A stretch of 59,150 nucleotides of DNA, taken from contig CALZZE010000016.1 of assembly GCA_945830575.1 (NCBI GenBank), forward strand, positions 1 through 59,150, written 5' to 3'. The translations under genes and the position numbers were made by a program. The number at the start of each line of letters is the position of its first letter. Positions within the stretch are counted from its first letter, which is position 1. This DNA comes from an uncultured Subdoligranulum sp. GTDB taxonomy: Bacteria > Bacillota > Clostridia > Oscillospirales > Ruminococcaceae. The notes below the pieces were generated by a model, which searched no databases, was not told where the DNA came from, and saw nothing but the letters and a program-made list of their open reading frames with translations. Of the stretch, positions 1 through 59,150 are shown one piece after another.

Positions 1-405
1 GGCCGGAAGCGGGGGGTGATATTCCCATAAAAGGGACTGCTGGCAGGGGGTTCAGACGCCTCTTGGGCCCCCCGCAGATCACTGCAAAAAACAAGGGAAA
101 ATGAAAAATCCCGGAAAAACATTGCTGTGAAAAAACAAGTAAAGATGAAAAAGCCGCCGCCGAAAGGCCGCGGAAAAACAAGTGCCCCGTTCCGGCCCAG
201 TGTGCAAAAAACAAGGGCGGATGAAATGGGACGTTTGATAATCAACATCGTATCGTTTGTTTTTGTATATTCTGTTTTTTGCTTGTGTTGCCCCGCTCCC
301 CTGCCATGAAAAAATGTGTGTTTTTTTGTCTGGCAATTTCCTGCCGCCGGAAAAGAAAAATCCCAGCGGCGATGCCGCGAGGGAGGTGCCTGCCACAAAA
401 CAGGC
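1..405. other. Left flank without a recognisable gene
   Basis: I find no convincing coding sequence here; the short open frames lack ribosome binding sites and family signatures. The stretch carries a G/C inverted repeat near 46-76 and a series of A-rich direct repeats (annotated separately). It lies outside the integrated element, so it is chromosomal sequence that was originally next to the 3' end of the initiator tRNA gene. An unrecognised structured RNA is possible. Confidence 0.4.
86..230. repeat. Degenerate direct repeats with 44-bp spacing
   Basis: The decamer AAAAAACAAG starts at 86, 130 and 206, and a nine-base version starts at 174, giving spacings of 44, 44 and 32 bp. In the copies at 86, 130 and 206 it is followed six bases later by ATGAAA. 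The spacing is close to whole helical turns, which would suit a protein-binding array or a curved A-tract region. No gene in the visible flank explains it. Confidence 0.4.
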
Positions 406-485
406 AAAAGGAAAAAGCCACGCGAATGCGTGGCTTTTGTTGGTTGCGGAGACAGGACTTGAACCTGCGACCTCCGGGTTATGAG
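406..485. repeat. attL: displaced 3' end of tRNA-fMet and terminator
   Basis: This is the left copy of the 80-bp duplication, with 59 bp (427-485) identical to 6763-6821. The tRNA part (441-485, minus strand) runs from the CCA end to the anticodon loop and then stops. The rest is a terminator hairpin (about 412-440) whose loop has GAA where the right copy has ATC. It is a leftover tRNA fragment produced by integration, not a working tRNA. Confidence 0.85.
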
Positions 486-581
486 TTCCAAAAACAGCTT
501 TTTGTATCGTTTCGTAACGTTCAAAAAATTACTGTATCTCGATATTTTTTATCTTATTCGTTTTACCTCGTTGTGCGTCAT

Positions 582-620
582 AATTCAACTTTTTGCATCG
601 TAGTTGAATTTTTGTTGAAC
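582..620. promoter_or_regulatory. Putative left arm-type integrase sites
   Basis: The octamer GTTGAATT occurs inverted at 582-589 and direct at 603-610, with GTTGAAC at 614-620, exactly 11 bp after the previous start. The same octamer occurs twice, also 11 bp apart, just inside the right end (6679, 6690). Tyrosine integrases of the lambda type bind such repeats on both arms of the attachment site, so these are inferred arm sites. Confidence 0.5.
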
Positions 621-644
621 TCAAAACGGCCCCATAAAAGGGAC

Positions 645-684
645 AGAAAAGCCGCCCGACAAATGCCGGACGGCTTCTCTTTTG
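645..684 (-). terminator. Terminator at the end of the leftward element operon
   Basis: An inverted repeat with ten-base arms (GCCGCCCG against CGGACGGC, one mismatch) ends in a T-rich run when read leftward. It lies about 50 bp past the last leftward gene and before attL, so it would stop element transcription before the chromosome flank. Confidence 0.6.
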
Positions 685-733
685 AAAGGAGAAAATCTTA
701 GTGTCCCTACTTCCGAAAAGGGATATAAGCTAA

Positions 734-928
734 TTATTGTGCAGTGCGCTGGTCGAATTCTGCTTTGCCTTTCGCCAGCGCTTCGCGGCATTCCTGCGCG
801 TACTGCTGATTAAAGATGCTGTTCAAGGCTCGTTCCCCTGCCCGGTGGTCTGCTTGGTATAGACGCTGGTACAGTCTGCGCCGCGCCAGCTTTTCCGCAT
901 CTGTCAATTTTGTGTTCGTCCTCAACAC
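734..928 (-). CDS. Small hypothetical element protein
   Basis: This encodes 64 residues, very rich in Arg, Ala, Gln and Tyr, with a pattern suggesting two amphipathic helices (LARRRLYQRLYQADHR in the first half). I do not recognise a family. The likely GTG start overlaps the stop of the upstream gene by a few bases, so the two are probably translationally coupled. It is the last gene of the leftward element operon and is followed by a terminator. A basic helical protein of this size could bind nucleic acid, but nothing in the sequence proves it. Confidence 0.55.
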   Translation of the reverse strand: MLRTNTKLTDAEKLARRRLYQRLYQADHRAGERALNSIFNQQYAQECREALAKGKAEFDQRTAQ

Positions 929-1233
929 CTCTCACTATTTACCATCTCTTCCACCTCGGCAATTATTTCCTGCAATTCTTGCGGGGTTGGTTGCTCAAAC
1001 TCACGCAGAATAAAATGGAGATCACCCGCAACCGTCAGCATGATGTGTTCCATCACGGCTCTGTCAATGCCGATAAACTCACAGTAAAGTGTGCGGTCAG
1101 GCTCCGACAGTTCATCATAATAGAGATGTTTGCGGATTGCTGAACGGATAGCGGCAAACCTTGACGCCGTGGCTGTTTTCTGTTCGACTGCTTTCAGTCG
1201 TGAATCAAGTGTCTTTCTCATTTTACAACGCAT
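922..1233 (-). CDS. Hypothetical element protein, helical
   Basis: This encodes 103 residues, predicted largely helical, with a basic N-terminal third (MRKTLDSRLKAVEQK) and a strongly acidic C-terminal third (PTPQELQEIIAEVEEM). I see no catalytic motif and do not recognise a family. The first ATG overlaps the end of the upstream gene by 11 bp. A second in-frame ATG at 1221 sits just after that gene's stop and may be the real start. It lies between the coiled-coil protein gene and the terminal 64-residue gene of the same leftward operon. Confidence 0.6.
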   Translation of the reverse strand: MRCKMRKTLDSRLKAVEQKTATASRFAAIRSAIRKHLYYDELSEPDRTLYCEFIGIDRAVMEHIMLTVAGDLHFILREFEQPTPQELQEIIAEVEEMVNSERC

Positions 1234-1861
1234 CCCGCACCGGTTGCATGAGTTTGTCCCAGCTTGAATACAAAGCCGGATTTCTCAGACAGCGTGAAAA
1301 GAGCCCTACAACGCCCGCGTCAAAAGCCCTGATAAAATCGCCACCATCCGCGTTGCGCCCACGCATGGCAACAGCCTTCAAAATGGCTTCGCCCTCTCGC
1401 GTCGGTGCCTTGTCTGCCACTTCGGCAGCTTTGGCAGCGATTAAGCGCATCATCGTGAAATTTTCATTCTTTTCCGCGTTCGCCATCAACCTTTCAAATT
1501 CGCTGGGCCGCAAAATACCGCTGTCCAGCAGGGCAAGCGTTGCCTTGTCCAGTTTGGCCGGGTCTGCTGCAAAACGACTGTCCACAGCGGCAACAAAATC
1601 CGCTCGGATAGCCGCCATCTCGCGGCTTTTTTCGGGAAGTCCGCGCTTGACAGTTTCAAATTTTTCCTTTGCTTCAAGATAGTTCGCTTCGGCTTTTGCC
1701 GCCCGTACAGCGTATTCAGCGCTAACCAGCCCGCTTTTGACAGGCGTTTCGGCTTTCTTGCGTTCCGCCGCTTCAAGTCGCCGTTTCGTCACCGTGTATT
1801 CGGTAAAAGTTTCATCGGCCAGCGCATCGGCTCTTGTTACAAATTCGCTAAAGTTTCCCAT
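1223..1861 (-). CDS. Coiled-coil element protein of unknown function
   Basis: This encodes 212 residues, almost entirely helical and charged, with heptad-like segments around residues 25-85 (Ala/Glu/Lys-rich) and a short hydrophobic C-terminal part. There is no signal peptide or membrane segment. A GAGG ribosome binding site precedes the ATG. It follows the terminase-small-subunit-like gene in the leftward operon. In phages a charged helical protein of this size downstream of packaging genes is often a scaffold or head-morphogenesis factor, and satellites encode proteins that redirect helper capsids. That is a positional guess only. Confidence 0.65.
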   Translation of the reverse strand: MGNFSEFVTRADALADETFTEYTVTKRRLEAAERKKAETPVKSGLVSAEYAVRAAKAEANYLEAKEKFETVKRGLPEKSREMAAIRADFVAAVDSRFAADPAKLDKATLALLDSGILRPSEFERLMANAEKNENFTMMRLIAAKAAEVADKAPTREGEAILKAVAMRGRNADGGDFIRAFDAGVVGLFSRCLRNPALYSSWDKLMQPVRDAL

Positions 1862-1897
1862 AATTATAATTACCTCGTTTCCAAATTATTTTTCAAT

Positions 1898-2122
1898 TCA
1901 AGTTTCATCATCTGTGACAGCATCCGCCACGGCTTGCAGAAGGCGCTCCATGGACGAATTTTCGGGGACAGAGAAAGTAACCCCCTTGTCACACACGGCC
2001 ATTTCAAAGGCTTTCAGAGCCTCCACAGCGGTCTGTGTGCCGCCGGGAAGTGTAACCAACACCATTTGCGGAAGTTCTCGCTCCAAGGCTCGGAGGCGTT
2101 CAAGAATGGATTTCACAGGCAT
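1898..2122 (-). CDS. Small hypothetical element protein
   Basis: This encodes about 74 residues starting MPVKSILERL. I chose the ATG at 2122 because GGAGGG lies just upstream; longer versions of the frame run into the coding region of the upstream gene. The overlap with that gene is 23 bp, typical of a tightly packed phage-like operon. The N-terminal third looks like an amphipathic helix, followed by a short strand-rich part (MVLVTLPGG). No family is recognised. Confidence 0.5.
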   Translation of the reverse strand: MPVKSILERLRALERELPQMVLVTLPGGTQTAVEALKAFEMAVCDKGVTFSVPENSSMERLLQAVADAVTDDET

Positions 2123-2393
2123 CACCCTCCATCTCTGCGGCAAGCTGCCGGAGGCTCTTTGCATCGGGTTCAATCTCTCCCATTTTGAGCAGGTACCCAC
2201 GCACAGCGGTCATATACCGGCTCCACGATTTGCCCCATCCATCAATATTTCCGCTTTCTGCCGATGCTGCCAGAACAGACCGGGAAAGAGGGTCTGCCGC
2301 CGCCCATGCCTTTTTGAATTGGTCAAAGGTAGGTATATCCTTTATGCAAAAATGCTTTTCAAGCACTTGCAGGCGGCTTCTATAATCTTTCAT
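2100..2393 (-). CDS. Hypothetical element protein
   Basis: This encodes 97 residues, mostly helical, with an aromatic-rich middle (GNIDGWGKSWSRYMTAVRGY). The ATG has a strong GGAGGG site and starts four bases after the stop of the terminase-like gene, so it is in the same operon and probably translated with it. I do not recognise a family. Its place directly after a TerS-like gene suggests a packaging or morphogenesis accessory role, but this is inference from order only. Confidence 0.6.
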   Translation of the reverse strand: MKDYRSRLQVLEKHFCIKDIPTFDQFKKAWAAADPLSRSVLAASAESGNIDGWGKSWSRYMTAVRGYLLKMGEIEPDAKSLRQLAAEMEGDACEIHS

Positions 2394-2396
2394 GCG

Positions 2397-2762
2397 TCAC
2401 CCTCCATCGTTTGTCCTTTTTTCAAGTTCATCCAATCGCCGGAGGACGTTTGCCACCTCAACGTATCGCAAACCATGCCGCAATAGCGAATCTGCGGCGC
2501 TAACTTTCACGGGGGCGGGGGTCGAATCGGAATCCAACACACTGGACAGCGCATCAACGGCAGACGTCAGACGGGCGGCCAGACAGTCGCAGGCCTCTTC
2601 CAGTACCGCCCCTTTTGCGGTTTCGTATTCCTTGCGAAAATCGGGGTCATTCAACCGTGCCCGAACCGTTGTTTCTGAAACGCCCACAGCCCGGGCAGCC
2701 GCCCGAACACTTCCGCACGCAATCAGCGCAGCCATGATTTTCTCGTTGCTTATCGCCATCAC
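2397..2762 (-). CDS. Terminase small subunit-like HTH protein
   Basis: This encodes 121 residues. The N-terminal 35 residues form a helix-turn-helix (GSVRAAARAVGVSETTVRARL), followed by a helical region with a conserved-looking segment (VKVSAADSLLRHGL) and a charged C-terminal tail. This matches the general pattern of phage HTH proteins of the phBC6A51/small-terminase type, which bind packaging (pac/cos) DNA as oligomers. No large terminase is present, as in phage satellites that borrow a helper's packaging motor. The start may be the GTG at 2762 or the ATG at 2759; GGGGGG lies upstream. A transcription factor is the main alternative. Confidence 0.65.
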   Translation of the reverse strand: MMAISNEKIMAALIACGSVRAAARAVGVSETTVRARLNDPDFRKEYETAKGAVLEEACDCLAARLTSAVDALSSVLDSDSTPAPVKVSAADSLLRHGLRYVEVANVLRRLDELEKRTNDGG

Positions 2763-2829
2763 CGCACCCCCCTTCTTTCGTGGCAGTTTTCAAAAATAAC
2801 CGCCGAATAAAATCAATTAGTTTCTGCAT
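2647..2829 (-). CDS. Possible overlapping small ORF, amphipathic N-terminus
   Basis: A 60-residue frame starts at an ATG preceded by AGGAG at good spacing. It begins MQKLIDFIRRLFLKT, an amphipathic helix with alternating hydrophobic and basic residues, then becomes Cys- and Gly-rich. Its last 116 bp overlap the terminase-like gene in another frame, so the C-terminal half may carry no selection. The good ribosome site is the only strong evidence. It may be a real short peptide or simply leader sequence. Confidence 0.3.
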   Translation of the reverse strand: MQKLIDFIRRLFLKTATKEGGCGDGDKQRENHGCADCVRKCSGGCPGCGRFRNNGSGTVE

Positions 2830-3037
2830 TTTGCTCCTTTCTCCCGTCAAATGCGTGCATTGCCGCCAGCGCTGCGGATGCATCATCATCGGACAGCGTT
2901 GCGCCGATCAGATATCGCAGCACTAACGCAGCAGTGCAAAGATTGTCAAAATATGCCACGGTTTCGCCGCCCTCGTTCTCGATAAAATAGCGGGTCTTGC
3001 GTCCGTGTGTGCCTGTGTTTACCGGTTTAATTGTCAT
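2813..3037 (-). CDS. Small hypothetical element protein
   Basis: This encodes 74 residues starting MTIKPVNTGTHGRK. I chose the ATG at 3037 because AGGAG lies eight bases upstream. The first half looks strand-rich (TRYFIENEGGETVAYF) and the second half helical and acidic. No family is recognised. It is the first small gene after the ATPase gene, separated from it by the 133-bp inverted-repeat structure, which could affect its expression. Confidence 0.55.
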   Translation of the reverse strand: MTIKPVNTGTHGRKTRYFIENEGGETVAYFDNLCTAALVLRYLIGATLSDDDASAALAAMHAFDGRKEQNAETN

Positions 3038-3068
3038 GGTCTTTACTCCTTTCAAAAAATATATCTGT

Positions 3069-3201
3069 GTGTCGCTTTGTCCCGTAGCGGGACAGCTTGA
3101 ATATTTGGTCAGCCCCCGGTCAGAGCGTCGTTACCTCTGGGGGAGAAAGGGACGAGACATTCTCCCGCGAGAGGTTGTCCCGTAGCGGGACAGAGCGACA
3201 C
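3069..3201. repeat. 133-bp inverted-repeat element with nested hairpins
   Basis: The ends 3069-3084 and 3186-3201 are inverted copies with one mismatch (GTGTCGCT-TGTCCCG against its complement). Each end also contains its own palindrome, GTCCCGTAGCGGGAC. Inside are further pairing arms (CCCCC/GGGGG near 3113-3145 and TCTC/GAGA near 3160-3175). It fills the gap between the ATPase stop and the next small gene. It may be a MITE-like insertion, a structured RNA or a replication/packaging site. Confidence 0.6.
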
Positions 3202-3211
3202 CACCTTTTCA

Positions 3212-4390
3212 CTAAAACACTTTCACAATTCGTATTCCACGGGCAGAATTGCTTTTTACACCCGTCTGCACCGCAACGCCGTACTGGCTAAACAATTCGC
3301 TTCGGTGTTTTATGACCGCTGCCCGTACTGCATCCCCAGCCTTTTCTGTTGGTCTGTTGTATGCGCCACGGAAAACGGTGTCATAGTCGTAAAAATCGCC
3401 GCCAGTATTTTTACTTGGTGTATGTTCCAGTATCCAGCGTATAACGCTATCATTCAAAAGGGCATCGGGGTTTGTGATTTCAAGTTCCCATTCGCAAAAA
3501 TTCTCATTAAACGCGAGTTTCATTTCGCCGCCCTTCGCGTCTCGTGGTGTGAATTCCAGCGTTGCTTTTCCGTCAAACCGCTTTCCGTCTGAAATGAGGT
3601 TCAACACGCTATCGGCCGAACCTGAAATGCCCATCGTGCCGCTCAATCTTTCAAACACATCAGACGAAAAACCGGCCCCCTTTTTATCATGGTGGACAAA
3701 TACAACGGCAATCTTTTCGTCCATTGCCATCCGTTGAACGGGTTCGAGCAGCTGCACATCTGCGTCATAAGCATTTGCACCAGTAGATTTTACGGTTCCC
3801 CTTGCACGGCTGAACGTATCGATAATGACAAGGCGGATATCCGGCTTTTGGTGGTGCAATTCGCGAATCCGTTCTGTTAGCCCATCCGAAATTTTTGTGC
3901 CGCTGTCGTTTGTGATATATACGTTTCGCGGAACGGTTAGCCGCATCCGGTCGGCTCGGGTGGATATCCGGCTTTTGGAGCCTTCAAGGTCTAAATAGGC
4001 AACGCTGCATTGCATTGTTTTGTGCCCTAAAAAAACCGAACCCGTGGCAACTGCCGCCGCCATTTGAAGGGCAAGGAAACTCTTTCGGAGTTTGGGCGCA
4101 CCGCTTAAAAAGGTCATTCCGGTTGGTATCATATTTTCGACAATAAATTCCGGTGGCGTTCGTTCTTCGTCCGTCAAATCTGGCAGGCTGTAAAAACCAA
4201 AGCTGTCAAAGGCTGATTTTGAGGATTTTCCTGTGCGCCAGTCAAGGTGCTGTTCGTCACAACGTTTCAACAGGCGATACATTTCATCGACTGACAAAGA
4301 GTTTTTAGCCATGTACGTTGTTAATTCGTCGACTGGCACCCGCTGAAGAAGAAAGTCTAATTTGTTTTCATCGTTCGCCAGAGAAACCAC
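3212..4390 (-). CDS. RepA-like hexameric helicase/AAA_25 ATPase
   Basis: This encodes 392 residues. A RecA-like ATPase core starts near residue 85, with a P-loop region SGAPKLRKSF (about 95-104) and a Walker B strand RLVIIDTFSRA (about 190). A conserved VFVHHDKKG segment (about 235) is typical of RepA/RSF1010-type replicative helicases. The P-loop has Arg where the usual GKS glycine stands (KLRKS). The start looks like a GTG and overlaps the excisionase-like gene by 23 bp. In small integrative elements such proteins serve autonomous replication after excision, so this is the likely replication gene. Confidence 0.75.
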   Translation of the reverse strand: MVSLANDENKLDFLLQRVPVDELTTYMAKNSLSVDEMYRLLKRCDEQHLDWRTGKSSKSAFDSFGFYSLPDLTDEERTPPEFIVENMIPTGMTFLSGAPKLRKSFLALQMAAAVATGSVFLGHKTMQCSVAYLDLEGSKSRISTRADRMRLTVPRNVYITNDSGTKISDGLTERIRELHHQKPDIRLVIIDTFSRARGTVKSTGANAYDADVQLLEPVQRMAMDEKIAVVFVHHDKKGAGFSSDVFERLSGTMGISGSADSVLNLISDGKRFDGKATLEFTPRDAKGGEMKLAFNENFCEWELEITNPDALLNDSVIRWILEHTPSKNTGGDFYDYDTVFRGAYNRPTEKAGDAVRAAVIKHRSELFSQYGVAVQTGVKSNSARGIRIVKVF

Positions 4391-4577
4391 CGTCCCCCAA
4401 ACTGTTCAGCTGGTCAATCAGCAAATCCACGTTGATTAGGCATTTTGTACCCGCGTACATGCAGGGAAGTTTCCCTTGCTTTTGCATCTGCCGTAGACAG
4501 TGTTCTGACAGAATCCCAAGCCGCGCAACCTCGCGAATCGTTCGCATCCGGGGCAGGTTTGTTTTTTCCACCGTCAT
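4368..4577 (-). CDS. Excisionase-like helix-turn-helix protein
   Basis: This encodes 69 residues. Residues 12-60 read as a MerR/Xis-type winged HTH: TIREVARLGILSEHCLRQM followed by KLPCMYAGTKCLINVDLLIDQL, the pattern of the excisionase/HTH_17 domain (helix, turn, helix, wing, then an asparagine- or lysine-linked helix). AGGAGG precedes the ATG and the start overlaps the upstream stop. Proteins of this type bind attachment-site arms and bias the integrase toward excision. A transcription regulator is possible as well. Confidence 0.65.
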   Translation of the reverse strand: MTVEKTNLPRMRTIREVARLGILSEHCLRQMQKQGKLPCMYAGTKCLINVDLLIDQLNSLGDGGFSGER

Positions 4578-4774
4578 TTTTCCTCCTGCGTCTGCCGCTG
4601 TTCCACCATTCGGTCAATCGTTCTCAGAATGTGTTCTTTTTGGTCGGTGGGCAACTCGCGGCGAAGTTTCCGGGACAAATTACCATCGTAAATTCCAAGA
4701 GCCTCCGCAAGTTCCCACAGCCGAAATCCGTTTTCTTTTACAGCGTTTCTAACGTCCTGGTTGGGTTTCATCAT
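4574..4774 (-). CDS. Small HTH protein, cro-like position
   Basis: This encodes 66 residues with an HTH-like segment (RLWELAEALGIYDGNLSRKLR) and a C-terminal amphipathic helix ending in a charged tail. It is the first gene of the leftward operon and is divergent from the Xre repressor across a 100-bp region with operator-like sequences. That is the usual place for a Cro-like or early regulator. GGAG lies seven bases before the ATG. Similar small HTH proteins are common in Firmicutes integrative elements; the exact role is inferred from position. Confidence 0.6.
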   Translation of the reverse strand: MMKPNQDVRNAVKENGFRLWELAEALGIYDGNLSRKLRRELPTDQKEHILRTIDRMVEQRQTQEEK

Positions 4775-4913
4775 TTTTCAACTCCGTTCAAATAATTTCA
4801 CTTGCATTTTGTTGTTGCTTGTGTTATTATTATATTAACATAAATGTTCTGTTTATGGAACAACGGCGTTATCTTAATTTATGTTACAAATACTAAGGAT
4901 TGGAGTTGAAACA
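4775..4913. promoter_or_regulatory. Divergent control region with operator-like repeats
   Basis: The nonamer AACATAAAT occurs at 4837-4845 and in inverted form at 4877-4885. The first copy forms the near-palindrome AACAT-AA-ATGTT. The region is very AT-rich compared with the chromosome and holds both start regions of the repressor/integrase and leftward operons. I infer binding sites for the Xre repressor that set the switch between integration and excision. Confidence 0.5.
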
Positions 4914-5483
4914 TTGGAAAATGTAACAATGAACCCGTGGAAAGATGTTCCCCCCAAAGACCGGGTCAGGATTTGCCGCGAAAGAATGAACCTAACACAA
5001 ATCGAACTTATGGACAAAATTCGGGAACTTCCCGAGAATGGGGACAAAGAGCGGAACGAAAAACAAATCGGATATATAGAAAACGGCAAAAGAAAGATAT
5101 CTGCTGAATATGCACGGCTTCTTGGAAAGGTTTTTGGTGTCCAGCCTTCTTTTTTGTTAGGTGAAACCGATTTTGAAACAGAAGCCGCCCGTTTCCATAG
5201 TGTTATTGGCACCATGAAACATGAAGGCAATCTGTTGTATACAGGGCTTTGTGCTTTTGCTATGTTGACCGATTATGAAGTATCACCGCCGAATTTACCG
5301 AATACTGGTTCTGTTGAAAGCTATCTCAAAGAAATAAAAGCCGGGTACAGAATCACAAAAGACAATCAGACTGTTACCCTATCCATAGAAGAAATGAACC
5401 GTTTTGAAAATGAAGTTTGCGACTTTGTGGAACTAAAGCTAATACACCTATTCAAACAAAAGGGAGTTGACAGCAATGGCTAA
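4914..5483 (+). CDS. Xre-family repressor of the element
   Basis: This encodes about 189 residues. Residues 18-85 contain an Xre-type HTH (RVRICRERMNLTQIELMDKI ... YIENGKRKISAEYARLLGKVFGV split by an insertion), followed by a C-terminal helical dimerisation-like part. An ATG at 4881 lacks a ribosome site, while TTG at 4914 has GGAG eight bases upstream, so I prefer 4914. The gene overlaps the integrase start by 8 bp and faces the HTH operon, the classic layout of a cI/Stl-type master repressor. A peptidase or SOS-cleavage motif is not evident, so induction may need a helper protein. Confidence 0.75.
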   Translation: MENVTMNPWKDVPPKDRVRICRERMNLTQIELMDKIRELPENGDKERNEKQIGYIENGKRKISAEYARLLGKVFGVQPSFLLGETDFETEAARFHSVIGTMKHEGNLLYTGLCAFAMLTDYEVSPPNLPNTGSVESYLKEIKAGYRITKDNQTVTLSIEEMNRFENEVCDFVELKLIHLFKQKGVDSNG

Positions 5484-6666
5484 CATTCAAGAGCGCCGGG
5501 ACAAATCCGGGAAACTGATTTCTTTTTCCATCCGTGTCCATCGGGGCCGGGGTGCAGACGGCAAACAGCTAAAACCATACACAGCAACTTTTGATGTTCA
5601 GCCCACTTGGACGGAAAAAAGCGCACGGCGAAAAGCTGAAACTTTCGCCGCAAACTTTGAAAAAGAAATAAAAGAAGGGCGAATCTCCGACAACCGCCAG
5701 AAATTCGCCGACTACGCTAATTATGTAATTGGTTTGAAGGAAAAACGTGGGGTCAAGCACAGCACCATTACCCGATACAAGGAACTGACAACGCGCATAT
5801 ACCCGGCAATCGGTCACATGAAACTGACTGCCATTCGCGCCGATGTCCTCAACGATTTTTACACCGCCCTGTCTGCGGACGGTCTGAACAAGAGAACAGG
5901 CGGCAAGCTGTCAAACAAAACCATTTTGGAGCATCACCGCCTGATTTCCACCGTTTTGGAACAGGCCGTCAAAGAAGGTCTCGTCCCCTTCAACGTGGCA
6001 GAACGGACAGAACTGCCAAAGGCAACCCAGAAACAAGTCAACTACTTCCAGCCGGAACAGGTGACAGCCATCAGGGACGCCGCCGAAACCGAACCGCTCA
6101 AGTGGAAAACCCTTGTGCATCTGTTTCTTGTGACAGGCGCAAGGCGTGGTGAACTGCTGGGCTTAAAGTGGAAAAACGTGGACTTTGACGGGAGCCGCAT
6201 TTACATCTGCAACAATGTTCTGTACACGCCTGACCGTGGAATCTATGAGGACACGCCAAAAACAGAAAAATCCATCCGCTATATCTCTTTGCCGCAAGAA
6301 ACAACGGCCCTTCTTCGCGAACATCTTCGCGCACAGCTTCAACAGCGTTTCGCTATGGGAGACCGCTGGCACAACCGTGATTTTGTTTTCACGCAGGAAA
6401 ACGGTGAACCGATGCACCCGGACAGCGTGACAGATTGGCTTAATAAATTTTCCAAACGCCACGACCTGCCGCACATCAACCCCCACGCATTCCGGCATAC
6501 TATGGCATCCATTCTCTATTTCAACGGCGTTGACAGCATCAGCATTTCAAAGCGCTTGGGTCATGCCCAGCCATCCACAACGACAAATATTTACGCCCAT
6601 ATCATTGAAGAAGCAGACAAGAAAAACGCCGATGTTATAGCAGACGTATTCTTGAAGAAGGCCTGA
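5476..6666 (+). CDS. int: Tyrosine-family site-specific integrase
   Basis: This encodes 396 residues. The N-terminal 60 residues look like an arm-binding AP2-type domain, followed by a SAM-like core-binding domain (about 75-180) and a catalytic domain. The catalytic residues are visible: Arg in TGARRGE, His-x-x-Arg in HAFRH, His in LGHAQ and Tyr in TNIYAH. The ATG at 5476 has GGGAG upstream and overlaps the repressor stop. The gene points toward the intact tRNA-fMet about 110 bp downstream, matching integration into that gene. It should catalyse recombination between the 80-bp attachment repeats. Confidence 0.92.
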   Translation: MANIQERRDKSGKLISFSIRVHRGRGADGKQLKPYTATFDVQPTWTEKSARRKAETFAANFEKEIKEGRISDNRQKFADYANYVIGLKEKRGVKHSTITRYKELTTRIYPAIGHMKLTAIRADVLNDFYTALSADGLNKRTGGKLSNKTILEHHRLISTVLEQAVKEGLVPFNVAERTELPKATQKQVNYFQPEQVTAIRDAAETEPLKWKTLVHLFLVTGARRGELLGLKWKNVDFDGSRIYICNNVLYTPDRGIYEDTPKTEKSIRYISLPQETTALLREHLRAQLQQRFAMGDRWHNRDFVFTQENGEPMHPDSVTDWLNKFSKRHDLPHINPHAFRHTMASILYFNGVDSISISKRLGHAQPSTTTNIYAHIIEEADKKNADVIADVFLKKA

Positions 6667-6678
6667 TTTTTATAGCGT

Positions 6679-6697
6679 GTTGAATTAAAGTTGAATT
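6679..6697. promoter_or_regulatory. Putative right arm-type integrase sites
   Basis: GTTGAATT occurs at 6679-6686 and 6690-6697, 11 bp apart, between the integrase stop and attR. The same octamer and spacing appear near the left end. The matched pairs on both arms support binding by the integrase N-terminal domain. Confidence 0.5.
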
Positions 6698-6713
6698 TTC
6701 AGACAAAATTTAA

Positions 6714-6857
<144 letters not shown>

Positions 6858-6888
6858 TAAAACGCGCTCTCTTCTTGAGTGCCTAATC

Positions 6889-6917
6889 ATAATACCACAA
6901 TCAGGCCGGGTTGTCAA
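6889..6917 (-). promoter_or_regulatory. Promoter of tRNA-fMet
   Basis: Read leftward, a perfect -35 TTGACA (6917-6912) and -10 TATTAT (6894-6889) are separated by 17 bp. Transcription would begin just upstream of the tRNA 5' end at 6852. Confidence 0.85.
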
Positions 6918-6980
6918 GGGGTTGGCAAATTTTTATTTGTGCGGTACAATGTTGGCAGAGACTTCACAGGGGGGACGAGG

Positions 6981-9545
6981 ATGAAACGGCTGGTGGTGGG
7001 CGTGCTGGCCCACGTGGACAGCGGCAAGACCACGCTGAGCGAGGCGATGCTGTACCGGGCGGGGGCGCTGCGGCGGCTGGGCCGGGTGGATCACAAGGAC
7101 ACCTTTTTGGACACCGACGCGCTGGAAAAAGCGCGTGGCATCACGATTTTTGCCAAGCAGGCGGTGCTGGAGCTGCCCGGCGCGGTGTTGACGCTGCTGG
7201 ACACACCGGGGCACGTGGATTTTTCCGCCGAGGCGGAGCGCACCCTGCAGGTGCTGGACTACGCGGTTCTGGTGATCTCCGGCACCGACGGGGTGCAGAG
7301 CCACACCGAAACGCTGTGGCGGCTTTTGCAGAAATATCGCGTACCTACCTTCATTTTTGTGAACAAGTGCGACCTGCCGGGGGCGGACCGGGCGGTGCGG
7401 CTGCGGGAATTGCAGGGGCGTTTCGGGGATGGCTGCGTGGATTTTTCCGCGCAAAGTCCCGACCCGGAGGCGCTGGCGCTGTGCAGCGAGCCGCTGATGG
7501 AGGAAACGCTGGCCGACGGTGCGCCTGAACCCGGCACCATCGTCACCGCCATTGCGCGGCGGCAGGTGTTCCCGGTGTATTTCGGCGCGGCGCTGCGTCT
7601 GGACGGGGTGGACGCGCTGCTGGAGGGATTGCAGCGCTGGACCCGGCAGCCCCGGGCAGGGGAAGAATTTGGCGCACGTGTGTTCAAAATCAGTCAGGAT
7701 GAGCAGGGTGCGCGGCTGACCCACCTGAAAATCACCGGCGGCGTGCTGCGCGTGAAAGACCCCCTGTGTGACGGTGAAAAGGCCGACCAGCTGCGGCTGT
7801 ACAGCGGCGCCAAATACCGGCTTGTGAGCGAGGCCGAACCCGGCACGGTGGTGGCGGTGACCGGCCCCACCCACACCCGCCCGGGACAGGGCCTTGGGGC
7901 GGCGGCGGACGGCGGTGCGCCGCTGCTGGAGCCGGTTTTGAACTACAAGGTGCTGCTGCCCGAGGGCGCCGACCCCCACGCTGCGCTGCGCGCCCTGCGC
8001 ACGCTGGAGGAGGAGGACCCCCAGCTGCATGTGGTGTGGCAGGCGGCTTTGGGGGAAATTCATGTGCAGCTGATGGGCGAGGTGCAGCTGGAAATTCTGC
8101 AAAGCCTGCTCAAAAGCCGGTTCGGGCTGAGCGCCGGCTTCGGCGAGGGCGGTATATTATATAAGGAAAGCATCACCGAACCGGTGGCGGGGGTGGGGCA
8201 TTACGAGCCGCTGCGCCACTATGCCGAGGTGCATCTGCGGCTGGAGCCTGCGCCCCGGGGCAGCGGCGTGCAGCTGGCGGCGGACTGCCCGCCGGACACG
8301 CTGGCGGAGAACTGGCAGCGGCTGATTCTGACCCACCTTGCGGAGCGCACCCATCCCGGCGTGCTGCTGGGCGCGCCGCTGACCGACGTGACCATCACGC
8401 TGACGGCGGGGCGGGCGCACCTGAAGCACACCGAGGGCGGGGATTTCCGGCAGGCCACCTACCGGGCGGTGCGGCAGGGGCTGCGCACGGCGGCGGCGCG
8501 GGGACAGGCCGTGCTGTTGGAGCCGTGGTACGATTTCCGGCTGACGCTGCCCGCCGACAACGTGGGCCGGGCCATGGCGGATGTGCAAAAGCTGAGCGGC
8601 AGCTTTGACACGCCGCTGACTGAGGGGGAAAACGCCGTACTGACGGGAAAAATTCCTGTTGCCACGGCGCGTGGCTACGCCCGGGAGGTGGCCGCCTACA
8701 CCCACGGGCTGGGCCGCTGGACGGTGCAGCCCGCCGGGTACGCCCCCTGCCACAACGCGGAAGAAGTGCTGGCCGCGGCGGGCTACGACGCGGACGCCGA
8801 CACCGAGAACCCCGCGGACTCGGTGTTTTGCAGCCATGGGGCTGGATATTTGGTGCATTGGGACGAGGTGCCCGCCAAGGCGCATCTGGCGGTGCGGGAC
8901 CCGTCCGCCCCGCAGTCCGAGGAGGAGGAACAGCCGGACGCCCGGCGCCGCCGTGCCGCCGCCTACCGGGGCACGCTGGCGGAGGACAAGGAGCTGCTGG
9001 AAATCTTTGAGCGCACCTACGGAAAAATAAAACGCAGAGATGACAAATCCCTGCGTCAGGCACTGCACACACGGCCGGAGCGCCCGGTGCAGCAGACCCC
9101 CTCCAAGGCGTTGACTGGGCCGGAGTACCTGCTGGTGGACGGCTACAACGTGATTTTTGCGTGGGAGGAGCTGAACCGCATCGCGCAGGAAAATCTGGAC
9201 GGGGCGCGCCGGCGGCTGATGGACATTTTGTGCAACTACGCCGGATACCGCCGCTGCGTGCCCATTCTGGTGTTTGACGCCTACCGGGTGAAGGGCGGCA
9301 GCCGGGAGGTGGAGCAGTACCACAATCTGCACATTGTGTACACCCGGGAGGCGGAGACCGCCGACATGTTCATCGAGCGGGCCACCCACCAGCTGGCCAG
9401 GGACCACCGCACCCGGGTGGTGAGCAGCGACGGCGCGGAGCAGCTCATCATTCTGGGCAACGGCGCGCTGCGGGTGTCGGCGCGGGCGTTTGCCGCCGAG
9501 GTGGCCGCCGTGGAGGCGGAAATTCGGGAATTTCTGGAGGAATAA
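6981..9545 (+). CDS. TetM-like ribosomal GTPase fused to a Rae1/YacP-type NYN nuclease
   Basis: This encodes 854 residues. Residues 1-660 form a translation-factor GTPase of the EF-G/TetM type: AHVDSGKTT (10-18), RGITI (52-56), DTPGH (74-78) and NKCD (128-131), followed by the EF-G-like domains. After an acidic linker (SEEEEQPDARRRR region) and a charged helix, a NYN/PIN-fold domain begins at YLLVDGYNVIF (716-726). Candidate acidic active-site residues are Asp720, Asp795 and Asp817. That domain resembles YacP/Rae1, which cleaves mRNA in the ribosomal A site. TetM proteins are about 640 residues and lack it. I chose the ATG at 6981 because of the purine-rich site before it. The fusion suggests GTP-driven entry to the A site followed by mRNA cleavage. 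True tetracycline resistance is not assured. Confidence 0.85.
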   Translation: MKRLVVGVLAHVDSGKTTLSEAMLYRAGALRRLGRVDHKDTFLDTDALEKARGITIFAKQAVLELPGAVLTLLDTPGHVDFSAEAERTLQVLDYAVLVISGTDGVQSHTETLWRLLQKYRVPTFIFVNKCDLPGADRAVRLRELQGRFGDGCVDFSAQSPDPEALALCSEPLMEETLADGAPEPGTIVTAIARRQVFPVYFGAALRLDGVDALLEGLQRWTRQPRAGEEFGARVFKISQDEQGARLTHLKITGGVLRVKDPLCDGEKADQLRLYSGAKYRLVSEAEPGTVVAVTGPTHTRPGQGLGAAADGGAPLLEPVLNYKVLLPEGADPHAALRALRTLEEEDPQLHVVWQAALGEIHVQLMGEVQLEILQSLLKSRFGLSAGFGEGGILYKESITEPVAGVGHYEPLRHYAEVHLRLEPAPRGSGVQLAADCPPDTLAENWQRLILTHLAERTHPGVLLGAPLTDVTITLTAGRAHLKHTEGGDFRQATYRAVRQGLRTAAARGQAVLLEPWYDFRLTLPADNVGRAMADVQKLSGSFDTPLTEGENAVLTGKIPVATARGYAREVAAYTHGLGRWTVQPAGYAPCHNAEEVLAAAGYDADADTENPADSVFCSHGAGYLVHWDEVPAKAHLAVRDPSAPQSEEEEQPDARRRRAAAYRGTLAEDKELLEIFERTYGKIKRRDDKSLRQALHTRPERPVQQTPSKALTGPEYLLVDGYNVIFAWEELNRIAQENLDGARRRLMDILCNYAGYRRCVPILVFDAYRVKGGSREVEQYHNLHIVYTREAETADMFIERATHQLARDHRTRVVSSDGAEQLIILGNGALRVSARAFAAEVAAVEAEIREFLEE

Positions 9546-9547
9546 GC

Positions 9548-10108
9548 ATGGAATGGTTGGATGTGGTGGATGCGCAGGGCCGCCCCACAGGCGAGCGGGT
9601 GAGCCGGGAGCAGGCTCACCGGGAAGGGGTGCGGCACCGCACCGCCCACGTGTGGATTTTGCGCAAAAAAGACGGAGAAACGCAGATTTTACTGCAAAAG
9701 CGCAGCGATGACAAGGACAGCCATCCCGGCTGCTACGACATCTCCAGCGCGGGGCACATCCCCGCCGGGCAGGAGTTCCTGCCCTCGGCGCTGCGGGAAT
9801 TGAAGGAGGAGCTGGGCGTGGAGGCCGCGCCGGAGCAGCTTATCTACTGCGGGCAGCGGCGGTTTCATTTTGAATCGGAATTCCACGGCAGACCGTTCAT
9901 TGACAACCAGGTGAGCAACGTCTACGCCCTGTGGCTTGACCGGGAGGCGCAGGACTTCACCTTGCAGGCCGAGGAAGTGAGCGAGGTGCGCTGGTTCGCC
10001 TTTGAGGACGCGGTGCGCGCCGTAGCGGAAAACCGCATCCCCCACTGCATTTATCCGGGGGAGCTGGAGCTGGTGCGGGCGGCTGTTCTTCTTTCGAGTC
10101 GGCTGTAG
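9548..10108 (+). CDS. Nudix hydrolase, isopentenyl-diphosphate isomerase-like
   Basis: This encodes 186 residues. The Nudix box covers residues 69-91 (GHIPAGQ...RELKEELGV). The usual first Glu reads Gln75, while Arg83-Glu84, Glu87 and Glu88 are kept. The N-terminus (VVDAQGRPTGERVSR) and the HPGCYDISSAGH stretch resemble type-1 IPP isomerase-like Nudix proteins. It starts two bases after the GTPase-nuclease stop, so the two are one operon. Its substrate could be a nucleotide diphosphate or a damaged metabolite. The TAG stop codon is part of the foot of a REP hairpin, so the C-terminus may have been set by that insertion. Confidence 0.8.
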   Translation: MEWLDVVDAQGRPTGERVSREQAHREGVRHRTAHVWILRKKDGETQILLQKRSDDKDSHPGCYDISSAGHIPAGQEFLPSALRELKEELGVEAAPEQLIYCGQRRFHFESEFHGRPFIDNQVSNVYALWLDREAQDFTLQAEEVSEVRWFAFEDAVRAVAENRIPHCIYPGELELVRAAVLLSSRL

Positions 10109-10188
10109 GGTGGGGTCTTGACCCCGTGTTGCAACGATGTTTCTTGTTTGGCAGCGTACTGCGGGGCGTCGAGGACGCCGCCCCCTAC
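10105..10188. repeat. Inverted pair of REP hairpins (BIME-like)
   Basis: A GTAGGG foot at 10105-10110 starts a GGGGTC/GACCCC hairpin. An inverted hairpin of a second subclass (GGGGCGTC/GACGCC core) ends in CCCTAC at 10183-10188. About 35 bp separate them. A head-to-head REP pair is the arrangement of bacterial interspersed mosaic elements. The Nudix stop codon lies in the first foot. Confidence 0.75.
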
Positions 10189-10223
10189 AAGTGGAAATGC
10201 AGGTTTTCCGGCAAGTTACGGCA

Positions 10224-10793
10224 TCACCCCCGTTTGAACTGTTCCAGCGCCGCCGACAGGTCGGCGGGGGTGTCCACATCGAACAATTCCCATGCGTCCA
10301 CCTCCAGCAGGCGCACCTTGTCCGGGTGGGCCGCTGCCACCGCGCTGCCGCCGCCCTGCTGCACCGCGGCCAGCTCGGCAAAGGCCCAGCGGGGAAACAC
10401 CACCGGCGCACCGGGCTGTCCCTCCGCGGCGGGACGCCAGATGGTCTCCGGCTGGCGGGCAAAGGCCGCTGCCAGCGCCGCCACCGTCTGCCGGGTGAGC
10501 AGCGGCTGGTCGCAGGGGCAAAACAGGCAGCCGTCCATCTCCGCCATCTCCGCAAGGCCCAGACGCATGGCGTCACTGCGGCGGGGCAGCGCGTGCAGAT
10601 GCACCTGTACGCCCCGGGCGCGGGCATACTCCGCCGCCGCCGCGCTGCGGGTGAGCAGCACCCGTTTGTCAAACAGGCCATCGGTGGCCTCTATGGCACG
10701 GGAAATCAGCGGCGAACCGTCAAAATTCGCCATCAGCTTGTCGGCGCCGAACCGCCGCCCGAGACCGCTTGCCATCAAAACGCATCCCAGCAT
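10224..10793 (-). CDS. mocA: MocA-like molybdenum cofactor cytidylyltransferase
   Basis: This encodes 189 residues of the MobA/MocA NTP-transferase fold: a nucleotide-binding start (LMASGLGRRFGADKLM, residues 6-21), the metal/substrate motif CPCDQPLL (about 92-99) and a C-terminal VDTPADLS. MocA adds CMP to molybdopterin for hydroxylases of the xanthine dehydrogenase family. It is divergent from xdhB across an 88-bp region with a palindrome, which fits co-regulation with the hydroxylase genes. MobA is less likely given the context. Confidence 0.8.
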   Translation of the reverse strand: MLGCVLMASGLGRRFGADKLMANFDGSPLISRAIEATDGLFDKRVLLTRSAAAAEYARARGVQVHLHALPRRSDAMRLGLAEMAEMDGCLFCPCDQPLLTRQTVAALAAAFARQPETIWRPAAEGQPGAPVVFPRWAFAELAAVQQGGGSAVAAAHPDKVRLLEVDAWELFDVDTPADLSAALEQFKRG

Positions 10794-10817
10794 TTTTTCT
10801 CACTCCTTTTTTCCTAA

Positions 10818-10850
10818 ATTGTAGCACAAACCTGCAAACTATGCTACAAT
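10818..10850. promoter_or_regulatory. Divergent promoter/operator between mocA and xdhB
   Basis: ATTGTAGCA (10818-10826) and TGCTACAAT (10842-10850) are a perfect inverted repeat with a 15-bp spacer. Each arm also supplies a -10-like TACAAT for one direction. I infer a shared operator and overlapping divergent promoters for the molybdenum hydroxylase module. Confidence 0.5.
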
Positions 10851-10881
10851 AAAAGAAGAACTCAAAAAAGGGGAGCTGCTC

Positions 10882-11670
10882 ATGCTTCAATTTCAAAATT
10901 ACGTCCGGGCGCAAAGTCTGGAACAGGCGTACACCCTCAACCAGAACCGGCGTGCCCGGGTGCTGGGCGGTATGCTGTGGCTGCGCACCGAGGGCGGCAC
11001 GGCGGGCACCGCCATCGACCTGTCCGCCCTTGGGCTGGATACCATTGAGCGCACCGGCGAGGGCTGGGCCATCGGCGCGATGGTGTCCCTGCGCACGCTG
11101 GAGCGCCACCCCGAACTGAACGCCATGACCGGCGGGGCCTTTGCCAAAGCGCTGGCTCCCATTGTGGGGGTGCAGTTCCGCAATCTTGCCACCGTGGGCG
11201 GCAGCGTGTGGGGACGGTTTGGATTTTCTGACGTATTGACGCTGCTTTTAGCTCTGGACGCCGAGGTGGAGCTGTACCATGCGGGCCGGATACCGCTGGC
11301 GCAGTTTGCGGAGCTTGCCCCCGACCGGGACATTCTGGTGCGGGTGCTGGTGCCGGACGCCCCCGTAAAGCTGGACTATCAGGCGGCGCGCATCGCCCGC
11401 ACCGACCTGCCGCTGCTCACCTGTGCCGCCGCGCTGCCGCAGGACGCGCCGCCCCGGCTCATCATCGGGGCGCGGCCCATGCGAGCCATGCCGGTGGCCG
11501 ACGCACAGGGCATTTTGTCTGCCGGGCTGACCCCCGAGGCCATCCGCGCCTTTGCGGACTACGCCGCCGGGGCGGTGCCCACCGGCACCAACAGCCGGGG
11601 CAGCGCCGAATACCGCACCCATCTTGTGAAGGTGCTGACCACTCGCGCACTGGGAGGGCTGATCCAATGA
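10882..11670 (+). CDS. xdhB: Molybdenum hydroxylase FAD-binding subunit
   Basis: This encodes 262 residues of the CO dehydrogenase/xanthine dehydrogenase FAD-binding subunit family. The flavin-binding region is seen at LATVGGSVWGRFGFSDVLT (about residues 98-116), and the C-terminal lobe (ARIARTDLPLLTCAAAL) is typical. It would pass electrons between the iron-sulfur subunit and NAD or another acceptor. GGGGAG precedes the ATG. Its stop overlaps the start of the iron-sulfur subunit by 4 bp, so this is a coupled operon. Confidence 0.88.
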   Translation: MLQFQNYVRAQSLEQAYTLNQNRRARVLGGMLWLRTEGGTAGTAIDLSALGLDTIERTGEGWAIGAMVSLRTLERHPELNAMTGGAFAKALAPIVGVQFRNLATVGGSVWGRFGFSDVLTLLLALDAEVELYHAGRIPLAQFAELAPDRDILVRVLVPDAPVKLDYQAARIARTDLPLLTCAAALPQDAPPRLIIGARPMRAMPVADAQGILSAGLTPEAIRAFADYAAGAVPTGTNSRGSAEYRTHLVKVLTTRALGGLIQ

Positions 11671-12131
11671 CCATTACCATTCAACTCAACGGCCGCCCGG
11701 TGACGGCGGAGGTTTCCCCCGACACCCTGCTGCTGGATTTTGTGCGCGCCCACGGCTGCGCCAGCGTGAAATGCGGCTGCGAGACGGCGGGCTGCGGGCT
11801 TTGTACGGTATTTTTGGACGATGTACCGGTGCTTTCCTGCTCGGTGCTGGCGGCGCGGGCGGACGGCCATTCCGTCACCACGCTGGAGGGCTTACAGGAC
11901 GAGGCCGCCGAATTTGTGGGGTTCATCGCTGACCAGGGCGCGGACCAGTGCGGCTTCTGCAATCCGGGCTTTGTGATGAACACCATCGCCCTGCTGCGGG
12001 ACAACCCCGACCCCACCGATGAGGAAATCCGAAGCTATCTTGCGGGCAATCTGTGCCGCTGCTCCGGGTACGAGGGGCAGCTGCGGGGCATCCGCAGCTT
12101 TTTGAACAGCCGGAAGGAGGGCGCACAATGA
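11667..12131 (+). CDS. xdhC: Molybdenum hydroxylase [2Fe-2S] subunit
   Basis: This encodes 154 residues. The N-terminal plant-ferredoxin-like domain has the cysteine cluster CGCETAGCGLC (about residues 34-44) with a fourth Cys near 60. The C-terminal helical domain has QCGFCNPG (about 95-102) and NLCRCSGYEG, which bind the second [2Fe-2S]. The length is normal for the family. Start and stop both overlap neighbouring subunit genes by 4 bp. Confidence 0.92.
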   Translation: MTITIQLNGRPVTAEVSPDTLLLDFVRAHGCASVKCGCETAGCGLCTVFLDDVPVLSCSVLAARADGHSVTTLEGLQDEAAEFVGFIADQGADQCGFCNPGFVMNTIALLRDNPDPTDEEIRSYLAGNLCRCSGYEGQLRGIRSFLNSRKEGAQ

Positions 12132-14416
12132 GCGGCAAAAGCTATCGCGTGGTGGGCCATTCCCTGCGCAAAAAGGACGCCATGTCGCTGCTTTTGGGAA
12201 AACCCGTCTATCTGGACGACGTGGCCCCCAAGGGCGCGCTGGTGGTGAAGCTGCTGCGCAGCCCCCATCCCCACGCCCTCATCGAGACCATCGACACCAC
12301 AAACGCGCTGAAGGTTCCCGGCGTGGCGGCGGTGTATACCTATAAAGATGTACCCAAGACCCGGTTTGCCATCGCCGGACAGACCTACCCGGAGCCGTCC
12401 CCCTACGACCGGCTGATTTTAGACCGGCACCTGCGCTTTGCGGGCGACCCGGTTGCCATCATCGCCGCCGAGACCGACGCGGCCGCCGCGCGGGCGATGA
12501 AACTCATCAAAGTAACGTACAAAATTCTGCCCGCCGTGCTGGATCCCCACACCGCCAAGGACAACCCGGTGCTGGTGCACCCGGAGGAGGACTGGTTCCC
12601 GCCCTGCAACGTGGGCGGCGACAACAGGCGCAATCTGGTGGCCAGCGAGGTGGGCGGCGACGGCGACGTGGAGGCGGTGCTGGCGGACTGTGACATCGTG
12701 CTGGACCGCACCTACCACACCCCCGCCTGCAATCAGGCCATGATGGAGACCTTCCGCACCTACACCGCGCTGGACGGCTACGGCCGGCTGCGGGTGCTGT
12801 CCAGCACCCAGATCGTGTTCCATGCGCGGCGCATCCTGTCCCGGGCACTGGGCATCCCCAAAAGCCGCATCCGGGTGGAAAAACCGCGTATTGGCGGCGG
12901 TTTTGGCGCCAAGCAGACCGCCGTCTGCGAGGTGTACCCCGCCTTTGTCACCCTCATGACCGGCCGCCCCGCCAAGCTCATTTACACCCGGGAGGAGAGC
13001 CAGATCGCAGGCTCGCCCCGGCATGAGATGGAGGTGCATCTGCGGTTGGGCGCCAACCGGGACGGCCACATCCGGGCGCTGGACGTGTTCACCCTGTCCA
13101 ACACCGGCGCCTACGGCGAGCACGGCCCCACCACGGTGGGCCTGTCAGGCCACAAGTCCATTCCGCTGTACACCGGCGGGCTGGAGGCGTTCCGGTTCGG
13201 CTTTGATGTGGTGTACACCAACTTACAGCCCGCCGGGGCTTACCGGGGCTACGGCGCGACACAGGGCATTTTTGCGGTGGAGAGCGCCGTCAACGAGCTG
13301 GCCGAGACCCTTGGCATGGACCCCACCGCCATCCGGGAACAGAACATGGTGCGGGAGGGGATGCGGATGCCCGCCTACTACGGCGAGCCCAACAACGCCT
13401 GCGCACTGGACCGCTGCATGGCCCGCTGCAAGGAACTTTTTGACTGGGAGCACCGCTACCCCGTGCGGGACATGGGGGACGGCAGGGTGCGCGCCGCCGG
13501 CGTGGCGATGGCGATGCAGGGTTCCTGCATTTCCAACGTGGACGTTGGCTCCGCCACCATCAAGCTGAACGAGGACGGCGGGTACAACCTGCTCATCGGC
13601 GCGGCAGACATGGGCACCGGCTGCGACACCATTCTGGCCCAGATGGCCGCTGAATGTATGGACTGCCCGGTGGAGGATGTGGCCGTGTTCGGCGCGGACA
13701 CCGACGCCTCCCCCTACGATTCCGGCTCCTACGCCTCCTCCACCACCTACGTCACCGGCAAGGCGGTGGAGCTGGCCTGTGCCCAGCTGAAACAAAAGCT
13801 GTGCGCACTGGCCGCCCAAAAGCTGGGCGTGGCGGAATCCGGCGTGGAATTTACCCCCAGCGGCGTGGTGTGTCCGGCGGATGGCCGGGTGCTGACGCTG
13901 TCCGATTTGGCCTACGCCGCCCAGTGCGGCAGCCAGACCGCGCTGGAGGCCACCGTGAGCCATTCCTCCCCGGTATCGCCGCCGCCCTTCATGGTGGGCA
14001 TGGCGGAGGTGGAGGTGGACACCCTCACCGGCGAGGTGCGGGTGCTGGACTACAAGGCGGTGGTGGACTGCGGCCAGCCCATCAACCCGGCGCTGGCCCG
14101 CACCCAGGCCGAGGGCGGCATCGTGCAGGGCATCGGCATGGCGCTGATGGAAAACGTCACCTACGACCGCCATGGCAAGCCGGTGGAGCGCAGCTTTTTG
14201 CAGTACCGCCTGCCCACCCGGCTGGATATGGGCCATTTGCAGGTGGAATTTGAGCAGAGCAACGAGCCCACCGGGCCGTTCGGGGCGAAATCCATTGGCG
14301 AAATCGTCATCAACACGCCGTCCCCGGCCATCGCCCACGCCATCTACCGGGCCACCGGGGTGTGGCACCGCAGCCTGCCCATCACGCCGGAAAAAATCGC
14401 AATGGGAAAACAATAA
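12128..14416 (+). CDS. xdhA: Molybdenum hydroxylase catalytic subunit (xanthine dehydrogenase type)
   Basis: This encodes 762 residues, the usual size of the molybdopterin subunit. Signatures include IGGGFGAKQ (about 257), AYRGYGATQ (about 371) and GPFGAKSIGEI near the C-terminus, around the cofactor and catalytic Glu. The ATG at 12128 overlaps the previous stop. The downstream yqeB and yqeC genes are hallmarks of selenium-dependent molybdenum hydroxylases, so the metal may carry a labile selenium ligand. Substrate is likely a purine or other N-heterocycle but cannot be fixed from sequence. Confidence 0.9.
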   Translation: MSGKSYRVVGHSLRKKDAMSLLLGKPVYLDDVAPKGALVVKLLRSPHPHALIETIDTTNALKVPGVAAVYTYKDVPKTRFAIAGQTYPEPSPYDRLILDRHLRFAGDPVAIIAAETDAAAARAMKLIKVTYKILPAVLDPHTAKDNPVLVHPEEDWFPPCNVGGDNRRNLVASEVGGDGDVEAVLADCDIVLDRTYHTPACNQAMMETFRTYTALDGYGRLRVLSSTQIVFHARRILSRALGIPKSRIRVEKPRIGGGFGAKQTAVCEVYPAFVTLMTGRPAKLIYTREESQIAGSPRHEMEVHLRLGANRDGHIRALDVFTLSNTGAYGEHGPTTVGLSGHKSIPLYTGGLEAFRFGFDVVYTNLQPAGAYRGYGATQGIFAVESAVNELAETLGMDPTAIREQNMVREGMRMPAYYGEPNNACALDRCMARCKELFDWEHRYPVRDMGDGRVRAAGVAMAMQGSCISNVDVGSATIKLNEDGGYNLLIGAADMGTGCDTILAQMAAECMDCPVEDVAVFGADTDASPYDSGSYASSTTYVTGKAVELACAQLKQKLCALAAQKLGVAESGVEFTPSGVVCPADGRVLTLSDLAYAAQCGSQTALEATVSHSSPVSPPPFMVGMAEVEVDTLTGEVRVLDYKAVVDCGQPINPALARTQAEGGIVQGIGMALMENVTYDRHGKPVERSFLQYRLPTRLDMGHLQVEFEQSNEPTGPFGAKSIGEIVINTPSPAIAHAIYRATGVWHRSLPITPEKIAMGKQ

Positions 14417-14433
14417 AATCTGGGGTGTTGCCT

Positions 14434-15246
14434 ATGCTGAAACATCTGATCATCGTGCGGGGCGGCGGGGATTTGGCCACCGGCACCATCAGCCGCCTGC
14501 ACAACTGCGGGTTTCCTGTGCTGGTGCTGGAATGTGCCCGTCCCACCGCCATCCGGCGCACCGTCGCCTTCAGCGAGGCTGTGTTCACCGGCTGCCAGAC
14601 CGTGGAGGGCCTGACCTGCTGGAAGGCGGAAACTTTACAACAGGCCGTTGCTTTTTTGCGCAACGGCAAGCTGCCGCTGGTGGTGGACGAGAGCGGGGAG
14701 AGCATCGCCGCGCTGCGTCCCATGGCGGTGGTGGACGCCATTTTGGCCAAGAAAAATCTGGGCACCCACCGGGGGATGGCCCCCATCACGGTGGGCCTTG
14801 GCCCCGGGTTCACCGCCGGGTCGGATGTGGACGCGGTGGTGGAGACCATGCGCGGGCATGACCTTGGCCGGGTGCTGTATCAGGGGCAGGCGGCCCCCAA
14901 CACCGGGGTGCCTGGCGTCATTGCGGGCCACGGGGCGGACCGGGTCATCCACAGCCCCGCCACGGGTCAGTTGCAGGCGCTGCGCCACATCGGGGACTGC
15001 GTGCAGGAGGGGGAGACCATCGCCTTTGTGGGGGACGCCCCGGTGAACGCCGCCCTGACCGGACTGCTGCGCGGCCTGATACGGGACGGCGCGCCCGTGA
15101 CGCAGGGCATGAAAATTGCCGACATTGACCCCCGCATTGGGGAAAAGAAAAACTGCACCACCATCTCGGACAAGGCCCGCTGCATTGCGGGCGGCGTGAC
15201 CGAGGCGGTGTTGCACCTGCACGCCGCCAAGGGGCTGTCATGGTGA
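14434..15246 (+). CDS. yqeB: Selenium-dependent molybdenum hydroxylase system protein YqeB (EF2563 family)
   Basis: This encodes 270 residues, beginning with a glycine-rich nucleotide-binding-like motif (IIVRGGGDLATGTISRL), then VLECARPTAIRRTVAFSEAV and PITVGLGPGF, which are typical of the EF2563/YqeB family. The family occurs almost only next to molybdenum hydroxylases that need selenium and is thought to help make or insert the labile selenium ligand. The start at 14434 was chosen from homologous N-termini. The stop overlaps yqeC by 7 bp. Confidence 0.85.
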   Translation: MLKHLIIVRGGGDLATGTISRLHNCGFPVLVLECARPTAIRRTVAFSEAVFTGCQTVEGLTCWKAETLQQAVAFLRNGKLPLVVDESGESIAALRPMAVVDAILAKKNLGTHRGMAPITVGLGPGFTAGSDVDAVVETMRGHDLGRVLYQGQAAPNTGVPGVIAGHGADRVIHSPATGQLQALRHIGDCVQEGETIAFVGDAPVNAALTGLLRGLIRDGAPVTQGMKIADIDPRIGEKKNCTTISDKARCIAGGVTEAVLHLHAAKGLSW

Positions 15247-15845
15247 CAGCGGTGGTGGGTGCGGGCGGAAAAACCACGCTGATACGGGAGCTTTCTGCCC
15301 GCTACCGGGCGCAGGGAAAACGGGTGCTGGTGACCACCTCCACCCACATGTTCCGGGAGCCTTACACGCTGGTGGACGCACAGGCGGCACAGATCGTGGC
15401 CGCACTGCAAACGGAAGGCTTTGCCATGGCGGGCAGCGCGGCGGCCGGGGGCAAAATCGGCCCACTGCCCCCCGACCGGTACGCCGCCGCCTGCGCCGCC
15501 GCCGACGAGGTGCTGGTGGAGGCGGACGGGGCCAGAGGGCACCTTGTCAAGCTGCCCCGCGCCGGGGAACCTGTGATTTTTGACAACGTGACCGACATTG
15601 TGCTGGTCATCAATCTGAAAGCGGAGGGCCTGCCGCTGTGCGAGGCCGCCCACCACCCGGAACAGGTGGCCGCCGCGCTGGGCGTGGCGCAGGACGCGCC
15701 GCTGACCCCGGCGCTGCTGGGGCGGCTGGCGGCGCTGTACCGGGTGCATCTGCGCAGCCACTGGCCGGACAAACGGCTGCGGCTGCATCTGAATTACCGG
15801 CCGGGCCAACAGGCGTTGGCTGCGGCCCTGATGGGAGGACACTGA
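15240..15845 (+). CDS. yqeC: Putative selenium cofactor biosynthesis protein YqeC
   Basis: This encodes 201 residues with a P-loop-like start (VVGAGGKTTLIREL, residues 5-18), TTSTHMF and VLVEADGARG, matching the YqeC family. It is found with YqeB in selenium-dependent molybdenum hydroxylase loci and probably uses ATP in building the selenium-containing cofactor. It overlaps yqeB and is followed one base later by a membrane-protein gene. Confidence 0.85.
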   Translation: MVTAVVGAGGKTTLIRELSARYRAQGKRVLVTTSTHMFREPYTLVDAQAAQIVAALQTEGFAMAGSAAAGGKIGPLPPDRYAAACAAADEVLVEADGARGHLVKLPRAGEPVIFDNVTDIVLVINLKAEGLPLCEAAHHPEQVAAALGVAQDAPLTPALLGRLAALYRVHLRSHWPDKRLRLHLNYRPGQQALAAALMGGH

Positions 15846-15846
15846 G

Positions 15847-16632
15847 ATGGGTCTGTTTACCCCGAGTTATCTGAAAGACGGTCCCGGCGTTGCGCCGGAC
15901 GCGCCCCGCAAAAAGGGCCTTGCCCGGCTGTGGGAGCTGCTGAGCCGGGATTTCACCGGGTTTTATCTGGCGGGGCTGCTGGCGATGCTGTCCGCGCTGC
16001 CCTTCATGGTGCTGGTGTCGGTGGGATGCGCCACCCACGCGGTGCTGCCGGTGCTGCTGGGCGGCGTGCTGGGCGGAATGCTGGCCGCGCCGCAGCTGTG
16101 CGGGCTGGCGGACACCATGCTGCGCGCCATGCGGGACGAGCCGGGGTTCTGGTGGGCCACCTACCGCCGGGCGTGGAAGCAGAACGCCAAGGCCAGCCTT
16201 GCGCCGGGCGCGGTGCTGGGGCTGGTGCTGGCGATGCAGCTGTTTACCTGGGGGCTGCTCTCGCCGGAAAACAGCCCGGTGTTCCGGGTGATGCTGATCG
16301 TGGGCGTGGTGCTGGTGTGCGGGCTGGCCGTGTACATCTTTGCCCAGATTCCGCTGATGGACCTGCCGCTGGCGGTGCTTTTGAAAAACGCCATCCTGCT
16401 GTTTTTGGGATACCTGAACCGCAGCGCGCTGGCGCTGGCCGGGGTGCTGGTGTACGCGGTGCTGATGTGGCTGTTTTTCCCGCTTTCCACCGGCGTGATG
16501 GTGTTGACGAATTTCTGGCTGCCCGGCCTGCTGGCCATGACGGGCATCTACCCGGCGCTGGACAAGAGCTTTGACATTGAGAACCGCATCAACGCCCTGC
16601 GGGAGCAGCAGCTGAACAGCGAGAAACCGTAA
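15847..16632 (+). CDS. Multi-pass membrane protein, YesL/DUF624-like
   Basis: This encodes 261 residues with five or six predicted membrane segments (about 40-65, 70-90, 118-140, 150-170, 180-205, 208-235) and a short basic N-terminus. The spacing and the soluble loop WWATYRRAWKQN resemble YesL/DUF624 proteins, which have no clear molecular function. It starts one base after the yqeC stop and is followed by a terminator, so it is the last gene of the molybdenum hydroxylase transcript, although its link to that pathway is unclear. Confidence 0.65.
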   Translation: MGLFTPSYLKDGPGVAPDAPRKKGLARLWELLSRDFTGFYLAGLLAMLSALPFMVLVSVGCATHAVLPVLLGGVLGGMLAAPQLCGLADTMLRAMRDEPGFWWATYRRAWKQNAKASLAPGAVLGLVLAMQLFTWGLLSPENSPVFRVMLIVGVVLVCGLAVYIFAQIPLMDLPLAVLLKNAILLFLGYLNRSALALAGVLVYAVLMWLFFPLSTGVMVLTNFWLPGLLAMTGIYPALDKSFDIENRINALREQQLNSEKP

Positions 16633-16644
16633 AAAAGAAGAAGG

Positions 16645-16687
16645 CCCGGCCCGGACACGCAGGTGTCCTGGCCGGGATTGTTTTTTT
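16645..16687 (+). terminator. Rho-independent terminator
   Basis: A long GC hairpin (CCGGCC...GGACAC/GTGTCC...GGCCGG) is followed by seven T residues, about 12 bp after the membrane-protein stop. Confidence 0.8.
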
Positions 16688-16700
16688 GACAAACTGGAAT

Positions 16701-16895
16701 TTATTTATCAAGTAATTCCATTCGGTCAATATCGGTAATTTTAATAACCTCGCAACTGACAAGAATGGAACTGTCATCATAAAATTCATCGTTAAATAAT
16801 CCAGTGCGAACAGAGCCGTCTTTGAAGTAAATTCTCACGAACTTATCATACATATCTGCGTATTGCCTATGAAATGCTTCACTTACTTCATACAT
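16701..16895 (-). CDS. Small orphan protein, AT-rich
   Basis: This encodes 64 residues starting MYEVSEAFHRQYADMYDK. The middle (VRIYFKDGSVRTGLF) is strand-rich and could form a small barrel. I do not recognise a family. The gene is clearly richer in A+T than its neighbours and stands alone between a terminator and a promoter, which suggests a later arrival. A GGGAGG site precedes the ATG at 16895. Confidence 0.6.
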   Translation of the reverse strand: MYEVSEAFHRQYADMYDKFVRIYFKDGSVRTGLFNDEFYDDSSILVSCEVIKITDIDRMELLDK

Positions 16896-17056
16896 AAAGA
16901 CACCTCCCAATCCCGATTTTCCAGTCCGTTTGTCTCCATCTTATCACATGACAAGGGGAAAGGCAAGCGCAGGTGCGGCGGCGCTTTTTTCAAAGTTGTA
17001 AATTTTTGCACACAATCCCTTTTCTGAATCGTTATATGGAATGAACCCCCCGTTCA

Positions 17057-17065
17057 TTATCCACA
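17057..17065 (+). promoter_or_regulatory. Isolated DnaA box
   Basis: The sequence TTATCCACA is a perfect match to the consensus DnaA box. It lies about 45 bp before the -35 of the following gene, so DnaA could influence that promoter, although a chance match is possible. Confidence 0.3.
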
Positions 17066-17108
17066 AATTCCCATGGCGGGGTGGAGAGCATCTTGTGCGG
17101 TTTCCATC

Positions 17109-17137
17109 TTGCAAGGTTGCTGTCTTTGCCGTATAAT
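17109..17137 (+). promoter_or_regulatory. Promoter of the PAP2 gene
   Basis: A -35 TTGCAA (17109-17114) and a perfect -10 TATAAT (17132-17137) are separated by 17 bp. The ribosome site AAGGAG follows and the ATG is at 17163. Confidence 0.75.
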
Positions 17138-17162
17138 GTGTTTTTGAACAAAGGAGTGTTGT

Positions 17163-17828
17163 ATGCGTAATTGGCGTGAGCGCCATCCCATCCAGTTCAT
17201 GGCGCTGTTTCTTTTGGTGTACTTATTGTTTTTCGGTTTTCTGGAGACCGTGAACCAGACCCCGCGCCTGTGGCTGCACTGCGGGCTGGACGATGTGATC
17301 CCCTTCTGCAAATATGCCATTGTACCGTATGTTTTATGGTTTTTGTACGTGCCGGGGGTGCTGCTGTTTTTGCTGTGGCGCGCACCCCGGCAGGAGTTCT
17401 GGCGGCTGTGCCTGCCGCTGTTTGCGGGCATGATGCTGGCGCTGAGCTTCTGTCTGGTGGTGCCCAACGGGGTGGCGCTGCGGCCCCGGTACGTGCTGGG
17501 CAGCGATGTGTTCGCCCAGATGGTGCGGCTTTTGTGGCGGGCGGACACCTCCACCAACGTCTGCCCCTCCATCCATGTGTTCAACTCGGTGATGGTGGAT
17601 TTGGCGGTGCAGCGCTGTTCCTGCCTTGCATCCCGCCGCGGCCAGTGGGTGCGGTGGGGATCCCGGCTGCTGTGCGTGAGCATTGTGCTGTCCACCATGC
17701 TGCTGAAGCAGCACAGCGTCATTGACGCGGTGTGCGGGCTGGTGCTGGCCATGACGCTGGACGCCGCCGCCGGTCTGATGCAGCGGGAGGAACCCCGCCG
17801 TTCCCGCCGGGCGCTGCTGCGGCTGTGA
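17163..17828 (+). CDS. PAP2-family membrane phosphatase
   Basis: This encodes 221 residues with about six membrane segments. The PAP2 motifs are partly visible: CPSIHVFNS (about residues 137-145, the Ser-His motif) and STMLLKQHSVIDAVCG (about 178-193, with the catalytic His-x3-Asp), while the first Lys-x6-Arg-Pro motif is weak. Such proteins remove phosphate from lipid phosphates or act as phosphotransferases at the outer membrane face. It is a single-gene unit with its own promoter and terminator. Confidence 0.75.
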   Translation: MRNWRERHPIQFMALFLLVYLLFFGFLETVNQTPRLWLHCGLDDVIPFCKYAIVPYVLWFLYVPGVLLFLLWRAPRQEFWRLCLPLFAGMMLALSFCLVVPNGVALRPRYVLGSDVFAQMVRLLWRADTSTNVCPSIHVFNSVMVDLAVQRCSCLASRRGQWVRWGSRLLCVSIVLSTMLLKQHSVIDAVCGLVLAMTLDAAAGLMQREEPRRSRRALLRL

Positions 17829-17852
17829 AAACTGCGGGCGCACAATAACAAA

Positions 17853-17889
17853 AACCGGCCTGTCCCTTGCGGGATGGGCCGGTTTTTCA
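17853..17889. terminator. Bidirectional terminator
   Basis: ACCGGCC...GGCCGGT with inner TGTCCC/GGGATG pairing is flanked by A-runs on the left and T-runs on the right. It can serve the PAP2 gene and the convergent XpaC-like gene. Confidence 0.75.
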
Positions 17890-17899
17890 TTCCTAATTC

Positions 17900-19048
17900 C
17901 TAATTTTTGAGGCTGAATGGGTCCTCTGCCAGGCCGTCGGCGCGGAGCATATTTTCCATCACGTCGATGTCGGTGGAAACGTCCAGCGCGTCGGACTGGA
18001 ACAGCCTGTCCAGCTGGTTCTCGAAGGCGGTGACCAGCGTGTCCATGGCGTTGGCGATGCGGGTCTTGCTCTCGGTGATGTTCTCCCCCTCGATGCCCTG
18101 CTCCTCCAGCTCGGCGTAGGTTTTGAGCAGCTTTTTCGCCGTAGGCAGGTAATAATCCATGAATTTGCGCATCTGGGGCAGCTTGTCCGGGTTGTCCCGG
18201 GCCTGGTCAAAGATGCGGTCGCTCACCCTCTCCAACCGGCTGATTTTTTCGCTCATCACCACATCGTCAATGTCCTCATTGATGCGGCGCAGCTCGTCCA
18301 GCTCGGCCTGATAGGGGTCGGCCGGGGCGGCTGTTTTGGGGGCGGGGGCCGGTTCCGGGGCGGGGGGCTGGCCCTTCACCACCAGACAGCGGGTGGACAT
18401 GTCCAGATACGCGCCGGGGCCAAAGGCGCCCTTGTCGATGGCGTCCTCCAGCAGGCGGCAGCACTTGGCGTAGTCACAGGGGATGGCAGCGGCGATGTCC
18501 TCGATATACCGATAATCCGCCGTTCCCACGATGTTTTTCAGCTTTTTGCGCATGCGGCGGCCAGCCTTCATTTTGCCCGCGCCGAACAGACACCCCACGC
18601 CGCCCGCCAGCAGACCCATGGCGGGGATCAGCTCCTCCAGCAGCCAGATCCAATAGGTGCCGCCGTTTTGCAGCGCGTCCGCCAGCCAGTAAAAGCCCTC
18701 CGGCAGCGCCGCCATGCCGGTGAACAGCAGGCACAGCCCCGCAATGAACAGACCCACCTCGCCGGTGGCCTCGGATTTGTCCTTTGCGCGTTTTTTGGTT
18801 TTTTCCGGCTCGGGCTGGGCGTAGATGGGGGTGCTTTTCGGCGTCTGCCGGGGCGCACGGGTGCGGGCGGCGGACAGATCCAGCTTGCCTTCCTTGATCA
18901 AACCGTTGAGCACCAGAAACACGATGCCCATGGGCCACCAGATGACAAACGCCACGATGATGGCCCACACCGGAAACTGGAACGGCTGCGGTTTTTTGCC
19001 GGCGTCCGCGGGGCGGTACTCCGGCTCCTGATAGGGGTGATTTTCCAT
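17900..19048 (-). CDS. Membrane protein with C-terminal XpaC domain
   Basis: This encodes 382 residues. Membrane segments lie at about 25-50, 98-120 and 132-158, followed by a basic stretch (GRRMRKKLK), a small domain with SRYIEDIAAAI-like pattern and a Pro/Ala linker. The C-terminal 130 residues (MRKFMDYYLPTAKKLLKTY onward, ending DVSTDIDVMENML) are the XpaC-type 5-bromo-4-chloroindolyl phosphate hydrolysis domain. A second XpaC protein is encoded at 46821-47450. The molecular function of this family is unknown; it often accompanies TelA. Confidence 0.75.
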   Translation of the reverse strand: MENHPYQEPEYRPADAGKKPQPFQFPVWAIIVAFVIWWPMGIVFLVLNGLIKEGKLDLSAARTRAPRQTPKSTPIYAQPEPEKTKKRAKDKSEATGEVGLFIAGLCLLFTGMAALPEGFYWLADALQNGGTYWIWLLEELIPAMGLLAGGVGCLFGAGKMKAGRRMRKKLKNIVGTADYRYIEDIAAAIPCDYAKCCRLLEDAIDKGAFGPGAYLDMSTRCLVVKGQPPAPEPAPAPKTAAPADPYQAELDELRRINEDIDDVVMSEKISRLERVSDRIFDQARDNPDKLPQMRKFMDYYLPTAKKLLKTYAELEEQGIEGENITESKTRIANAMDTLVTAFENQLDRLFQSDALDVSTDIDVMENMLRADGLAEDPFSLKN

Positions 19049-19063
19049 TCGATTCGTCCTTCT

Positions 19064-20140
19064 TTACGGAATGTCCGCAATCAAATTCTTCACAGCATCG
19101 TCCAGATACCAGATACTGCCCGGCTGCCAGGGATTGTTTTTGCTGTAGGGCACCTGCGTGCACAGAAAGCTGACCCACCGGCTGTACCCGGAGGGGGTCA
19201 GGTGGATGCCGTCGGTCTGGGCCACATCCGCCGCCAGCGCGCCGCTGTCGTCGGAGAACACGGCGTTCAAATCCAGAAAGGTGTCTCCCCGCTGCTGGCA
19301 CAAACTGCGCAGGCGGTCGTTCACCTCGGCCAGCCGGGCGCTGTTCAGGCCGGGGGCCTTCTCCAGCGCCTCGGGCCGCACCGGCAGAATGGACTGCACA
19401 TAAAAGGTGGTATTGGGCAGCACGGCGCGCAGCTCGTCCAGCATGCGGGCGTAGTAGTTCAAAAAGCCCTCGTAGTCACCGTCCGCCACCAGCGCGTTGG
19501 TGCCCAGCAGAAGATACAGCTTGGCAGGCTGGGCGGCGGCCAGCACCTCGATGGGGATTTCATCGCCCCGGTCGTCATGATTCAGGATGACCCGGTTGAC
19601 GATCTGGTTGGGGCTGGTGCCCTCGTAGCCGCAGATGAGAGCCTCGCCCACATCCACGCCGTAGTAACTCAGGCCCACCGTGAGGGAGTCCCCCAGAAAA
19701 GCCGCGTCGTCAAACCAGTGGGTGGTGACTTTGCCGCTGTCCATGGCGGTGAGGGCAGGGTCCGGCTGTGCCGTGAGGGTGAAGGTTCCCTCCTGCTTTT
19801 TGGGGCCTACCGTGCCCCAGTCCAGCGTGGGGCCGGTGAGGGCATCGCCGCCGCCGTAGGGCTGCGGGGCCACCAGCGTGGCATCCACGGCGGGCTTGTC
19901 CAGCGGCACCGAGGTGATGGGGTCAGTTTTGGCGGAGGCGGGCAGCAGCAGTGTGATAACGCCCGCCGCCAGCAGCAGCCCGGCGGCGGTGCCCACCAGC
20001 AGACGGCGCTGCTGTTTGCGGCGCAGCGCCTCCCGCCGTTTGCGGGCCGCCAGCTGCTGCGCCGGGGTTCGCTGCGGACGCTGGGGCGGTTGGGGACGGG
20101 GCGGGGGCATGCCCCACCGGTCCTCCTGCCATTGTTCCAT
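19064..20140 (-). CDS. Membrane-anchored SGNH/GDSL hydrolase
   Basis: This encodes 358 residues. A Pro/Arg-rich cytoplasmic tail (1-45) and one membrane helix (about 46-66) are followed by an extracytoplasmic SGNH-like domain: block I AFLGDSLTVG (about 147-156), block III LLLGTNAL (about 212-219) and block V DGIHLTPSGY (about 312-321). It probably de-esterifies a cell-wall or polysaccharide substrate outside the membrane. It sits 15 bp from the XpaC-domain gene and follows the GGDEF gene in a leftward operon. Confidence 0.8.
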   Translation of the reverse strand: MEQWQEDRWGMPPPRPQPPQRPQRTPAQQLAARKRREALRRKQQRRLLVGTAAGLLLAAGVITLLLPASAKTDPITSVPLDKPAVDATLVAPQPYGGGDALTGPTLDWGTVGPKKQEGTFTLTAQPDPALTAMDSGKVTTHWFDDAAFLGDSLTVGLSYYGVDVGEALICGYEGTSPNQIVNRVILNHDDRGDEIPIEVLAAAQPAKLYLLLGTNALVADGDYEGFLNYYARMLDELRAVLPNTTFYVQSILPVRPEALEKAPGLNSARLAEVNDRLRSLCQQRGDTFLDLNAVFSDDSGALAADVAQTDGIHLTPSGYSRWVSFLCTQVPYSKNNPWQPGSIWYLDDAVKNLIADIP

Positions 20141-20154
20141 GGGTCAGCCCCCCT

Positions 20155-21210
20155 TTAACGTCCGGTGCGGCCGGTGGCAGCGTAAAATTCCGATTTTTCC
20201 TGATACATCGCTTTTTCGGCGGTCTTCACCAGCGTGTACATGTCCAGACTGTCCACGCGCTGGGTGCTGACGCCCAGCGACACATGATAGCCGCTCTTCT
20301 CCACGCTGCGGCGCAGCGCAGCGATCTTTTTGTCCAGCTCTGCGGGGGAAACGTCCGCCGCAAAGGCGATGAATTCGTCCCCGCCCACCCGGAAGCTGTC
20401 CCCGCTCCCGAACTGGCCGCTGAGCGCCGTTGCCACCGTTTGCAGCATGAGGTCGCCCGCATCGTGGCCCTTTTGGTTGTTCAGTTCGTGCAGGCCGTTG
20501 GCGTCCAGATAGATACAGCTCAGGCTGGCGGCGGCCCGGGCGGGATAGCCCGGCAGGCTCAGCTCATAGGCGTTGCGGTTTTGCAGGCGGGTCAGCTGGT
20601 CAAAGCTGGCGAGATGGGTCATGCGGTCCTTGATGACGAAGTTTTCCACCGTGATGCAGGTCATGTAGGTGGAAATAATCATGCTGACGCCCGCGAAAAT
20701 GACGCCGTTGACAATGTCGGTGTATCGGATGGAGGGATTGTCCTTCACCAGCAGCACCGCCACCGAAAACACCGCCTCAAACAGGACGATGAGGCCGATA
20801 TTCTCGATGGGACGCAAAATCAACAGCAGCGGAATGGCCAGCAGAAAGGCCAGAAAGGTGCCGGCGGTCTGGGTGGGATTGGACAGGGTGCTCACGTTGA
20901 TGGCGAAGGCAAACAGCATGGCAATGAAGATGACCACCAGATGATTGAGCAGCACCGGCCTGTTGCCGGCCAGCCGCGCCCCCGCCAGCATGGCAAGGCA
21001 AAACATCAGCGGCAAAAGGTAATTGGTGCTGTCGTACTGGGGCATGGGCAGCGTGAGCAGCACCATCACCAGCAGAAACACCGCCGCCACGGCGGAAAAC
21101 ACCGTCAGGCGGGTGCGGTTGCTGCGGTGAATTTCCGGCTTGATGAACGCCCACTCCCTGGGGGTGGCGTTTGCGTACAGCAAAATGGCTTTCAGCTTTT
21201 GATACATCAT
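20155..21210 (-). CDS. Diguanylate cyclase with membrane sensor
   Basis: This encodes 351 residues. The first 190 residues hold about six membrane helices, and a GGDEF domain follows. The active-site RVGGDEF is intact (about residue 270), as are the NRNAYEL and YLDANGLHELN segments. There is no obvious I-site RxxD. It should make cyclic di-GMP at the membrane. Its start overlaps the ricT stop by 4 bp, so a second-messenger enzyme is coupled to a sporulation/biofilm factor. Confidence 0.85.
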   Translation of the reverse strand: MMYQKLKAILLYANATPREWAFIKPEIHRSNRTRLTVFSAVAAVFLLVMVLLTLPMPQYDSTNYLLPLMFCLAMLAGARLAGNRPVLLNHLVVIFIAMLFAFAINVSTLSNPTQTAGTFLAFLLAIPLLLILRPIENIGLIVLFEAVFSVAVLLVKDNPSIRYTDIVNGVIFAGVSMIISTYMTCITVENFVIKDRMTHLASFDQLTRLQNRNAYELSLPGYPARAAASLSCIYLDANGLHELNNQKGHDAGDLMLQTVATALSGQFGSGDSFRVGGDEFIAFAADVSPAELDKKIAALRRSVEKSGYHVSLGVSTQRVDSLDMYTLVKTAEKAMYQEKSEFYAATGRTGR

Positions 21211-22040
21211 TCCTCATCCGGCTTTCTGGGTGCGCGCTTTCCGCCGCGCAAATAAACGCAATCCTCCCGGGCATAGGTGCGGGGGGCAAGGCTTTCCACG
21301 TTGCTTCGTACTTTTAAGGTACCGGACACCACGTTGACCTCCACCACGGTGCCCTCTCCGTCCGGCGTGCGCACCACACTGCCCACCTGCGGGGTGATGC
21401 TGTTGAGATATTCGTAGCTTTTCTGCTCATAGGCCAGGCAGCACATCAGGCGGCCGCAGCTGCCGCTGATCTTGGCGGGGTTGAGGCTCAGCCCCTGCTC
21501 CTTCGCCATCTTGATGCTCACCGGCTGGAAATTTTTCAGAAACCGGCTGCAGCAGAAGGGCTGCCCGCAGATGCCAAGGCCGCCCAGCATTTTGCTCTCG
21601 TCCCGCACGCCGATCTGCCGCAGCTCGATGCGGGTGTGGAACTGGCTTGCCAGATCCTTGACCAGCTCCCGGAAATCCACCCGGTTGTCGGCGGTGAAAT
21701 AAAACACCAGCTTGGAACGATCCAGCGTGTATTCCGCGTCCACAAGGCTCATTTTCAGCTTGTGGGCGGCGATGCGCTGCTCGCAGATGACAAACGCCTG
21801 CCGCACATCGGCCCGGTTCTGCTGCATGCGGCGGATGTCCACCGCGTCCGCCATGCGGATGACCGGCTTGACCTCCCGGGTGAAGCCCGGCACATCATGC
21901 AGGCCGCGCACCACCTCGCCGCATTCGGTGCCGCGGGCGGTCTCCACAATCACGTAGTCCCCCTCCTGCGGGCGCAGTTCCCGGGGGTCGAAGTAGTAGG
22001 AACGGCCGTTCTCCTTGAATTTTACCGAAATAACCTTCAT
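21207..22040 (-). CDS. ricT: RicT/YaaT, PSP1-domain regulator of RNA processing
   Basis: This encodes 277 residues. The PSP1 core is seen in GTECGEVVRG and DYVIVETARG near the start. The Cys-rich region LGICGQPFCCSRFL and GSCGRLMCCLAYE (about 170-210) matches the cysteines that bind a [4Fe-4S] cluster in the Ric complex. In Bacillus it acts with RNase Y in mRNA maturation and promotes sporulation, biofilm and competence. It lies in the conserved darA-holB-ricT order. Confidence 0.92.
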   Translation of the reverse strand: MKVISVKFKENGRSYYFDPRELRPQEGDYVIVETARGTECGEVVRGLHDVPGFTREVKPVIRMADAVDIRRMQQNRADVRQAFVICEQRIAAHKLKMSLVDAEYTLDRSKLVFYFTADNRVDFRELVKDLASQFHTRIELRQIGVRDESKMLGGLGICGQPFCCSRFLKNFQPVSIKMAKEQGLSLNPAKISGSCGRLMCCLAYEQKSYEYLNSITPQVGSVVRTPDGEGTVVEVNVVSGTLKVRSNVESLAPRTYAREDCVYLRGGKRAPRKPDEE

Positions 22041-22087
22041 AGTTGTATCCTTTTATTCTGTTCTCTATCAACGGGCTGCATCGTACC

Positions 22088-22116
22088 TGCGGGGCGTCGG
22101 GGACGCCGCTCCCTAC
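22088..22116 (-). repeat. REP hairpin
   Basis: This is an inverted GGGGCGTC/GACGCC hairpin ending in CCCTAC at 22111-22116, so its GTAGGG foot is on the minus strand. It lies 27 bp after the holB stop. About 20 bp beyond the foot (AGTG..AAATGCAG) are also shared with the copy at 10160-10200. Confidence 0.75.
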
Positions 22117-22142
22117 CAGTGCAAATGCAGACACAGGGGCGC

Positions 22143-23060
22143 TTATGTTCCTGTGATTTCCGCACCCAGCACGGTGAGCGCCAGACGCAGGTTGCCGTTG
22201 GCCAGCACCGCTTTGCGGGCGTCCGCCGCCGCAAGGCTGACCTTCGCGGGGCGGGCGGCGTCATCGGGGGCGAACAGCTCCCAGAAGCCCGGGCGGCGCA
22301 GACAGGCGCTGCACAGCTGGGTCAGCTGCCAGAACAGCAGCAGCGCGCCCTCCCGGTCCTTTTCATATTTTGCCAGCGTGGACAGCGCCAGATACCCGTC
22401 CTGCCGCGCCGCGCAGCCGCACAGCTGCTTCGCCGCCGCCAGCGTGGCCTTGTGCTTTTCCTCACCAAGGGCCTTGCGGCAGGTGCCGATGTGCCCCTCG
22501 TACAAAAATGCCAGCTCCTCCGCCTTGTGGCGGGGCAGCTCCGGCAGCGCGGCGGCGCACTCCGCCGGGGTGACCGGCGCCACCGTGTAGGCGGCGCACC
22601 GGCTGCGGATGGTGGGCAGCACCGTGGCGGCACTGGCCGCCGTCAGCAGGAACATGGCCCCCTCCGGCGGCTCCTCCATCAGCTTGAGCATGGCGTTGGC
22701 GGAGCTGACGTTGAGATTCTGCGCGCCGTAGATGAACAGCACCCGCCCCGCCGCGTTGGTGGACAGCGCCGAGCGCTGAATTTCATTGCGGGCGTCCCGC
22801 ACCTTGTCCACCTTGATCTGGCCCGACGCGCCCTCCCCCCGCAGGGTGATGCACTCGGTATCCTCGCCCCGCAGCACCGCCTCGGCGTGGGGGCCGCCCG
22901 CCGGGTACAGGTAATCCGCCGCAAGGCACCGGGCCGCAAAGCCCGCTCCGCAGCCCGGCTCGCCAATGAGCAGGATGCTGTGGGCCAGCCGTCCGCTTTG
23001 CAGTGCGGCGGCCAGGTCCCGTTTCAGCGCGTCATTGCCAAACAGCCGTTCCAGCATCAC
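22143..23060 (-). CDS. holB: DNA polymerase III delta' subunit
   Basis: This encodes 305 residues of the clamp-loader AAA+ fold. The P-loop position reads LLIGEPGCGAGF and lacks the Lys/Thr, as is normal for delta', which does not hydrolyse ATP. VLFIYGAQNLNVSSANAMLKLMEEPPEG (about 115-142, given here in parts: VLFIYGAQNL and LMEEPPEG) matches the family. It loads the dnaN clamp made elsewhere in this window. It overlaps darA by 4 bp. Confidence 0.88.
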   Translation of the reverse strand: MMLERLFGNDALKRDLAAALQSGRLAHSILLIGEPGCGAGFAARCLAADYLYPAGGPHAEAVLRGEDTECITLRGEGASGQIKVDKVRDARNEIQRSALSTNAAGRVLFIYGAQNLNVSSANAMLKLMEEPPEGAMFLLTAASAATVLPTIRSRCAAYTVAPVTPAECAAALPELPRHKAEELAFLYEGHIGTCRKALGEEKHKATLAAAKQLCGCAARQDGYLALSTLAKYEKDREGALLLFWQLTQLCSACLRRPGFWELFAPDDAARPAKVSLAAADARKAVLANGNLRLALTVLGAEITGT

Positions 23061-23380
23061 AGCTTTTCAAACCGCTCCACGTTGGTGACGAACACCGTCG
23101 CGCCGCCCACCGTCACTTCCATGGGCATGGTGCTCTCCAGCCCGATGCCCATGGTGGCGGTGCCGGGCACGATCTCGGTGCGCTGGCGGCAGCAGCGGGA
23201 AATGCAGTCGATGCAGGCGTCCACCTTGTCATCCTCGGTGCAGATCATCAGCGTCATGTTACCCGCCATCAGAAAGCCGCCGGTGGTGGACAGACGGGTG
23301 ACGTAAAATTTTTCCTTGAGCAGCGCGCTGCACACCGCCTTGGAATCCTCCTTGTTGACAATCGCAGTAACCAGTTTCAT
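23057..23380 (-). CDS. darA: Cyclic di-AMP receptor DarA (PII-like)
   Basis: This encodes 107 residues, the normal length of the PII-like DarA/PstA family. KLVTAIVNKEDSKAV at the start and TTGGFLMAGN (about 33-42) are characteristic, followed by the long T-loop region. It binds cyclic di-AMP in the cytoplasm; its downstream target is not established in general. The place just before holB is conserved in Firmicutes. Confidence 0.92.
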   Translation of the reverse strand: MKLVTAIVNKEDSKAVCSALLKEKFYVTRLSTTGGFLMAGNMTLMICTEDDKVDACIDCISRCCRQRTEIVPGTATMGIGLESTMPMEVTVGGATVFVTNVERFEKL

Positions 23381-23392
23381 GGTCTTAACTCC

Positions 23393-24037
23393 TTATTTGA
23401 ATTTATTTTCCCAGTCCCGCCGGCGCTTGTAGCCGGTGATGGTGTCCTTGCACCACAGAAAGACCTCTTTGCCGAAAAAGCCGATAAAGCCCGCCAGACC
23501 CAGCAGCAGGCTGAGCTTGCCGGCCAGCCCGGTGCCGAAAAACTGCAGCAGCCAGACGGCCAGCTCGAACCAGCCCAGCCACTTGATTTTGAGGGGCAGC
23601 AGGCCGAACAGCAGCACCTGCTGGTCAGGCCACATCCAGGCGTAGGCGAAAAAGACGCTGAGGAAAATGCCGCTGGCGCTGGCGTAGCCGAAGGCAAAGC
23701 AGCACACCCACGCGCCCAGCACGCCCATGGCGATGTAGAGCGTCATTTTGAAATCGCCCCACGCCCGGGTGAGCGCATTGCCCGCCCACCAGTAAAACAG
23801 GATGTTCAAAATGCCCAGCGCACTGTAGCACCAGCTGGGGTAAAACAGAAAGGTGACGAGCCGCCAGATCTGCCCATGGAGGATTTCCGCCCGGCTCAAA
23901 TCAAGGAAATAGGGCAGATACCGGTTGAGAATCAGCGTGATGACCCCCGCGATGAGCTGCCCGCCCAGAATCCCGTTGATAAGCTGCGGAATGGCGATGT
24001 GCCCGAAGCGGCGCTCCAGTTTGTCTGTCCAGTGCAT
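23393..24037 (-). CDS. Rhomboid-like membrane protein, probably inactive
   Basis: This encodes 214 residues from the ATG at 24037, which has a perfect AAGGAGG. About six membrane helices are seen, with rhomboid-like features GQIWRLVTFLFYP in the first loop and ASASGIFLSVFFAY where the catalytic GxSG usually stands. I see no histidine in the last helix, so the Ser-His dyad is incomplete and it is likely a pseudoprotease or Derlin-like protein. It begins the leftward operon that contains darA, holB and ricT, where tmk is often found in relatives. Confidence 0.65.
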   Translation of the reverse strand: MHWTDKLERRFGHIAIPQLINGILGGQLIAGVITLILNRYLPYFLDLSRAEILHGQIWRLVTFLFYPSWCYSALGILNILFYWWAGNALTRAWGDFKMTLYIAMGVLGAWVCCFAFGYASASGIFLSVFFAYAWMWPDQQVLLFGLLPLKIKWLGWFELAVWLLQFFGTGLAGKLSLLLGLAGFIGFFGKEVFLWCKDTITGYKRRRDWENKFK

Positions 24038-24120
24038 GGCGAACCTCCTTAGAAAAGGGCCTATTACGGTATTTTCTATTGTAGCATTTTTCCGCGGGGA
24101 GTTCAACTGTTTTCTTGTCG

Positions 24121-24187
24121 GTGGAAAACTTCCCACTGTGCAGCGCGGTTTTCCACAGTTTCCACAGAGTTTTCCACAATTTCCACG
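24121..24187. promoter_or_regulatory. DnaA-box-like array
   Basis: Four box-like nonamers lie almost back to back: TTTTCCACA (24149), GTTTCCACA (24158), TTTTCCACA (24170) and ATTTCCACG (24179). An inverted copy is at 24121-24129 (GTGGAAAAC). Similar TTTTCCACA elements occur between dnaA and dnaN. The array lies between the rhomboid-like gene and sigK, about 10 kb from the origin. Confidence 0.55.
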
Positions 24188-24223
24188 TGCAAAACCCCTA
24201 TACGAAGTGGAAAGTTGTACGCC

Positions 24224-24901
24224 TTACCACCGCCGGGCCAGCTCGGAGAGCGCCCGCTTTTCCAGCCGGGACACATAGCTGCGGGAGATGCCGAACCGGG
24301 CCGCCACCTCCTGCTGGGTCAGCGGTGCGCCGCCGCCAAGGCCGTAGCGCAGCGTCAGCAGCTGCCGGTCCCGCTCGGGCAGCTGCTCCACCAGCGTGCG
24401 CAGCCGGGCCGCCGCGTCCCGGCGCTCGCAGTCCTCCTCCATCACCGCCTCATCGGGCAGCGTGTCCGCCAGCGTGAGCATCCCGTTTTCCCCCTCCAGC
24501 GGCTCCTGCAAAGACAGCGTGCCCGCCTCCCGCCGCACCCGGCGCAGATGCATCCGCAGCTCGTTCTGGATGCACTGGCTGGCGTAGCTGGCGAACCGCA
24601 CCGTGCGGGAGGGGTCGTAGGTGTCCACCGCCTTGATGAGGCCGATGGTGCCGATGGAGATGAAATCGTCCTGCCGATCCGGCGTTGTGTAGTACTTTTT
24701 TGCCACGTGCGCCACAAGACGCAGGTTGTGGCGGATGAGTTTGTCCCGGGCTGTCCGGTCGCCCAGCGCCATCGCCGCAAAGGCGGCCTGCTCCTCGGCG
24801 GCGGTGAGCGGCCGGGGAAAGCTGCCGCTTTCCAGATGCAGCGCCAGATACAGCATGTGCCCCGCCGCCGCCTGCAAAAAAATGCCGAAAATGCCAAACA
24901 T
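24224..24901 (-). CDS. sigK: Sporulation sigma factor SigK
   Basis: This encodes 225 residues. A hydrophobic N-terminal pro-sequence-like stretch (1-20) is followed by PLTAAEEQAAFAAMALGD, region 2 with HNLRLVAHVAKKYY and ISIGTIGLIKAVDTYDP, and region 4 with an HTH (TQQEVAARFGISRSYVSRLEKRAL, shown here as QEVAARFGISRSYVSRLEK). The pattern and length match late mother-cell sigma K. The gene is not split by a skin element. GGAGGTGGGGGT precedes the ATG. It suggests an organism able to sporulate. Confidence 0.85.
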   Translation of the reverse strand: MFGIFGIFLQAAAGHMLYLALHLESGSFPRPLTAAEEQAAFAAMALGDRTARDKLIRHNLRLVAHVAKKYYTTPDRQDDFISIGTIGLIKAVDTYDPSRTVRFASYASQCIQNELRMHLRRVRREAGTLSLQEPLEGENGMLTLADTLPDEAVMEEDCERRDAAARLRTLVEQLPERDRQLLTLRYGLGGGAPLTQQEVAARFGISRSYVSRLEKRALSELARRW

Positions 24902-25003
24902 ACCCCCACCTCCCGGTACAGCCTATGCGCCGGGCCTGTCTTTCTTTCGTGAACAACTGGGCCTGTTCTGCAAACATTTTTTTAGAAAATCCCCCAAAAA
25001 ACC

Positions 25004-25032
25004 TTGCAAAATGAAGCGTACAGTGATACTAT
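25004..25032 (+). promoter_or_regulatory. Promoter of gdhA
   Basis: TTGCAA (25004-25009) and TACTAT (25027-25032) are spaced by 17 bp, about 80 bp before the gdhA start, leaving a short leader with AAAGGAG near 25100. Confidence 0.6.
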
Positions 25033-25099
25033 AAGAGCGTGGCTCTGCTTTGCCCCGCTAAAGAGCGCGGGAAAGCGGATTGGTGCAAGAAATATATAA

Positions 25100-26461
<1,362 letters not shown>

Positions 26462-26536
26462 TTTTTAAGAGGGAGGTTCGGATTCAGCGGCTGCGCCGCG
26501 TCTCCTGCACCTCCCCCTTAGATTCCCCACCATCGC

Positions 26537-26640
26537 AAAAAAGTGCGTTCTCATGCCTTAACGGCGACTCGAACGCACTTTTTTGCTCTATAGGTATCGC
26601 CAGCGGTCGGCACATGTCCGCCGCTGGCGATATTTTTTAT
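26537..26640. terminator. Two tandem bidirectional terminator hairpins
   Basis: The first has arms AAGTGCGTTC/GAACGCACTT flanked by A- and T-runs (about 26537-26585). The second has arms ATCGCCAGCGG/CCGCTGGCGAT (about 26596-26632) followed by T-rich sequence. They separate gdhA from the convergent sensor-kinase gene. A third, weaker GGGAGGT/ACCTCCC hairpin lies at 26468-26517. Confidence 0.75.
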
Positions 26641-27992
26641 TTTCCCGCCGGGAATTCCACCCGGACGGTGGTGCCGGTGCCCACGGTGGAGCGCAGATCG
26701 ATTTTCGCCCCGTGGAGCATGGCGATGTGCTTGACGATGGCAAGGCCCAATCCGGTGCCGCCGGTGGCCTTGGAACGGGATTTGTCCACCCGGTAGAACC
26801 GCTCAAACACACGGCTCTGGGCGTCCTGCGGGATGCCGATGCCGTTGTCCTCCACCTGCAGATAGGGGCAGCCGTCGGCGGTGCCGCAGCTGATCTGCAC
26901 ATGCCCACCGGGACGGTTGTACCGGATGGCATTGTCGGTGAGGTTCATGGTCAGCTCCGCCAGCAGATCCCGCCCGCCCTGCACCATCAGCGGGGTGTCG
27001 GGGGCGGTGTATTGCAGCGTCACATAGGCCTTGCGGGCGTTCATCGTCATGTTGGCGGCGGTGTCCCGCACCAGCGCGGCCAAATCCACCGGGGCCGGCT
27101 CGAAATTCTGCCGCTGCTGACCGTCCAGTTCCGACAGCTGCAAAATGTCCGACACCAGTGAAATCATCCGCCCGGCCTCCTTGTGGATGCGGCGGCCGAA
27201 CTCCGGCACATCCTCCGGGCGGGCCATGCGGGTCTCCAGCAGCTCAGCGTAACCGGAAATGCTGGTGAGGGGGGTTTTCAGCTCGTGGCTCACGTTGGCG
27301 GTGAATTCCCGGCGCATGGCCTCGTTGTCCGCCTGTAACTGGCGGTCGGCCTGCACCGTGTGGGCCAGCGGGATGAGCTCCTCATAGGGCACGTCCGCCT
27401 CGATTGTGTCCAGATGCTGGGCCATGTGGGTGATGGGCTGCACCATGCGGCGGGTGAGCCAGAAGGACAGCACCGCCGCCATGCCGAACACCGGCAGGCA
27501 GACCGCCGCCAGCGTGGGCAGAATCAACAAAAACAATCCCAGCCAATTGGGCACATCCACGGCGGCGCGCAGCACTCGGTCGCCGTCCAGACGCAGCGCA
27601 AAATAGCGGGTCTGACGGTCCAGCGTTTCGCTCTGGCGGGTGGACACCCCCTGCCCGGCGGCAAAGGCCGCCTGCACCTCGGGGCGTCCGGCGTGGTTTT
27701 CCAGCGCGGAAACCTCCGCCACCTCGCTGTCAAACAGCACCGCGCCGCTGTGGTCGATGAGGGTGTAGCGCACCTCGGAATCCCCGGCCAGCCGTTCCAT
27801 ATCGCTCCCGGCTTCCAGCGCCCGGGCCACCGTGCGGCAGCTCTGGGTCAGCATGGCGTCGGTGAATTTGTTCTGCAAAAGCACCGCCGCCCCCAGCGCG
27901 GCGCAGACCACGCAGAACAGCGATACAAAAATCAGACAGCGCCGGAACCGCCGCACCATGCTTTGGGGTCGGCGCTGGTTGGCTTCGGGCAT
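26637..27992 (-). CDS. phoR: Phosphate-type sensor histidine kinase PhoR
   Basis: This encodes 451 residues. Two membrane helices (about 16-38 and 150-178) flank an extracytoplasmic PAS-like sensor. A HAMP region, the H-box ANVSHELKTPL (about 232-242), the N-box TDNAIRYNRPGG, G-boxes DNGIGIP and GGTGLGLAIV, and FERFYRV are all present. It overlaps no gene but starts three bases after the response-regulator stop. The neighbouring phosphate transporter and Pho box support a PhoR role rather than a generic kinase. Confidence 0.85.
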   Translation of the reverse strand: MPEANQRRPQSMVRRFRRCLIFVSLFCVVCAALGAAVLLQNKFTDAMLTQSCRTVARALEAGSDMERLAGDSEVRYTLIDHSGAVLFDSEVAEVSALENHAGRPEVQAAFAAGQGVSTRQSETLDRQTRYFALRLDGDRVLRAAVDVPNWLGLFLLILPTLAAVCLPVFGMAAVLSFWLTRRMVQPITHMAQHLDTIEADVPYEELIPLAHTVQADRQLQADNEAMRREFTANVSHELKTPLTSISGYAELLETRMARPEDVPEFGRRIHKEAGRMISLVSDILQLSELDGQQRQNFEPAPVDLAALVRDTAANMTMNARKAYVTLQYTAPDTPLMVQGGRDLLAELTMNLTDNAIRYNRPGGHVQISCGTADGCPYLQVEDNGIGIPQDAQSRVFERFYRVDKSRSKATGGTGLGLAIVKHIAMLHGAKIDLRSTVGTGTTVRVEFPAGK

Positions 27993-27995
27993 GGG

Positions 27996-28682
27996 TCAGT
28001 CCTCCGCGTCGCTGCTCAGCTTGTAGCCCACCTTGCGGACGGTGCGGATGCACTCCCCCGCCGGGCCCAGCTTCTGGCGCAGCGTGCGCACGTGCATGTC
28101 GATGGTGCGGGATTCCAATAAATCATCGGTGTCCCACACCTCCTTCATGATGCGCTCCCGGGCCAGCACCTGACCGGGATGCTCTAAAAACAGATGCAGC
28201 AGCGCGTATTCCTTGAAGGTCAGCTCCACCGTCTCGCCGTCGGCGCGGACGGTGCGGGCGGCGTCGTCCATCTCGATGCCGCCGAACCGCAGCAGCTTTT
28301 CCGCCGCGGGCGCGCCCGCCCGGGTGCGGCGCAGCACCGCCCGCACCCGGCTGATGAACTCCATGATGCCGAAGGGCTTGCAAAGATAATCGTCCGCGCC
28401 GTGGTCCAGACCCTTCACCACATCGATTTCGCTGGTCTTGGCGGTCACCATGATGACCGGCACCGTCCGGGTGGCGGGGGTGTCCCGCAGACGGCTCAGA
28501 ATCTGGTAGCCGTCCTCGTCGGGGAGCATCACGTCCAGAATCACTAAGTCCGGCAGCGCCGCACGTACGCCCAGCCAGAAGCTGGCGCCGTCCGCAAAGC
28601 CCTTGGCCTCATAGCCGTTGGTTTGCAGGGCGTACTGCTCCAGCTCCCGGATGCTGGAATCGTCTTCCACAATATAAATCAT
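27996..28682 (-). CDS. phoP: OmpR-family response regulator PhoP
   Basis: This encodes 228 residues from the ATG at 28682 (GGTGGAG upstream). The receiver domain has the acidic pair VEDD (about 5-8), the phospho-acceptor Asp in LVILDVMLPDEDG (about 53) and Lys in VTAKTS. A winged-helix domain follows (ERIMKEVWDTDDLLESRTIDMHV, in part RTIDMHVRTLRQKLG). It likely controls the adjacent transporter gene under phosphate limitation. Confidence 0.87.
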   Translation of the reverse strand: MIYIVEDDSSIRELEQYALQTNGYEAKGFADGASFWLGVRAALPDLVILDVMLPDEDGYQILSRLRDTPATRTVPVIMVTAKTSEIDVVKGLDHGADDYLCKPFGIMEFISRVRAVLRRTRAGAPAAEKLLRFGGIEMDDAARTVRADGETVELTFKEYALLHLFLEHPGQVLARERIMKEVWDTDDLLESRTIDMHVRTLRQKLGPAGECIRTVRKVGYKLSSDAED

Positions 28683-28719
28683 ACTCCACCTGCCGGTTCC
28701 TTGTTGATGGGTGACTCCG

Positions 28720-30480
28720 TCACTCCTGATTCTCGAAGTTGTAGCGGTCACGGTATTTCTCGTAGCGCTGTTCAAATTTGGCGCTGCCGCCGTGTTTGAC
28801 CTCGTTGAGGTATTTGTGGGTGTCGAACTTGTCCTCGGCCACCTCGATCATCGCCACCGCGATGTTGGAGCAGTGGTCGGCAATGCGCTCGTAGCTGGTG
28901 AGCAGGTCATCCAGCACAAAGCCGTACTCGATGGTGCAGGCGCCGGTCTGCAGGCGGGCGATGTGCCGCGCCTTGACCTCCCGCACCAGACCGTCCACCA
29001 CCTGCTCCAGCGGCTCGATCTTGCCCGCCGCGTAGCAATCGGCATGCTGGAAGGCGTCCACGGTGCGGTTCATGATGTCCTGCACGGCGGCCTCCAGCAC
29101 GCTCAGATCGTCCAGAGCCTCCTTGCTGAACTGGATGCTCTTGTCCCGAATCTCTTCGGCAGTCTTGATGAGGTTGACGGAATGGTCGCTGATACGTTCA
29201 AAATCGTTGATGGTGTGCAGCAGCGTGTTGACGCTGCGCAGGTCCTCATGGGACAGCCGCTTGCCGGACAGCTTGACCAGATAGGTGCCCAGAACGTCCT
29301 CGTAATGGTCCACCGCGTCCTCCTTGCGGAGCACCTCGTCGGCGATGGTGTCGTCCCATTTGCGGGTGGTGGACATGGCCTGCAGCATCGCAGTGCGGCA
29401 GATCTCCGCCATATCCGCGCCGGTGAGCACCGCACGGCCCACCGCCACAGAGGGGGTGGAGAGCAGACGCTCGTCCAGCAGGGCGTGCTGTTCCTTGCCC
29501 TCGTTGGGGTCGTCGGGCACCGTCATGATGGCCAGCTTTTCCAGCACGTGGCTGAAGGGCAGCAGCACCGCCGTAGTGACGATGTTGAAAATGGTGTGCA
29601 CGATGGCAATGCCGAAGGTGTTGGCGGGCTGGTCAAAGAAGGAGAAGTGGAACACCGCGTTGAGGCCGTAGAAGCCCAGCAGGAAAATGACGGTGCCGAT
29701 GAGGTTGAAGTACAGGTGGACGAAGGCGGTGCGCCGGGCGTTTTTGTTGGCGCCCGCCGCCGAGATGACCGCCGTGGTGGTGGTGCCGATGTTCTGACCC
29801 ATGATGATGGGCACCGCAGCGGAGAAGCTGACCGCGCCGGTGGCGGACAGCACCTGCAGAACGCCCACCGCAGCGGAGGAGGATTGCAGCAGCGCCGTGA
29901 GCACCGCGCCCGCCACCACGCCGAACAGCGGGTTGGAGAATTTGGTGAACAGCTCCATGAACCAGGGTTCGTTGGCGAGGGGCTTCATGGAGCCGGACAT
30001 AGTGTTCATGCCGGCCATGAGGATGGCAAAGCCCAACAGAATTTTGCCCACGCCGCGGCGGCGGTCCTTGCCGGTCATGTACAGCACCACGCCGATGAAG
30101 CCCAGAATGGGGCTCCATGCGTTGGGGTTGAGCATCTGGGTGACAAAGCTGTCCCCCTCCAGACCGGACAACGACAGCAGCCAGCCGGTGACGGTGGTGC
30201 CCACGTTGGCGCCCATGATGACGCCGATGGCCTGATGCAGGTCCATCAAACCGGAGTTGACAAAGCCTACCGCCATGACCGTGGTGGCGCCGCTGGACTG
30301 GATGATGGCCGTGACGGCACACCCCAGCAGCAGACCCTTGACGGGGCTGGAGGTCATTTTGCTCAAAATGCCCTGCAATTTGCTGCCGGCGGTCTGCTCC
30401 AGGCTTTTGCCCATCAGGTCCATGCCGTACAGGAACATGGCGATACCGCCCATCAATGTGAACACGTTGAAAATGCTCAT
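28720..30480 (-). CDS. nptA: Na+/phosphate cotransporter with PhoU-like domain
   Basis: This encodes 586 residues. About eight to nine membrane helices contain the two inverted repeats of the NptA/SLC34 family, each with a QSS motif: IIQSSGATTV (about 60-69) and LLQSSSAAVGV (about 200-210). From about residue 350 the protein is a cytoplasmic PhoU-like helical domain. It imports phosphate with sodium, and the PhoU part may control uptake. It is first in an operon with the two-component genes and has a Pho-box-like array upstream. Confidence 0.88.
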   Translation of the reverse strand: MSIFNVFTLMGGIAMFLYGMDLMGKSLEQTAGSKLQGILSKMTSSPVKGLLLGCAVTAIIQSSGATTVMAVGFVNSGLMDLHQAIGVIMGANVGTTVTGWLLSLSGLEGDSFVTQMLNPNAWSPILGFIGVVLYMTGKDRRRGVGKILLGFAILMAGMNTMSGSMKPLANEPWFMELFTKFSNPLFGVVAGAVLTALLQSSSAAVGVLQVLSATGAVSFSAAVPIIMGQNIGTTTTAVISAAGANKNARRTAFVHLYFNLIGTVIFLLGFYGLNAVFHFSFFDQPANTFGIAIVHTIFNIVTTAVLLPFSHVLEKLAIMTVPDDPNEGKEQHALLDERLLSTPSVAVGRAVLTGADMAEICRTAMLQAMSTTRKWDDTIADEVLRKEDAVDHYEDVLGTYLVKLSGKRLSHEDLRSVNTLLHTINDFERISDHSVNLIKTAEEIRDKSIQFSKEALDDLSVLEAAVQDIMNRTVDAFQHADCYAAGKIEPLEQVVDGLVREVKARHIARLQTGACTIEYGFVLDDLLTSYERIADHCSNIAVAMIEVAEDKFDTHKYLNEVKHGGSAKFEQRYEKYRDRYNFENQE

Positions 30481-30545
30481 GGGTACACATCCTCGACTAT
30501 TCTATTTTTTTACCCGGCGCCTCGCGCCGGTTCATACCAGTTTCT

Positions 30546-30612
30546 ATTATAGTGGATTTGCCGGGGACGCTGCCACCGCGGTGGAGTAAAGGTTTTGTAA
30601 AATCTGTGTAAA
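30546..30612 (-). promoter_or_regulatory. nptA promoter with Pho-box-like repeats
   Basis: Read leftward, TTTACA, TTTACA and TTTACT start exactly 11 bp apart (30612, 30601, 30590). About 34 bp downstream is a perfect -10 TATAAT (30551-30546) with no good -35. Direct TTNACA-type repeats at 11-bp spacing are the known PhoP-binding pattern in Bacillus, so activation by phosphorylated PhoP is inferred. Confidence 0.6.
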
Positions 30613-30635
30613 AAGAGGATGTGCGGCATGGGTTC

Positions 30636-30658
30636 GGGCGCACAATGTGCGCCCTTAC
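30636..30658 (-). repeat. REP hairpin
   Basis: A GGGCGCACA/TGTGCGCCC palindrome followed by TTAC gives a GTAAGGG foot on the minus strand. It lies 49 bp after the jag stop and is of the same subclass as those at 45600 and 57071. Confidence 0.65.
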
Positions 30659-30706
30659 GGAGCGAGGGAAAACAAAAAGCGCCGCCCGGCAGGGCGGCGC
30701 AGAGGG

Positions 30707-31783
30707 TTACAGTTCAATTTTGCCGAAGGCGAAGTCGTCGCCGTCATGGATGCGCTCGCTGCGGCTGGGCACCGTGGGCTTGGCGGCGGGGTCACGGGGC
30801 GCGTCGGCAAACTCCCGGGCGGGCACGCTGGAACGGCCGCCCTTGCCCCGGTTATAGCCGCCCCGGTCGCTCCGGTCGCGGCGCGGGCCGCGGGAACCAC
30901 CCTCGCGGCGGGGACCGCGGCCGCCGCCGCGGCGCTCGCCCTGACGGCCCCAGCCGCCATCACGGCGGGGACGGCGGCTGTCACGGTCGGGCAGGTTGCT
31001 GGCGTTGGGGTCGGTGGAATAGATCACCACGTGGCGGGCGGGGCCTTCGCCCTTGCTCTCGCTGCGCACGCCCTCCACCTCGGCCAGCGCCGTGTGGATG
31101 ATGTGCCGCTCGTAGGGGTTCATGGGCTCCATCTCGTGGCAGCAGCCGGTGCGCACCACCTTTTCCGCAAGGCGGCGGGCCAGCGCGGCCAGGTCGTCCT
31201 CCCGCTTGCCGCGGTAGCCGCCCACGTCGATGCCCAGCTTCACGTAGGGGCCTTCCATCCGGTTGACCACCAGGCTGGCCAGATAGGACAGGCTCTCCAT
31301 GGTCTCGCCGCGGCGGCCGATGAGCACGCCCATGTGCTGGCCGGACACCCGCAGAATGGTGGCCTCGCCCTTTTTGAAGGCGGTGAAGGCGAACTCCTCC
31401 ACGCCCATCAGCCTGAAGATGGGGGTCAGGTACTCCACCGCCGCCTGCAAACGGGGGTCGGCGGCAATGTCCAGCTCCACCTCCTCGTCAGAGACGGGGG
31501 CGGGCTGCTCCGCCTCCGCGGGAGCGGCAGAGGCTTCCTCCACCGGCGCGGGGGCCGGCTCGGCCACGGGGGCGGGAGCGGCGGCAGGCTTGACCTCCTC
31601 CACCACTTCCGGCTCCGCCACCGTCACCCGCACCTTGGCGGGAATGGTGCGGAACAACTTGCGGGCGGGGAATTCCAGCACCTCATAGCTGACGTTGATG
31701 TCGTCCCGGTCCACGCCAAGGGCGGCGCAGGCGGCCTGAACGGCCTCCTCCACGGTCTTGGCGGACATTTCCATACTGCGCAT
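30707..31783 (-). CDS. jag: RNA-binding protein Jag/KhpB
   Basis: This encodes 358 residues. The N-terminal Jag domain (EEAVQAACAALGVDRDDINVSY, in part AALGVDRDDINVSYEVLE) is followed by an Ala/Pro/Glu-rich linker (about 75-125). Next come a KH domain with ILRVSGQHMGVLIGRRGET (GRRG at about 185) and an R3H domain (MNPYERHIIHTALAE). The C-terminal 90 residues are extra, with Arg/Gly-rich repeats (RRGGGRGPRREGG) that could bind RNA or form condensates. It follows yidC by one base and acts with KhpA in RNA control and cell division. Confidence 0.9.
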   Translation of the reverse strand: MRSMEMSAKTVEEAVQAACAALGVDRDDINVSYEVLEFPARKLFRTIPAKVRVTVAEPEVVEEVKPAAAPAPVAEPAPAPVEEASAAPAEAEQPAPVSDEEVELDIAADPRLQAAVEYLTPIFRLMGVEEFAFTAFKKGEATILRVSGQHMGVLIGRRGETMESLSYLASLVVNRMEGPYVKLGIDVGGYRGKREDDLAALARRLAEKVVRTGCCHEMEPMNPYERHIIHTALAEVEGVRSESKGEGPARHVVIYSTDPNASNLPDRDSRRPRRDGGWGRQGERRGGGRGPRREGGSRGPRRDRSDRGGYNRGKGGRSSVPAREFADAPRDPAAKPTVPSRSERIHDGDDFAFGKIEL

Positions 31784-31784
31784 G

Positions 31785-32807
31785 TTACTCCTCCTTCTTC
31801 AGCGGCGTGGTGCGCTCGTCCTTGTACAATTCGGCGTCCAGCTGGCGGGCATATTCCAGCCGCATTTTGTTCAACTCGGTCATGTTCACTTCTTTGGTGA
31901 CTTCCTTGCCGTTTTCCTGCACGGTCACGGTCTTTTTGGCTTTTTTGGCGGCTTTCTTGGCGGCCAGCTCGGCCTCGTACTCCGCCTTGAATTTCTCGGG
32001 GCTGTAAATCTTGTAGGTGATGAAGGACTGCACGATCTGGCAGATGTTGGAGGTGCCGTAGTACAGAGAGAAGCCGATGGGGGCGGTGAAGCAGTAGTAC
32101 ACAAACCAGATGTTCATGACCCACATCATGACCTTCATGCTGCCCTGCATCTGCGCGCCGGCGCCGGACAGCTTGTTGGTGATGCTGAAGGAGGCAAACA
32201 TGGTGATGGCCGCGATGATCGGGAAGATCATCAGCGGGGTGAGGCGCAGACCCGCCACGTTGCACATGTCCATACCCAGGAACATGGTGTTGAAGTTCTG
32301 GATGGAGGCCAGCTGCTCGGCGGAGAGGGCGGCGCCCACGTCAGCGCCGGCGTGGATGCGCTCGATGAGGGTGGTCTGCATGGTGATGGCGTTGGTGGTG
32401 GAAATGCCGATGGCCTCACAGGCGGCCTTGATGGTGTCGGCAGGGATGCCGAGGATGTACTGCACCGGGCGGTACACCACCTCGATGATGCCGAACAGCA
32501 CCGCCATGTTGAGCAGCATGGGCAGACAGCCGGACATGGGATTGAAGCCGTACTCGGTTTGCAGCTTCATCATTTCTTCCTGCTGTTTTTCCTGATTATT
32601 CTTGTATTTTTCCTGAATACGCTGAATCTCAGGCTGGAACACCGACATTTTTGCGGTGGATTTCTGCTGCTTGATGGCAAGCGGCAGCATCGCCACACGC
32701 AGGATGATGGTGAACACGATCATGGTGAGGGCGAAGTTGGGGATGAGCTGATACACCAAACGCATCAGCGGGCCGAGGATGACGGCGAGGAAACCAAAAA
32801 CACTCAT
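31785..32807 (-). CDS. yidC: Membrane protein insertase YidC
   Basis: This encodes 340 residues from the ATG at 32807 (AAAGGA upstream). The YidC core is clear: NFALTMIVFTIILRVAMLP with the groove Arg (about residue 37), a cytoplasmic hairpin rich in Gln/Lys/Glu, GCLPMLLNMAVLFGI, and the C-terminal helices GFSLYYGTSNI. The Lys-rich tail can bind ribosomes. An insert of about 60 residues lies between helices 2 and 3. There is no lipobox, unlike Bacillus SpoIIIJ. It sits in the conserved rpmH-rnpA-yidD-yidC-jag order. Confidence 0.92.
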   Translation of the reverse strand: MSVFGFLAVILGPLMRLVYQLIPNFALTMIVFTIILRVAMLPLAIKQQKSTAKMSVFQPEIQRIQEKYKNNQEKQQEEMMKLQTEYGFNPMSGCLPMLLNMAVLFGIIEVVYRPVQYILGIPADTIKAACEAIGISTTNAITMQTTLIERIHAGADVGAALSAEQLASIQNFNTMFLGMDMCNVAGLRLTPLMIFPIIAAITMFASFSITNKLSGAGAQMQGSMKVMMWVMNIWFVYYCFTAPIGFSLYYGTSNICQIVQSFITYKIYSPEKFKAEYEAELAAKKAAKKAKKTVTVQENGKEVTKEVNMTELNKMRLEYARQLDAELYKDERTTPLKKEE

Positions 32808-32892
32808 AGCTTGTCCTTTCGCCCCGTCTGCGCCCGGGGCATATATTTTATCGTAGGTCCCGGAGGCGCATGGCGGGACATGAGAGGCGAAG

Positions 32893-33147
32893 TTAATTCC
32901 CGGAAAGCTTTCTTTCCGGATTGACCCATTTGCCTTTGGGGGGCACCGGGTCAAAGCCGAACCGGCAAAGTGGATTGCACCGAAAAAGACGCCACAGCGT
33001 CAAAAGAAGGCCCTTGCACAGGCCGTGAACCTCCAGCGCCTGCATGGCGTACTCGCTGCAGGTGGGGGTGAACCGGCAATGGTGCCCCAGATGCGGGCTG
33101 ATGTGCCGCTTGTAGGCCTTCAGCAGCCGGATGAGCAGCGCCGTCAC
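32893..33147 (-). CDS. yidD: Membrane protein insertion efficiency factor YidD
   Basis: This encodes 84 residues with the family core YKRHISPHLGHHCRFTPTCSEYA (in part CRFTPTCSEYAMQAL), WRLFRCNPLC and GFDPVP. The N-terminal amphipathic helix attaches it to the inner face of the membrane, where it helps YidC. It overlaps the rnpA stop by 4 bp and is followed by yidC after 85 bp. Confidence 0.92.
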   Translation of the reverse strand: MTALLIRLLKAYKRHISPHLGHHCRFTPTCSEYAMQALEVHGLCKGLLLTLWRLFRCNPLCRFGFDPVPPKGKWVNPERKLSGN

Positions 33148-33491
33148 GGGGCAGGCTCCTTGGTGGGGATGCCCGCCTTTTTCAGCAGCTTGCCCACGGT
33201 TTTTGCCAGCTGGGTGCTTTTCAGCGCGGGCGTCTGGGCGCGGGCCACCAATATTATATCATATCCTCCCACATTTTGCGAGAGATTTTGATAAAGTGCC
33301 TCCCGCATCACCCGTCTGGCCCGGTTGCGCTGCACCGCGCCGCCCACCTTTTTGGTGGCGGTCAGGCCCACGCGGGTGGCTTTCAGCCGGTTTTTGGACA
33401 CGTACAACACGACCTGCGGATGCACGTAGCATTTCCCCCGGTTATAGGCACGGATGAAGTCTTTGTTTTTGTTGATGGGACGGTATTTCAT
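33144..33491 (-). CDS. rnpA: Ribonuclease P protein component
   Basis: This encodes 115 residues from the ATG at 33491. KYRPINKNKDFIRAYNRG at the start and the RNR motif region VGGAVQRNRARRVMREA (about 55-71) are diagnostic of RnpA, which binds the P RNA and the 5' leader of pre-tRNA. A terminator and hairpins separate it from rpmH, so it may have its own promoter, unlike the usual rpmH-rnpA operon. Confidence 0.93.
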   Translation of the reverse strand: MKYRPINKNKDFIRAYNRGKCYVHPQVVLYVSKNRLKATRVGLTATKKVGGAVQRNRARRVMREALYQNLSQNVGGYDIILVARAQTPALKSTQLAKTVGKLLKKAGIPTKEPAP

Positions 33492-33506
33492 AGGATTCCT
33501 GATTGT

Positions 33507-33531
33507 CGGCGGGGTCAAGACCCCGCCCTAC
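33507..33531 (-). repeat. REP hairpin
   Basis: A GGCGGGGTC/GACCCCGCC palindrome ends in CCCTAC at 33526-33531, giving a minus-strand GTAGGG foot. It is of the same subclass as 10105-10125 and lies just upstream of rnpA. Confidence 0.7.
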
Positions 33532-33603
33532 AGCTTTTTTCGGCATCCTCCACCGATGGTCCGCGTTCGCGGACATGAACAGAGGAACGCCGCTTGCGCG
33601 TCG

Positions 33604-33642
33604 TTTTTTTATAAAATGCCCGGAGGGCATTTTATAAAAAAA
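33604..33642. repeat. Perfect 18-bp-arm hairpin between rpmH and rnpA
   Basis: The arms TTTTTTTATAAAATGCCC and its exact complement surround a three-base loop. With A/T runs on both outer ends it may be a second bidirectional terminator or a small dispersed palindrome. Confidence 0.6.
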
Positions 33643-33673
33643 GCCGCCGATAAGATGCACTCTTATCAGCGGC
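33643..33673 (-). terminator. rpmH terminator
   Basis: Arms GCCGCCGATAAGA and TCTTATCAGCGGC (one mismatch) are followed, reading leftward, by seven T residues. It begins 17 bp after the rpmH stop. Confidence 0.75.
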
Positions 33674-33690
33674 CTAATGGGTCATGTCGA

Positions 33691-33825
33691 TCAGACGGTC
33701 AGGCTCTTGCGGCCCTTGGCACGGCGGCGGGCGAGAACCTTGCGGCCGTTCTTGGTAGCCATGCGCTGCAGGAAACCATGCACGCGGCTGCGCTGACGCT
33801 TCTTGGGCTGGAATGTACGCTTCAT
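33691..33825 (-). CDS. rpmH: Ribosomal protein L34
   Basis: This encodes 44 residues, the standard length: [18 protein letters not shown] and [16 protein letters not shown] are diagnostic. The ATG at 33825 has a strong AGGAGG site. It marks the left edge of the origin region and is transcribed away from dnaA. Confidence 0.97.
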
Positions 33826-34127
33826 CTTAACTTTCCTCCTGTTCAGTGTCCCGTTATTGGGTTTTTCGGCTCGGCCCAAACACGGGGCAGCCTTGCAGAC
33901 TATGATTATACCTTATCCACCCCCCATTTGTCAACACTTTTTTTCGCTGTTTCGGCAAGTTGTGTTCAAAAACTCTATACTCCACTAAATCTTGTGATGG
34001 CCCTTGCAGAAAATTTCCTACATATATTATATAGGGTGTTGTTTTGAGCGTAATTTTGTGCTATACTGTATGTGGTATCTTTTGCGCAATTTTTCAAATC
34101 CGTAACAATGGGGAGAGTTAAAAACAC
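33826..34127. other. Origin region upstream of dnaA (oriC part)
   Basis: The rpmH-dnaA interval is AT-rich in a GC-rich chromosome. It contains TTATCCACC (33913-33921), TTGTCAACA (about 33929), an AT-only stretch near 34018-34035 that could unwind, and the dnaA promoter. Flanking genes diverge from this gap, the usual sign of oriC. A second box-rich interval lies between dnaA and dnaN. Confidence 0.7.
34039..34067 (+). promoter_or_regulatory. dnaA promoter
   Basis: TTGTTT (34039-34044) and TATACT (34062-34067) are separated by 17 bp, 60 bp before the dnaA ATG. GGGGAGAG near 34110 serves as ribosome site. Confidence 0.6.
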
Positions 34128-35438
34128 ATGGAATCTTTCAACGACGTATTGGACGCGGCCAAGCAATACTGCCGCGAACATACCGCCGAGGCAACCTATC
34201 AATACTACATCAGCGGGCTGGAGGCCGTCAGCTTTGAGAACTCCAACTGCGTGACGCTGCTGGTGCGCAACGATTTTATCCGCGGCATTTTAGAGGACCG
34301 GTACACCGGGCTGATGAAGGCCGCCTTCAAAGCTGCGCTGGGCTTTGACGTGGAGGTGAAGTTCACCATCCCCCAGCCCGACCCGGAGGAGGAAGCCCGC
34401 GAGGACCGGGAGGAGCGCCTGCCGGTGGGGCAGTACGCCTTCACCTTTGAGAACTTCATCCGCGGCCCGTCCAACCAGTTCGCCTTTGCGGCGGCGCAGG
34501 CGGTGGCGGCCAACCCCTCCGGCGCCTACAACCCGCTGTTCATCTACGGCCCCTCCGGCCTGGGCAAGACCCACCTGCTCCACGCCATCAAGTTCGAGGT
34601 GGCGAAAAACCACCCGGATTTCAACATCGTCTACGTGGACTGCGAGGTATTCACCAACGAGATCATCGAGGCGGTGAAAAACGGCACCACCGAGCTGTTC
34701 CGGCAGAAATACCGTCTGGCGGATGTGCTGCTCATCGACGACATCCAGTTCCTGGCAGGCAAGGAGAGCACGCAGGAGGAATTTTTCCACACCTTCAACA
34801 CGCTGCACAACGCGGGCAAGCAGATCGTCATTGCCAGCGACCGCCCCGCCAAGGAGATCAAGAGTCTGGAGGAGCGTCTGCGCACCCGGTTCGAGTGGGG
34901 CCTGACCGCCGACATCCAGCCGCCGGACTTCGAGACCCGGGTGGCCATCGTCAAGCGCAAGGCGGAGCTGCTCAAGCTGGACGTGCCCGACGATGTGGCG
35001 GACTACATCGCCAACCATCTGAAGCAGAACATCCGCCAGCTGGAGGGCGCGGTGAAAAAGCTCAACGCCTACTATATGCTGGAGGGCATCTCCCCCTGCA
35101 TCGGCGTGACCTCCACCGCCATCAAGGACACGCTGAACGATACCCAGCCCATCCCCGTCACCATTGAAAAAATCATCAACGAGGTGGCCCGCACCTACAA
35201 CCTGCTGCCCTCCGATATCCGGGGCAAAAAGCGCAGCGCCAACGTGAGCGCCGCCCGCCAGATGACCATGTACATCATCCGGGAAGTCACCGGCATGAGC
35301 ATGGAGGCCATCGGGCAGGAATTCAACCGGGACCACTCCACGGTGGTGTACTCCATCAACACAATGGAAAAAAACATCGCCAAGGACAAGCACCTGAAAG
35401 AGATGTGCGACGATATCATCAAGAACGTGAGAACTTAA
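34128..35438 (+). CDS. dnaA: Chromosomal replication initiator DnaA
   Basis: This encodes 436 residues with all four domains. Domain I comes first (about 1-85), then a short linker. The AAA+ core has Walker A GPSGLGKTHL (about 141-150) and Walker B LLIDDIQF (about 202-209). The C-terminal DNA-binding domain ends with RDHSTVVYSIN (about 404-414), which contacts the DnaA box. It starts rightward replication genes and is followed by dnaN after a 395-bp box-rich gap. Confidence 0.97.
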   Translation: MESFNDVLDAAKQYCREHTAEATYQYYISGLEAVSFENSNCVTLLVRNDFIRGILEDRYTGLMKAAFKAALGFDVEVKFTIPQPDPEEEAREDREERLPVGQYAFTFENFIRGPSNQFAFAAAQAVAANPSGAYNPLFIYGPSGLGKTHLLHAIKFEVAKNHPDFNIVYVDCEVFTNEIIEAVKNGTTELFRQKYRLADVLLIDDIQFLAGKESTQEEFFHTFNTLHNAGKQIVIASDRPAKEIKSLEERLRTRFEWGLTADIQPPDFETRVAIVKRKAELLKLDVPDDVADYIANHLKQNIRQLEGAVKKLNAYYMLEGISPCIGVTSTAIKDTLNDTQPIPVTIEKIINEVARTYNLLPSDIRGKKRSANVSAARQMTMYIIREVTGMSMEAIGQEFNRDHSTVVYSINTMEKNIAKDKHLKEMCDDIIKNVRT

Positions 35439-35570
35439 AAAATTAGAAATTGGGAGTTAGGAATTAGGAAGGAAGGTGCGGCTTGCGCCGCTTTTCAAAA
35501 ACTTCCGCGCAGCGGACACCGCAATTCCTACTTTCTAATTCCTCATTTCTAATTCCAAATTTTCCACTGC
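35438..35570. repeat. MITE-like inverted repeat between dnaA and dnaN
   Basis: Copies of the words AATTAGGAAT and AGAAATTGGGAG at 35440-35480 are mirrored as TTCCTACTTTCTAATTCC at 35524-35570, around a central CGGCTTGCGCCG hairpin. The same TAATTCCTAATTCC words occur singly at 17890, 39184 and 49940. It is likely a small non-coding insertion; the frames inside are not genes. Confidence 0.5.
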
Positions 35571-35720
35571 TTTTTCCCTTTTCCACAGTCGGTTTTCCCC
35601 AACCGGTGTGGACAACCCAAGTTTTCCCCATTTTCCACCGAGTTTTCAACACCTCCGCTTGGAAAATTCAACCGCTGTTTTTCTGACCGTGACAGGCCTT
35701 TCCGGGTTTTTCCACGGTTT
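35571..35720. promoter_or_regulatory. DnaA-box cluster in the dnaA-dnaN gap
   Basis: Box-like nonamers are TTTTCCACA (35579-35587), the inverted TGTGGACAA (35608-35616), TTTTCCACC (35631-35639), TTTTCAACA (35643-35651) and TTTCCACGG (35709-35717). The gap of 395 bp between dnaA and dnaN holds no gene. Together with the upstream gap this suggests a bipartite origin as in Bacillus. Confidence 0.6.
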
Positions 35721-35833
35721 CAACGCCACTACTACGACTACGAAATAGTTTATTAGTAAAACAGGCATTTTCTTGAAAAACACGACGGGAAACCTCCTGC
35801 TTTTCCCCTGTTTTTGTTGAAAAGGAGAACACC

Positions 35834-36943
35834 ATGACTTTTGAATGTGAGAAATCCCTGTTGGCCTCTGCCATCGAGGGTGTGAGCAGAGCCATCACCA
35901 ACCGGGCTGCCATCCCGGTGCTGGAGGGCATCTATCTGAAGGCCGAGGGGTTTCAGCTGACGCTCACCGGCTATGACATGGAAATGGGCATCACCACCAC
36001 CATCGAGTGCAACGTGCTCATTGCCGGCGAGACGGTGCTGGACGCCAGACTGCTGGGTTCCATGGTGAGCCGGATGCCCGGCGGCGATGTGCGCATCGAG
36101 CTGACCGACGAGGGGCAGGCAAAAATCAGCTGCGGCGTGGCGGAGTTTGAGATTCCCGCCATGATGCCGTCGGATTATCCGGCGCTGCCCAACCCCGGCG
36201 CCGAGAACACCATGACCATTCCCTGCTCCATGATGCGGGAGATGATCGAAAAGACCATCTATGCGGTGTCCACCGAGGACAAAAAGCCCGCCCACACCGG
36301 CGAGCTGTTCGTCATTGAGCCGGGCAGCCTGACCATCGTGGCGCTGGACGGCTACCGGCTGGCCATCATCCAGCGGGACGTGACCTGCACCCGGGATATC
36401 CGCATCATCATTCCCGCCAAGACGCTGCAGGAGCTGCTGAAAATTCTCGGCGGACCGGACGACCCGGTAAAAATCGACGCCAACCGCCGCTATGTGGTGT
36501 TCACCACCAACGGCTACACCATCATGAGCCGGCTCATCGAGGGGGACTTCCTCAATTATGAGAGCGTCATCCCCAAGGAAAAGCACACCACCGTGGTGGT
36601 GGACTGCCGCCGGTTCATCGATACCATCGAGCGCGCCTCCCTCATCATCACCGAGCGGCTGAAAAACCCGCTGCGCATCACCTTCTCGCCGGAAACGGTG
36701 ACGGTGCGCTGCCAGACCAATCTGGGCAAGGTGGTGGACGAGTTCCCGCCGGAAAGCTTTGAGGGCGATGTGGTGGAAATCGGCTTCAACAATCGCTATA
36801 TGCTGGACGCGCTGCGCAACTGCCGCTGCGAGAAAATGCGCATCGAGATCAACGGCCCTTTGAGCCCGGTGCTGCTGCTGCCGGTGGAGGGACATGATTT
36901 CACCTATCTGGTGCTGCCGGTGAGGTTTAAGAACGAAGGATGA
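35834..36943 (+). CDS. dnaN: DNA polymerase III beta clamp
   Basis: This encodes 369 residues in the three-repeat clamp fold. [21 protein letters not shown] at the start, [10 protein letters not shown], and the C-terminal [15 protein letters not shown] with the final clamp pocket are typical. It forms a ring around DNA for PolC and other partners. AAAGGAG precedes the ATG. It is followed directly by yaaA and recF, a conserved order. Confidence 0.96.
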
Positions 36944-36945
36944 CT

Positions 36946-37161
36946 ATGAACAAAATCATCATTCATACGGAATTTATCAAGCTGGACGCGCTGCTGAAAT
37001 TCGCCGGGCTGTGTGAGACCGGCGGCGAGGCCAAGGAACTGATCCAGGGCGGCGCGGTGACGGTGAACGGCGAGGTCTGCACCATGCGGGGCAAAAAATG
37101 CCGCGCCGGAGATGTGGTGTCGCTGGACGGGCAGACCATCCAGATTGCGGAGGGCTGCTGA
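36946..37161 (+). CDS. yaaA: S4-domain RNA-binding protein YaaA
   Basis: This encodes 71 residues with one S4 domain: [21 protein letters not shown] then [17 protein letters not shown]. The ATG at 36946 has GAAGGA upstream; an earlier ATG overlaps the dnaN stop. The position between dnaN and recF is conserved in Firmicutes, and a ribosome-related RNA-binding role is inferred for the family. Confidence 0.9.
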
Positions 37162-38261
37162 TGCGGCTGGATCACCTGACCATCACGGATTACCGCAACA
37201 TTGCCGCCGCTGAACTGACGCCCGATCCGGGCCTGACGGTGCTGTGCGGCGCCAACGGACAGGGCAAGACCAACCTGCTGGAGTCCATCTGGATGCTGAC
37301 GGGGGGCAAAAGCTTCCGCGGCTCCAAGGATGCGGAGCTGATCCGCCGCGGCGAGGCGTTCAGCGTGCTGGACGCCCGGTTTGAGGGGCGCGGCCGGGAA
37401 CAGACCCTCCGCCTGACGGTGGGCGGCCGGGATACCCGGCGGCCCGGGCGCAGCGGGCGGCTCAACGGCACCGACTACGCCCGCGCCGGCGCCATGGCCG
37501 GGGCGTTCACCGCCGTGGTGTTTGAGCCAAACCACCTGAGCCTTGTGAAGGGCGGCCCCGAGGGACGGCGGCGGTTTCTGGATACCGCGCTTTGCCAGCT
37601 GTATCCGGGGTATCTGGCGGCACTGCGGCGGTATGCCCGCATCATCACCCAGAAAAACGCCCTGCTGAAATCCTACGAGATCACCCCCGGCGCGGCGCAG
37701 CTGCTGGAGGCGTTCCAGACCGAGCTGGTGAAGTACGGCGCACAGATCATGATCTATCGCCGGGGCTATCTGGGAAATCTGGCTCCCGCCGCCGCGAAAA
37801 ATTACGAGGAAATCTCCAGCGGGGCGGAGCGGCTGGAGCTGCGTTACCTGCCCGCCGCCTCTGTGGAGGACCCGCACCCCGCCGACGCGCTGGCGGAAAA
37901 GCTGGCCGCCATGGAACAGGCGGAGCTGCGGGCGGGGTACTGTCTGGTGGGGCCGCACCGGGAGGATGTGGAGATCCTCATCAACGACCAGCCCGCCCGG
38001 GTGTTCGGCAGTCAGGGACAGCAGCGCAGCGCGGTGCTCGCCATGAAGCTGGCGGAGGCCGCCATGGCCGGGGAACTGCTGGAGGAGGAGCCGGTCATGC
38101 TGCTGGACGATGTGCTCAGCGAGCTGGACGATGACCGCCAGACCTACCTGCTTACCCGCATCGGCAAAAACCAGACCTTCGTCACCACCTGCGACACCGC
38201 CGCCTTTGCACGTACCAACGGCAAAATCGTCATCGTGGAGGGCGGAAGGGTACGGGAATAG
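37161..38261 (+). CDS. recF: DNA repair protein RecF
   Basis: This encodes 366 residues of the SMC-like RecF family. Walker A is CGANGQGKTNLLE (about 29-41), the signature is GSQGQQRSAVLAMKLAE (about 292-308) and Walker B is LLDDVLSELD (about 315-324). It loads RecA at gaps with RecO and RecR. The start overlaps the yaaA stop by one base. Confidence 0.95.
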   Translation: MRLDHLTITDYRNIAAAELTPDPGLTVLCGANGQGKTNLLESIWMLTGGKSFRGSKDAELIRRGEAFSVLDARFEGRGREQTLRLTVGGRDTRRPGRSGRLNGTDYARAGAMAGAFTAVVFEPNHLSLVKGGPEGRRRFLDTALCQLYPGYLAALRRYARIITQKNALLKSYEITPGAAQLLEAFQTELVKYGAQIMIYRRGYLGNLAPAAAKNYEEISSGAERLELRYLPAASVEDPHPADALAEKLAAMEQAELRAGYCLVGPHREDVEILINDQPARVFGSQGQQRSAVLAMKLAEAAMAGELLEEEPVMLLDDVLSELDDDRQTYLLTRIGKNQTFVTTCDTAAFARTNGKIVIVEGGRVRE

Positions 38262-38262
38262 C

Positions 38263-38818
38263 ATGGAAGAAACCAAAAATCCGGTCAGGAAACCTGTGCG
38301 GTTAAAAGAATACGGGTACGGCACAGGGGTGTATTTTGTGACCATCGTAGCCAAGGACAGGCAGAAAATATTTTCCACCATTACAGGTTCCCGGCAGAAT
38401 GTAGGGGCCGGATTGCAGGGCACCCTTACGGGCCATCCGGCCCGAGGACGTTCAAAATGAATTAACGGTCATTGGAAATATTGCCGAACAACGTTTATTG
38501 GAAATCCCTGTGCATTATCCCGGGGTTCAAATAGAAAATTATGTGATTATGCCAAATCATATCCATATTATTTTCGGAATAGAGGAACCGCCAACGGGCC
38601 GGATATATCCGTCCCCTACGGAGGAAAAAGAAAACCCGGCAACAAGAAAATTATGCGATGTGATTGGAAAGTATAAGGCGTCTGTGTCTCGTGTTGTCGG
38701 CCATCCTATCTGGCAGCGCTCTTATTACGACCACGTCATCCGCAGCCAGCAGGATTTTGAGGAAATCTGGCGGTATATCGATAACAACCCATTACAATGG
38801 CTGCTGGATAAAGAATAA
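38263..38818 (+). pseudogene. REP-associated tyrosine transposase (RAYT), frameshifted at a REP hairpin
   Basis: Frame 1 from 38263 encodes the N-terminal part (RLKEYGYGTGVYFVTIVAKD) and ends at a stop at 38458. The rest is in the next frame from about 38405 (RPEDVQNELTVIG) to 38818. It has the HUH motif MPNHIHIIF, a Tyr in GKYKASVSR as the likely nucleophile, and the RAYT tail WQRSYYDHVIR. The total length of about 185 residues is normal. The frame breaks inside a GTAGGGGC-type hairpin (38401-38450), and the TAG of the foot is a stop in frame 2. RAYTs are single-copy Y1 transposases that mobilise REP hairpins. A programmed frameshift is less likely. Confidence 0.8.
38401..38450 (+). repeat. 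REP-like hairpin inside the RAYT gene
   Basis: A GTAGGG foot at 38401 is followed by GGCCGGAT, a loop, and ATCCGGCC. It shares the foot of the intergenic copies but has a longer loop. It lies exactly at the frame change of the transposase. Confidence 0.65.
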
Positions 38819-38830
38819 ATTTTCCCCCCG

Positions 38831-38892
38831 CAATCGCATGGAATGCGATTGCATTTGAAAGTTCTTTCGGTTCCTTTCTTTCAAGAAAGGAA
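38831..38892 (+). repeat. Half copy of a palindromic dispersed repeat
   Basis: The CAATCGCAT/ATGCGATTG hairpin and the following TTCTTTCGGTTCCTTTCTT with AAGAAAGG match 41241-41300 almost base for base. It lies 13 bp after the RAYT stop. Confidence 0.7.
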
Positions 38893-38919
38893 TATCACAA
38901 CATTCCAAAGGAGAAACCC

Positions 38920-39192
38920 ATGTATTTTCATGCCGGGCAGGATTTTGTTCTCAACACCCGCGACGTCATCGGCATCTTTGATCTGGACACTGCGGGCGCG
39001 TCCAAGCGGACGCAGGAATATTTCCGGCACATGGAATCGGAGGGCGCCGTGGCCGACCTGTGCGGCGCGGGCGGTATCCCGCGCAGCTTCACCGTCACGG
39101 ATTTTCCCACCGAGACCATCTATCTGAGCCAACTATCCCCCGCCGCGCTGAAAGGCCGTGCGGAACGGTTTACCATTTCAGGTAATTCCTAA
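38920..39192 (+). CDS. remB: Extracellular matrix regulator RemB
   Basis: This encodes 90 residues of the DUF370/RemB family: MYFHAGQDFVLNTRDVIGIFDLD at the start (in part VLNTRDVIGIFDLD), then a variable region and IYLSQLSPAALKGR. The place between recF and gyrB is conserved in Firmicutes. RemA-type relatives bind DNA and activate biofilm matrix genes; RemB is less well understood. AAAGGAG precedes the ATG. Confidence 0.88.
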   Translation: MYFHAGQDFVLNTRDVIGIFDLDTAGASKRTQEYFRHMESEGAVADLCGAGGIPRSFTVTDFPTETIYLSQLSPAALKGRAERFTISGNS

Positions 39193-41187
<1,995 letters not shown>

Positions 41188-41201
41188 GGTTTCAGATGAC
41201 G

Positions 41202-41300
41202 CTTTCTTGAAAGAAAGCTTGGCAAAGAACTTTTAATAGCAATCGCATAATATGCGATTGCAGTTGAAAATTCTTTCGGTTCCTTTCTTATAAGAAAGGA
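41202..41300. repeat. Palindromic dispersed repeat between gyrB and gyrA
   Basis: The arms AAGAAAGCTTGGCAAAGAAC and the complement of TTCTTTCGGTTCCTTTCTT pair imperfectly around an inner CAATCGCAT/ATGCGATTG hairpin, so the whole 99 bp can fold. Half of it is repeated at 38831. It is MITE-like and lies in the gyrB-gyrA transcript. Confidence 0.7.
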
Positions 41301-41318
41301 ATAACAGGAGAAGAACGT

Positions 41319-43886
41319 ATGGAAGAAAACATCATCATGGTGCCGGGGTCCGGTACCAAGGTCATTGTGCGGGACGTGAAGCAGGAAATCGAGACCGCGT
41401 TTCTGGACTACTCCATGTCGGTCATCGTGGCCCGCGCTCTGCCCGACGTGCGGGACGGCCTGAAACCCGTGCACCGGCGCATCCTGTACACCATGCACGA
41501 GCGCGGCAACGACCCCCAGCACGCCTACCGCAAATCCGCCGACACGGTGGGTGCGGTGCTTGGCTCCTACCACCCCCACGGCGACGCCTCCGTGTACGAC
41601 GCCATGGTGCGCCTTGCGCAGGATTTCAGCCTGCGGTATCCGCTGGTGGACGGCCAAGGCAACTTCGGTTCCGTGGACGGCGACCCCCCGGCCGCCTACC
41701 GTTACACCGAGGCCCGCATGTCCAAAATCGCCTGCGAGATGCTCACCGATATTGAGAAGGAGACCATCGACTGGCAGCCCAACTTTGACGAGACCAAAAA
41801 AGAACCCTCGGTGCTGCCCAGCCGGTTCCCCAACCTGCTGGTGAACGGCAGTCAGGGCATCGCGGTGGGCATGGCCACCAACATCCCGCCCCACAATCTG
41901 GGCGAGATCGTGGACGGCATGGTGGCCCTCATTGACGACCCCGACATCGACCTGCCCGGCCTGATGGAATACATCAAAGGCCCGGATTTTCCCACCGGCG
42001 GCATCATCATGGGCCGCAGCGGCATCCGCGCCGCCTACGCCACCGGCCGCGGCAAAATCACGCTGCGCGGCCGCGCCGAGATCGTGGAAAAGAAAAACGG
42101 CCGGTTTGATATCATCGTCACCGAAATTCCCTATATGGTCAACAAGACCCGGCTCATTGAATCCATCGCCGATCTTGTGAAGGACAAGCGCATCGAGGGC
42201 ATCTCCGACCTCAACGACGAATCCTCCAGCCGCACCGGCATGCGCATCGTCATTGAGATCAAGAAGGACGCCAACCCGCAGGTGGTGCTCAACCAGCTGT
42301 ACCGCTACACCCAGCTGCAGGATTCCGTGGGCGTCATCATGATCGCGCTGGACAACAAGACCCCCAAGGTCATGTCCTTAAAAACCATGATGGAGCGCTA
42401 TCTTTCCTTCCAGATGGACGTCATCCGCCGGCGCACCGCCTTCGAACTGAAAAAGGCCGAGGAGCGCGCCCACATTCTGGAGGGCCTGCACAAGGCGGTG
42501 GATATCGTGGACGAAATCATCGCCACCATCCGCGCCTGCAAGGGCGGCATGGCCGAGGCCCGCACCGCCGTCATGGAGCGGTTCGACTTTGACGAGCCGC
42601 AGGCGGACGCCATCGTCAAGCTGCAATTGGGCAAGCTGGCCGGTCTGGAAATCCTCAAAATCGAGGAAGAACTGGACGGCCTGCACGCTGCCATCGAGGA
42701 TTACAAGGACATTCTGGCAAACGACCATCATGTGAAGGAAATCGTCAAAACTGACCTTGTAGCGCTGAAAAATAAGTACGGTGACGAGCGCCGCACCTCC
42801 ATCGAGGCGGTGAGCGGCGAGGTGGACATCGAGGACCTCATCCCCGAGGAGACCTGCGTGTTCACGCTGACCCACGAGGGCTATATCAAGCGCACCGCCG
42901 CCGACACCTACCAGGCCCAGAACCGGGGCGGCCGCGGCGTGCAGGGGCTGACCCACAAGGACGAGGACTTCACCGAGGAGCTGTTCGTCGGCTCCACCCA
43001 CGATTATATGCTGTTCGTCACCGACCGGGGCCGCGTGTACCGTCTGAAAGGGTATCAGGTGCCGGAGGGGGCGCGCACCTCCAAGGGCAGCCATATCGTG
43101 AATATGCTGCAATTGCAGGAGGGCGAAAAGGTCAGCATTATGATGCGCCAGCCTGCGGGCGCCGACGAGGAAAACACCTATATCACCATGGTGACCCGCA
43201 AGGGCCTCATCAAGCGTACCCGGCTGAAGGAGTTCCGCAACATCCGCAAGGCTGGCCTGATTGCCATCGCACTGAACGATGATGATTCGCTGGTCTGGTG
43301 CCACATGACCGGCGGCGAGGATGAACTCATTGTCGCCACCCATGACGGCGCGGCGCTGCACTTCACCGAGGCGGGCGCCCGGGCCATGGGCCGCAGCGGC
43401 CACGGCGTGCGGGTCATCAAGCTGCGGGAAGGGGACTACGTGGTGGGCGTGGGCGTCTGCCGCCCCGGCGCCACCGTGCTGACCATCTCGGAGGACGGCA
43501 AGGGCCGCCGCAGCCGCATCGACGATTACCGCATGACCAACCGGGGCGGTCTGGGCATTCGCAACTACACCCGCGGCGGTGTGGCGGGCATCAAAATTGT
43601 CGATGATACGGATGATTTGATTATGATTAGCCAGAACGGCATTTTGATTCGGATGCATGCATCGGACATCAACGTGCAGAGCCGCTACGGAAGCGGCGTG
43701 CGGGTGATGCGGCTGGCCGAGGGGGACAAGGTGGCCGTGGTGGCCCGCGTGGACCGGGACGCCAGCGCCGAGACGAGCGCGCCCATCGCGGAAGGGGAGC
43801 CGGACGCCGAACCCACCGCCGAGGAAATTGCCGCCATGGAGGCGGCGGACGCCAGCGCCGACGCGCAGAGCACCGAAGAGGAATAA
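41319..43886 (+). CDS. gyrA: DNA gyrase subunit A
   Basis: This encodes 855 residues. The winged-helix/tower core contains [19 protein letters not shown], the quinolone region [13 protein letters not shown] (about 84-96) and the catalytic Tyr in AYRYTEARM (about 129). The C-terminal beta-pinwheel has the GyrA box [10 protein letters not shown], one change from QRRGGRG. Ala90 stands where most Firmicutes have Ser. An acidic Ala/Glu tail ends the protein. The gene follows gyrB after a 130-bp gap that holds a palindromic repeat. Confidence 0.97.
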
Positions 43887-43888
43887 AC

Positions 43889-43926
43889 AAAACAGCTGTG
43901 CAGAATTGCCTGCACAGCTGTTTTTT
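43889..43926 (+). terminator. Terminator after gyrA
   Basis: AACAGCTGTGCA/TGCACAGCTGTT forms a 12-bp stem followed by six T residues immediately after the gyrA stop. The A-run on the left also allows use by the convergent TPM gene. Confidence 0.85.
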
Positions 43927-43936
43927 ATGTTCATGT

Positions 43937-44932
43937 TTACCGCCGGCCGGCGCCGCCGCCGCGGGTGGAACCGCCGCCTGCACGGAAGCTGCCGCCTCCG
44001 CTGCGGATGCCGCCGCCCATGCCGCCGGAAAAACCGCCGCCGGGACGGGGGCCGGAGCTGAATCCACCACCGGGACGGCCGGCGCCGCCGCCGCGGGTGG
44101 AGCCGCCGCCTGCGCGGAAGTTACCGGGACCGCCCATGGGGCCGGGGCCGCCGAACCCGCCGCGTGGCGGCGGAGGAGGAGGCGGGGGAGGCGGACGCCG
44201 GGTGCGACGTCCCGCGCTGCGGCCCATGCTGTACCAGAACAGGTTGTTGGCCACGTTGCTGCCGCTGCCGCCGCCGGTGGGCGGGGGCGGAGGACCGCGC
44301 CGCTTACTGGTGGACAGCCAGATGATCAGCAGAATCACCAGCAGAATGGCGAACACGATGAGCACCATGCCCGCCCCGGAGGAATTGTTTTTGTAGGTCT
44401 CGCCCCGGCCCACCGCGTCCACGTCCATGGTGATGCCGTACTGGCGGCAGAGCCGTTCGGTGAGGGCCGCCGCTGTCTGGCGGGCGCAGGCGTCGTAGTC
44501 GCCCTTGACCCAGTTGTCCTCGGTGTAGGAGTCAAAAATAGAATTCAGCGTGCTCACCGACAGTTGCTTTTCCACGCCGGAACCCCGGGTGATCCAGTAG
44601 TTGTCCTCGCCGGGGGCCATCAGGAACAGCACGCCGTTGTCCTTGTCGGCGTCGCCCAGCCCCCAGGCGTTGAACACCTCGTAGGCGTAGCCCTCCATGG
44701 TGTTGTTGCCGATGTATTCCACGGTGTACACGCCGATCTGCGCGCCGCATTCCTTTTGCAGCGCGATGGACAGGTTGGTGACGTAGGTCTCGGTGTCGGC
44801 GGAGAGGATGTTGGCGGTGTCCATCACGGCTTTATCTTTGTCCACCGTGGGGGCCGCCAGCACCGGCAGCGCCGCGCAGACCGTCACCGCCGCTGTGATA
44901 AAAACAGCGGCAAATCGTTTCAATTTTTTCAC
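43937..44932 (-). CDS. TPM-domain membrane protein with Gly/Pro/Arg-rich tail
   Basis: This encodes 331 residues from a GTG start (GGAGACTCC upstream). A signal-peptide-like N-terminus (KKLKRFAAVFITAAVTVCAAL, cleavage near 27) leads to an extracytoplasmic TPM domain (about 30-180). A membrane helix (about 203-222) and a low-complexity cytoplasmic tail with long proline runs and repeated GGGSTRGGGAGR follow. TPM proteins are linked to membrane-complex turnover. It starts 14 bp after the LemA stop, so the four genes up to 47450 form one operon. Confidence 0.8.
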   Translation of the reverse strand: MKKLKRFAAVFITAAVTVCAALPVLAAPTVDKDKAVMDTANILSADTETYVTNLSIALQKECGAQIGVYTVEYIGNNTMEGYAYEVFNAWGLGDADKDNGVLFLMAPGEDNYWITRGSGVEKQLSVSTLNSIFDSYTEDNWVKGDYDACARQTAAALTERLCRQYGITMDVDAVGRGETYKNNSSGAGMVLIVFAILLVILLIIWLSTSKRRGPPPPPTGGGSGSNVANNLFWYSMGRSAGRRTRRPPPPPPPPPPRGGFGGPGPMGGPGNFRAGGGSTRGGGAGRPGGGFSSGPRPGGGFSGGMGGGIRSGGGSFRAGGGSTRGGGAGRR

Positions 44933-44945
44933 GGAGTCTCCTTTT

Positions 44946-45572
44946 TCAGTTGCCGAACTGCTCCGCCTGACCCGCGCCCCACACTGCGCCGATGACGTTG
45001 GCGGGGAAAGCGGACACGGTGGCGTTGTAGCGTTCGGCGGTGGTGTTGTAGTCCGCGCCCTCCCGGTCAATGATGGACTGCACGCTCACAAGGCTGTCGT
45101 ATAAATCCTCAATGGCGGGGGAGCCGCCGGCGCGGCTGGCATCGGCGTGCAGTGCGTCCGCGGCGTTGTACAGCCGCAGGTTGGCGGTGTACTGGGCGGC
45201 GGGGTCGGCGCTGTCCAGCGCGTTCCAGTCCGCGAGGGCCTGCCGGGCCTCGGTGAGGGAGAGCGTGTCGGCGGGCAGCACCGTCTCGCACTGGCGGATG
45301 AGGCTGGCCGCGTAGTCCGCCGAGGCACTCAGGTCATTCTGGATGGAATTGCCGTGGCGGTCCTGCTGGGTGTAGGCCGCCTGCACAGCCGTATACTGCC
45401 CTTTCAGCTTGGCCCCGCCGATGCCGAACACCGACAAAAGCGCCAGCACCACCAGAAAAACCGACGCTGTGCTGCGTTTTTTGGCGGGGGCGGGCAGCTT
45501 TGTCTCCACCTGCCCGAACACCTCCAGCTGGGGGCCGGAGATGGTGAAGGATTCCTGTTGTTCCAGTTGCAT
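44946..45572 (-). CDS. LemA-family protein
   Basis: This encodes 208 residues: a short cytoplasmic tail, a membrane helix (about 35-55) and a long helical domain with DLSASADYAASLIRQ and the C-terminal YNATVSAFPANVIGAVWG (residues about 180-200), typical of LemA. It probably sits with its helical domain outside the cell. LemA and TPM genes often pair. Function in bacteria is poorly known and may concern envelope stress. Confidence 0.78.
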   Translation of the reverse strand: MQLEQQESFTISGPQLEVFGQVETKLPAPAKKRSTASVFLVVLALLSVFGIGGAKLKGQYTAVQAAYTQQDRHGNSIQNDLSASADYAASLIRQCETVLPADTLSLTEARQALADWNALDSADPAAQYTANLRLYNAADALHADASRAGGSPAIEDLYDSLVSVQSIIDREGADYNTTAERYNATVSAFPANVIGAVWGAGQAEQFGN

Positions 45573-45599
45573 GGCGTACCTCTGAAAGAATTAGGGTTG

Positions 45600-45623
45600 C
45601 GGGCGCACACTGTGTGCCCCTAC
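45600..45623 (-). repeat. REP hairpin
   Basis: The palindrome GGGCGCACA/TGTGTGCCC ends in CCCTAC (45618-45623). The minus-strand GTAGGG foot begins 7 bp after the telA stop codon. Confidence 0.75.
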
Positions 45624-45630
45624 GATATAA

Positions 45631-46800
45631 TCAGTGCTGCTCCAGCAGCTTGGCGCGAAGCTCGCCCTCGATGCGGCCCAATTCCTGCTCGGCGGCGGCG
45701 CGCTTGGCCTTGCCGTCGGCACGGATCTTGTTCAGCTCGTCCAGCGTTTCGATGAGCTGCTTGTTGGTCTCCTTGAGGGTCTCCATGTCCACGATGCCGC
45801 GCTCGGACTCCTTGGCGATGTCGATGGTGCCCTGCTTGAGGGTGGCCGCGTTTTTGCGCAGCAGCTCGTTGGTGGCGTCGGTGACGGCCCGCTCCGCCCG
45901 CATGGCCTCCTGGCTGTGGGCCATGCCCAGCGCCAGAACCATCTGGTTTTTCCACAGCGGAATGGTGTTGACGATGGTGGTCTGAATTTTCTCCGCCATC
46001 ATGGTGTCGTTGGACTGGATGAGGCGAATCTGCGGGCCCATCTGGATGGAGATGTTGCGGGTCAGCTGGAGATCATACAGCTTTTTCTCGAACCGGTCGC
46101 ACAGATCGGCCAGATCGCGGGCGGCCTGCGCGTCCTCCGGCAGCTGGGTGCGGGCGGCCTTCTCCTGGGCGGCCTTTAGCTCGGTTTCACGCACCTGCGC
46201 CAGTTTTTTCTTGCCGGCCAGAATATACATGGTCAGCTCCTTGAAGTACACCAGATTCAGCTGGTACATTTTGTCCAGCATGGCGATGTCCTTCATCAGC
46301 ACCACCTGATGGTCCTCCAGCTGGGCCTTGATGCGCTCCACGTTTTTGTCGGCGCTGTCGTAGCGGGTCTTGAGGGTCTCCAGATTGGTCTGCTGCTTTT
46401 TGAAGAACCCGAAAATGCCGCCCTGCTTTTCCTCGGTGGCGTCAAAGCCCTGCAACTCGTTGATGAGGTTGGTGATGAGCTGGCCGGTCTCGCCCATGTC
46501 CTTGGTGCGAACCTTGGCAAGGGCGGTGTCGGAAAATTCGCTCAGCTTTTTCTGGCTGGCGGCGCCGTATTGCAGCACCATCTGGCTGTTGGTGATGTCG
46601 ATTTTTTCCGCAAAATCGTTCACCATCTTCTGCTCTTCGGGGGAGAGGGGGGTGTCCTCCACCATGACGGGAGTGGCTTTCTTCGCCTCCTCCACCACCT
46701 TCTCGTCGGCGGCAGGGTCCAGCGTCAGCGTGGGTGCGGCGGGGGCGGCATCCAGCGTCAGGCTGGGGGCGGCGGGAGCGTTCAAATCAAAATCGGCCAT
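45631..46800 (-). CDS. telA: TelA-family toxic anion resistance protein
   Basis: This encodes 389 residues, mostly long helices. The N-terminus holds an internal near-repeat (SLTLDAAPAAP / TLTLDPAADEK), followed by the TelA core with FGFFKKQQTNLETL, YDSADKNVERIKAQLE and LTRNISIQMGPQIRLIQSND (in part LQLTRNISIQMGPQIRL). It pairs with XpaC, whose gene lies 20 bp upstream. The family was named for tellurite resistance, but its general role is probably in cell-envelope stress. Confidence 0.85.
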   Translation of the reverse strand: MADFDLNAPAAPSLTLDAAPAAPTLTLDPAADEKVVEEAKKATPVMVEDTPLSPEEQKMVNDFAEKIDITNSQMVLQYGAASQKKLSEFSDTALAKVRTKDMGETGQLITNLINELQGFDATEEKQGGIFGFFKKQQTNLETLKTRYDSADKNVERIKAQLEDHQVVLMKDIAMLDKMYQLNLVYFKELTMYILAGKKKLAQVRETELKAAQEKAARTQLPEDAQAARDLADLCDRFEKKLYDLQLTRNISIQMGPQIRLIQSNDTMMAEKIQTTIVNTIPLWKNQMVLALGMAHSQEAMRAERAVTDATNELLRKNAATLKQGTIDIAKESERGIVDMETLKETNKQLIETLDELNKIRADGKAKRAAAEQELGRIEGELRAKLLEQH

Positions 46801-46820
46801 GATCGGTTCCTCACTTTCCT

Positions 46821-47450
46821 TTATTTGGTCAAATTCTGGCTTTTCAGGATGCTGTCCAGCACCTCAATGTCGGTGGAAATGTCCATGGCCTCGGCGCTGT
46901 ACAAGGCGTCCAGCTGGTTCTCAAAGGCGGTGGCCATGGTGTCGGCGTTGCGGCGTACCTCGCTCAGAATCTGGTTGGCGTTGTCGCCCTTGACGCCGCC
47001 CTTTTCCATCTGCACGTAGGCGGCTAAAATCTTGTTCACCTCAGGCAGATAATACCGGGCGAACCGGTCCAACTGCCGGGCCTTGTCGGGGGTCTTTTCC
47101 ACTGCCTGCACAATGGAGCGGCCGGCCTGTTCCATCCGGTCCATGGCGGCGGACAGCGGCGGGTCGGGGATGTCCACGTTCAGCTTGTGCAGCGTGTCCA
47201 GATCAGCGGCGATGCCCTCCAGCATACGATCCACGTCCTCGCTGCCGGTGGCGTAGGGCACCAGCGTGCGCACCACCCGGGTGGGGCAGAATTTCTGCGC
47301 CACAGCGTACACAAGGCAGCTGATGCCTGCCGTCAGCAAAATGCCGGACAGCTGGTAGATGGGCGTGAGCAGCGCCATCACCGGCCAGACCAGCGCCGCC
47401 AGATACACCGGCAGCACCGGGCGGCGGCGTTTTTCTTCCCATTTGCTCAT
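46821..47450 (-). CDS. xpaC: XpaC-family membrane protein
   Basis: This encodes 209 residues with two membrane helices near the N-terminus (about 14-50). The cytoplasmic XpaC domain follows (FARYYLPEVNKILAAYVQME and the end DISTDIEVLDSIL). The last 80 residues match the C-terminal domain of the 382-residue protein encoded at 17900. It begins the four-gene operon xpaC-telA-lemA-TPM. The named phosphatase-like activity of the family is historical and its true function is unknown. Confidence 0.82.
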   Translation of the reverse strand: MSKWEEKRRRPVLPVYLAALVWPVMALLTPIYQLSGILLTAGISCLVYAVAQKFCPTRVVRTLVPYATGSEDVDRMLEGIAADLDTLHKLNVDIPDPPLSAAMDRMEQAGRSIVQAVEKTPDKARQLDRFARYYLPEVNKILAAYVQMEKGGVKGDNANQILSEVRRNADTMATAFENQLDALYSAEAMDISTDIEVLDSILKSQNLTK

Positions 47451-47516
47451 AGCGGGCCTCCAGTCATTCAGTAGTACCTTTTATTATAGAACAATCGGCG
47501 GTGCAATGCAAATCAT

Positions 47517-48047
47517 TTATTGTAAAATTTGTGCATCAGCGAAGGCCGCGCCCCAGACGGCTTGCAGCCGGGCCATGCTGAAAGCCGCGTTGGCGGGGGA
47601 GGTGGAGGGCAGCACCACAGCGGGCAGCCCGGTGAGGGGCTGGGCGTATCTGGCGTAGACCCGCCCCGACGCCGCGCCGTTGCAGAAAATCACCCGCACC
47701 CCCAGCCGCCGCACAAGGGCGGCCACATCGTTGGGCTGGACGTCCCGGATGGAGGCGTCCGACGCGCCGGTGATGGTGCAGCGGCAGACGGTGTCCCACA
47801 GAGCGAGGTCATGGGACAAAATGAGGTGTTTTTTAGACGGGATATCGTGCAAAGCGGGCGGCTCTTCTCCAAAAAGCGAAGCCAGCAGCGGCCAGAACCG
47901 GTTTTGGGGATGGCCGTAGTAAAAGCCCTGTTCCCGGCTTTTGGGGCTGGGAAAGCTGCCCAGAATCAGCGCGGCGGCGGTGGCGCCGCACACCGGGGCG
48001 AACCCCGGGCCGACAGGGGTGGGAAGGTTTGGCATGGGGAACCTCAT
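47517..48047 (-). CDS. DNA-deoxyinosine glycosylase (UDG superfamily)
   Basis: This encodes 176 residues. [20 protein letters not shown] (about 26-45) and [10 protein letters not shown] form the family motif 1 region, and [10 protein letters not shown] and LPSTSPANA form the later motifs. Such enzymes remove hypoxanthine from deaminated adenine in DNA. The start overlaps the mnmG stop (ATGA) at 48047; an in-frame ATG at 48035 has GAGG upstream. It is cotranscribed with mnmG. Confidence 0.85.
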
Positions 48048-49918
48048 TTTTTCAGTAACGCAATGCTCAGCTGCGCCAGATCGCTGGGGGAGACCCCCGG
48101 GATGCGCCCGGCCTGCGCCAGCGTGCGGGGGCGGATTTTCGCCAGCTTTTCGCGGGATTCCAGCGTCAGCCCGGTGAGGGGCGCGTAGTCGAAATCCTCC
48201 GGGATGGCTACCTGCTCATGGCGCTGGATGTCCCGGATGGTGCGGGCCTCCCGGGCGATGTAGCCCGCGTAGCGGATCTCCGTCTCGATGCGCTGGGCCA
48301 TGGCGGGGGTGACGCCCTCGCCGGGGCCGATGACCTTGCAGACCAGCGCGTGGGTGATGCCGGGACGGCGCAGCAGCTCCTCGGCGGTGCCGCCGCTTTC
48401 GCCCAGCACGGCGCCCTCCGGCGCGGCGGCGCGCAGCTCCGCCAGCTTCACCGTGGTGGTGCGCAGCCGGTGCAATTCCTTTTCCTTAATTTCCTTGTCC
48501 CGGCAGAACACCGCCCAGCGGGCGTCGTCCACCAGACCGTACTCCCGCCCGATGGGAGTCAGCCGCTCATCGGCGTTGTCCTGACGCAGGCTCAGCCGGT
48601 ATTCGCTGCGGCTGGTCATCATGCGGTAGGGGTCCAGCACGCCCTTGGTGACCAGGTCGTCCACCAGCGTGCCCAGATAGCTGGAATGGCGGGGGAGAAT
48701 CAGCTGGGTTTTTCCCTGTGCGCGGCGGGCGGCGTTGAGACCCGCCAGCAGCCCCTGCGCGGCGGCCTCCTCGTAGCCGGAGGTGCCGTTGAACTGTCCC
48801 GCGCCGTACACGCCGGACACCACCTTGCTTTCCAGCGTGGGGTGCAGCGTGGTGGGGTCCACGCAGTCGTACTCGATGGCGTAGGCGGGGCGCATGATTT
48901 CCAGATGCTCAAAGCCTTGGATGGTGCGGTACATGGCGTTCTGCACCGCCTCCGGCAGGCTGCTGCTCATGCCCTGCAGGTACATTTCCTCGGTGTCCTC
49001 GCCGCATGGCTCCACGAAGATGGGGTGGCGCTCCTTGTCCTTGAACCGCACCACCTTATCCTCGATGGAGGGGCAGTATCGCGGCCCCACGCCCTGAATG
49101 TCCCCGCCGTACAGCGGCGAGCGGGAGAGGTTTTCCAGAATCACCCGGTGGGTGTCGGCGTTGGTGTAGGCAATGTGGCAGTCCACCTTGTTGTGCATGG
49201 GCTGCCGGGTGAGAAAGCTGAAGGGCTGCAGCTGGTCGTCCGGGTCGCCGGGCTGACATTCCAGCTTGGAGAAATCAATACTGCGGCGGTGCACCCGCGC
49301 CGGGGTGCCGGTCTTGAACCGGCGCAGCGTGAAGCCGTTGTCCACAAGGCAGCGGGTCAGCGCCGTGGCGGCGTGAGTGCCGTCGGGGCCGCTGTCGTAA
49401 TGGGATTCCCCCACAAAAATGCGCCCGCCCAGCGTGGTGCCGGTGGCAATGACCACCGCCTTGCAGCCGTAGTACCCGCCCAGCTGGGTGTACACGCCCC
49501 GCACCGCGCCGCCTTGAATGTCCAGCCCGGTGATTTCCGCCTGATGAATGGCAAGGTTGGGCGTGGTTTCCAGCGCGTGCTTCATCCAGATGTGATAGCG
49601 TTTGCGGTCGGTCTGAACCCGCAGGCTGTGCACCGCGGGGCCTTTGCCCCGGTTGAGCATCCGGCTTTGCAGAAAGGTGGCGTCGGCGGCAAGGCCCATC
49701 AGCCCGCCCAGCGCGTCCACCTCCCGCACCAGATGCCCCTTGGCGGTGCCGCCGATGGAGGGGTTGCAGGGCATGTTGCCGATCAAATCCAGCGTCAGCG
49801 TGAACACGGCGGTGCTGGCACCCAGCACCGCCGCCGCGTGGGCGGCCTCGATGCCGGCATGGCCCGCGCCAATGACGATGACGTCATAGTCTGCGAGATG
49901 GTCAAAATGTGGCTGCAT
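48044..49918 (-). CDS. mnmG: tRNA uridine-5-carboxymethylaminomethyl modification enzyme MnmG
   Basis: This encodes about 624 residues. The FAD site is [12 protein letters not shown] (about 15-26), [13 protein letters not shown] (about 50-62) is conserved, and the Cys-containing and C-terminal tRNA-binding helical domain ends normally. With MnmE it builds the cmnm5 group on U34 of tRNAs. The ATG at 49918 is preferred over a TTG nine bases upstream. In many Firmicutes this gene lies left of the origin next to jag; here it lies on the right arm, transcribed toward the origin. Confidence 0.95.
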
Positions 49919-49960
49919 GATTATCAAAATCCTTTTTAATTAGGAGTGATTTGTAATTTC

Positions 49961-51334
49961 TCATTTTCCGACGCAGAAGGTCGCAAATACCTCGTCAATG
50001 GTGCTCTCGGCGGCGTTTTCGCCGGTGAGGTCGCACAGCGCCTGCAGCGCGTCGGTGATGCACACCGCCGCCGCGTCCAGCCCGAAGCCGTCCCGCTGGC
50101 TGGCAATGGCCTGCGCCACCGCGTCCCGGGCGCGCACCGCCGCCGCGTACTGTCTCGCGCTGCACAGCTGGGCGGCGTTGGGGTCCAGCCGGGCGGTGCC
50201 CAAAATCTCCGCCACCGCCGCCGACAGCGTTTGCAGGCTGGCGGCGTCCCGGGCGCACAGGCTGACTACCTTTTTATAATAGGGTGCAAGCTGTGCAGCG
50301 GCATCTTCTGTGGAGTCGGTCAAATCGTTTTTGTTGAGAATGGCCAGCGCCGGGCGGCGGGCACATTTTTCCGCAATGGCCATGTCCTCGGCGGTGAGGG
50401 GCGCGCTGGCGTCAAACACCGCCAGCACCAGACCCGCCTCCTCCAGCTTGCGCCAGCTGCGGCGGATGCCCTCCGCCTCAATTTCATCGGCGGCCTCGTG
50501 CACACCGGCGGTGTCAAAGAGATTGAGACGAATCTCCCCCAGCTGCACCGCCTGCTCCACGATATCCCGGGTGGTGCCCGCCACCGGCGTGACAATGGCC
50601 CGGTCGAACCCGGCCAGCAGGTTGAGCAGCGTGGACTTGCCCACGTTGGGACGGCCCAGCAGCACGCAGTCCACCCCGTGGCGCAGCACCGCCCCCGCGC
50701 CGTAGCCGGCAATGAGGTCGTCCAGCTGGGCCTGCTGGGCGGTGAGCGTTTCGGTGAGGTGGGCGGGGGTCAGCTCCGGCACGTCCTCCTCGGGGTAGTC
50801 CACCCAGGCGGTGAGATGGGCATTGAGGCTTTGCAGCGCCGTCTGGATGGCGCCGATGCGCTTTGCCAATGCGCCGTCCAGCGCCGCCTGCGCCAGCGCC
50901 GCCCCCTGCCGCCCGTTGGCGGAGATGACCTCCATCACCGCCTCCGCCTGCGTCAGGGACAGGCGGCCGTTTTCCAGCGCACGGCGGGTGAACTCCCCCG
51001 GCCCGGCCGGCTGTGCGCCTGCATCGTACAGCGCCTCCAGCAGCGCGTTTGCCATCACGGTGCCGCCGTGCACCGACAACTCCACCACATCCTCGCCGGT
51101 GTAGCTGCGGGGGGCGCGGAAGCACAGCGCCACTGTTTCGTCCAGCGGCTTGCCTTTTAAAAAGGTACGGCCCAGCATGGCGGTGTAGCCCTTGGCCTGT
51201 TCCAGACGGCGGGCGGGGTTTCTGGGCGTGAACACTCTGGCGGCAATGGCGAACGCCTCCGGTCCGGAGACGCGCACCACCGCGATGCCTCCCTGTCCGG
51301 GCGGCGTGGCCAGTGCGGTGATGGTCGATGGCAA
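49961..51334 (-). CDS. mnmE: tRNA modification GTPase MnmE
   Basis: This encodes 457 residues. The N-terminal formyl-THF-binding domain starts ITALATPPGQGGIAVVRVSG, then a helical domain with the inserted G domain (GRPNVGKSTLLN at about 222-233, DTAG in LFDTAGVHE). It ends with CVGK, the conserved catalytic Cys motif. It partners with MnmG, encoded 42 bp downstream. The region upstream holds parS and the parA promoter on the other strand. Confidence 0.96.
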   Translation of the reverse strand: MPSTITALATPPGQGGIAVVRVSGPEAFAIAARVFTPRNPARRLEQAKGYTAMLGRTFLKGKPLDETVALCFRAPRSYTGEDVVELSVHGGTVMANALLEALYDAGAQPAGPGEFTRRALENGRLSLTQAEAVMEVISANGRQGAALAQAALDGALAKRIGAIQTALQSLNAHLTAWVDYPEEDVPELTPAHLTETLTAQQAQLDDLIAGYGAGAVLRHGVDCVLLGRPNVGKSTLLNLLAGFDRAIVTPVAGTTRDIVEQAVQLGEIRLNLFDTAGVHEAADEIEAEGIRRSWRKLEEAGLVLAVFDASAPLTAEDMAIAEKCARRPALAILNKNDLTDSTEDAAAQLAPYYKKVVSLCARDAASLQTLSAAVAEILGTARLDPNAAQLCSARQYAAAVRARDAVAQAIASQRDGFGLDAAAVCITDALQALCDLTGENAAESTIDEVFATFCVGK

Positions 51335-51423
51335 GCGGATGCCCCCTTTCCTTTTACACTTTAGAATACCACATTTGCAGCGCGGCGTAAAGTGTGAAAA
51401 TTTGAGATGAACGACCTATAAAA

Positions 51424-51439
51424 TGTTCCACGTGGAACA
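51424..51439. promoter_or_regulatory. parS site 1
   Basis: TGTTCCACGTGGAACA is a perfect 16-bp palindrome and a known form of the ParB binding site consensus TGTTNCACGTGNAACA. It lies 75 bp before parA, so ParB loaded here may also affect the parAB promoter. Confidence 0.9.
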
Positions 51440-51513
51440 TTTTTGCCTTTCCCCCTTTCCCTTGCGCCAAAGCTGTGCTATAATAGAGATTACGAATGGG
51501 AAAGGAGCCGAAG

Positions 51514-52278
51514 ATGGGAAAGGTTATCGCAGTGGCAAATCAGAAGGGCGGCGTGGGCAAAACCACCACAGCCGTAAACTTGTCCTCCTGTGTGGCCGCG
51601 CTGGGCAAGCGGGTGCTGGTGGTGGATCTCGACCCGCAGGGCAACACCACCTCTGCCTACGGTGTGTCCAAAAATAAACTGGACAGCGACATTTACACCT
51701 GCCTCATCGACGATGAGGATGTGCGGCAGGCGGTGGTGAAAACCGAGTTCCACGCCGATCTTCTGCCCTCCAACACCCAGCTGGCCGGCGCGGCGGTGGA
51801 ACTGGTGAACCTGCCCCGTCGGGAAAACCGTCTGCGCAGCGTGCTGGCCCCCATCGTGCCGCTGTATGATTACGTGTTCATCGACTGCCCGCCCTCCCTT
51901 GACCTGCTCACCATCAACGGCCTGTGCGCCTGCGATACCGTGCTCATCCCCTTGCAGTGCGAGTATTTCGCGTTGGAGGGGCTGTCCGAGCTGATGAACA
52001 CCCTCAAGACGGTGCGCAAAAAGTACAACCGCTATCTGGACATCGAGGGCGTGGTGTTCACCATGTATTCGGGGCGGCTCAACCTGACCATGCAGGTGGT
52101 GGCGCAGGTGAAAAAATACTACGGCAACAAGGTGTACCGCTCGGTCATCCCCCGCACGGTGCGCCTGAGCGAGGCGCCCAGCTTTGGCATGCCCATCAAC
52201 TATTATGAGCCAAACGGCAAGGGCAGCGACGCCTACATGGAACTGGCCCGGGAATTTTTGGCGAACAACGAATCCTGA
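51514..52278 (+). CDS. parA: Chromosome partitioning ATPase ParA/Soj
   Basis: This encodes 254 residues of the Walker-type cytoskeletal ATPase family. The deviant Walker A is QKGGVGKTT (10-18), with DLDPQGNTTSAYG and DYVFIDCPPSLDLLT following. AAAGGAG precedes the ATG and a TATAAT lies at 51478. It acts with ParB on parS to segregate origins and can affect DnaA. It precedes parB by 19 bp. Confidence 0.95.
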   Translation: MGKVIAVANQKGGVGKTTTAVNLSSCVAALGKRVLVVDLDPQGNTTSAYGVSKNKLDSDIYTCLIDDEDVRQAVVKTEFHADLLPSNTQLAGAAVELVNLPRRENRLRSVLAPIVPLYDYVFIDCPPSLDLLTINGLCACDTVLIPLQCEYFALEGLSELMNTLKTVRKKYNRYLDIEGVVFTMYSGRLNLTMQVVAQVKKYYGNKVYRSVIPRTVRLSEAPSFGMPINYYEPNGKGSDAYMELAREFLANNES

Positions 52279-52297
52279 CTGGAACGGTGGTGAAGCA

Positions 52298-53179
52298 ATG
52301 GCAAAGAAAAAATTGGGCGGGCTTGGCAAAGGGCTGGACAGCCTGTTTGCCGACCTGCCGGAGACCGAGGACGTCCCCGCCACCGGCACGCTGCCCATCC
52401 GGGACATCGAGCCGGATCCGGAACAGCCCCGCAAGACCTTTGACGAGGAGGCACTGGCTCAGCTGTGCGCCAGTATCGAGGAGAACGGCCTGCTGCAGCC
52501 CATCGCGGTGCGGCCCAAAAAGGCGGGGCCGGGGTACATCATCATCGCGGGTGAGCGCCGCTGGCGGGCCTGCCGCATGGCGGGTCTGGACGAGGTGCCG
52601 GTCATCATCAAGGAAGTCACCGACGAACAGGCTGCCGCGCTGGCACTCATTGAAAATTTGCAGCGGGAGGATCTGGACCCCATCGAGGTGGCACAGGGCT
52701 GCCGCCAGCTCATTGAAAAATACGGCCTGACCCAGGAGGTGGCCGCCAAGCGCCTTGGCAAAAGCCGCAGCGCCGTGGCCAACACCATGCGGCTGCTCAC
52801 CCTGCCGGACAGCGTGCAGAAGCAGGTGAGCAAGGGGGAAATCTCCACCGGCCACGCCAAAGTGCTGCTGGGTCTGCCCAGCGCCCAGCTGATGACAGAC
52901 GCTGCCAACGAGGTGGCCCAGCGGGGACTCAACGTGCGCCAGACCGAGGCCCTGTGCAAAAAGCTGGCAAAGCCCCCCAAGCCGCCCAAGCCGGTGGACG
53001 CCTTCACCCGCCCCAAGCGGGCCGTGGAGGTGGAGGCCGCGCTGAAAGAGGTGCTGGGCAGCGAGGTGCATGTGGACTACAAAAACGGCAAGGGCAGTCT
53101 CAAAATCGACTTTTACAGCGACGAGATGCTGCAGGCCTTTGTGGAGCTTCTGGGACGCTACGAAAATCAAAATCAGTGA
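52298..53179 (+). CDS. parB: Chromosome partitioning protein ParB/Spo0J
   Basis: This encodes 293 residues. The N-terminal ParA-contact segment KKKLGGLGKGLDSLF, the CTPase box with GERRWRA (about 86-92), ENLQREDLDPIE and the HTH (QEVAAKRLGKSRSAVANTMRLL, in part KRLGKSRSAVANTMRLL) are intact, followed by the C-terminal dimerisation domain. It loads as a CTP-dependent clamp at parS; two such sites are in this window. Confidence 0.95.
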   Translation: MAKKKLGGLGKGLDSLFADLPETEDVPATGTLPIRDIEPDPEQPRKTFDEEALAQLCASIEENGLLQPIAVRPKKAGPGYIIIAGERRWRACRMAGLDEVPVIIKEVTDEQAAALALIENLQREDLDPIEVAQGCRQLIEKYGLTQEVAAKRLGKSRSAVANTMRLLTLPDSVQKQVSKGEISTGHAKVLLGLPSAQLMTDAANEVAQRGLNVRQTEALCKKLAKPPKPPKPVDAFTRPKRAVEVEAALKEVLGSEVHVDYKNGKGSLKIDFYSDEMLQAFVELLGRYENQNQ

Positions 53180-53183
53180 GGCT

Positions 53184-53212
53184 GTAGGGGGCGGCGTCCC
53201 CGACGCCCCGTA
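53184..53212 (+). repeat. REP hairpin
   Basis: A GTAGGGGGCGGCGTC arm pairs with GACGCCCCGTA. It begins 5 bp after the parB stop. It is of the same subclass as 22088 and 10161. Confidence 0.75.
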
Positions 53213-53256
53213 AACGCAGCGTTCATGATGAAATAGAGAAAAAGGAGAGTATTTTC

Positions 53257-54579
53257 ATGTTAGACATTCGTTTTGTGCGGGAGAATCCCGAGCTGGTCAA
53301 GGAGAACATCCGCAAGAAATTCCAGGACGCCAAGCTGCCGCTGGTGGATGAGGTCATCGCGCTGGACGCGGAGTACCGCGCCGCCATCGGGCAGGCCAGC
53401 GATCTGCGCGCCGAGCGCAACCGGCTGTCCAAGGCCAACGGCCCGCTGTTCGGCAAGCTGAAAAAGGCCGCCGAGGAGGAAAAAGCCGCCATTCAGGCTC
53501 AAATCGACGCCAACATGGCCGCCGTCAAGGAGAATGACGACACCCTCAAGGCGCTGGAGGCCAAGGAGGATGAGCTGCAGAAGAAAATTCAGCAGATCAT
53601 GTACACCATCCCCCAGATGATTGACCCCAGCGTGCCCATCGGCCCCGACGACAGCTGCAACGTGGAGGTGCAGCGCTTCGGCGAGGCCGTCACCCCCGAT
53701 TTCCCCATCCCCTACCACGTGGACATCATGGAGAGCTTCGGCGGCATTGACCTGGACGCGGCGGGCCGGGTGTCCGGCAACGGCTTCTACTACCTGCTGG
53801 GCGACATCGCCCGCCTGCATGAGGCGGTGCTGGCCTACGCCCGGGATTTCATGATCGACAAGGGCTTCACCTATGTCATCCCGCCCTTCATGATCCACGG
53901 CAACGTGGTGCAGGGCGTTATGTCCTTCCCCGAGATGGACGCCATGATGTACAAGATCGAGGGCGAAGACCTCTACCTCATCGGCACCAGCGAGCACTCC
54001 ATGATCGGCCGGTTCATCGACCAGACCCTCACCCCCGACCAGCTGCCCCAGACCCTCACCAGCTATTCCCCCTGCTTCCGCAAGGAAAAGGGCGCCCACG
54101 GCATCGAGGAGCGCGGCGTCTACCGCATCCACCAGTTTGAAAAGCAGGAGATGATCGTGGTCTGCCGCCCCGAGGAATCCATGGACTGGTACGATAAGCT
54201 GTGGAAGAATTCCGTGGAGCTGTTCCGATCTCTGGAGATTCCCGTGCGCCAGCTGGAGTGCTGCTCCGGCGATTTGGCCGACCTGAAGGTCAAGAGCTGC
54301 GACATTGAGGCGTGGAGCCCCCGCCAGCAGAAGTATTTCGAGGTGTGCAGCTGCTCCAACCTGGGCGACGCGCAGGCCCGCCGTCTGCGCATCCGCTACA
54401 AGGACGAGAACGGCAAGACCGCCTTCGCCCATACCCTGAACAACACCTGCGTGGCTCCGCCCCGGATGCTCATTGCGTTCCTGGAAAACCACCTGCAGGC
54501 GGACGGCACCGTCACCATTCCGGAAGTGCTGCGCCCCTACATGGGCGGCAAGGCGTTGCTGGTGCCCAACAAGAAATAA
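53257..54579 (+). CDS. serS: Seryl-tRNA synthetase
   Basis: This encodes 440 residues. The N-terminal tRNA-binding coiled coil spans about 25-110, followed by the class II core. Motif 2 is FRKEKGAHGIEERGVYRIHQ (about 270-289). Motif 3 reads NNTCVAPPRMLIAFLENH instead of the common NGSGLAVGRT pattern, and GTSEHSMIG stands where TAEVPLTN is usual. It charges tRNA-Ser. Such a variant class of bacterial SerRS exists in Firmicutes as far as I recall. No T-box is visible in the 45-bp leader. Confidence 0.92.
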   Translation: MLDIRFVRENPELVKENIRKKFQDAKLPLVDEVIALDAEYRAAIGQASDLRAERNRLSKANGPLFGKLKKAAEEEKAAIQAQIDANMAAVKENDDTLKALEAKEDELQKKIQQIMYTIPQMIDPSVPIGPDDSCNVEVQRFGEAVTPDFPIPYHVDIMESFGGIDLDAAGRVSGNGFYYLLGDIARLHEAVLAYARDFMIDKGFTYVIPPFMIHGNVVQGVMSFPEMDAMMYKIEGEDLYLIGTSEHSMIGRFIDQTLTPDQLPQTLTSYSPCFRKEKGAHGIEERGVYRIHQFEKQEMIVVCRPEESMDWYDKLWKNSVELFRSLEIPVRQLECCSGDLADLKVKSCDIEAWSPRQQKYFEVCSCSNLGDAQARRLRIRYKDENGKTAFAHTLNNTCVAPPRMLIAFLENHLQADGTVTIPEVLRPYMGGKALLVPNKK

Positions 54580-54637
54580 CTCCTTGAAAACCCGGCTGAA
54601 GATGGGTATAATAGAAACACGGAAAGGAGCCGATACC

Positions 54638-54985
54638 ATGACACAGCAGGAGTTAGACGCGATCCGCGGCGTGATGCGAGAGGAAATCCGCACCGCTGTG
54701 CGGGAAGAAACCCGCGCTATTATGCGAGAGGAAATCCGCACCGCCGTGCAGGAAGAAACCCGCGCTATTGTGAAAGAGGAACTGAAACCCATTCATGAAC
54801 GCCTTGACAATATGCAGGGCCAGATCAACGGGATGCAAGATCAGATCAACGACATCAAAGACCAGCTGGACGAAATGCAGGAGGATACCCAGATCACCCG
54901 CGGCGCCGTGAACGCGCTGTGCGAGTGGGCCGACCATGTTGCCGTTGTCACGGCAGTGACCTTCCCCGTCAAGAAAGCCGAATAA
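54638..54985 (+). CDS. Coiled-coil protein with internal tandem repeat
   Basis: This encodes 115 residues. A 16-residue unit (MREEIRTAVREETRAI) is repeated twice in a row, followed by a third degenerate unit and heptads (LDNMQGQINGMQDQINDIK). A short C-terminal tail ends VTFPVKKAE. The two 48-bp repeats are almost identical in DNA, which points to recent duplication. I recognise the general type of small Clostridia coiled-coil proteins of unknown function. AAAGGAG precedes the ATG. Confidence 0.75.
   Translation: MTQQELDAIRGVMREEIRTAVREETRAIMREEIRTAVQEETRAIVKEELKPIHERLDNMQGQINGMQDQINDIKDQLDEMQEDTQITRGAVNALCEWADHVAVVTAVTFPVKKAE
54674..54769 (+). repeat. 48-bp tandem repeat inside a coding sequence
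   Basis: Units at 54674-54721 and 54722-54769 differ in very few positions (CTGTGCGG versus CCGTGCAG). Unit length is a multiple of three, so copy changes would lengthen or shorten the coiled coil without a frameshift. Confidence 0.75.
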
Positions 54986-54992
54986 GCAGCCA

Positions 54993-55018
54993 GGCCGCCC
55001 TTTGCAGGGCGGCTTTTG
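54993..55018 (+). terminator. Terminator of the coiled-coil gene
   Basis: GCCGCCCT/AGGGCGGC hairpin followed by TTTTG, 10 bp after the stop. Confidence 0.75.
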
Positions 55019-55036
55019 TTCTGCCTTCCAAACACC

Positions 55037-55066
55037 AACCCCCCGGCGCAAATGCGCCGGGGGGTC
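55037..55066 (-). terminator. Terminator of the ACP-like gene
   Basis: ACCCCCCGGCGCA and TGCGCCGGGGGGT pair perfectly. Read leftward it is followed by TTGGTGTTT and lies 7 bp after the ACP-like stop. Confidence 0.6.
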
Positions 55067-55072
55067 GTCCAC

Positions 55073-55300
55073 TCAATCTTCCAGATCACGCACGAACCGC
55101 CACAGCTCGCCCACCGTGGCGCAGCGGGCCAGATCCTTTTCGCTCACGTCCTGGCCCACCGTTTCCCCGATGTTCCAGGCCAGCTCGATCAGGTCCTCGT
55201 GGTCTGCGCCAAGCTCGGCCAGCTCCAGCTCATCCACCAGTTCTTCCTCGTCACAGCTGAACTGTTCGGCGAGGATTTCCAACAACTCTTCATACGTCAT
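55073..55300 (-). CDS. Acyl-carrier-protein-like protein lacking the modifiable Ser
   Basis: This encodes 75 residues with the four-helix ACP pattern: MTYEELLEILAEQF, then ELGADHEDLIELAW where an ACP has GADSLD-x-VEL, then helix III/IV ending VGELWRFVRD. Position 34 is His instead of the Ser that carries phosphopantetheine, so it should not be loaded with acyl groups. It is very acidic like ACPs. It is monocistronic, with GGAGG and its own terminator. A regulatory or structural ACP mimic is inferred. Confidence 0.7.
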   Translation of the reverse strand: MTYEELLEILAEQFSCDEEELVDELELAELGADHEDLIELAWNIGETVGQDVSEKDLARCATVGELWRFVRDLED

Positions 55301-55431
55301 AAAAACACCCTCCCGCGGTGAATCTGATACTATGATACACAGTCAGGCCGCCGCCGTCAAGAGGGGCGGTGCAAAATCCCGAATTGACCTTTGCGCCCGC
55401 GGGTGGTATGATGTTGGAAGGAGGAAACGCC

Positions 55432-56259
55432 ATGCCGAACGTCATTGAAATTCAGGACCTTGCCGCCCCCGCGCTGGACGTGTACGCCCGGCTCACCGGG
55501 CCGCAGCTGCGCCATCGTGCGGGGCAGTTTGTGGCGGAAAGCCCCAAGGTCATTGCCCGGGCGCTGGACGCGGGGTGCCGCCCGGTTTCCTTTTTGATGG
55601 AGCGCCGCCACTTGACCGGCGACGCCGCACCGCTGCTGGCCCGCTGTCCCGGCACGCCGGTGTACACCGCCGACCGGGAGGTGCTGGCCGCCCTCACCGG
55701 GTACACCCTCACCCGGGGCGTGCTCTGCGCCATGGAGCGCCCCGTCCCCGCCGACGCGGCCGCTTTGTGCTGTACCGCCCGCCGCGTGGCGGTGCTGGAG
55801 AACATCGTGGACACCACCAATCTGGGGGCCATCTTCCGCAGTGCGGCAGCGCTGCACGTAGATGCGGTGCTGCTCTCCCCCTCTTGCTGCGACCCGCTGG
55901 GCCGCCGCAGTCTGCGCGTCAGCATGGGCACCGTGTTTCAGGTGCCGTGGGCGGTCCTGCCCGGCTGGCCGGAGGAAGGGCTGGCGCTGCTGAAACAGCA
56001 GGGCTTTGTCACCGCCGCGCTGGCTTTGCGGGAAAATTCCCGCTCCATTGACGACCCCCTTCTGCGCCGCGCCGATAAACTGGCGCTGGTGCTGGGAACC
56101 GAGGGGGACGGTCTGGCCGACCGCACCATCGCCGCCTGTGACGAAACGGTGCTCATCCCCATGTCCCACGGGGTGGATTCCCTCAACGTGGCGGCGGCCG
56201 CCGCTGTGGCCTTCTGGGAGACCCGCCCCCGACCCGCACAGGAGGTGCGCTATGATTGA
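55432..56259 (+). CDS. SpoU/TrmH-family RNA 2'-O-methyltransferase
   Basis: This encodes 275 residues from the ATG at 55432 (GGAAGGAGG upstream). An N-terminal substrate-binding domain is followed by the SPOUT knot with motif 1 VDTTNLGAIFRSAAAL (about 124-139), motif 2 LVLGTEGDGL (about 220-229) and motif 3 IPMSHGVDSLNVAAAAAV. It methylates a ribose in rRNA or tRNA. It overlaps rsmG by 8 bp. Confidence 0.88.
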   Translation: MPNVIEIQDLAAPALDVYARLTGPQLRHRAGQFVAESPKVIARALDAGCRPVSFLMERRHLTGDAAPLLARCPGTPVYTADREVLAALTGYTLTRGVLCAMERPVPADAAALCCTARRVAVLENIVDTTNLGAIFRSAAALHVDAVLLSPSCCDPLGRRSLRVSMGTVFQVPWAVLPGWPEEGLALLKQQGFVTAALALRENSRSIDDPLLRRADKLALVLGTEGDGLADRTIAACDETVLIPMSHGVDSLNVAAAAAVAFWETRPRPAQEVRYD

Positions 56260-56956
56260 CAAAACACGATTGGCCGAAAAATGTTCCACGTGGAACATCA
56301 CCCTCACCGGCGCCCAGCTGGACGCGCTGGATCGCTACGCCGCCCTGCTGGTGGACTACAACCAAAAGGTCAACCTCACCGCCATCACCACGCCGGAGGG
56401 CATCGAGGACCGCCATTTTGCGGACAGCCTGCTCTTTGCCGCCCAGCCCGAGGTGCAGGGCGCGCTGGTGGACGTGGGCACCGGGGCAGGCTTCCCCGGC
56501 ATCGTTGCCAAAATTTTCAAGCCGGATCTGCAGCTCACCCTCATGGAACCCACCGGCAAGCGGGTGGAGTTTCTGCGCTACGTCTGCGGTGAGCTGGGGC
56601 TTTCCGGCGTGGAGTTCGCCAAGGAGCGGGCCGAGGAGGCCGCCCGCAAGGTCTGGCGGGAGCGCTTTACCGTGGCCAGCGCCCGGGCAGTGGCGGCGCT
56701 GCCGGTGCTGTGTGAATACTGCCTGCCGTTGGTGAAGGTGGGCGGCGTGTTCATCGCCATGAAAGGCCCCGACGCCGACGCGGAGCGCACCGCCGCCGCC
56801 AATGCCCTCAAAAAGCTGGGCGGACAGTACGCCGACACCCGGGCATTCACCCTGCCGGACGGCAGCGAGCGGCGGCTGGTGGTGATGAAAAAAATATCGC
56901 AAACTCCGACCGTTTACCCCCGAAACGGCGGAAAAATCGCAAAAAAACCGTTGTAA
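56252..56956 (+). CDS. rsmG: 16S rRNA m7G methyltransferase RsmG
   Basis: This encodes 234 residues with the SAM site LVDVGTGAGFPGIVAKI (about 73-89), KVNLTAI and HFADSL upstream, and SARAVAALPVLCEYCLPLV. It makes m7G527 in 16S rRNA. Codons 11-15 (CSTWN) are supplied by a perfect parS palindrome. The C-terminal 20 residues after RLVVMKK are basic and vary from the family. It is followed by noc, an order kept from the usual Firmicutes mnmG-rsmG-noc cluster, although mnmG has moved away. Confidence 0.93.
   Translation: MIDKTRLAEKCSTWNITLTGAQLDALDRYAALLVDYNQKVNLTAITTPEGIEDRHFADSLLFAAQPEVQGALVDVGTGAGFPGIVAKIFKPDLQLTLMEPTGKRVEFLRYVCGELGLSGVEFAKERAEEAARKVWRERFTVASARAVAALPVLCEYCLPLVKVGGVFIAMKGPDADAERTAAANALKKLGGQYADTRAFTLPDGSERRLVVMKKISQTPTVYPRNGGKIAKKPL
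56282..56297. promoter_or_regulatory. parS site 2, inside rsmG
   Basis: A second perfect TGTTCCACGTGGAACA lies in the 5' coding part of rsmG, 4.9 kb from site 1, and is read through as Cys-Ser-Thr-Trp-Asn. Confidence 0.9.
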
Positions 56957-57070
56957 CAACGCGAAAATTTGAAGAACCCGGCGAACGATTTTTGTTTTCT
57001 TTTGGTTGGTTTTCTGGTATTCTGGGACAAGAAATCAGGAAGGATGCTCCCGCGCATGGTCTTTGGAGCT

Positions 57071-57098
57071 GTAGGGGCGCGCAGTGTGCGCCCGTTCC
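57071..57098 (+). repeat. REP hairpin
   Basis: GTAGGGGCGCGCA pairs with TGTGCGCCC. It lies between rsmG and noc and belongs to the subclass at 30636 and 45600. Confidence 0.65.
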
Positions 57099-57139
57099 GC
57101 TCCCGCCCTTCCTGCTCCCCCCCGCGAAAGGAGTACCAA

Positions 57140-57976
57140 ATGAGAGAGAAACAAAAGGTCGGCCGGGTCATTCTTTTGCCGCTGGAGTGGATCGAGCCAT
57201 CCCCCTATCAGGCCCGCACCGTGTTTGACGACAACGAGATCGCCGCGCTGGCCGTGAGCATTTTGCAGAACGGACTGCTCCAGCCGGTGAGCGTGCGCCG
57301 TCTTGGCCTGCACCGCTACCAGCTGGTGGCGGGCGAGCGCCGTCTGCGGGCCTGCCGTCTGGCCCAGCTGCAAAAGATCCCCGCCATCCTGTCGGAGTTT
57401 GACGAGAGCGAATCCGCAGCGCTGGGCCTTTTGGAAAACATGCAGCGCGCCCAGCTGGACCCCTTTGACACGGCGCGGGGCATCCGGGAGGTTATCCGGC
57501 TGTGGGGCTGCACCCAGGCCGAGGCGGCGCGGCGGCTGGGACTGAGCCAGTCGGCACTGGCCAACAAGCTGCGTCTGCTCAGCCTCACCGAGGAACAGCA
57601 GAAGCTCTGCATCGAGCACCGCCTCACCGAGCGCCACGCCCGCGCCGCGCTGCGCCTGCCGGAGCACCGCCGCACCGAGGCACTGGAAAAAATGGCGCTG
57701 ACCGCCATGAGCGTGCGGCAGGCGGACAAGCTGGTGGACCAGATGCTCAAGGACGAGCCTTCGCCGGACAAGCCCCGCCGCCGTACCACCCATATGGTGG
57801 GGGATGTGAGGTTCTTTGTGAACACCCTGCAGCACGCGGTGGACCTGATGACCCAGAAGGGCATCCGCGCCACTACCCACTGCACCCGCCGGGACGGCTG
57901 CCTCGAATACACAGTGCGCATCCCCGTGGAACAGGCCGTGGAGCCCCAGCCCGCCGAGGCGAAAGCTGCGGAATAA
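57140..57976 (+). CDS. noc: Nucleoid occlusion protein Noc (ParB paralog)
   Basis: This encodes 278 residues. The basic N-terminus MREKQKVGRVILLPLEWI could be the short membrane-targeting helix, followed by the ParB/CTPase box VAGERRLRACRLA (about 64-76), LLENMQRAQLDPFD and an HTH (QAEAARRLGLSQSALANKLRLL, in part RRLGLSQSALANKL). Being next to rsmG and distinct from parB supports Noc, which blocks division over the nucleoid. AAAGGAG precedes the ATG at 57140. Confidence 0.85.
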   Translation: MREKQKVGRVILLPLEWIEPSPYQARTVFDDNEIAALAVSILQNGLLQPVSVRRLGLHRYQLVAGERRLRACRLAQLQKIPAILSEFDESESAALGLLENMQRAQLDPFDTARGIREVIRLWGCTQAEAARRLGLSQSALANKLRLLSLTEEQQKLCIEHRLTERHARAALRLPEHRRTEALEKMALTAMSVRQADKLVDQMLKDEPSPDKPRRRTTHMVGDVRFFVNTLQHAVDLMTQKGIRATTHCTRRDGCLEYTVRIPVEQAVEPQPAEAKAAE

Positions 57977-58085
57977 ATCCTATAGAAATCCCTTTCTGTC
58001 TGCCATGGGCGGCCAACTTTTTTCAATTTGGTTAAAATGCCGATTCTTTACCAAAAAATATGTACAACATTCTAAACAAAACCCC

Positions 58086-59150
<1,065 letters not shown>

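Follow-up and report, generated by a model that had tools for sequence, protein, structure and literature searches.

Many Clostridia appear, judging from their sequences, to have exchanged the separate ribosomal nuclease Rae1 (YacP) for a fusion protein in which a nuclease domain of the same type follows an EF-G/Tet-type translational GTPase. We found this fusion as a single intact open reading frame in the window, i.e. the whole stretch of 59,150 nucleotides that was analysed here. At the level of sequence, the case is made by the fusion itself, the intact GTPase and nuclease residues, the grouping of fused proteins in one clade, their near-exclusivity with stand-alone YacP, the absence of yacP between rlmB and sigH and the absence of a C-terminal tail. 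We consider that the fused protein would be the Rae1 of the carrier Clostridia, rebuilt as an mRNase that a GTPase delivers to the ribosome, and assign to this reading a probability of roughly 60%.

Architecture of the fused gene

The fused gene (6981..9545; 854 aa, ATG start), like all of its features described here, lies on the forward strand, and encodes an EF-G/Tet-type GTPase, a C-terminal extension, a linker and an NYN_YacP domain. An alternative longer frame with a GTG start at 6879, which opens 26 bases past a tRNA-Met gene (6777-6852, reverse strand), was graded less likely. The GTPase (G) domain (residues 4-220, 6990..7640; Pfam GTP_EFTU, 154 bits) contains the motifs AHVDSGKTT at residue 10, DTPGHVDF at 74 and NKCD at 128. 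It is followed by EF-G domains II and III (residues 230-387, 7668..8141; Pfam EF-G_D2 at 230-300 and EFG_III at 317-387), domain IV (residues 392-504, 8154..8492; Pfam EFG_IV) and domain V (residues 511-592, 8511..8756; Pfam EFG_C). An earlier note made from the sequence alone had described intact GTPase motifs and an EF-G-like body, and both descriptions were confirmed by these motif positions and by the five domains spanning residues 4-592. The tip loop of domain IV, GRAHLKHTEGGDFR (residues 477-490, 8409..8450), is a signature of the family and carries Lys482 at the position of TetM Pro509. A conserved C-terminal extension (residues 593-636, 8757..8888) around NPxxSVFCxHGAGFxVxWDxV is partly common to unfused relatives.

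Downstream of the extension follows a variable linker of low model confidence (residues 637-714, 8889..9122; pLDDT about 36-55 in the AF2 model), which contains the motif ELLEIFERTYG (residues 671-681, 8991..9023; regex match). The gene ends with the Rae1-type NYN_YacP RNase domain (9123..9542), which contains Asp720, Asp766, Asp795 and Asp817 and has no FEKWRR tail of the Rae1 type. Its Pfam match at residues 717-851 reached 156 bits against a curated cut-off of 24.6, and the fusion of a GTPase to an intact Rae1-type NYN domain in one 854-aa frame thus stood as the earlier note had read it. The arrangement of the domains relative to each other is uncertain in the AF2 model (pTM 0.65). Matches listed in a fold search spanned residues 1-607, so that the NYN part lay outside their coverage, and a PDB search with domains IV-V gave matches including EF-G and TetO/TetM.

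Across 70 fused proteins the linker region (631-720 in the window protein) was 75-180 aa long. The same earlier reading had called the linker acidic, and although an EEEE patch is present this could not be upheld for the region overall, with D+E at 16.4% and K+R at 16.3% over the 70 proteins. A regex search for the linker motif in the form E-x2-3-IFxxTYG matched 58/70 proteins of one fused set and 21/49 of another (missing 28/49), and 0/45 unfused rows.

Among the 80 loci chosen for likeness as the best of 593, the same fusion was found in one frame in 76, while two were frameshifted and two ended at a contig edge before the NYN part. The fusion is neither a chance event nor an assembly error. 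Fused genes split by frameshifts were seen in single genomes (L036, L151, L180) and represent sequencing errors or decaying copies.

The GTPase family and its unfused members

A GTPase tree of 104 proteins placed the 50 fused rows in one clade (SH-aLRT 99); this was a quick tree with long outgroup branches that omits a truncated protein (L223), a split one (L036) and two far outgroups, and in which one fused (L030/L059) and one unfused gene (L068/L230) were each present twice. The clade includes one unfused protein as well, encoded on a plasmid of Ligilactobacillus salivarius, which from its sequence would most simply be explained by loss of the NYN part. The gene for this protein (L309, 3001-4920) lies near rpsN (S14) and is probably a transferred copy. 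The other 44 unfused rows fell outside the fused clade; 24 of them came from outside Clostridia (two sampled orders and one further genome) and 20 from 19 Clostridia genomes. The whole family formed a clade of 95 rows (SH-aLRT 99) clearly separated from TetM, TetW, an OtrA-like protein and EF-G. A quick tree of the NYN domain alone drew three changes where one is possible; it is compatible with a single origin but does not by itself demonstrate one. A separate clade of Tet-like GTPases (L071-L074), with 28-33% identity and a tip loop of the HHVWHTHPLDF type, was also observed.

Genes of the GTPase family were present in 123 of the 293 Clostridia genomes, 20 of which encoded an unfused form. 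Outside Clostridia, the family was found in 37/149 and 8/120 genomes of two sampled orders, where all frames were at most 746 aa and therefore too short for the fused form. Seven of the 20 Clostridia genomes lacked any YacP, one of them (G203) being counted as unfused on a 293-aa fragment. Unfused GTPase and YacP occurred together in 13/20 genomes, compared to 76/170 with YacP among the other genomes without the fusion, which was not significant in this Rosetta-stone test (p 0.10). In the two other orders they co-occurred in 43/43 genomes, which says little because YacP is present in 147/149 genomes of one of these orders (that of genome G489). Since unfused GTPases are found in genomes without YacP, a YacP partner is dispensable for the GTPase, which probably has a function of its own. 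Such GTPases in genomes without a YacP match are L288, L300, L301, L303, L305 and L306; genome G106 encodes two unfused copies (L296 and L297) plus a stand-alone YacP.

Distribution of the fusion and of stand-alone YacP

The earlier note had proposed a survey of fusion frequency in Clostridia, and in this survey 103 of the 293 genomes sampled had the fusion. Gemmiger, Ruminococcus, Blautia, Hungatella and Mediterraneibacter are among the named carriers; the closest named locus, in Gemmiger formicilis, shared 80% identity from domain IV to the extension, in a search that may have excluded records very close to the window. The annotation of a fused protein of Monoglobus reads "translation factor GTPase family protein". 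Six of the 103 genomes have short or split frames (G062, G235, G185, G190, G044, G172) and were kept as fused because their NYN match falls at a contig edge or in the same or a neighbouring frame. In nine further genomes (G035, G037, G071, G121, G151, G175, G198, G202, G270) the fused state was assigned from the length of the GTPase frame (789-937 aa).

NYN_YacP matches occurred in 192 of the 293 genomes, 191 of them over the cut-off. Among the 190 genomes without the fusion, 89 encoded a stand-alone YacP, including the one with a match below the cut-off (G261), and 101 encoded none. A stand-alone YacP was present in only one of the 103 fused genomes (G284), with weak second matches of about 21 bits and below the cut-off in G120, G174 and G208 left uncounted. 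No other YacP was found in the window's own genome, which is 99.9% complete. The mutual exclusion of fused and stand-alone YacP corresponds to p 5e-20 if kinship is ignored. The fused clade stands for one evolutionary event, and both the exclusivity and the loss of the tail described below therefore amount to few independent observations.

The usual locus of yacP agreed with this distribution. The order rlmB-yacP-sigH was found in five of six genomes with a stand-alone YacP (G106, G128, G164, G118 and G284; not G048). Among 24 genomes with the fusion only, eight keep sigH beside rlmB, all without yacP in between, and tblastn searches of about 1.5 kb on each side of the best rlmB locus, less at contig ends, detected yacP in 0/24 (best stray match E 0.04). 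Genomes with the fusion therefore have no nuclease gene in the operon that usually carries it. Names of SigH and CysS were checked by NCBIfam on single cluster members; the SigH protein L101 was best matched by SigH models, under their cut-offs.

Nuclease active site and C-terminal tail

The earlier note had placed aspartates of the NYN domain at about 720, 795 and 817. These positions were correct, and a fourth residue, Asp766, belongs to the set; all four were identical in 50/50 fused rows (49 distinct) and in 50/50 stand-alone NYN rows. By alignment they correspond to D7, D53, D81 and D104 of Rae1, some of which we take to be catalytic. The fusion has in common with Rae1/YacP of B. subtilis (PDB 5mq8/5mq9) the NYN_YacP domain, the four invariant aspartates and, probably, the cleavage of mRNA on the ribosome.

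Rae1/YacP differs in being a stand-alone protein of about 170 aa with a FEKWRR tail, and its gene is usually situated between rlmB and sigH. In the fusion the NYN domain is C-terminal to the GTPase and without the tail, and the gene is not at the rlmB-sigH place; the window gene adjoins tRNA-Met and a Nudix gene instead. The FEKWRR-like tail, a feature found in this analysis and not taken from a published criterion, was present in 47/50 stand-alone rows by a loose pattern and in 42 by a strict one, compared to 0/50 fused rows. A second fused set including the window had the tail in 1/70 (loose) and 0/70 (strict). In G284, where both forms are present, the tail is found on the stand-alone copy and not on the fused one.

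In an alignment to the solved structure, B. subtilis Rae1 ends in FEKWRRGD at residue 168, and Arg166 is therefore the second arginine of the motif. Suppressors of an efp deletion that map to rae1 include R166P and were classed by the authors as loss of function (PMC6613710). From this we infer that the tail directs Rae1 to the ribosome and that in the fusion the GTPase module now does so, although R166P may simply unfold Rae1.

The absence of the tail also bears on the question of how closely both halves work together. In a loosely coupled fusion, the GTPase would be an EF-G-like elongation helper and the NYN domain an ordinary Rae1 travelling along. This would be consistent with the occurrence of unfused GTPases both with and without YacP, with the length and variability of the linker and with the unfused L. 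salivarius protein inside the fused clade, which suggests that the NYN part can be lost. The fusion was however kept across one wide clade (50 sampled rows), a linker motif recurs in part of the fused proteins (58/70 and 21/49), and a tail that the stand-alone copy of G284 keeps is missing from every one of the 50 fused rows. We therefore regard loose coupling as unlikely and favour a nuclease rebuilt around its GTPase.

Comparison with Tet proteins and EF-G

A fusion of this kind has been in print since 2015, when Tet proteins of "ten species of clostridiales" with a YacP-like NYN domain were described (Atkinson 2015, PMC4342817). That paper suggests a link to resistance through RNase activity and leaves the function without a test. 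The architecture it reports, a clostridial Tet-subfamily GTPase with a YacP-like NYN domain, is the same as in the window, and judged by this description the window gene very probably belongs to the same family. We found no experimental study of the GTPase-NYN fusion in the open-access literature, whose coverage omits key Rae1 papers. New here is evidence that the fusion probably replaces Rae1 in many Clostridia, with a probable swap of the targeting element.

Both the fusion and TetM/TetW/TetO consist of an EF-G-like GTPase of five domains with a C-terminal extension. The fusion differs in its separate clade, in having no equivalent of Pro509 and in the extra NYN domain. The fused and unfused members listed have a tip loop of the type GRAHxKHTxGGDFR, with single variations, whereas the loop reads YYSPVSTPADFR in TetM/TetW and HSSPSSTAADFR in the OtrA-like protein. 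The EF-G tip, GSYHEVDSSEMAF, differs from that of the fused family as well. Identities to EF-G chains were about 21-30% among the fold matches listed, and the fused protein scored 225.6 bits with the EF-G model TIGR00484, under the cut-off of 659.4. The genome of the window carries two other EF-G-like genes.

The 2015 suggestion raises antibiotic ribosome protection as an explanation, in which the GTPase would dislodge an A-site drug such as tetracycline, with an RNase step added by the NYN domain. Superfamily and domain order are indeed as in TetM/TetO, a plasmid record labels the unfused L. salivarius relative, 48% identical, as a TetM/TetW/TetO/TetS-family resistance protein, and an RNase-based mechanism of resistance is among the suggestions in PMC4342817. 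Furthermore, B. subtilis is reported to become resistant through an intrinsic 647-aa TetM of Bacillus toyonensis (PMC5209696), a protein that may or may not belong to this family. The residue in the drug site argues against this explanation. Pro509 of TetM sits in the tetracycline site on C1054, according to PMC8161019; the window protein has Lys482 in its place, as do all family members in one alignment (Lys in 59/59 rows), which makes tetracycline resistance doubtful. In a second comparison the family rows listed had K, E or V there, and none of the family rows listed (the window, four fused proteins and Monoglobus, 45 unfused and L. salivarius) had the SPV/SPS seen in TetM, TetW and the OtrA-like protein. 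Identities were 27-29% to the rows listed for tet(M), tet(O), tet(W) and an otr(A)-like gene, with 31% to tet(36) over a third of the query, and about 28-30% to TetM/TetW/TetO in the second comparison. The clade is separate from TetM/TetW/OtrA-like proteins, the gene is spread over many families of Clostridia without a conserved neighbour, and the NCBIfam model tet_protect scored 373 bits, below its cut-off of 775. In its functional sense the label "TetM-like" of the earlier note found no support.

For B. toyonensis, the primer letters published in PMC5209696 read MER where most family rows have ETI, a very short comparison. On this basis the intrinsic resistance protein would be of the TetM type and not a member of this GTPase family. 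Its gene was not found among 397 genomes, in which three matches with three mismatches included no coding relative. Taken as a whole, antibiotic protection seems rather improbable to us, and the rebuilt Rae1 is preferred.

Genomic neighbourhood

A Nudix hydrolase frame (9548..10108, forward strand) starts 2 bases downstream of the fused gene. This gap had been noted before, correctly, and had led to the proposal of a partner gene. As a conserved partner the Nudix gene was rejected: tblastn of 130 fused loci (128 distinct; flanks of about 1.5-5 kb, shorter at contig ends) found it in the window itself and beside 0/129 of the other fetched loci (127 distinct). One weak blastp match (26%) was to a Nudix protein beside the unfused gene L069. 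No family recurred in more than 7/130 fused loci within 1.5 kb. The fused gene has no recurrent neighbour and thus stands alone.

These results are also relevant to a possible role in rRNA or tRNA maturation, in which the GTPase would guide the NYN domain to ribosomes or precursors for trimming. The NYN family has been proposed to act in such maturation (as cited in PMC4342817), and rlmB, the usual neighbour of yacP, encodes an rRNA methylase. Against it, the characterised Rae1 cuts mRNA on ribosomes, as described in PMC6613710 among others, and the loci of the fused gene offer no neighbour that recurs beyond the 7/130 given above. A maturation factor is accordingly quite improbable, and mRNA on the ribosome is the more plausible target.

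Two further groups of genes were observed around the fused gene. Upstream, a tyrosine integrase (5467-6666, forward strand), a helix-turn-helix protein (4881-5483) and an AAA_25 ATPase (3212-4390, reverse strand) adjoin the tRNA-Met gene; this region (3212-6852) probably represents an element that integrated at the tRNA gene, with the fused gene just outside. Downstream, a molybdenum hydroxylase set (10224-15845) comprises a MobA-like transferase (reverse strand), FAD, 2Fe-2S and molybdopterin-binding subunits and a YqeC protein, and is presumably of the selenium-dependent kind.

Proposed function

An EF-G/Tet-type GTPase joined to an intact NYN domain would plausibly act on mRNA at the ribosome. 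Entry into stalled or drug-bound ribosomes with cleavage there, as proposed in the earlier note, would be one form of such action. We infer from the features above that the protein binds the ribosome, that it cleaves in the A site in a sequential order under the control of GTP and that the GTPase replaces the targeting role of the lost tail. As a member of a distinct subfamily of Tet/EF-G-family translational GTPases, it would occupy the ribosomal factor site, from where domain IV and its GRAHxKHTxGGDFR tip would enter the A site. Domain IV and the Rae1 nuclease are both expected in the A site, where they would not fit together, and therefore they would act one after the other. GTP hydrolysis would be followed by withdrawal of domain IV, and the NYN domain on its flexible linker (about 80 residues here) could then cut mRNA in or beside the A site thus freed. 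The cut by the tethered domain might be made in the same or in a neighbouring ribosome. The likely outcome would be that mRNA with paused ribosomes is inactivated and a truncated complex is left for rescue.

A more specific version, which we put forward tentatively and hold to be possible rather than probable, is an mRNase clocked by GTP. Domain IV would clear the A site of a paused ribosome and, upon GTP hydrolysis and release, leave it to the tethered nuclease, by which the exposed codon would be cut; in Clostridia this machine would have replaced free Rae1, with binding to the factor site taking over targeting from the tail.

The label of the unfused relative as a tetracycline-resistance protein, despite the missing drug-site loop, could inflate counts of resistance genes. 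The way in which Rae1 finds and enters the A site would become testable, as the fusion and the loss of the tail point to a swap of targeting elements. If the proposed function is true, a large part of the Clostridia would rely on a combined GTPase and nuclease to control the decay of mRNA on ribosomes that pause.
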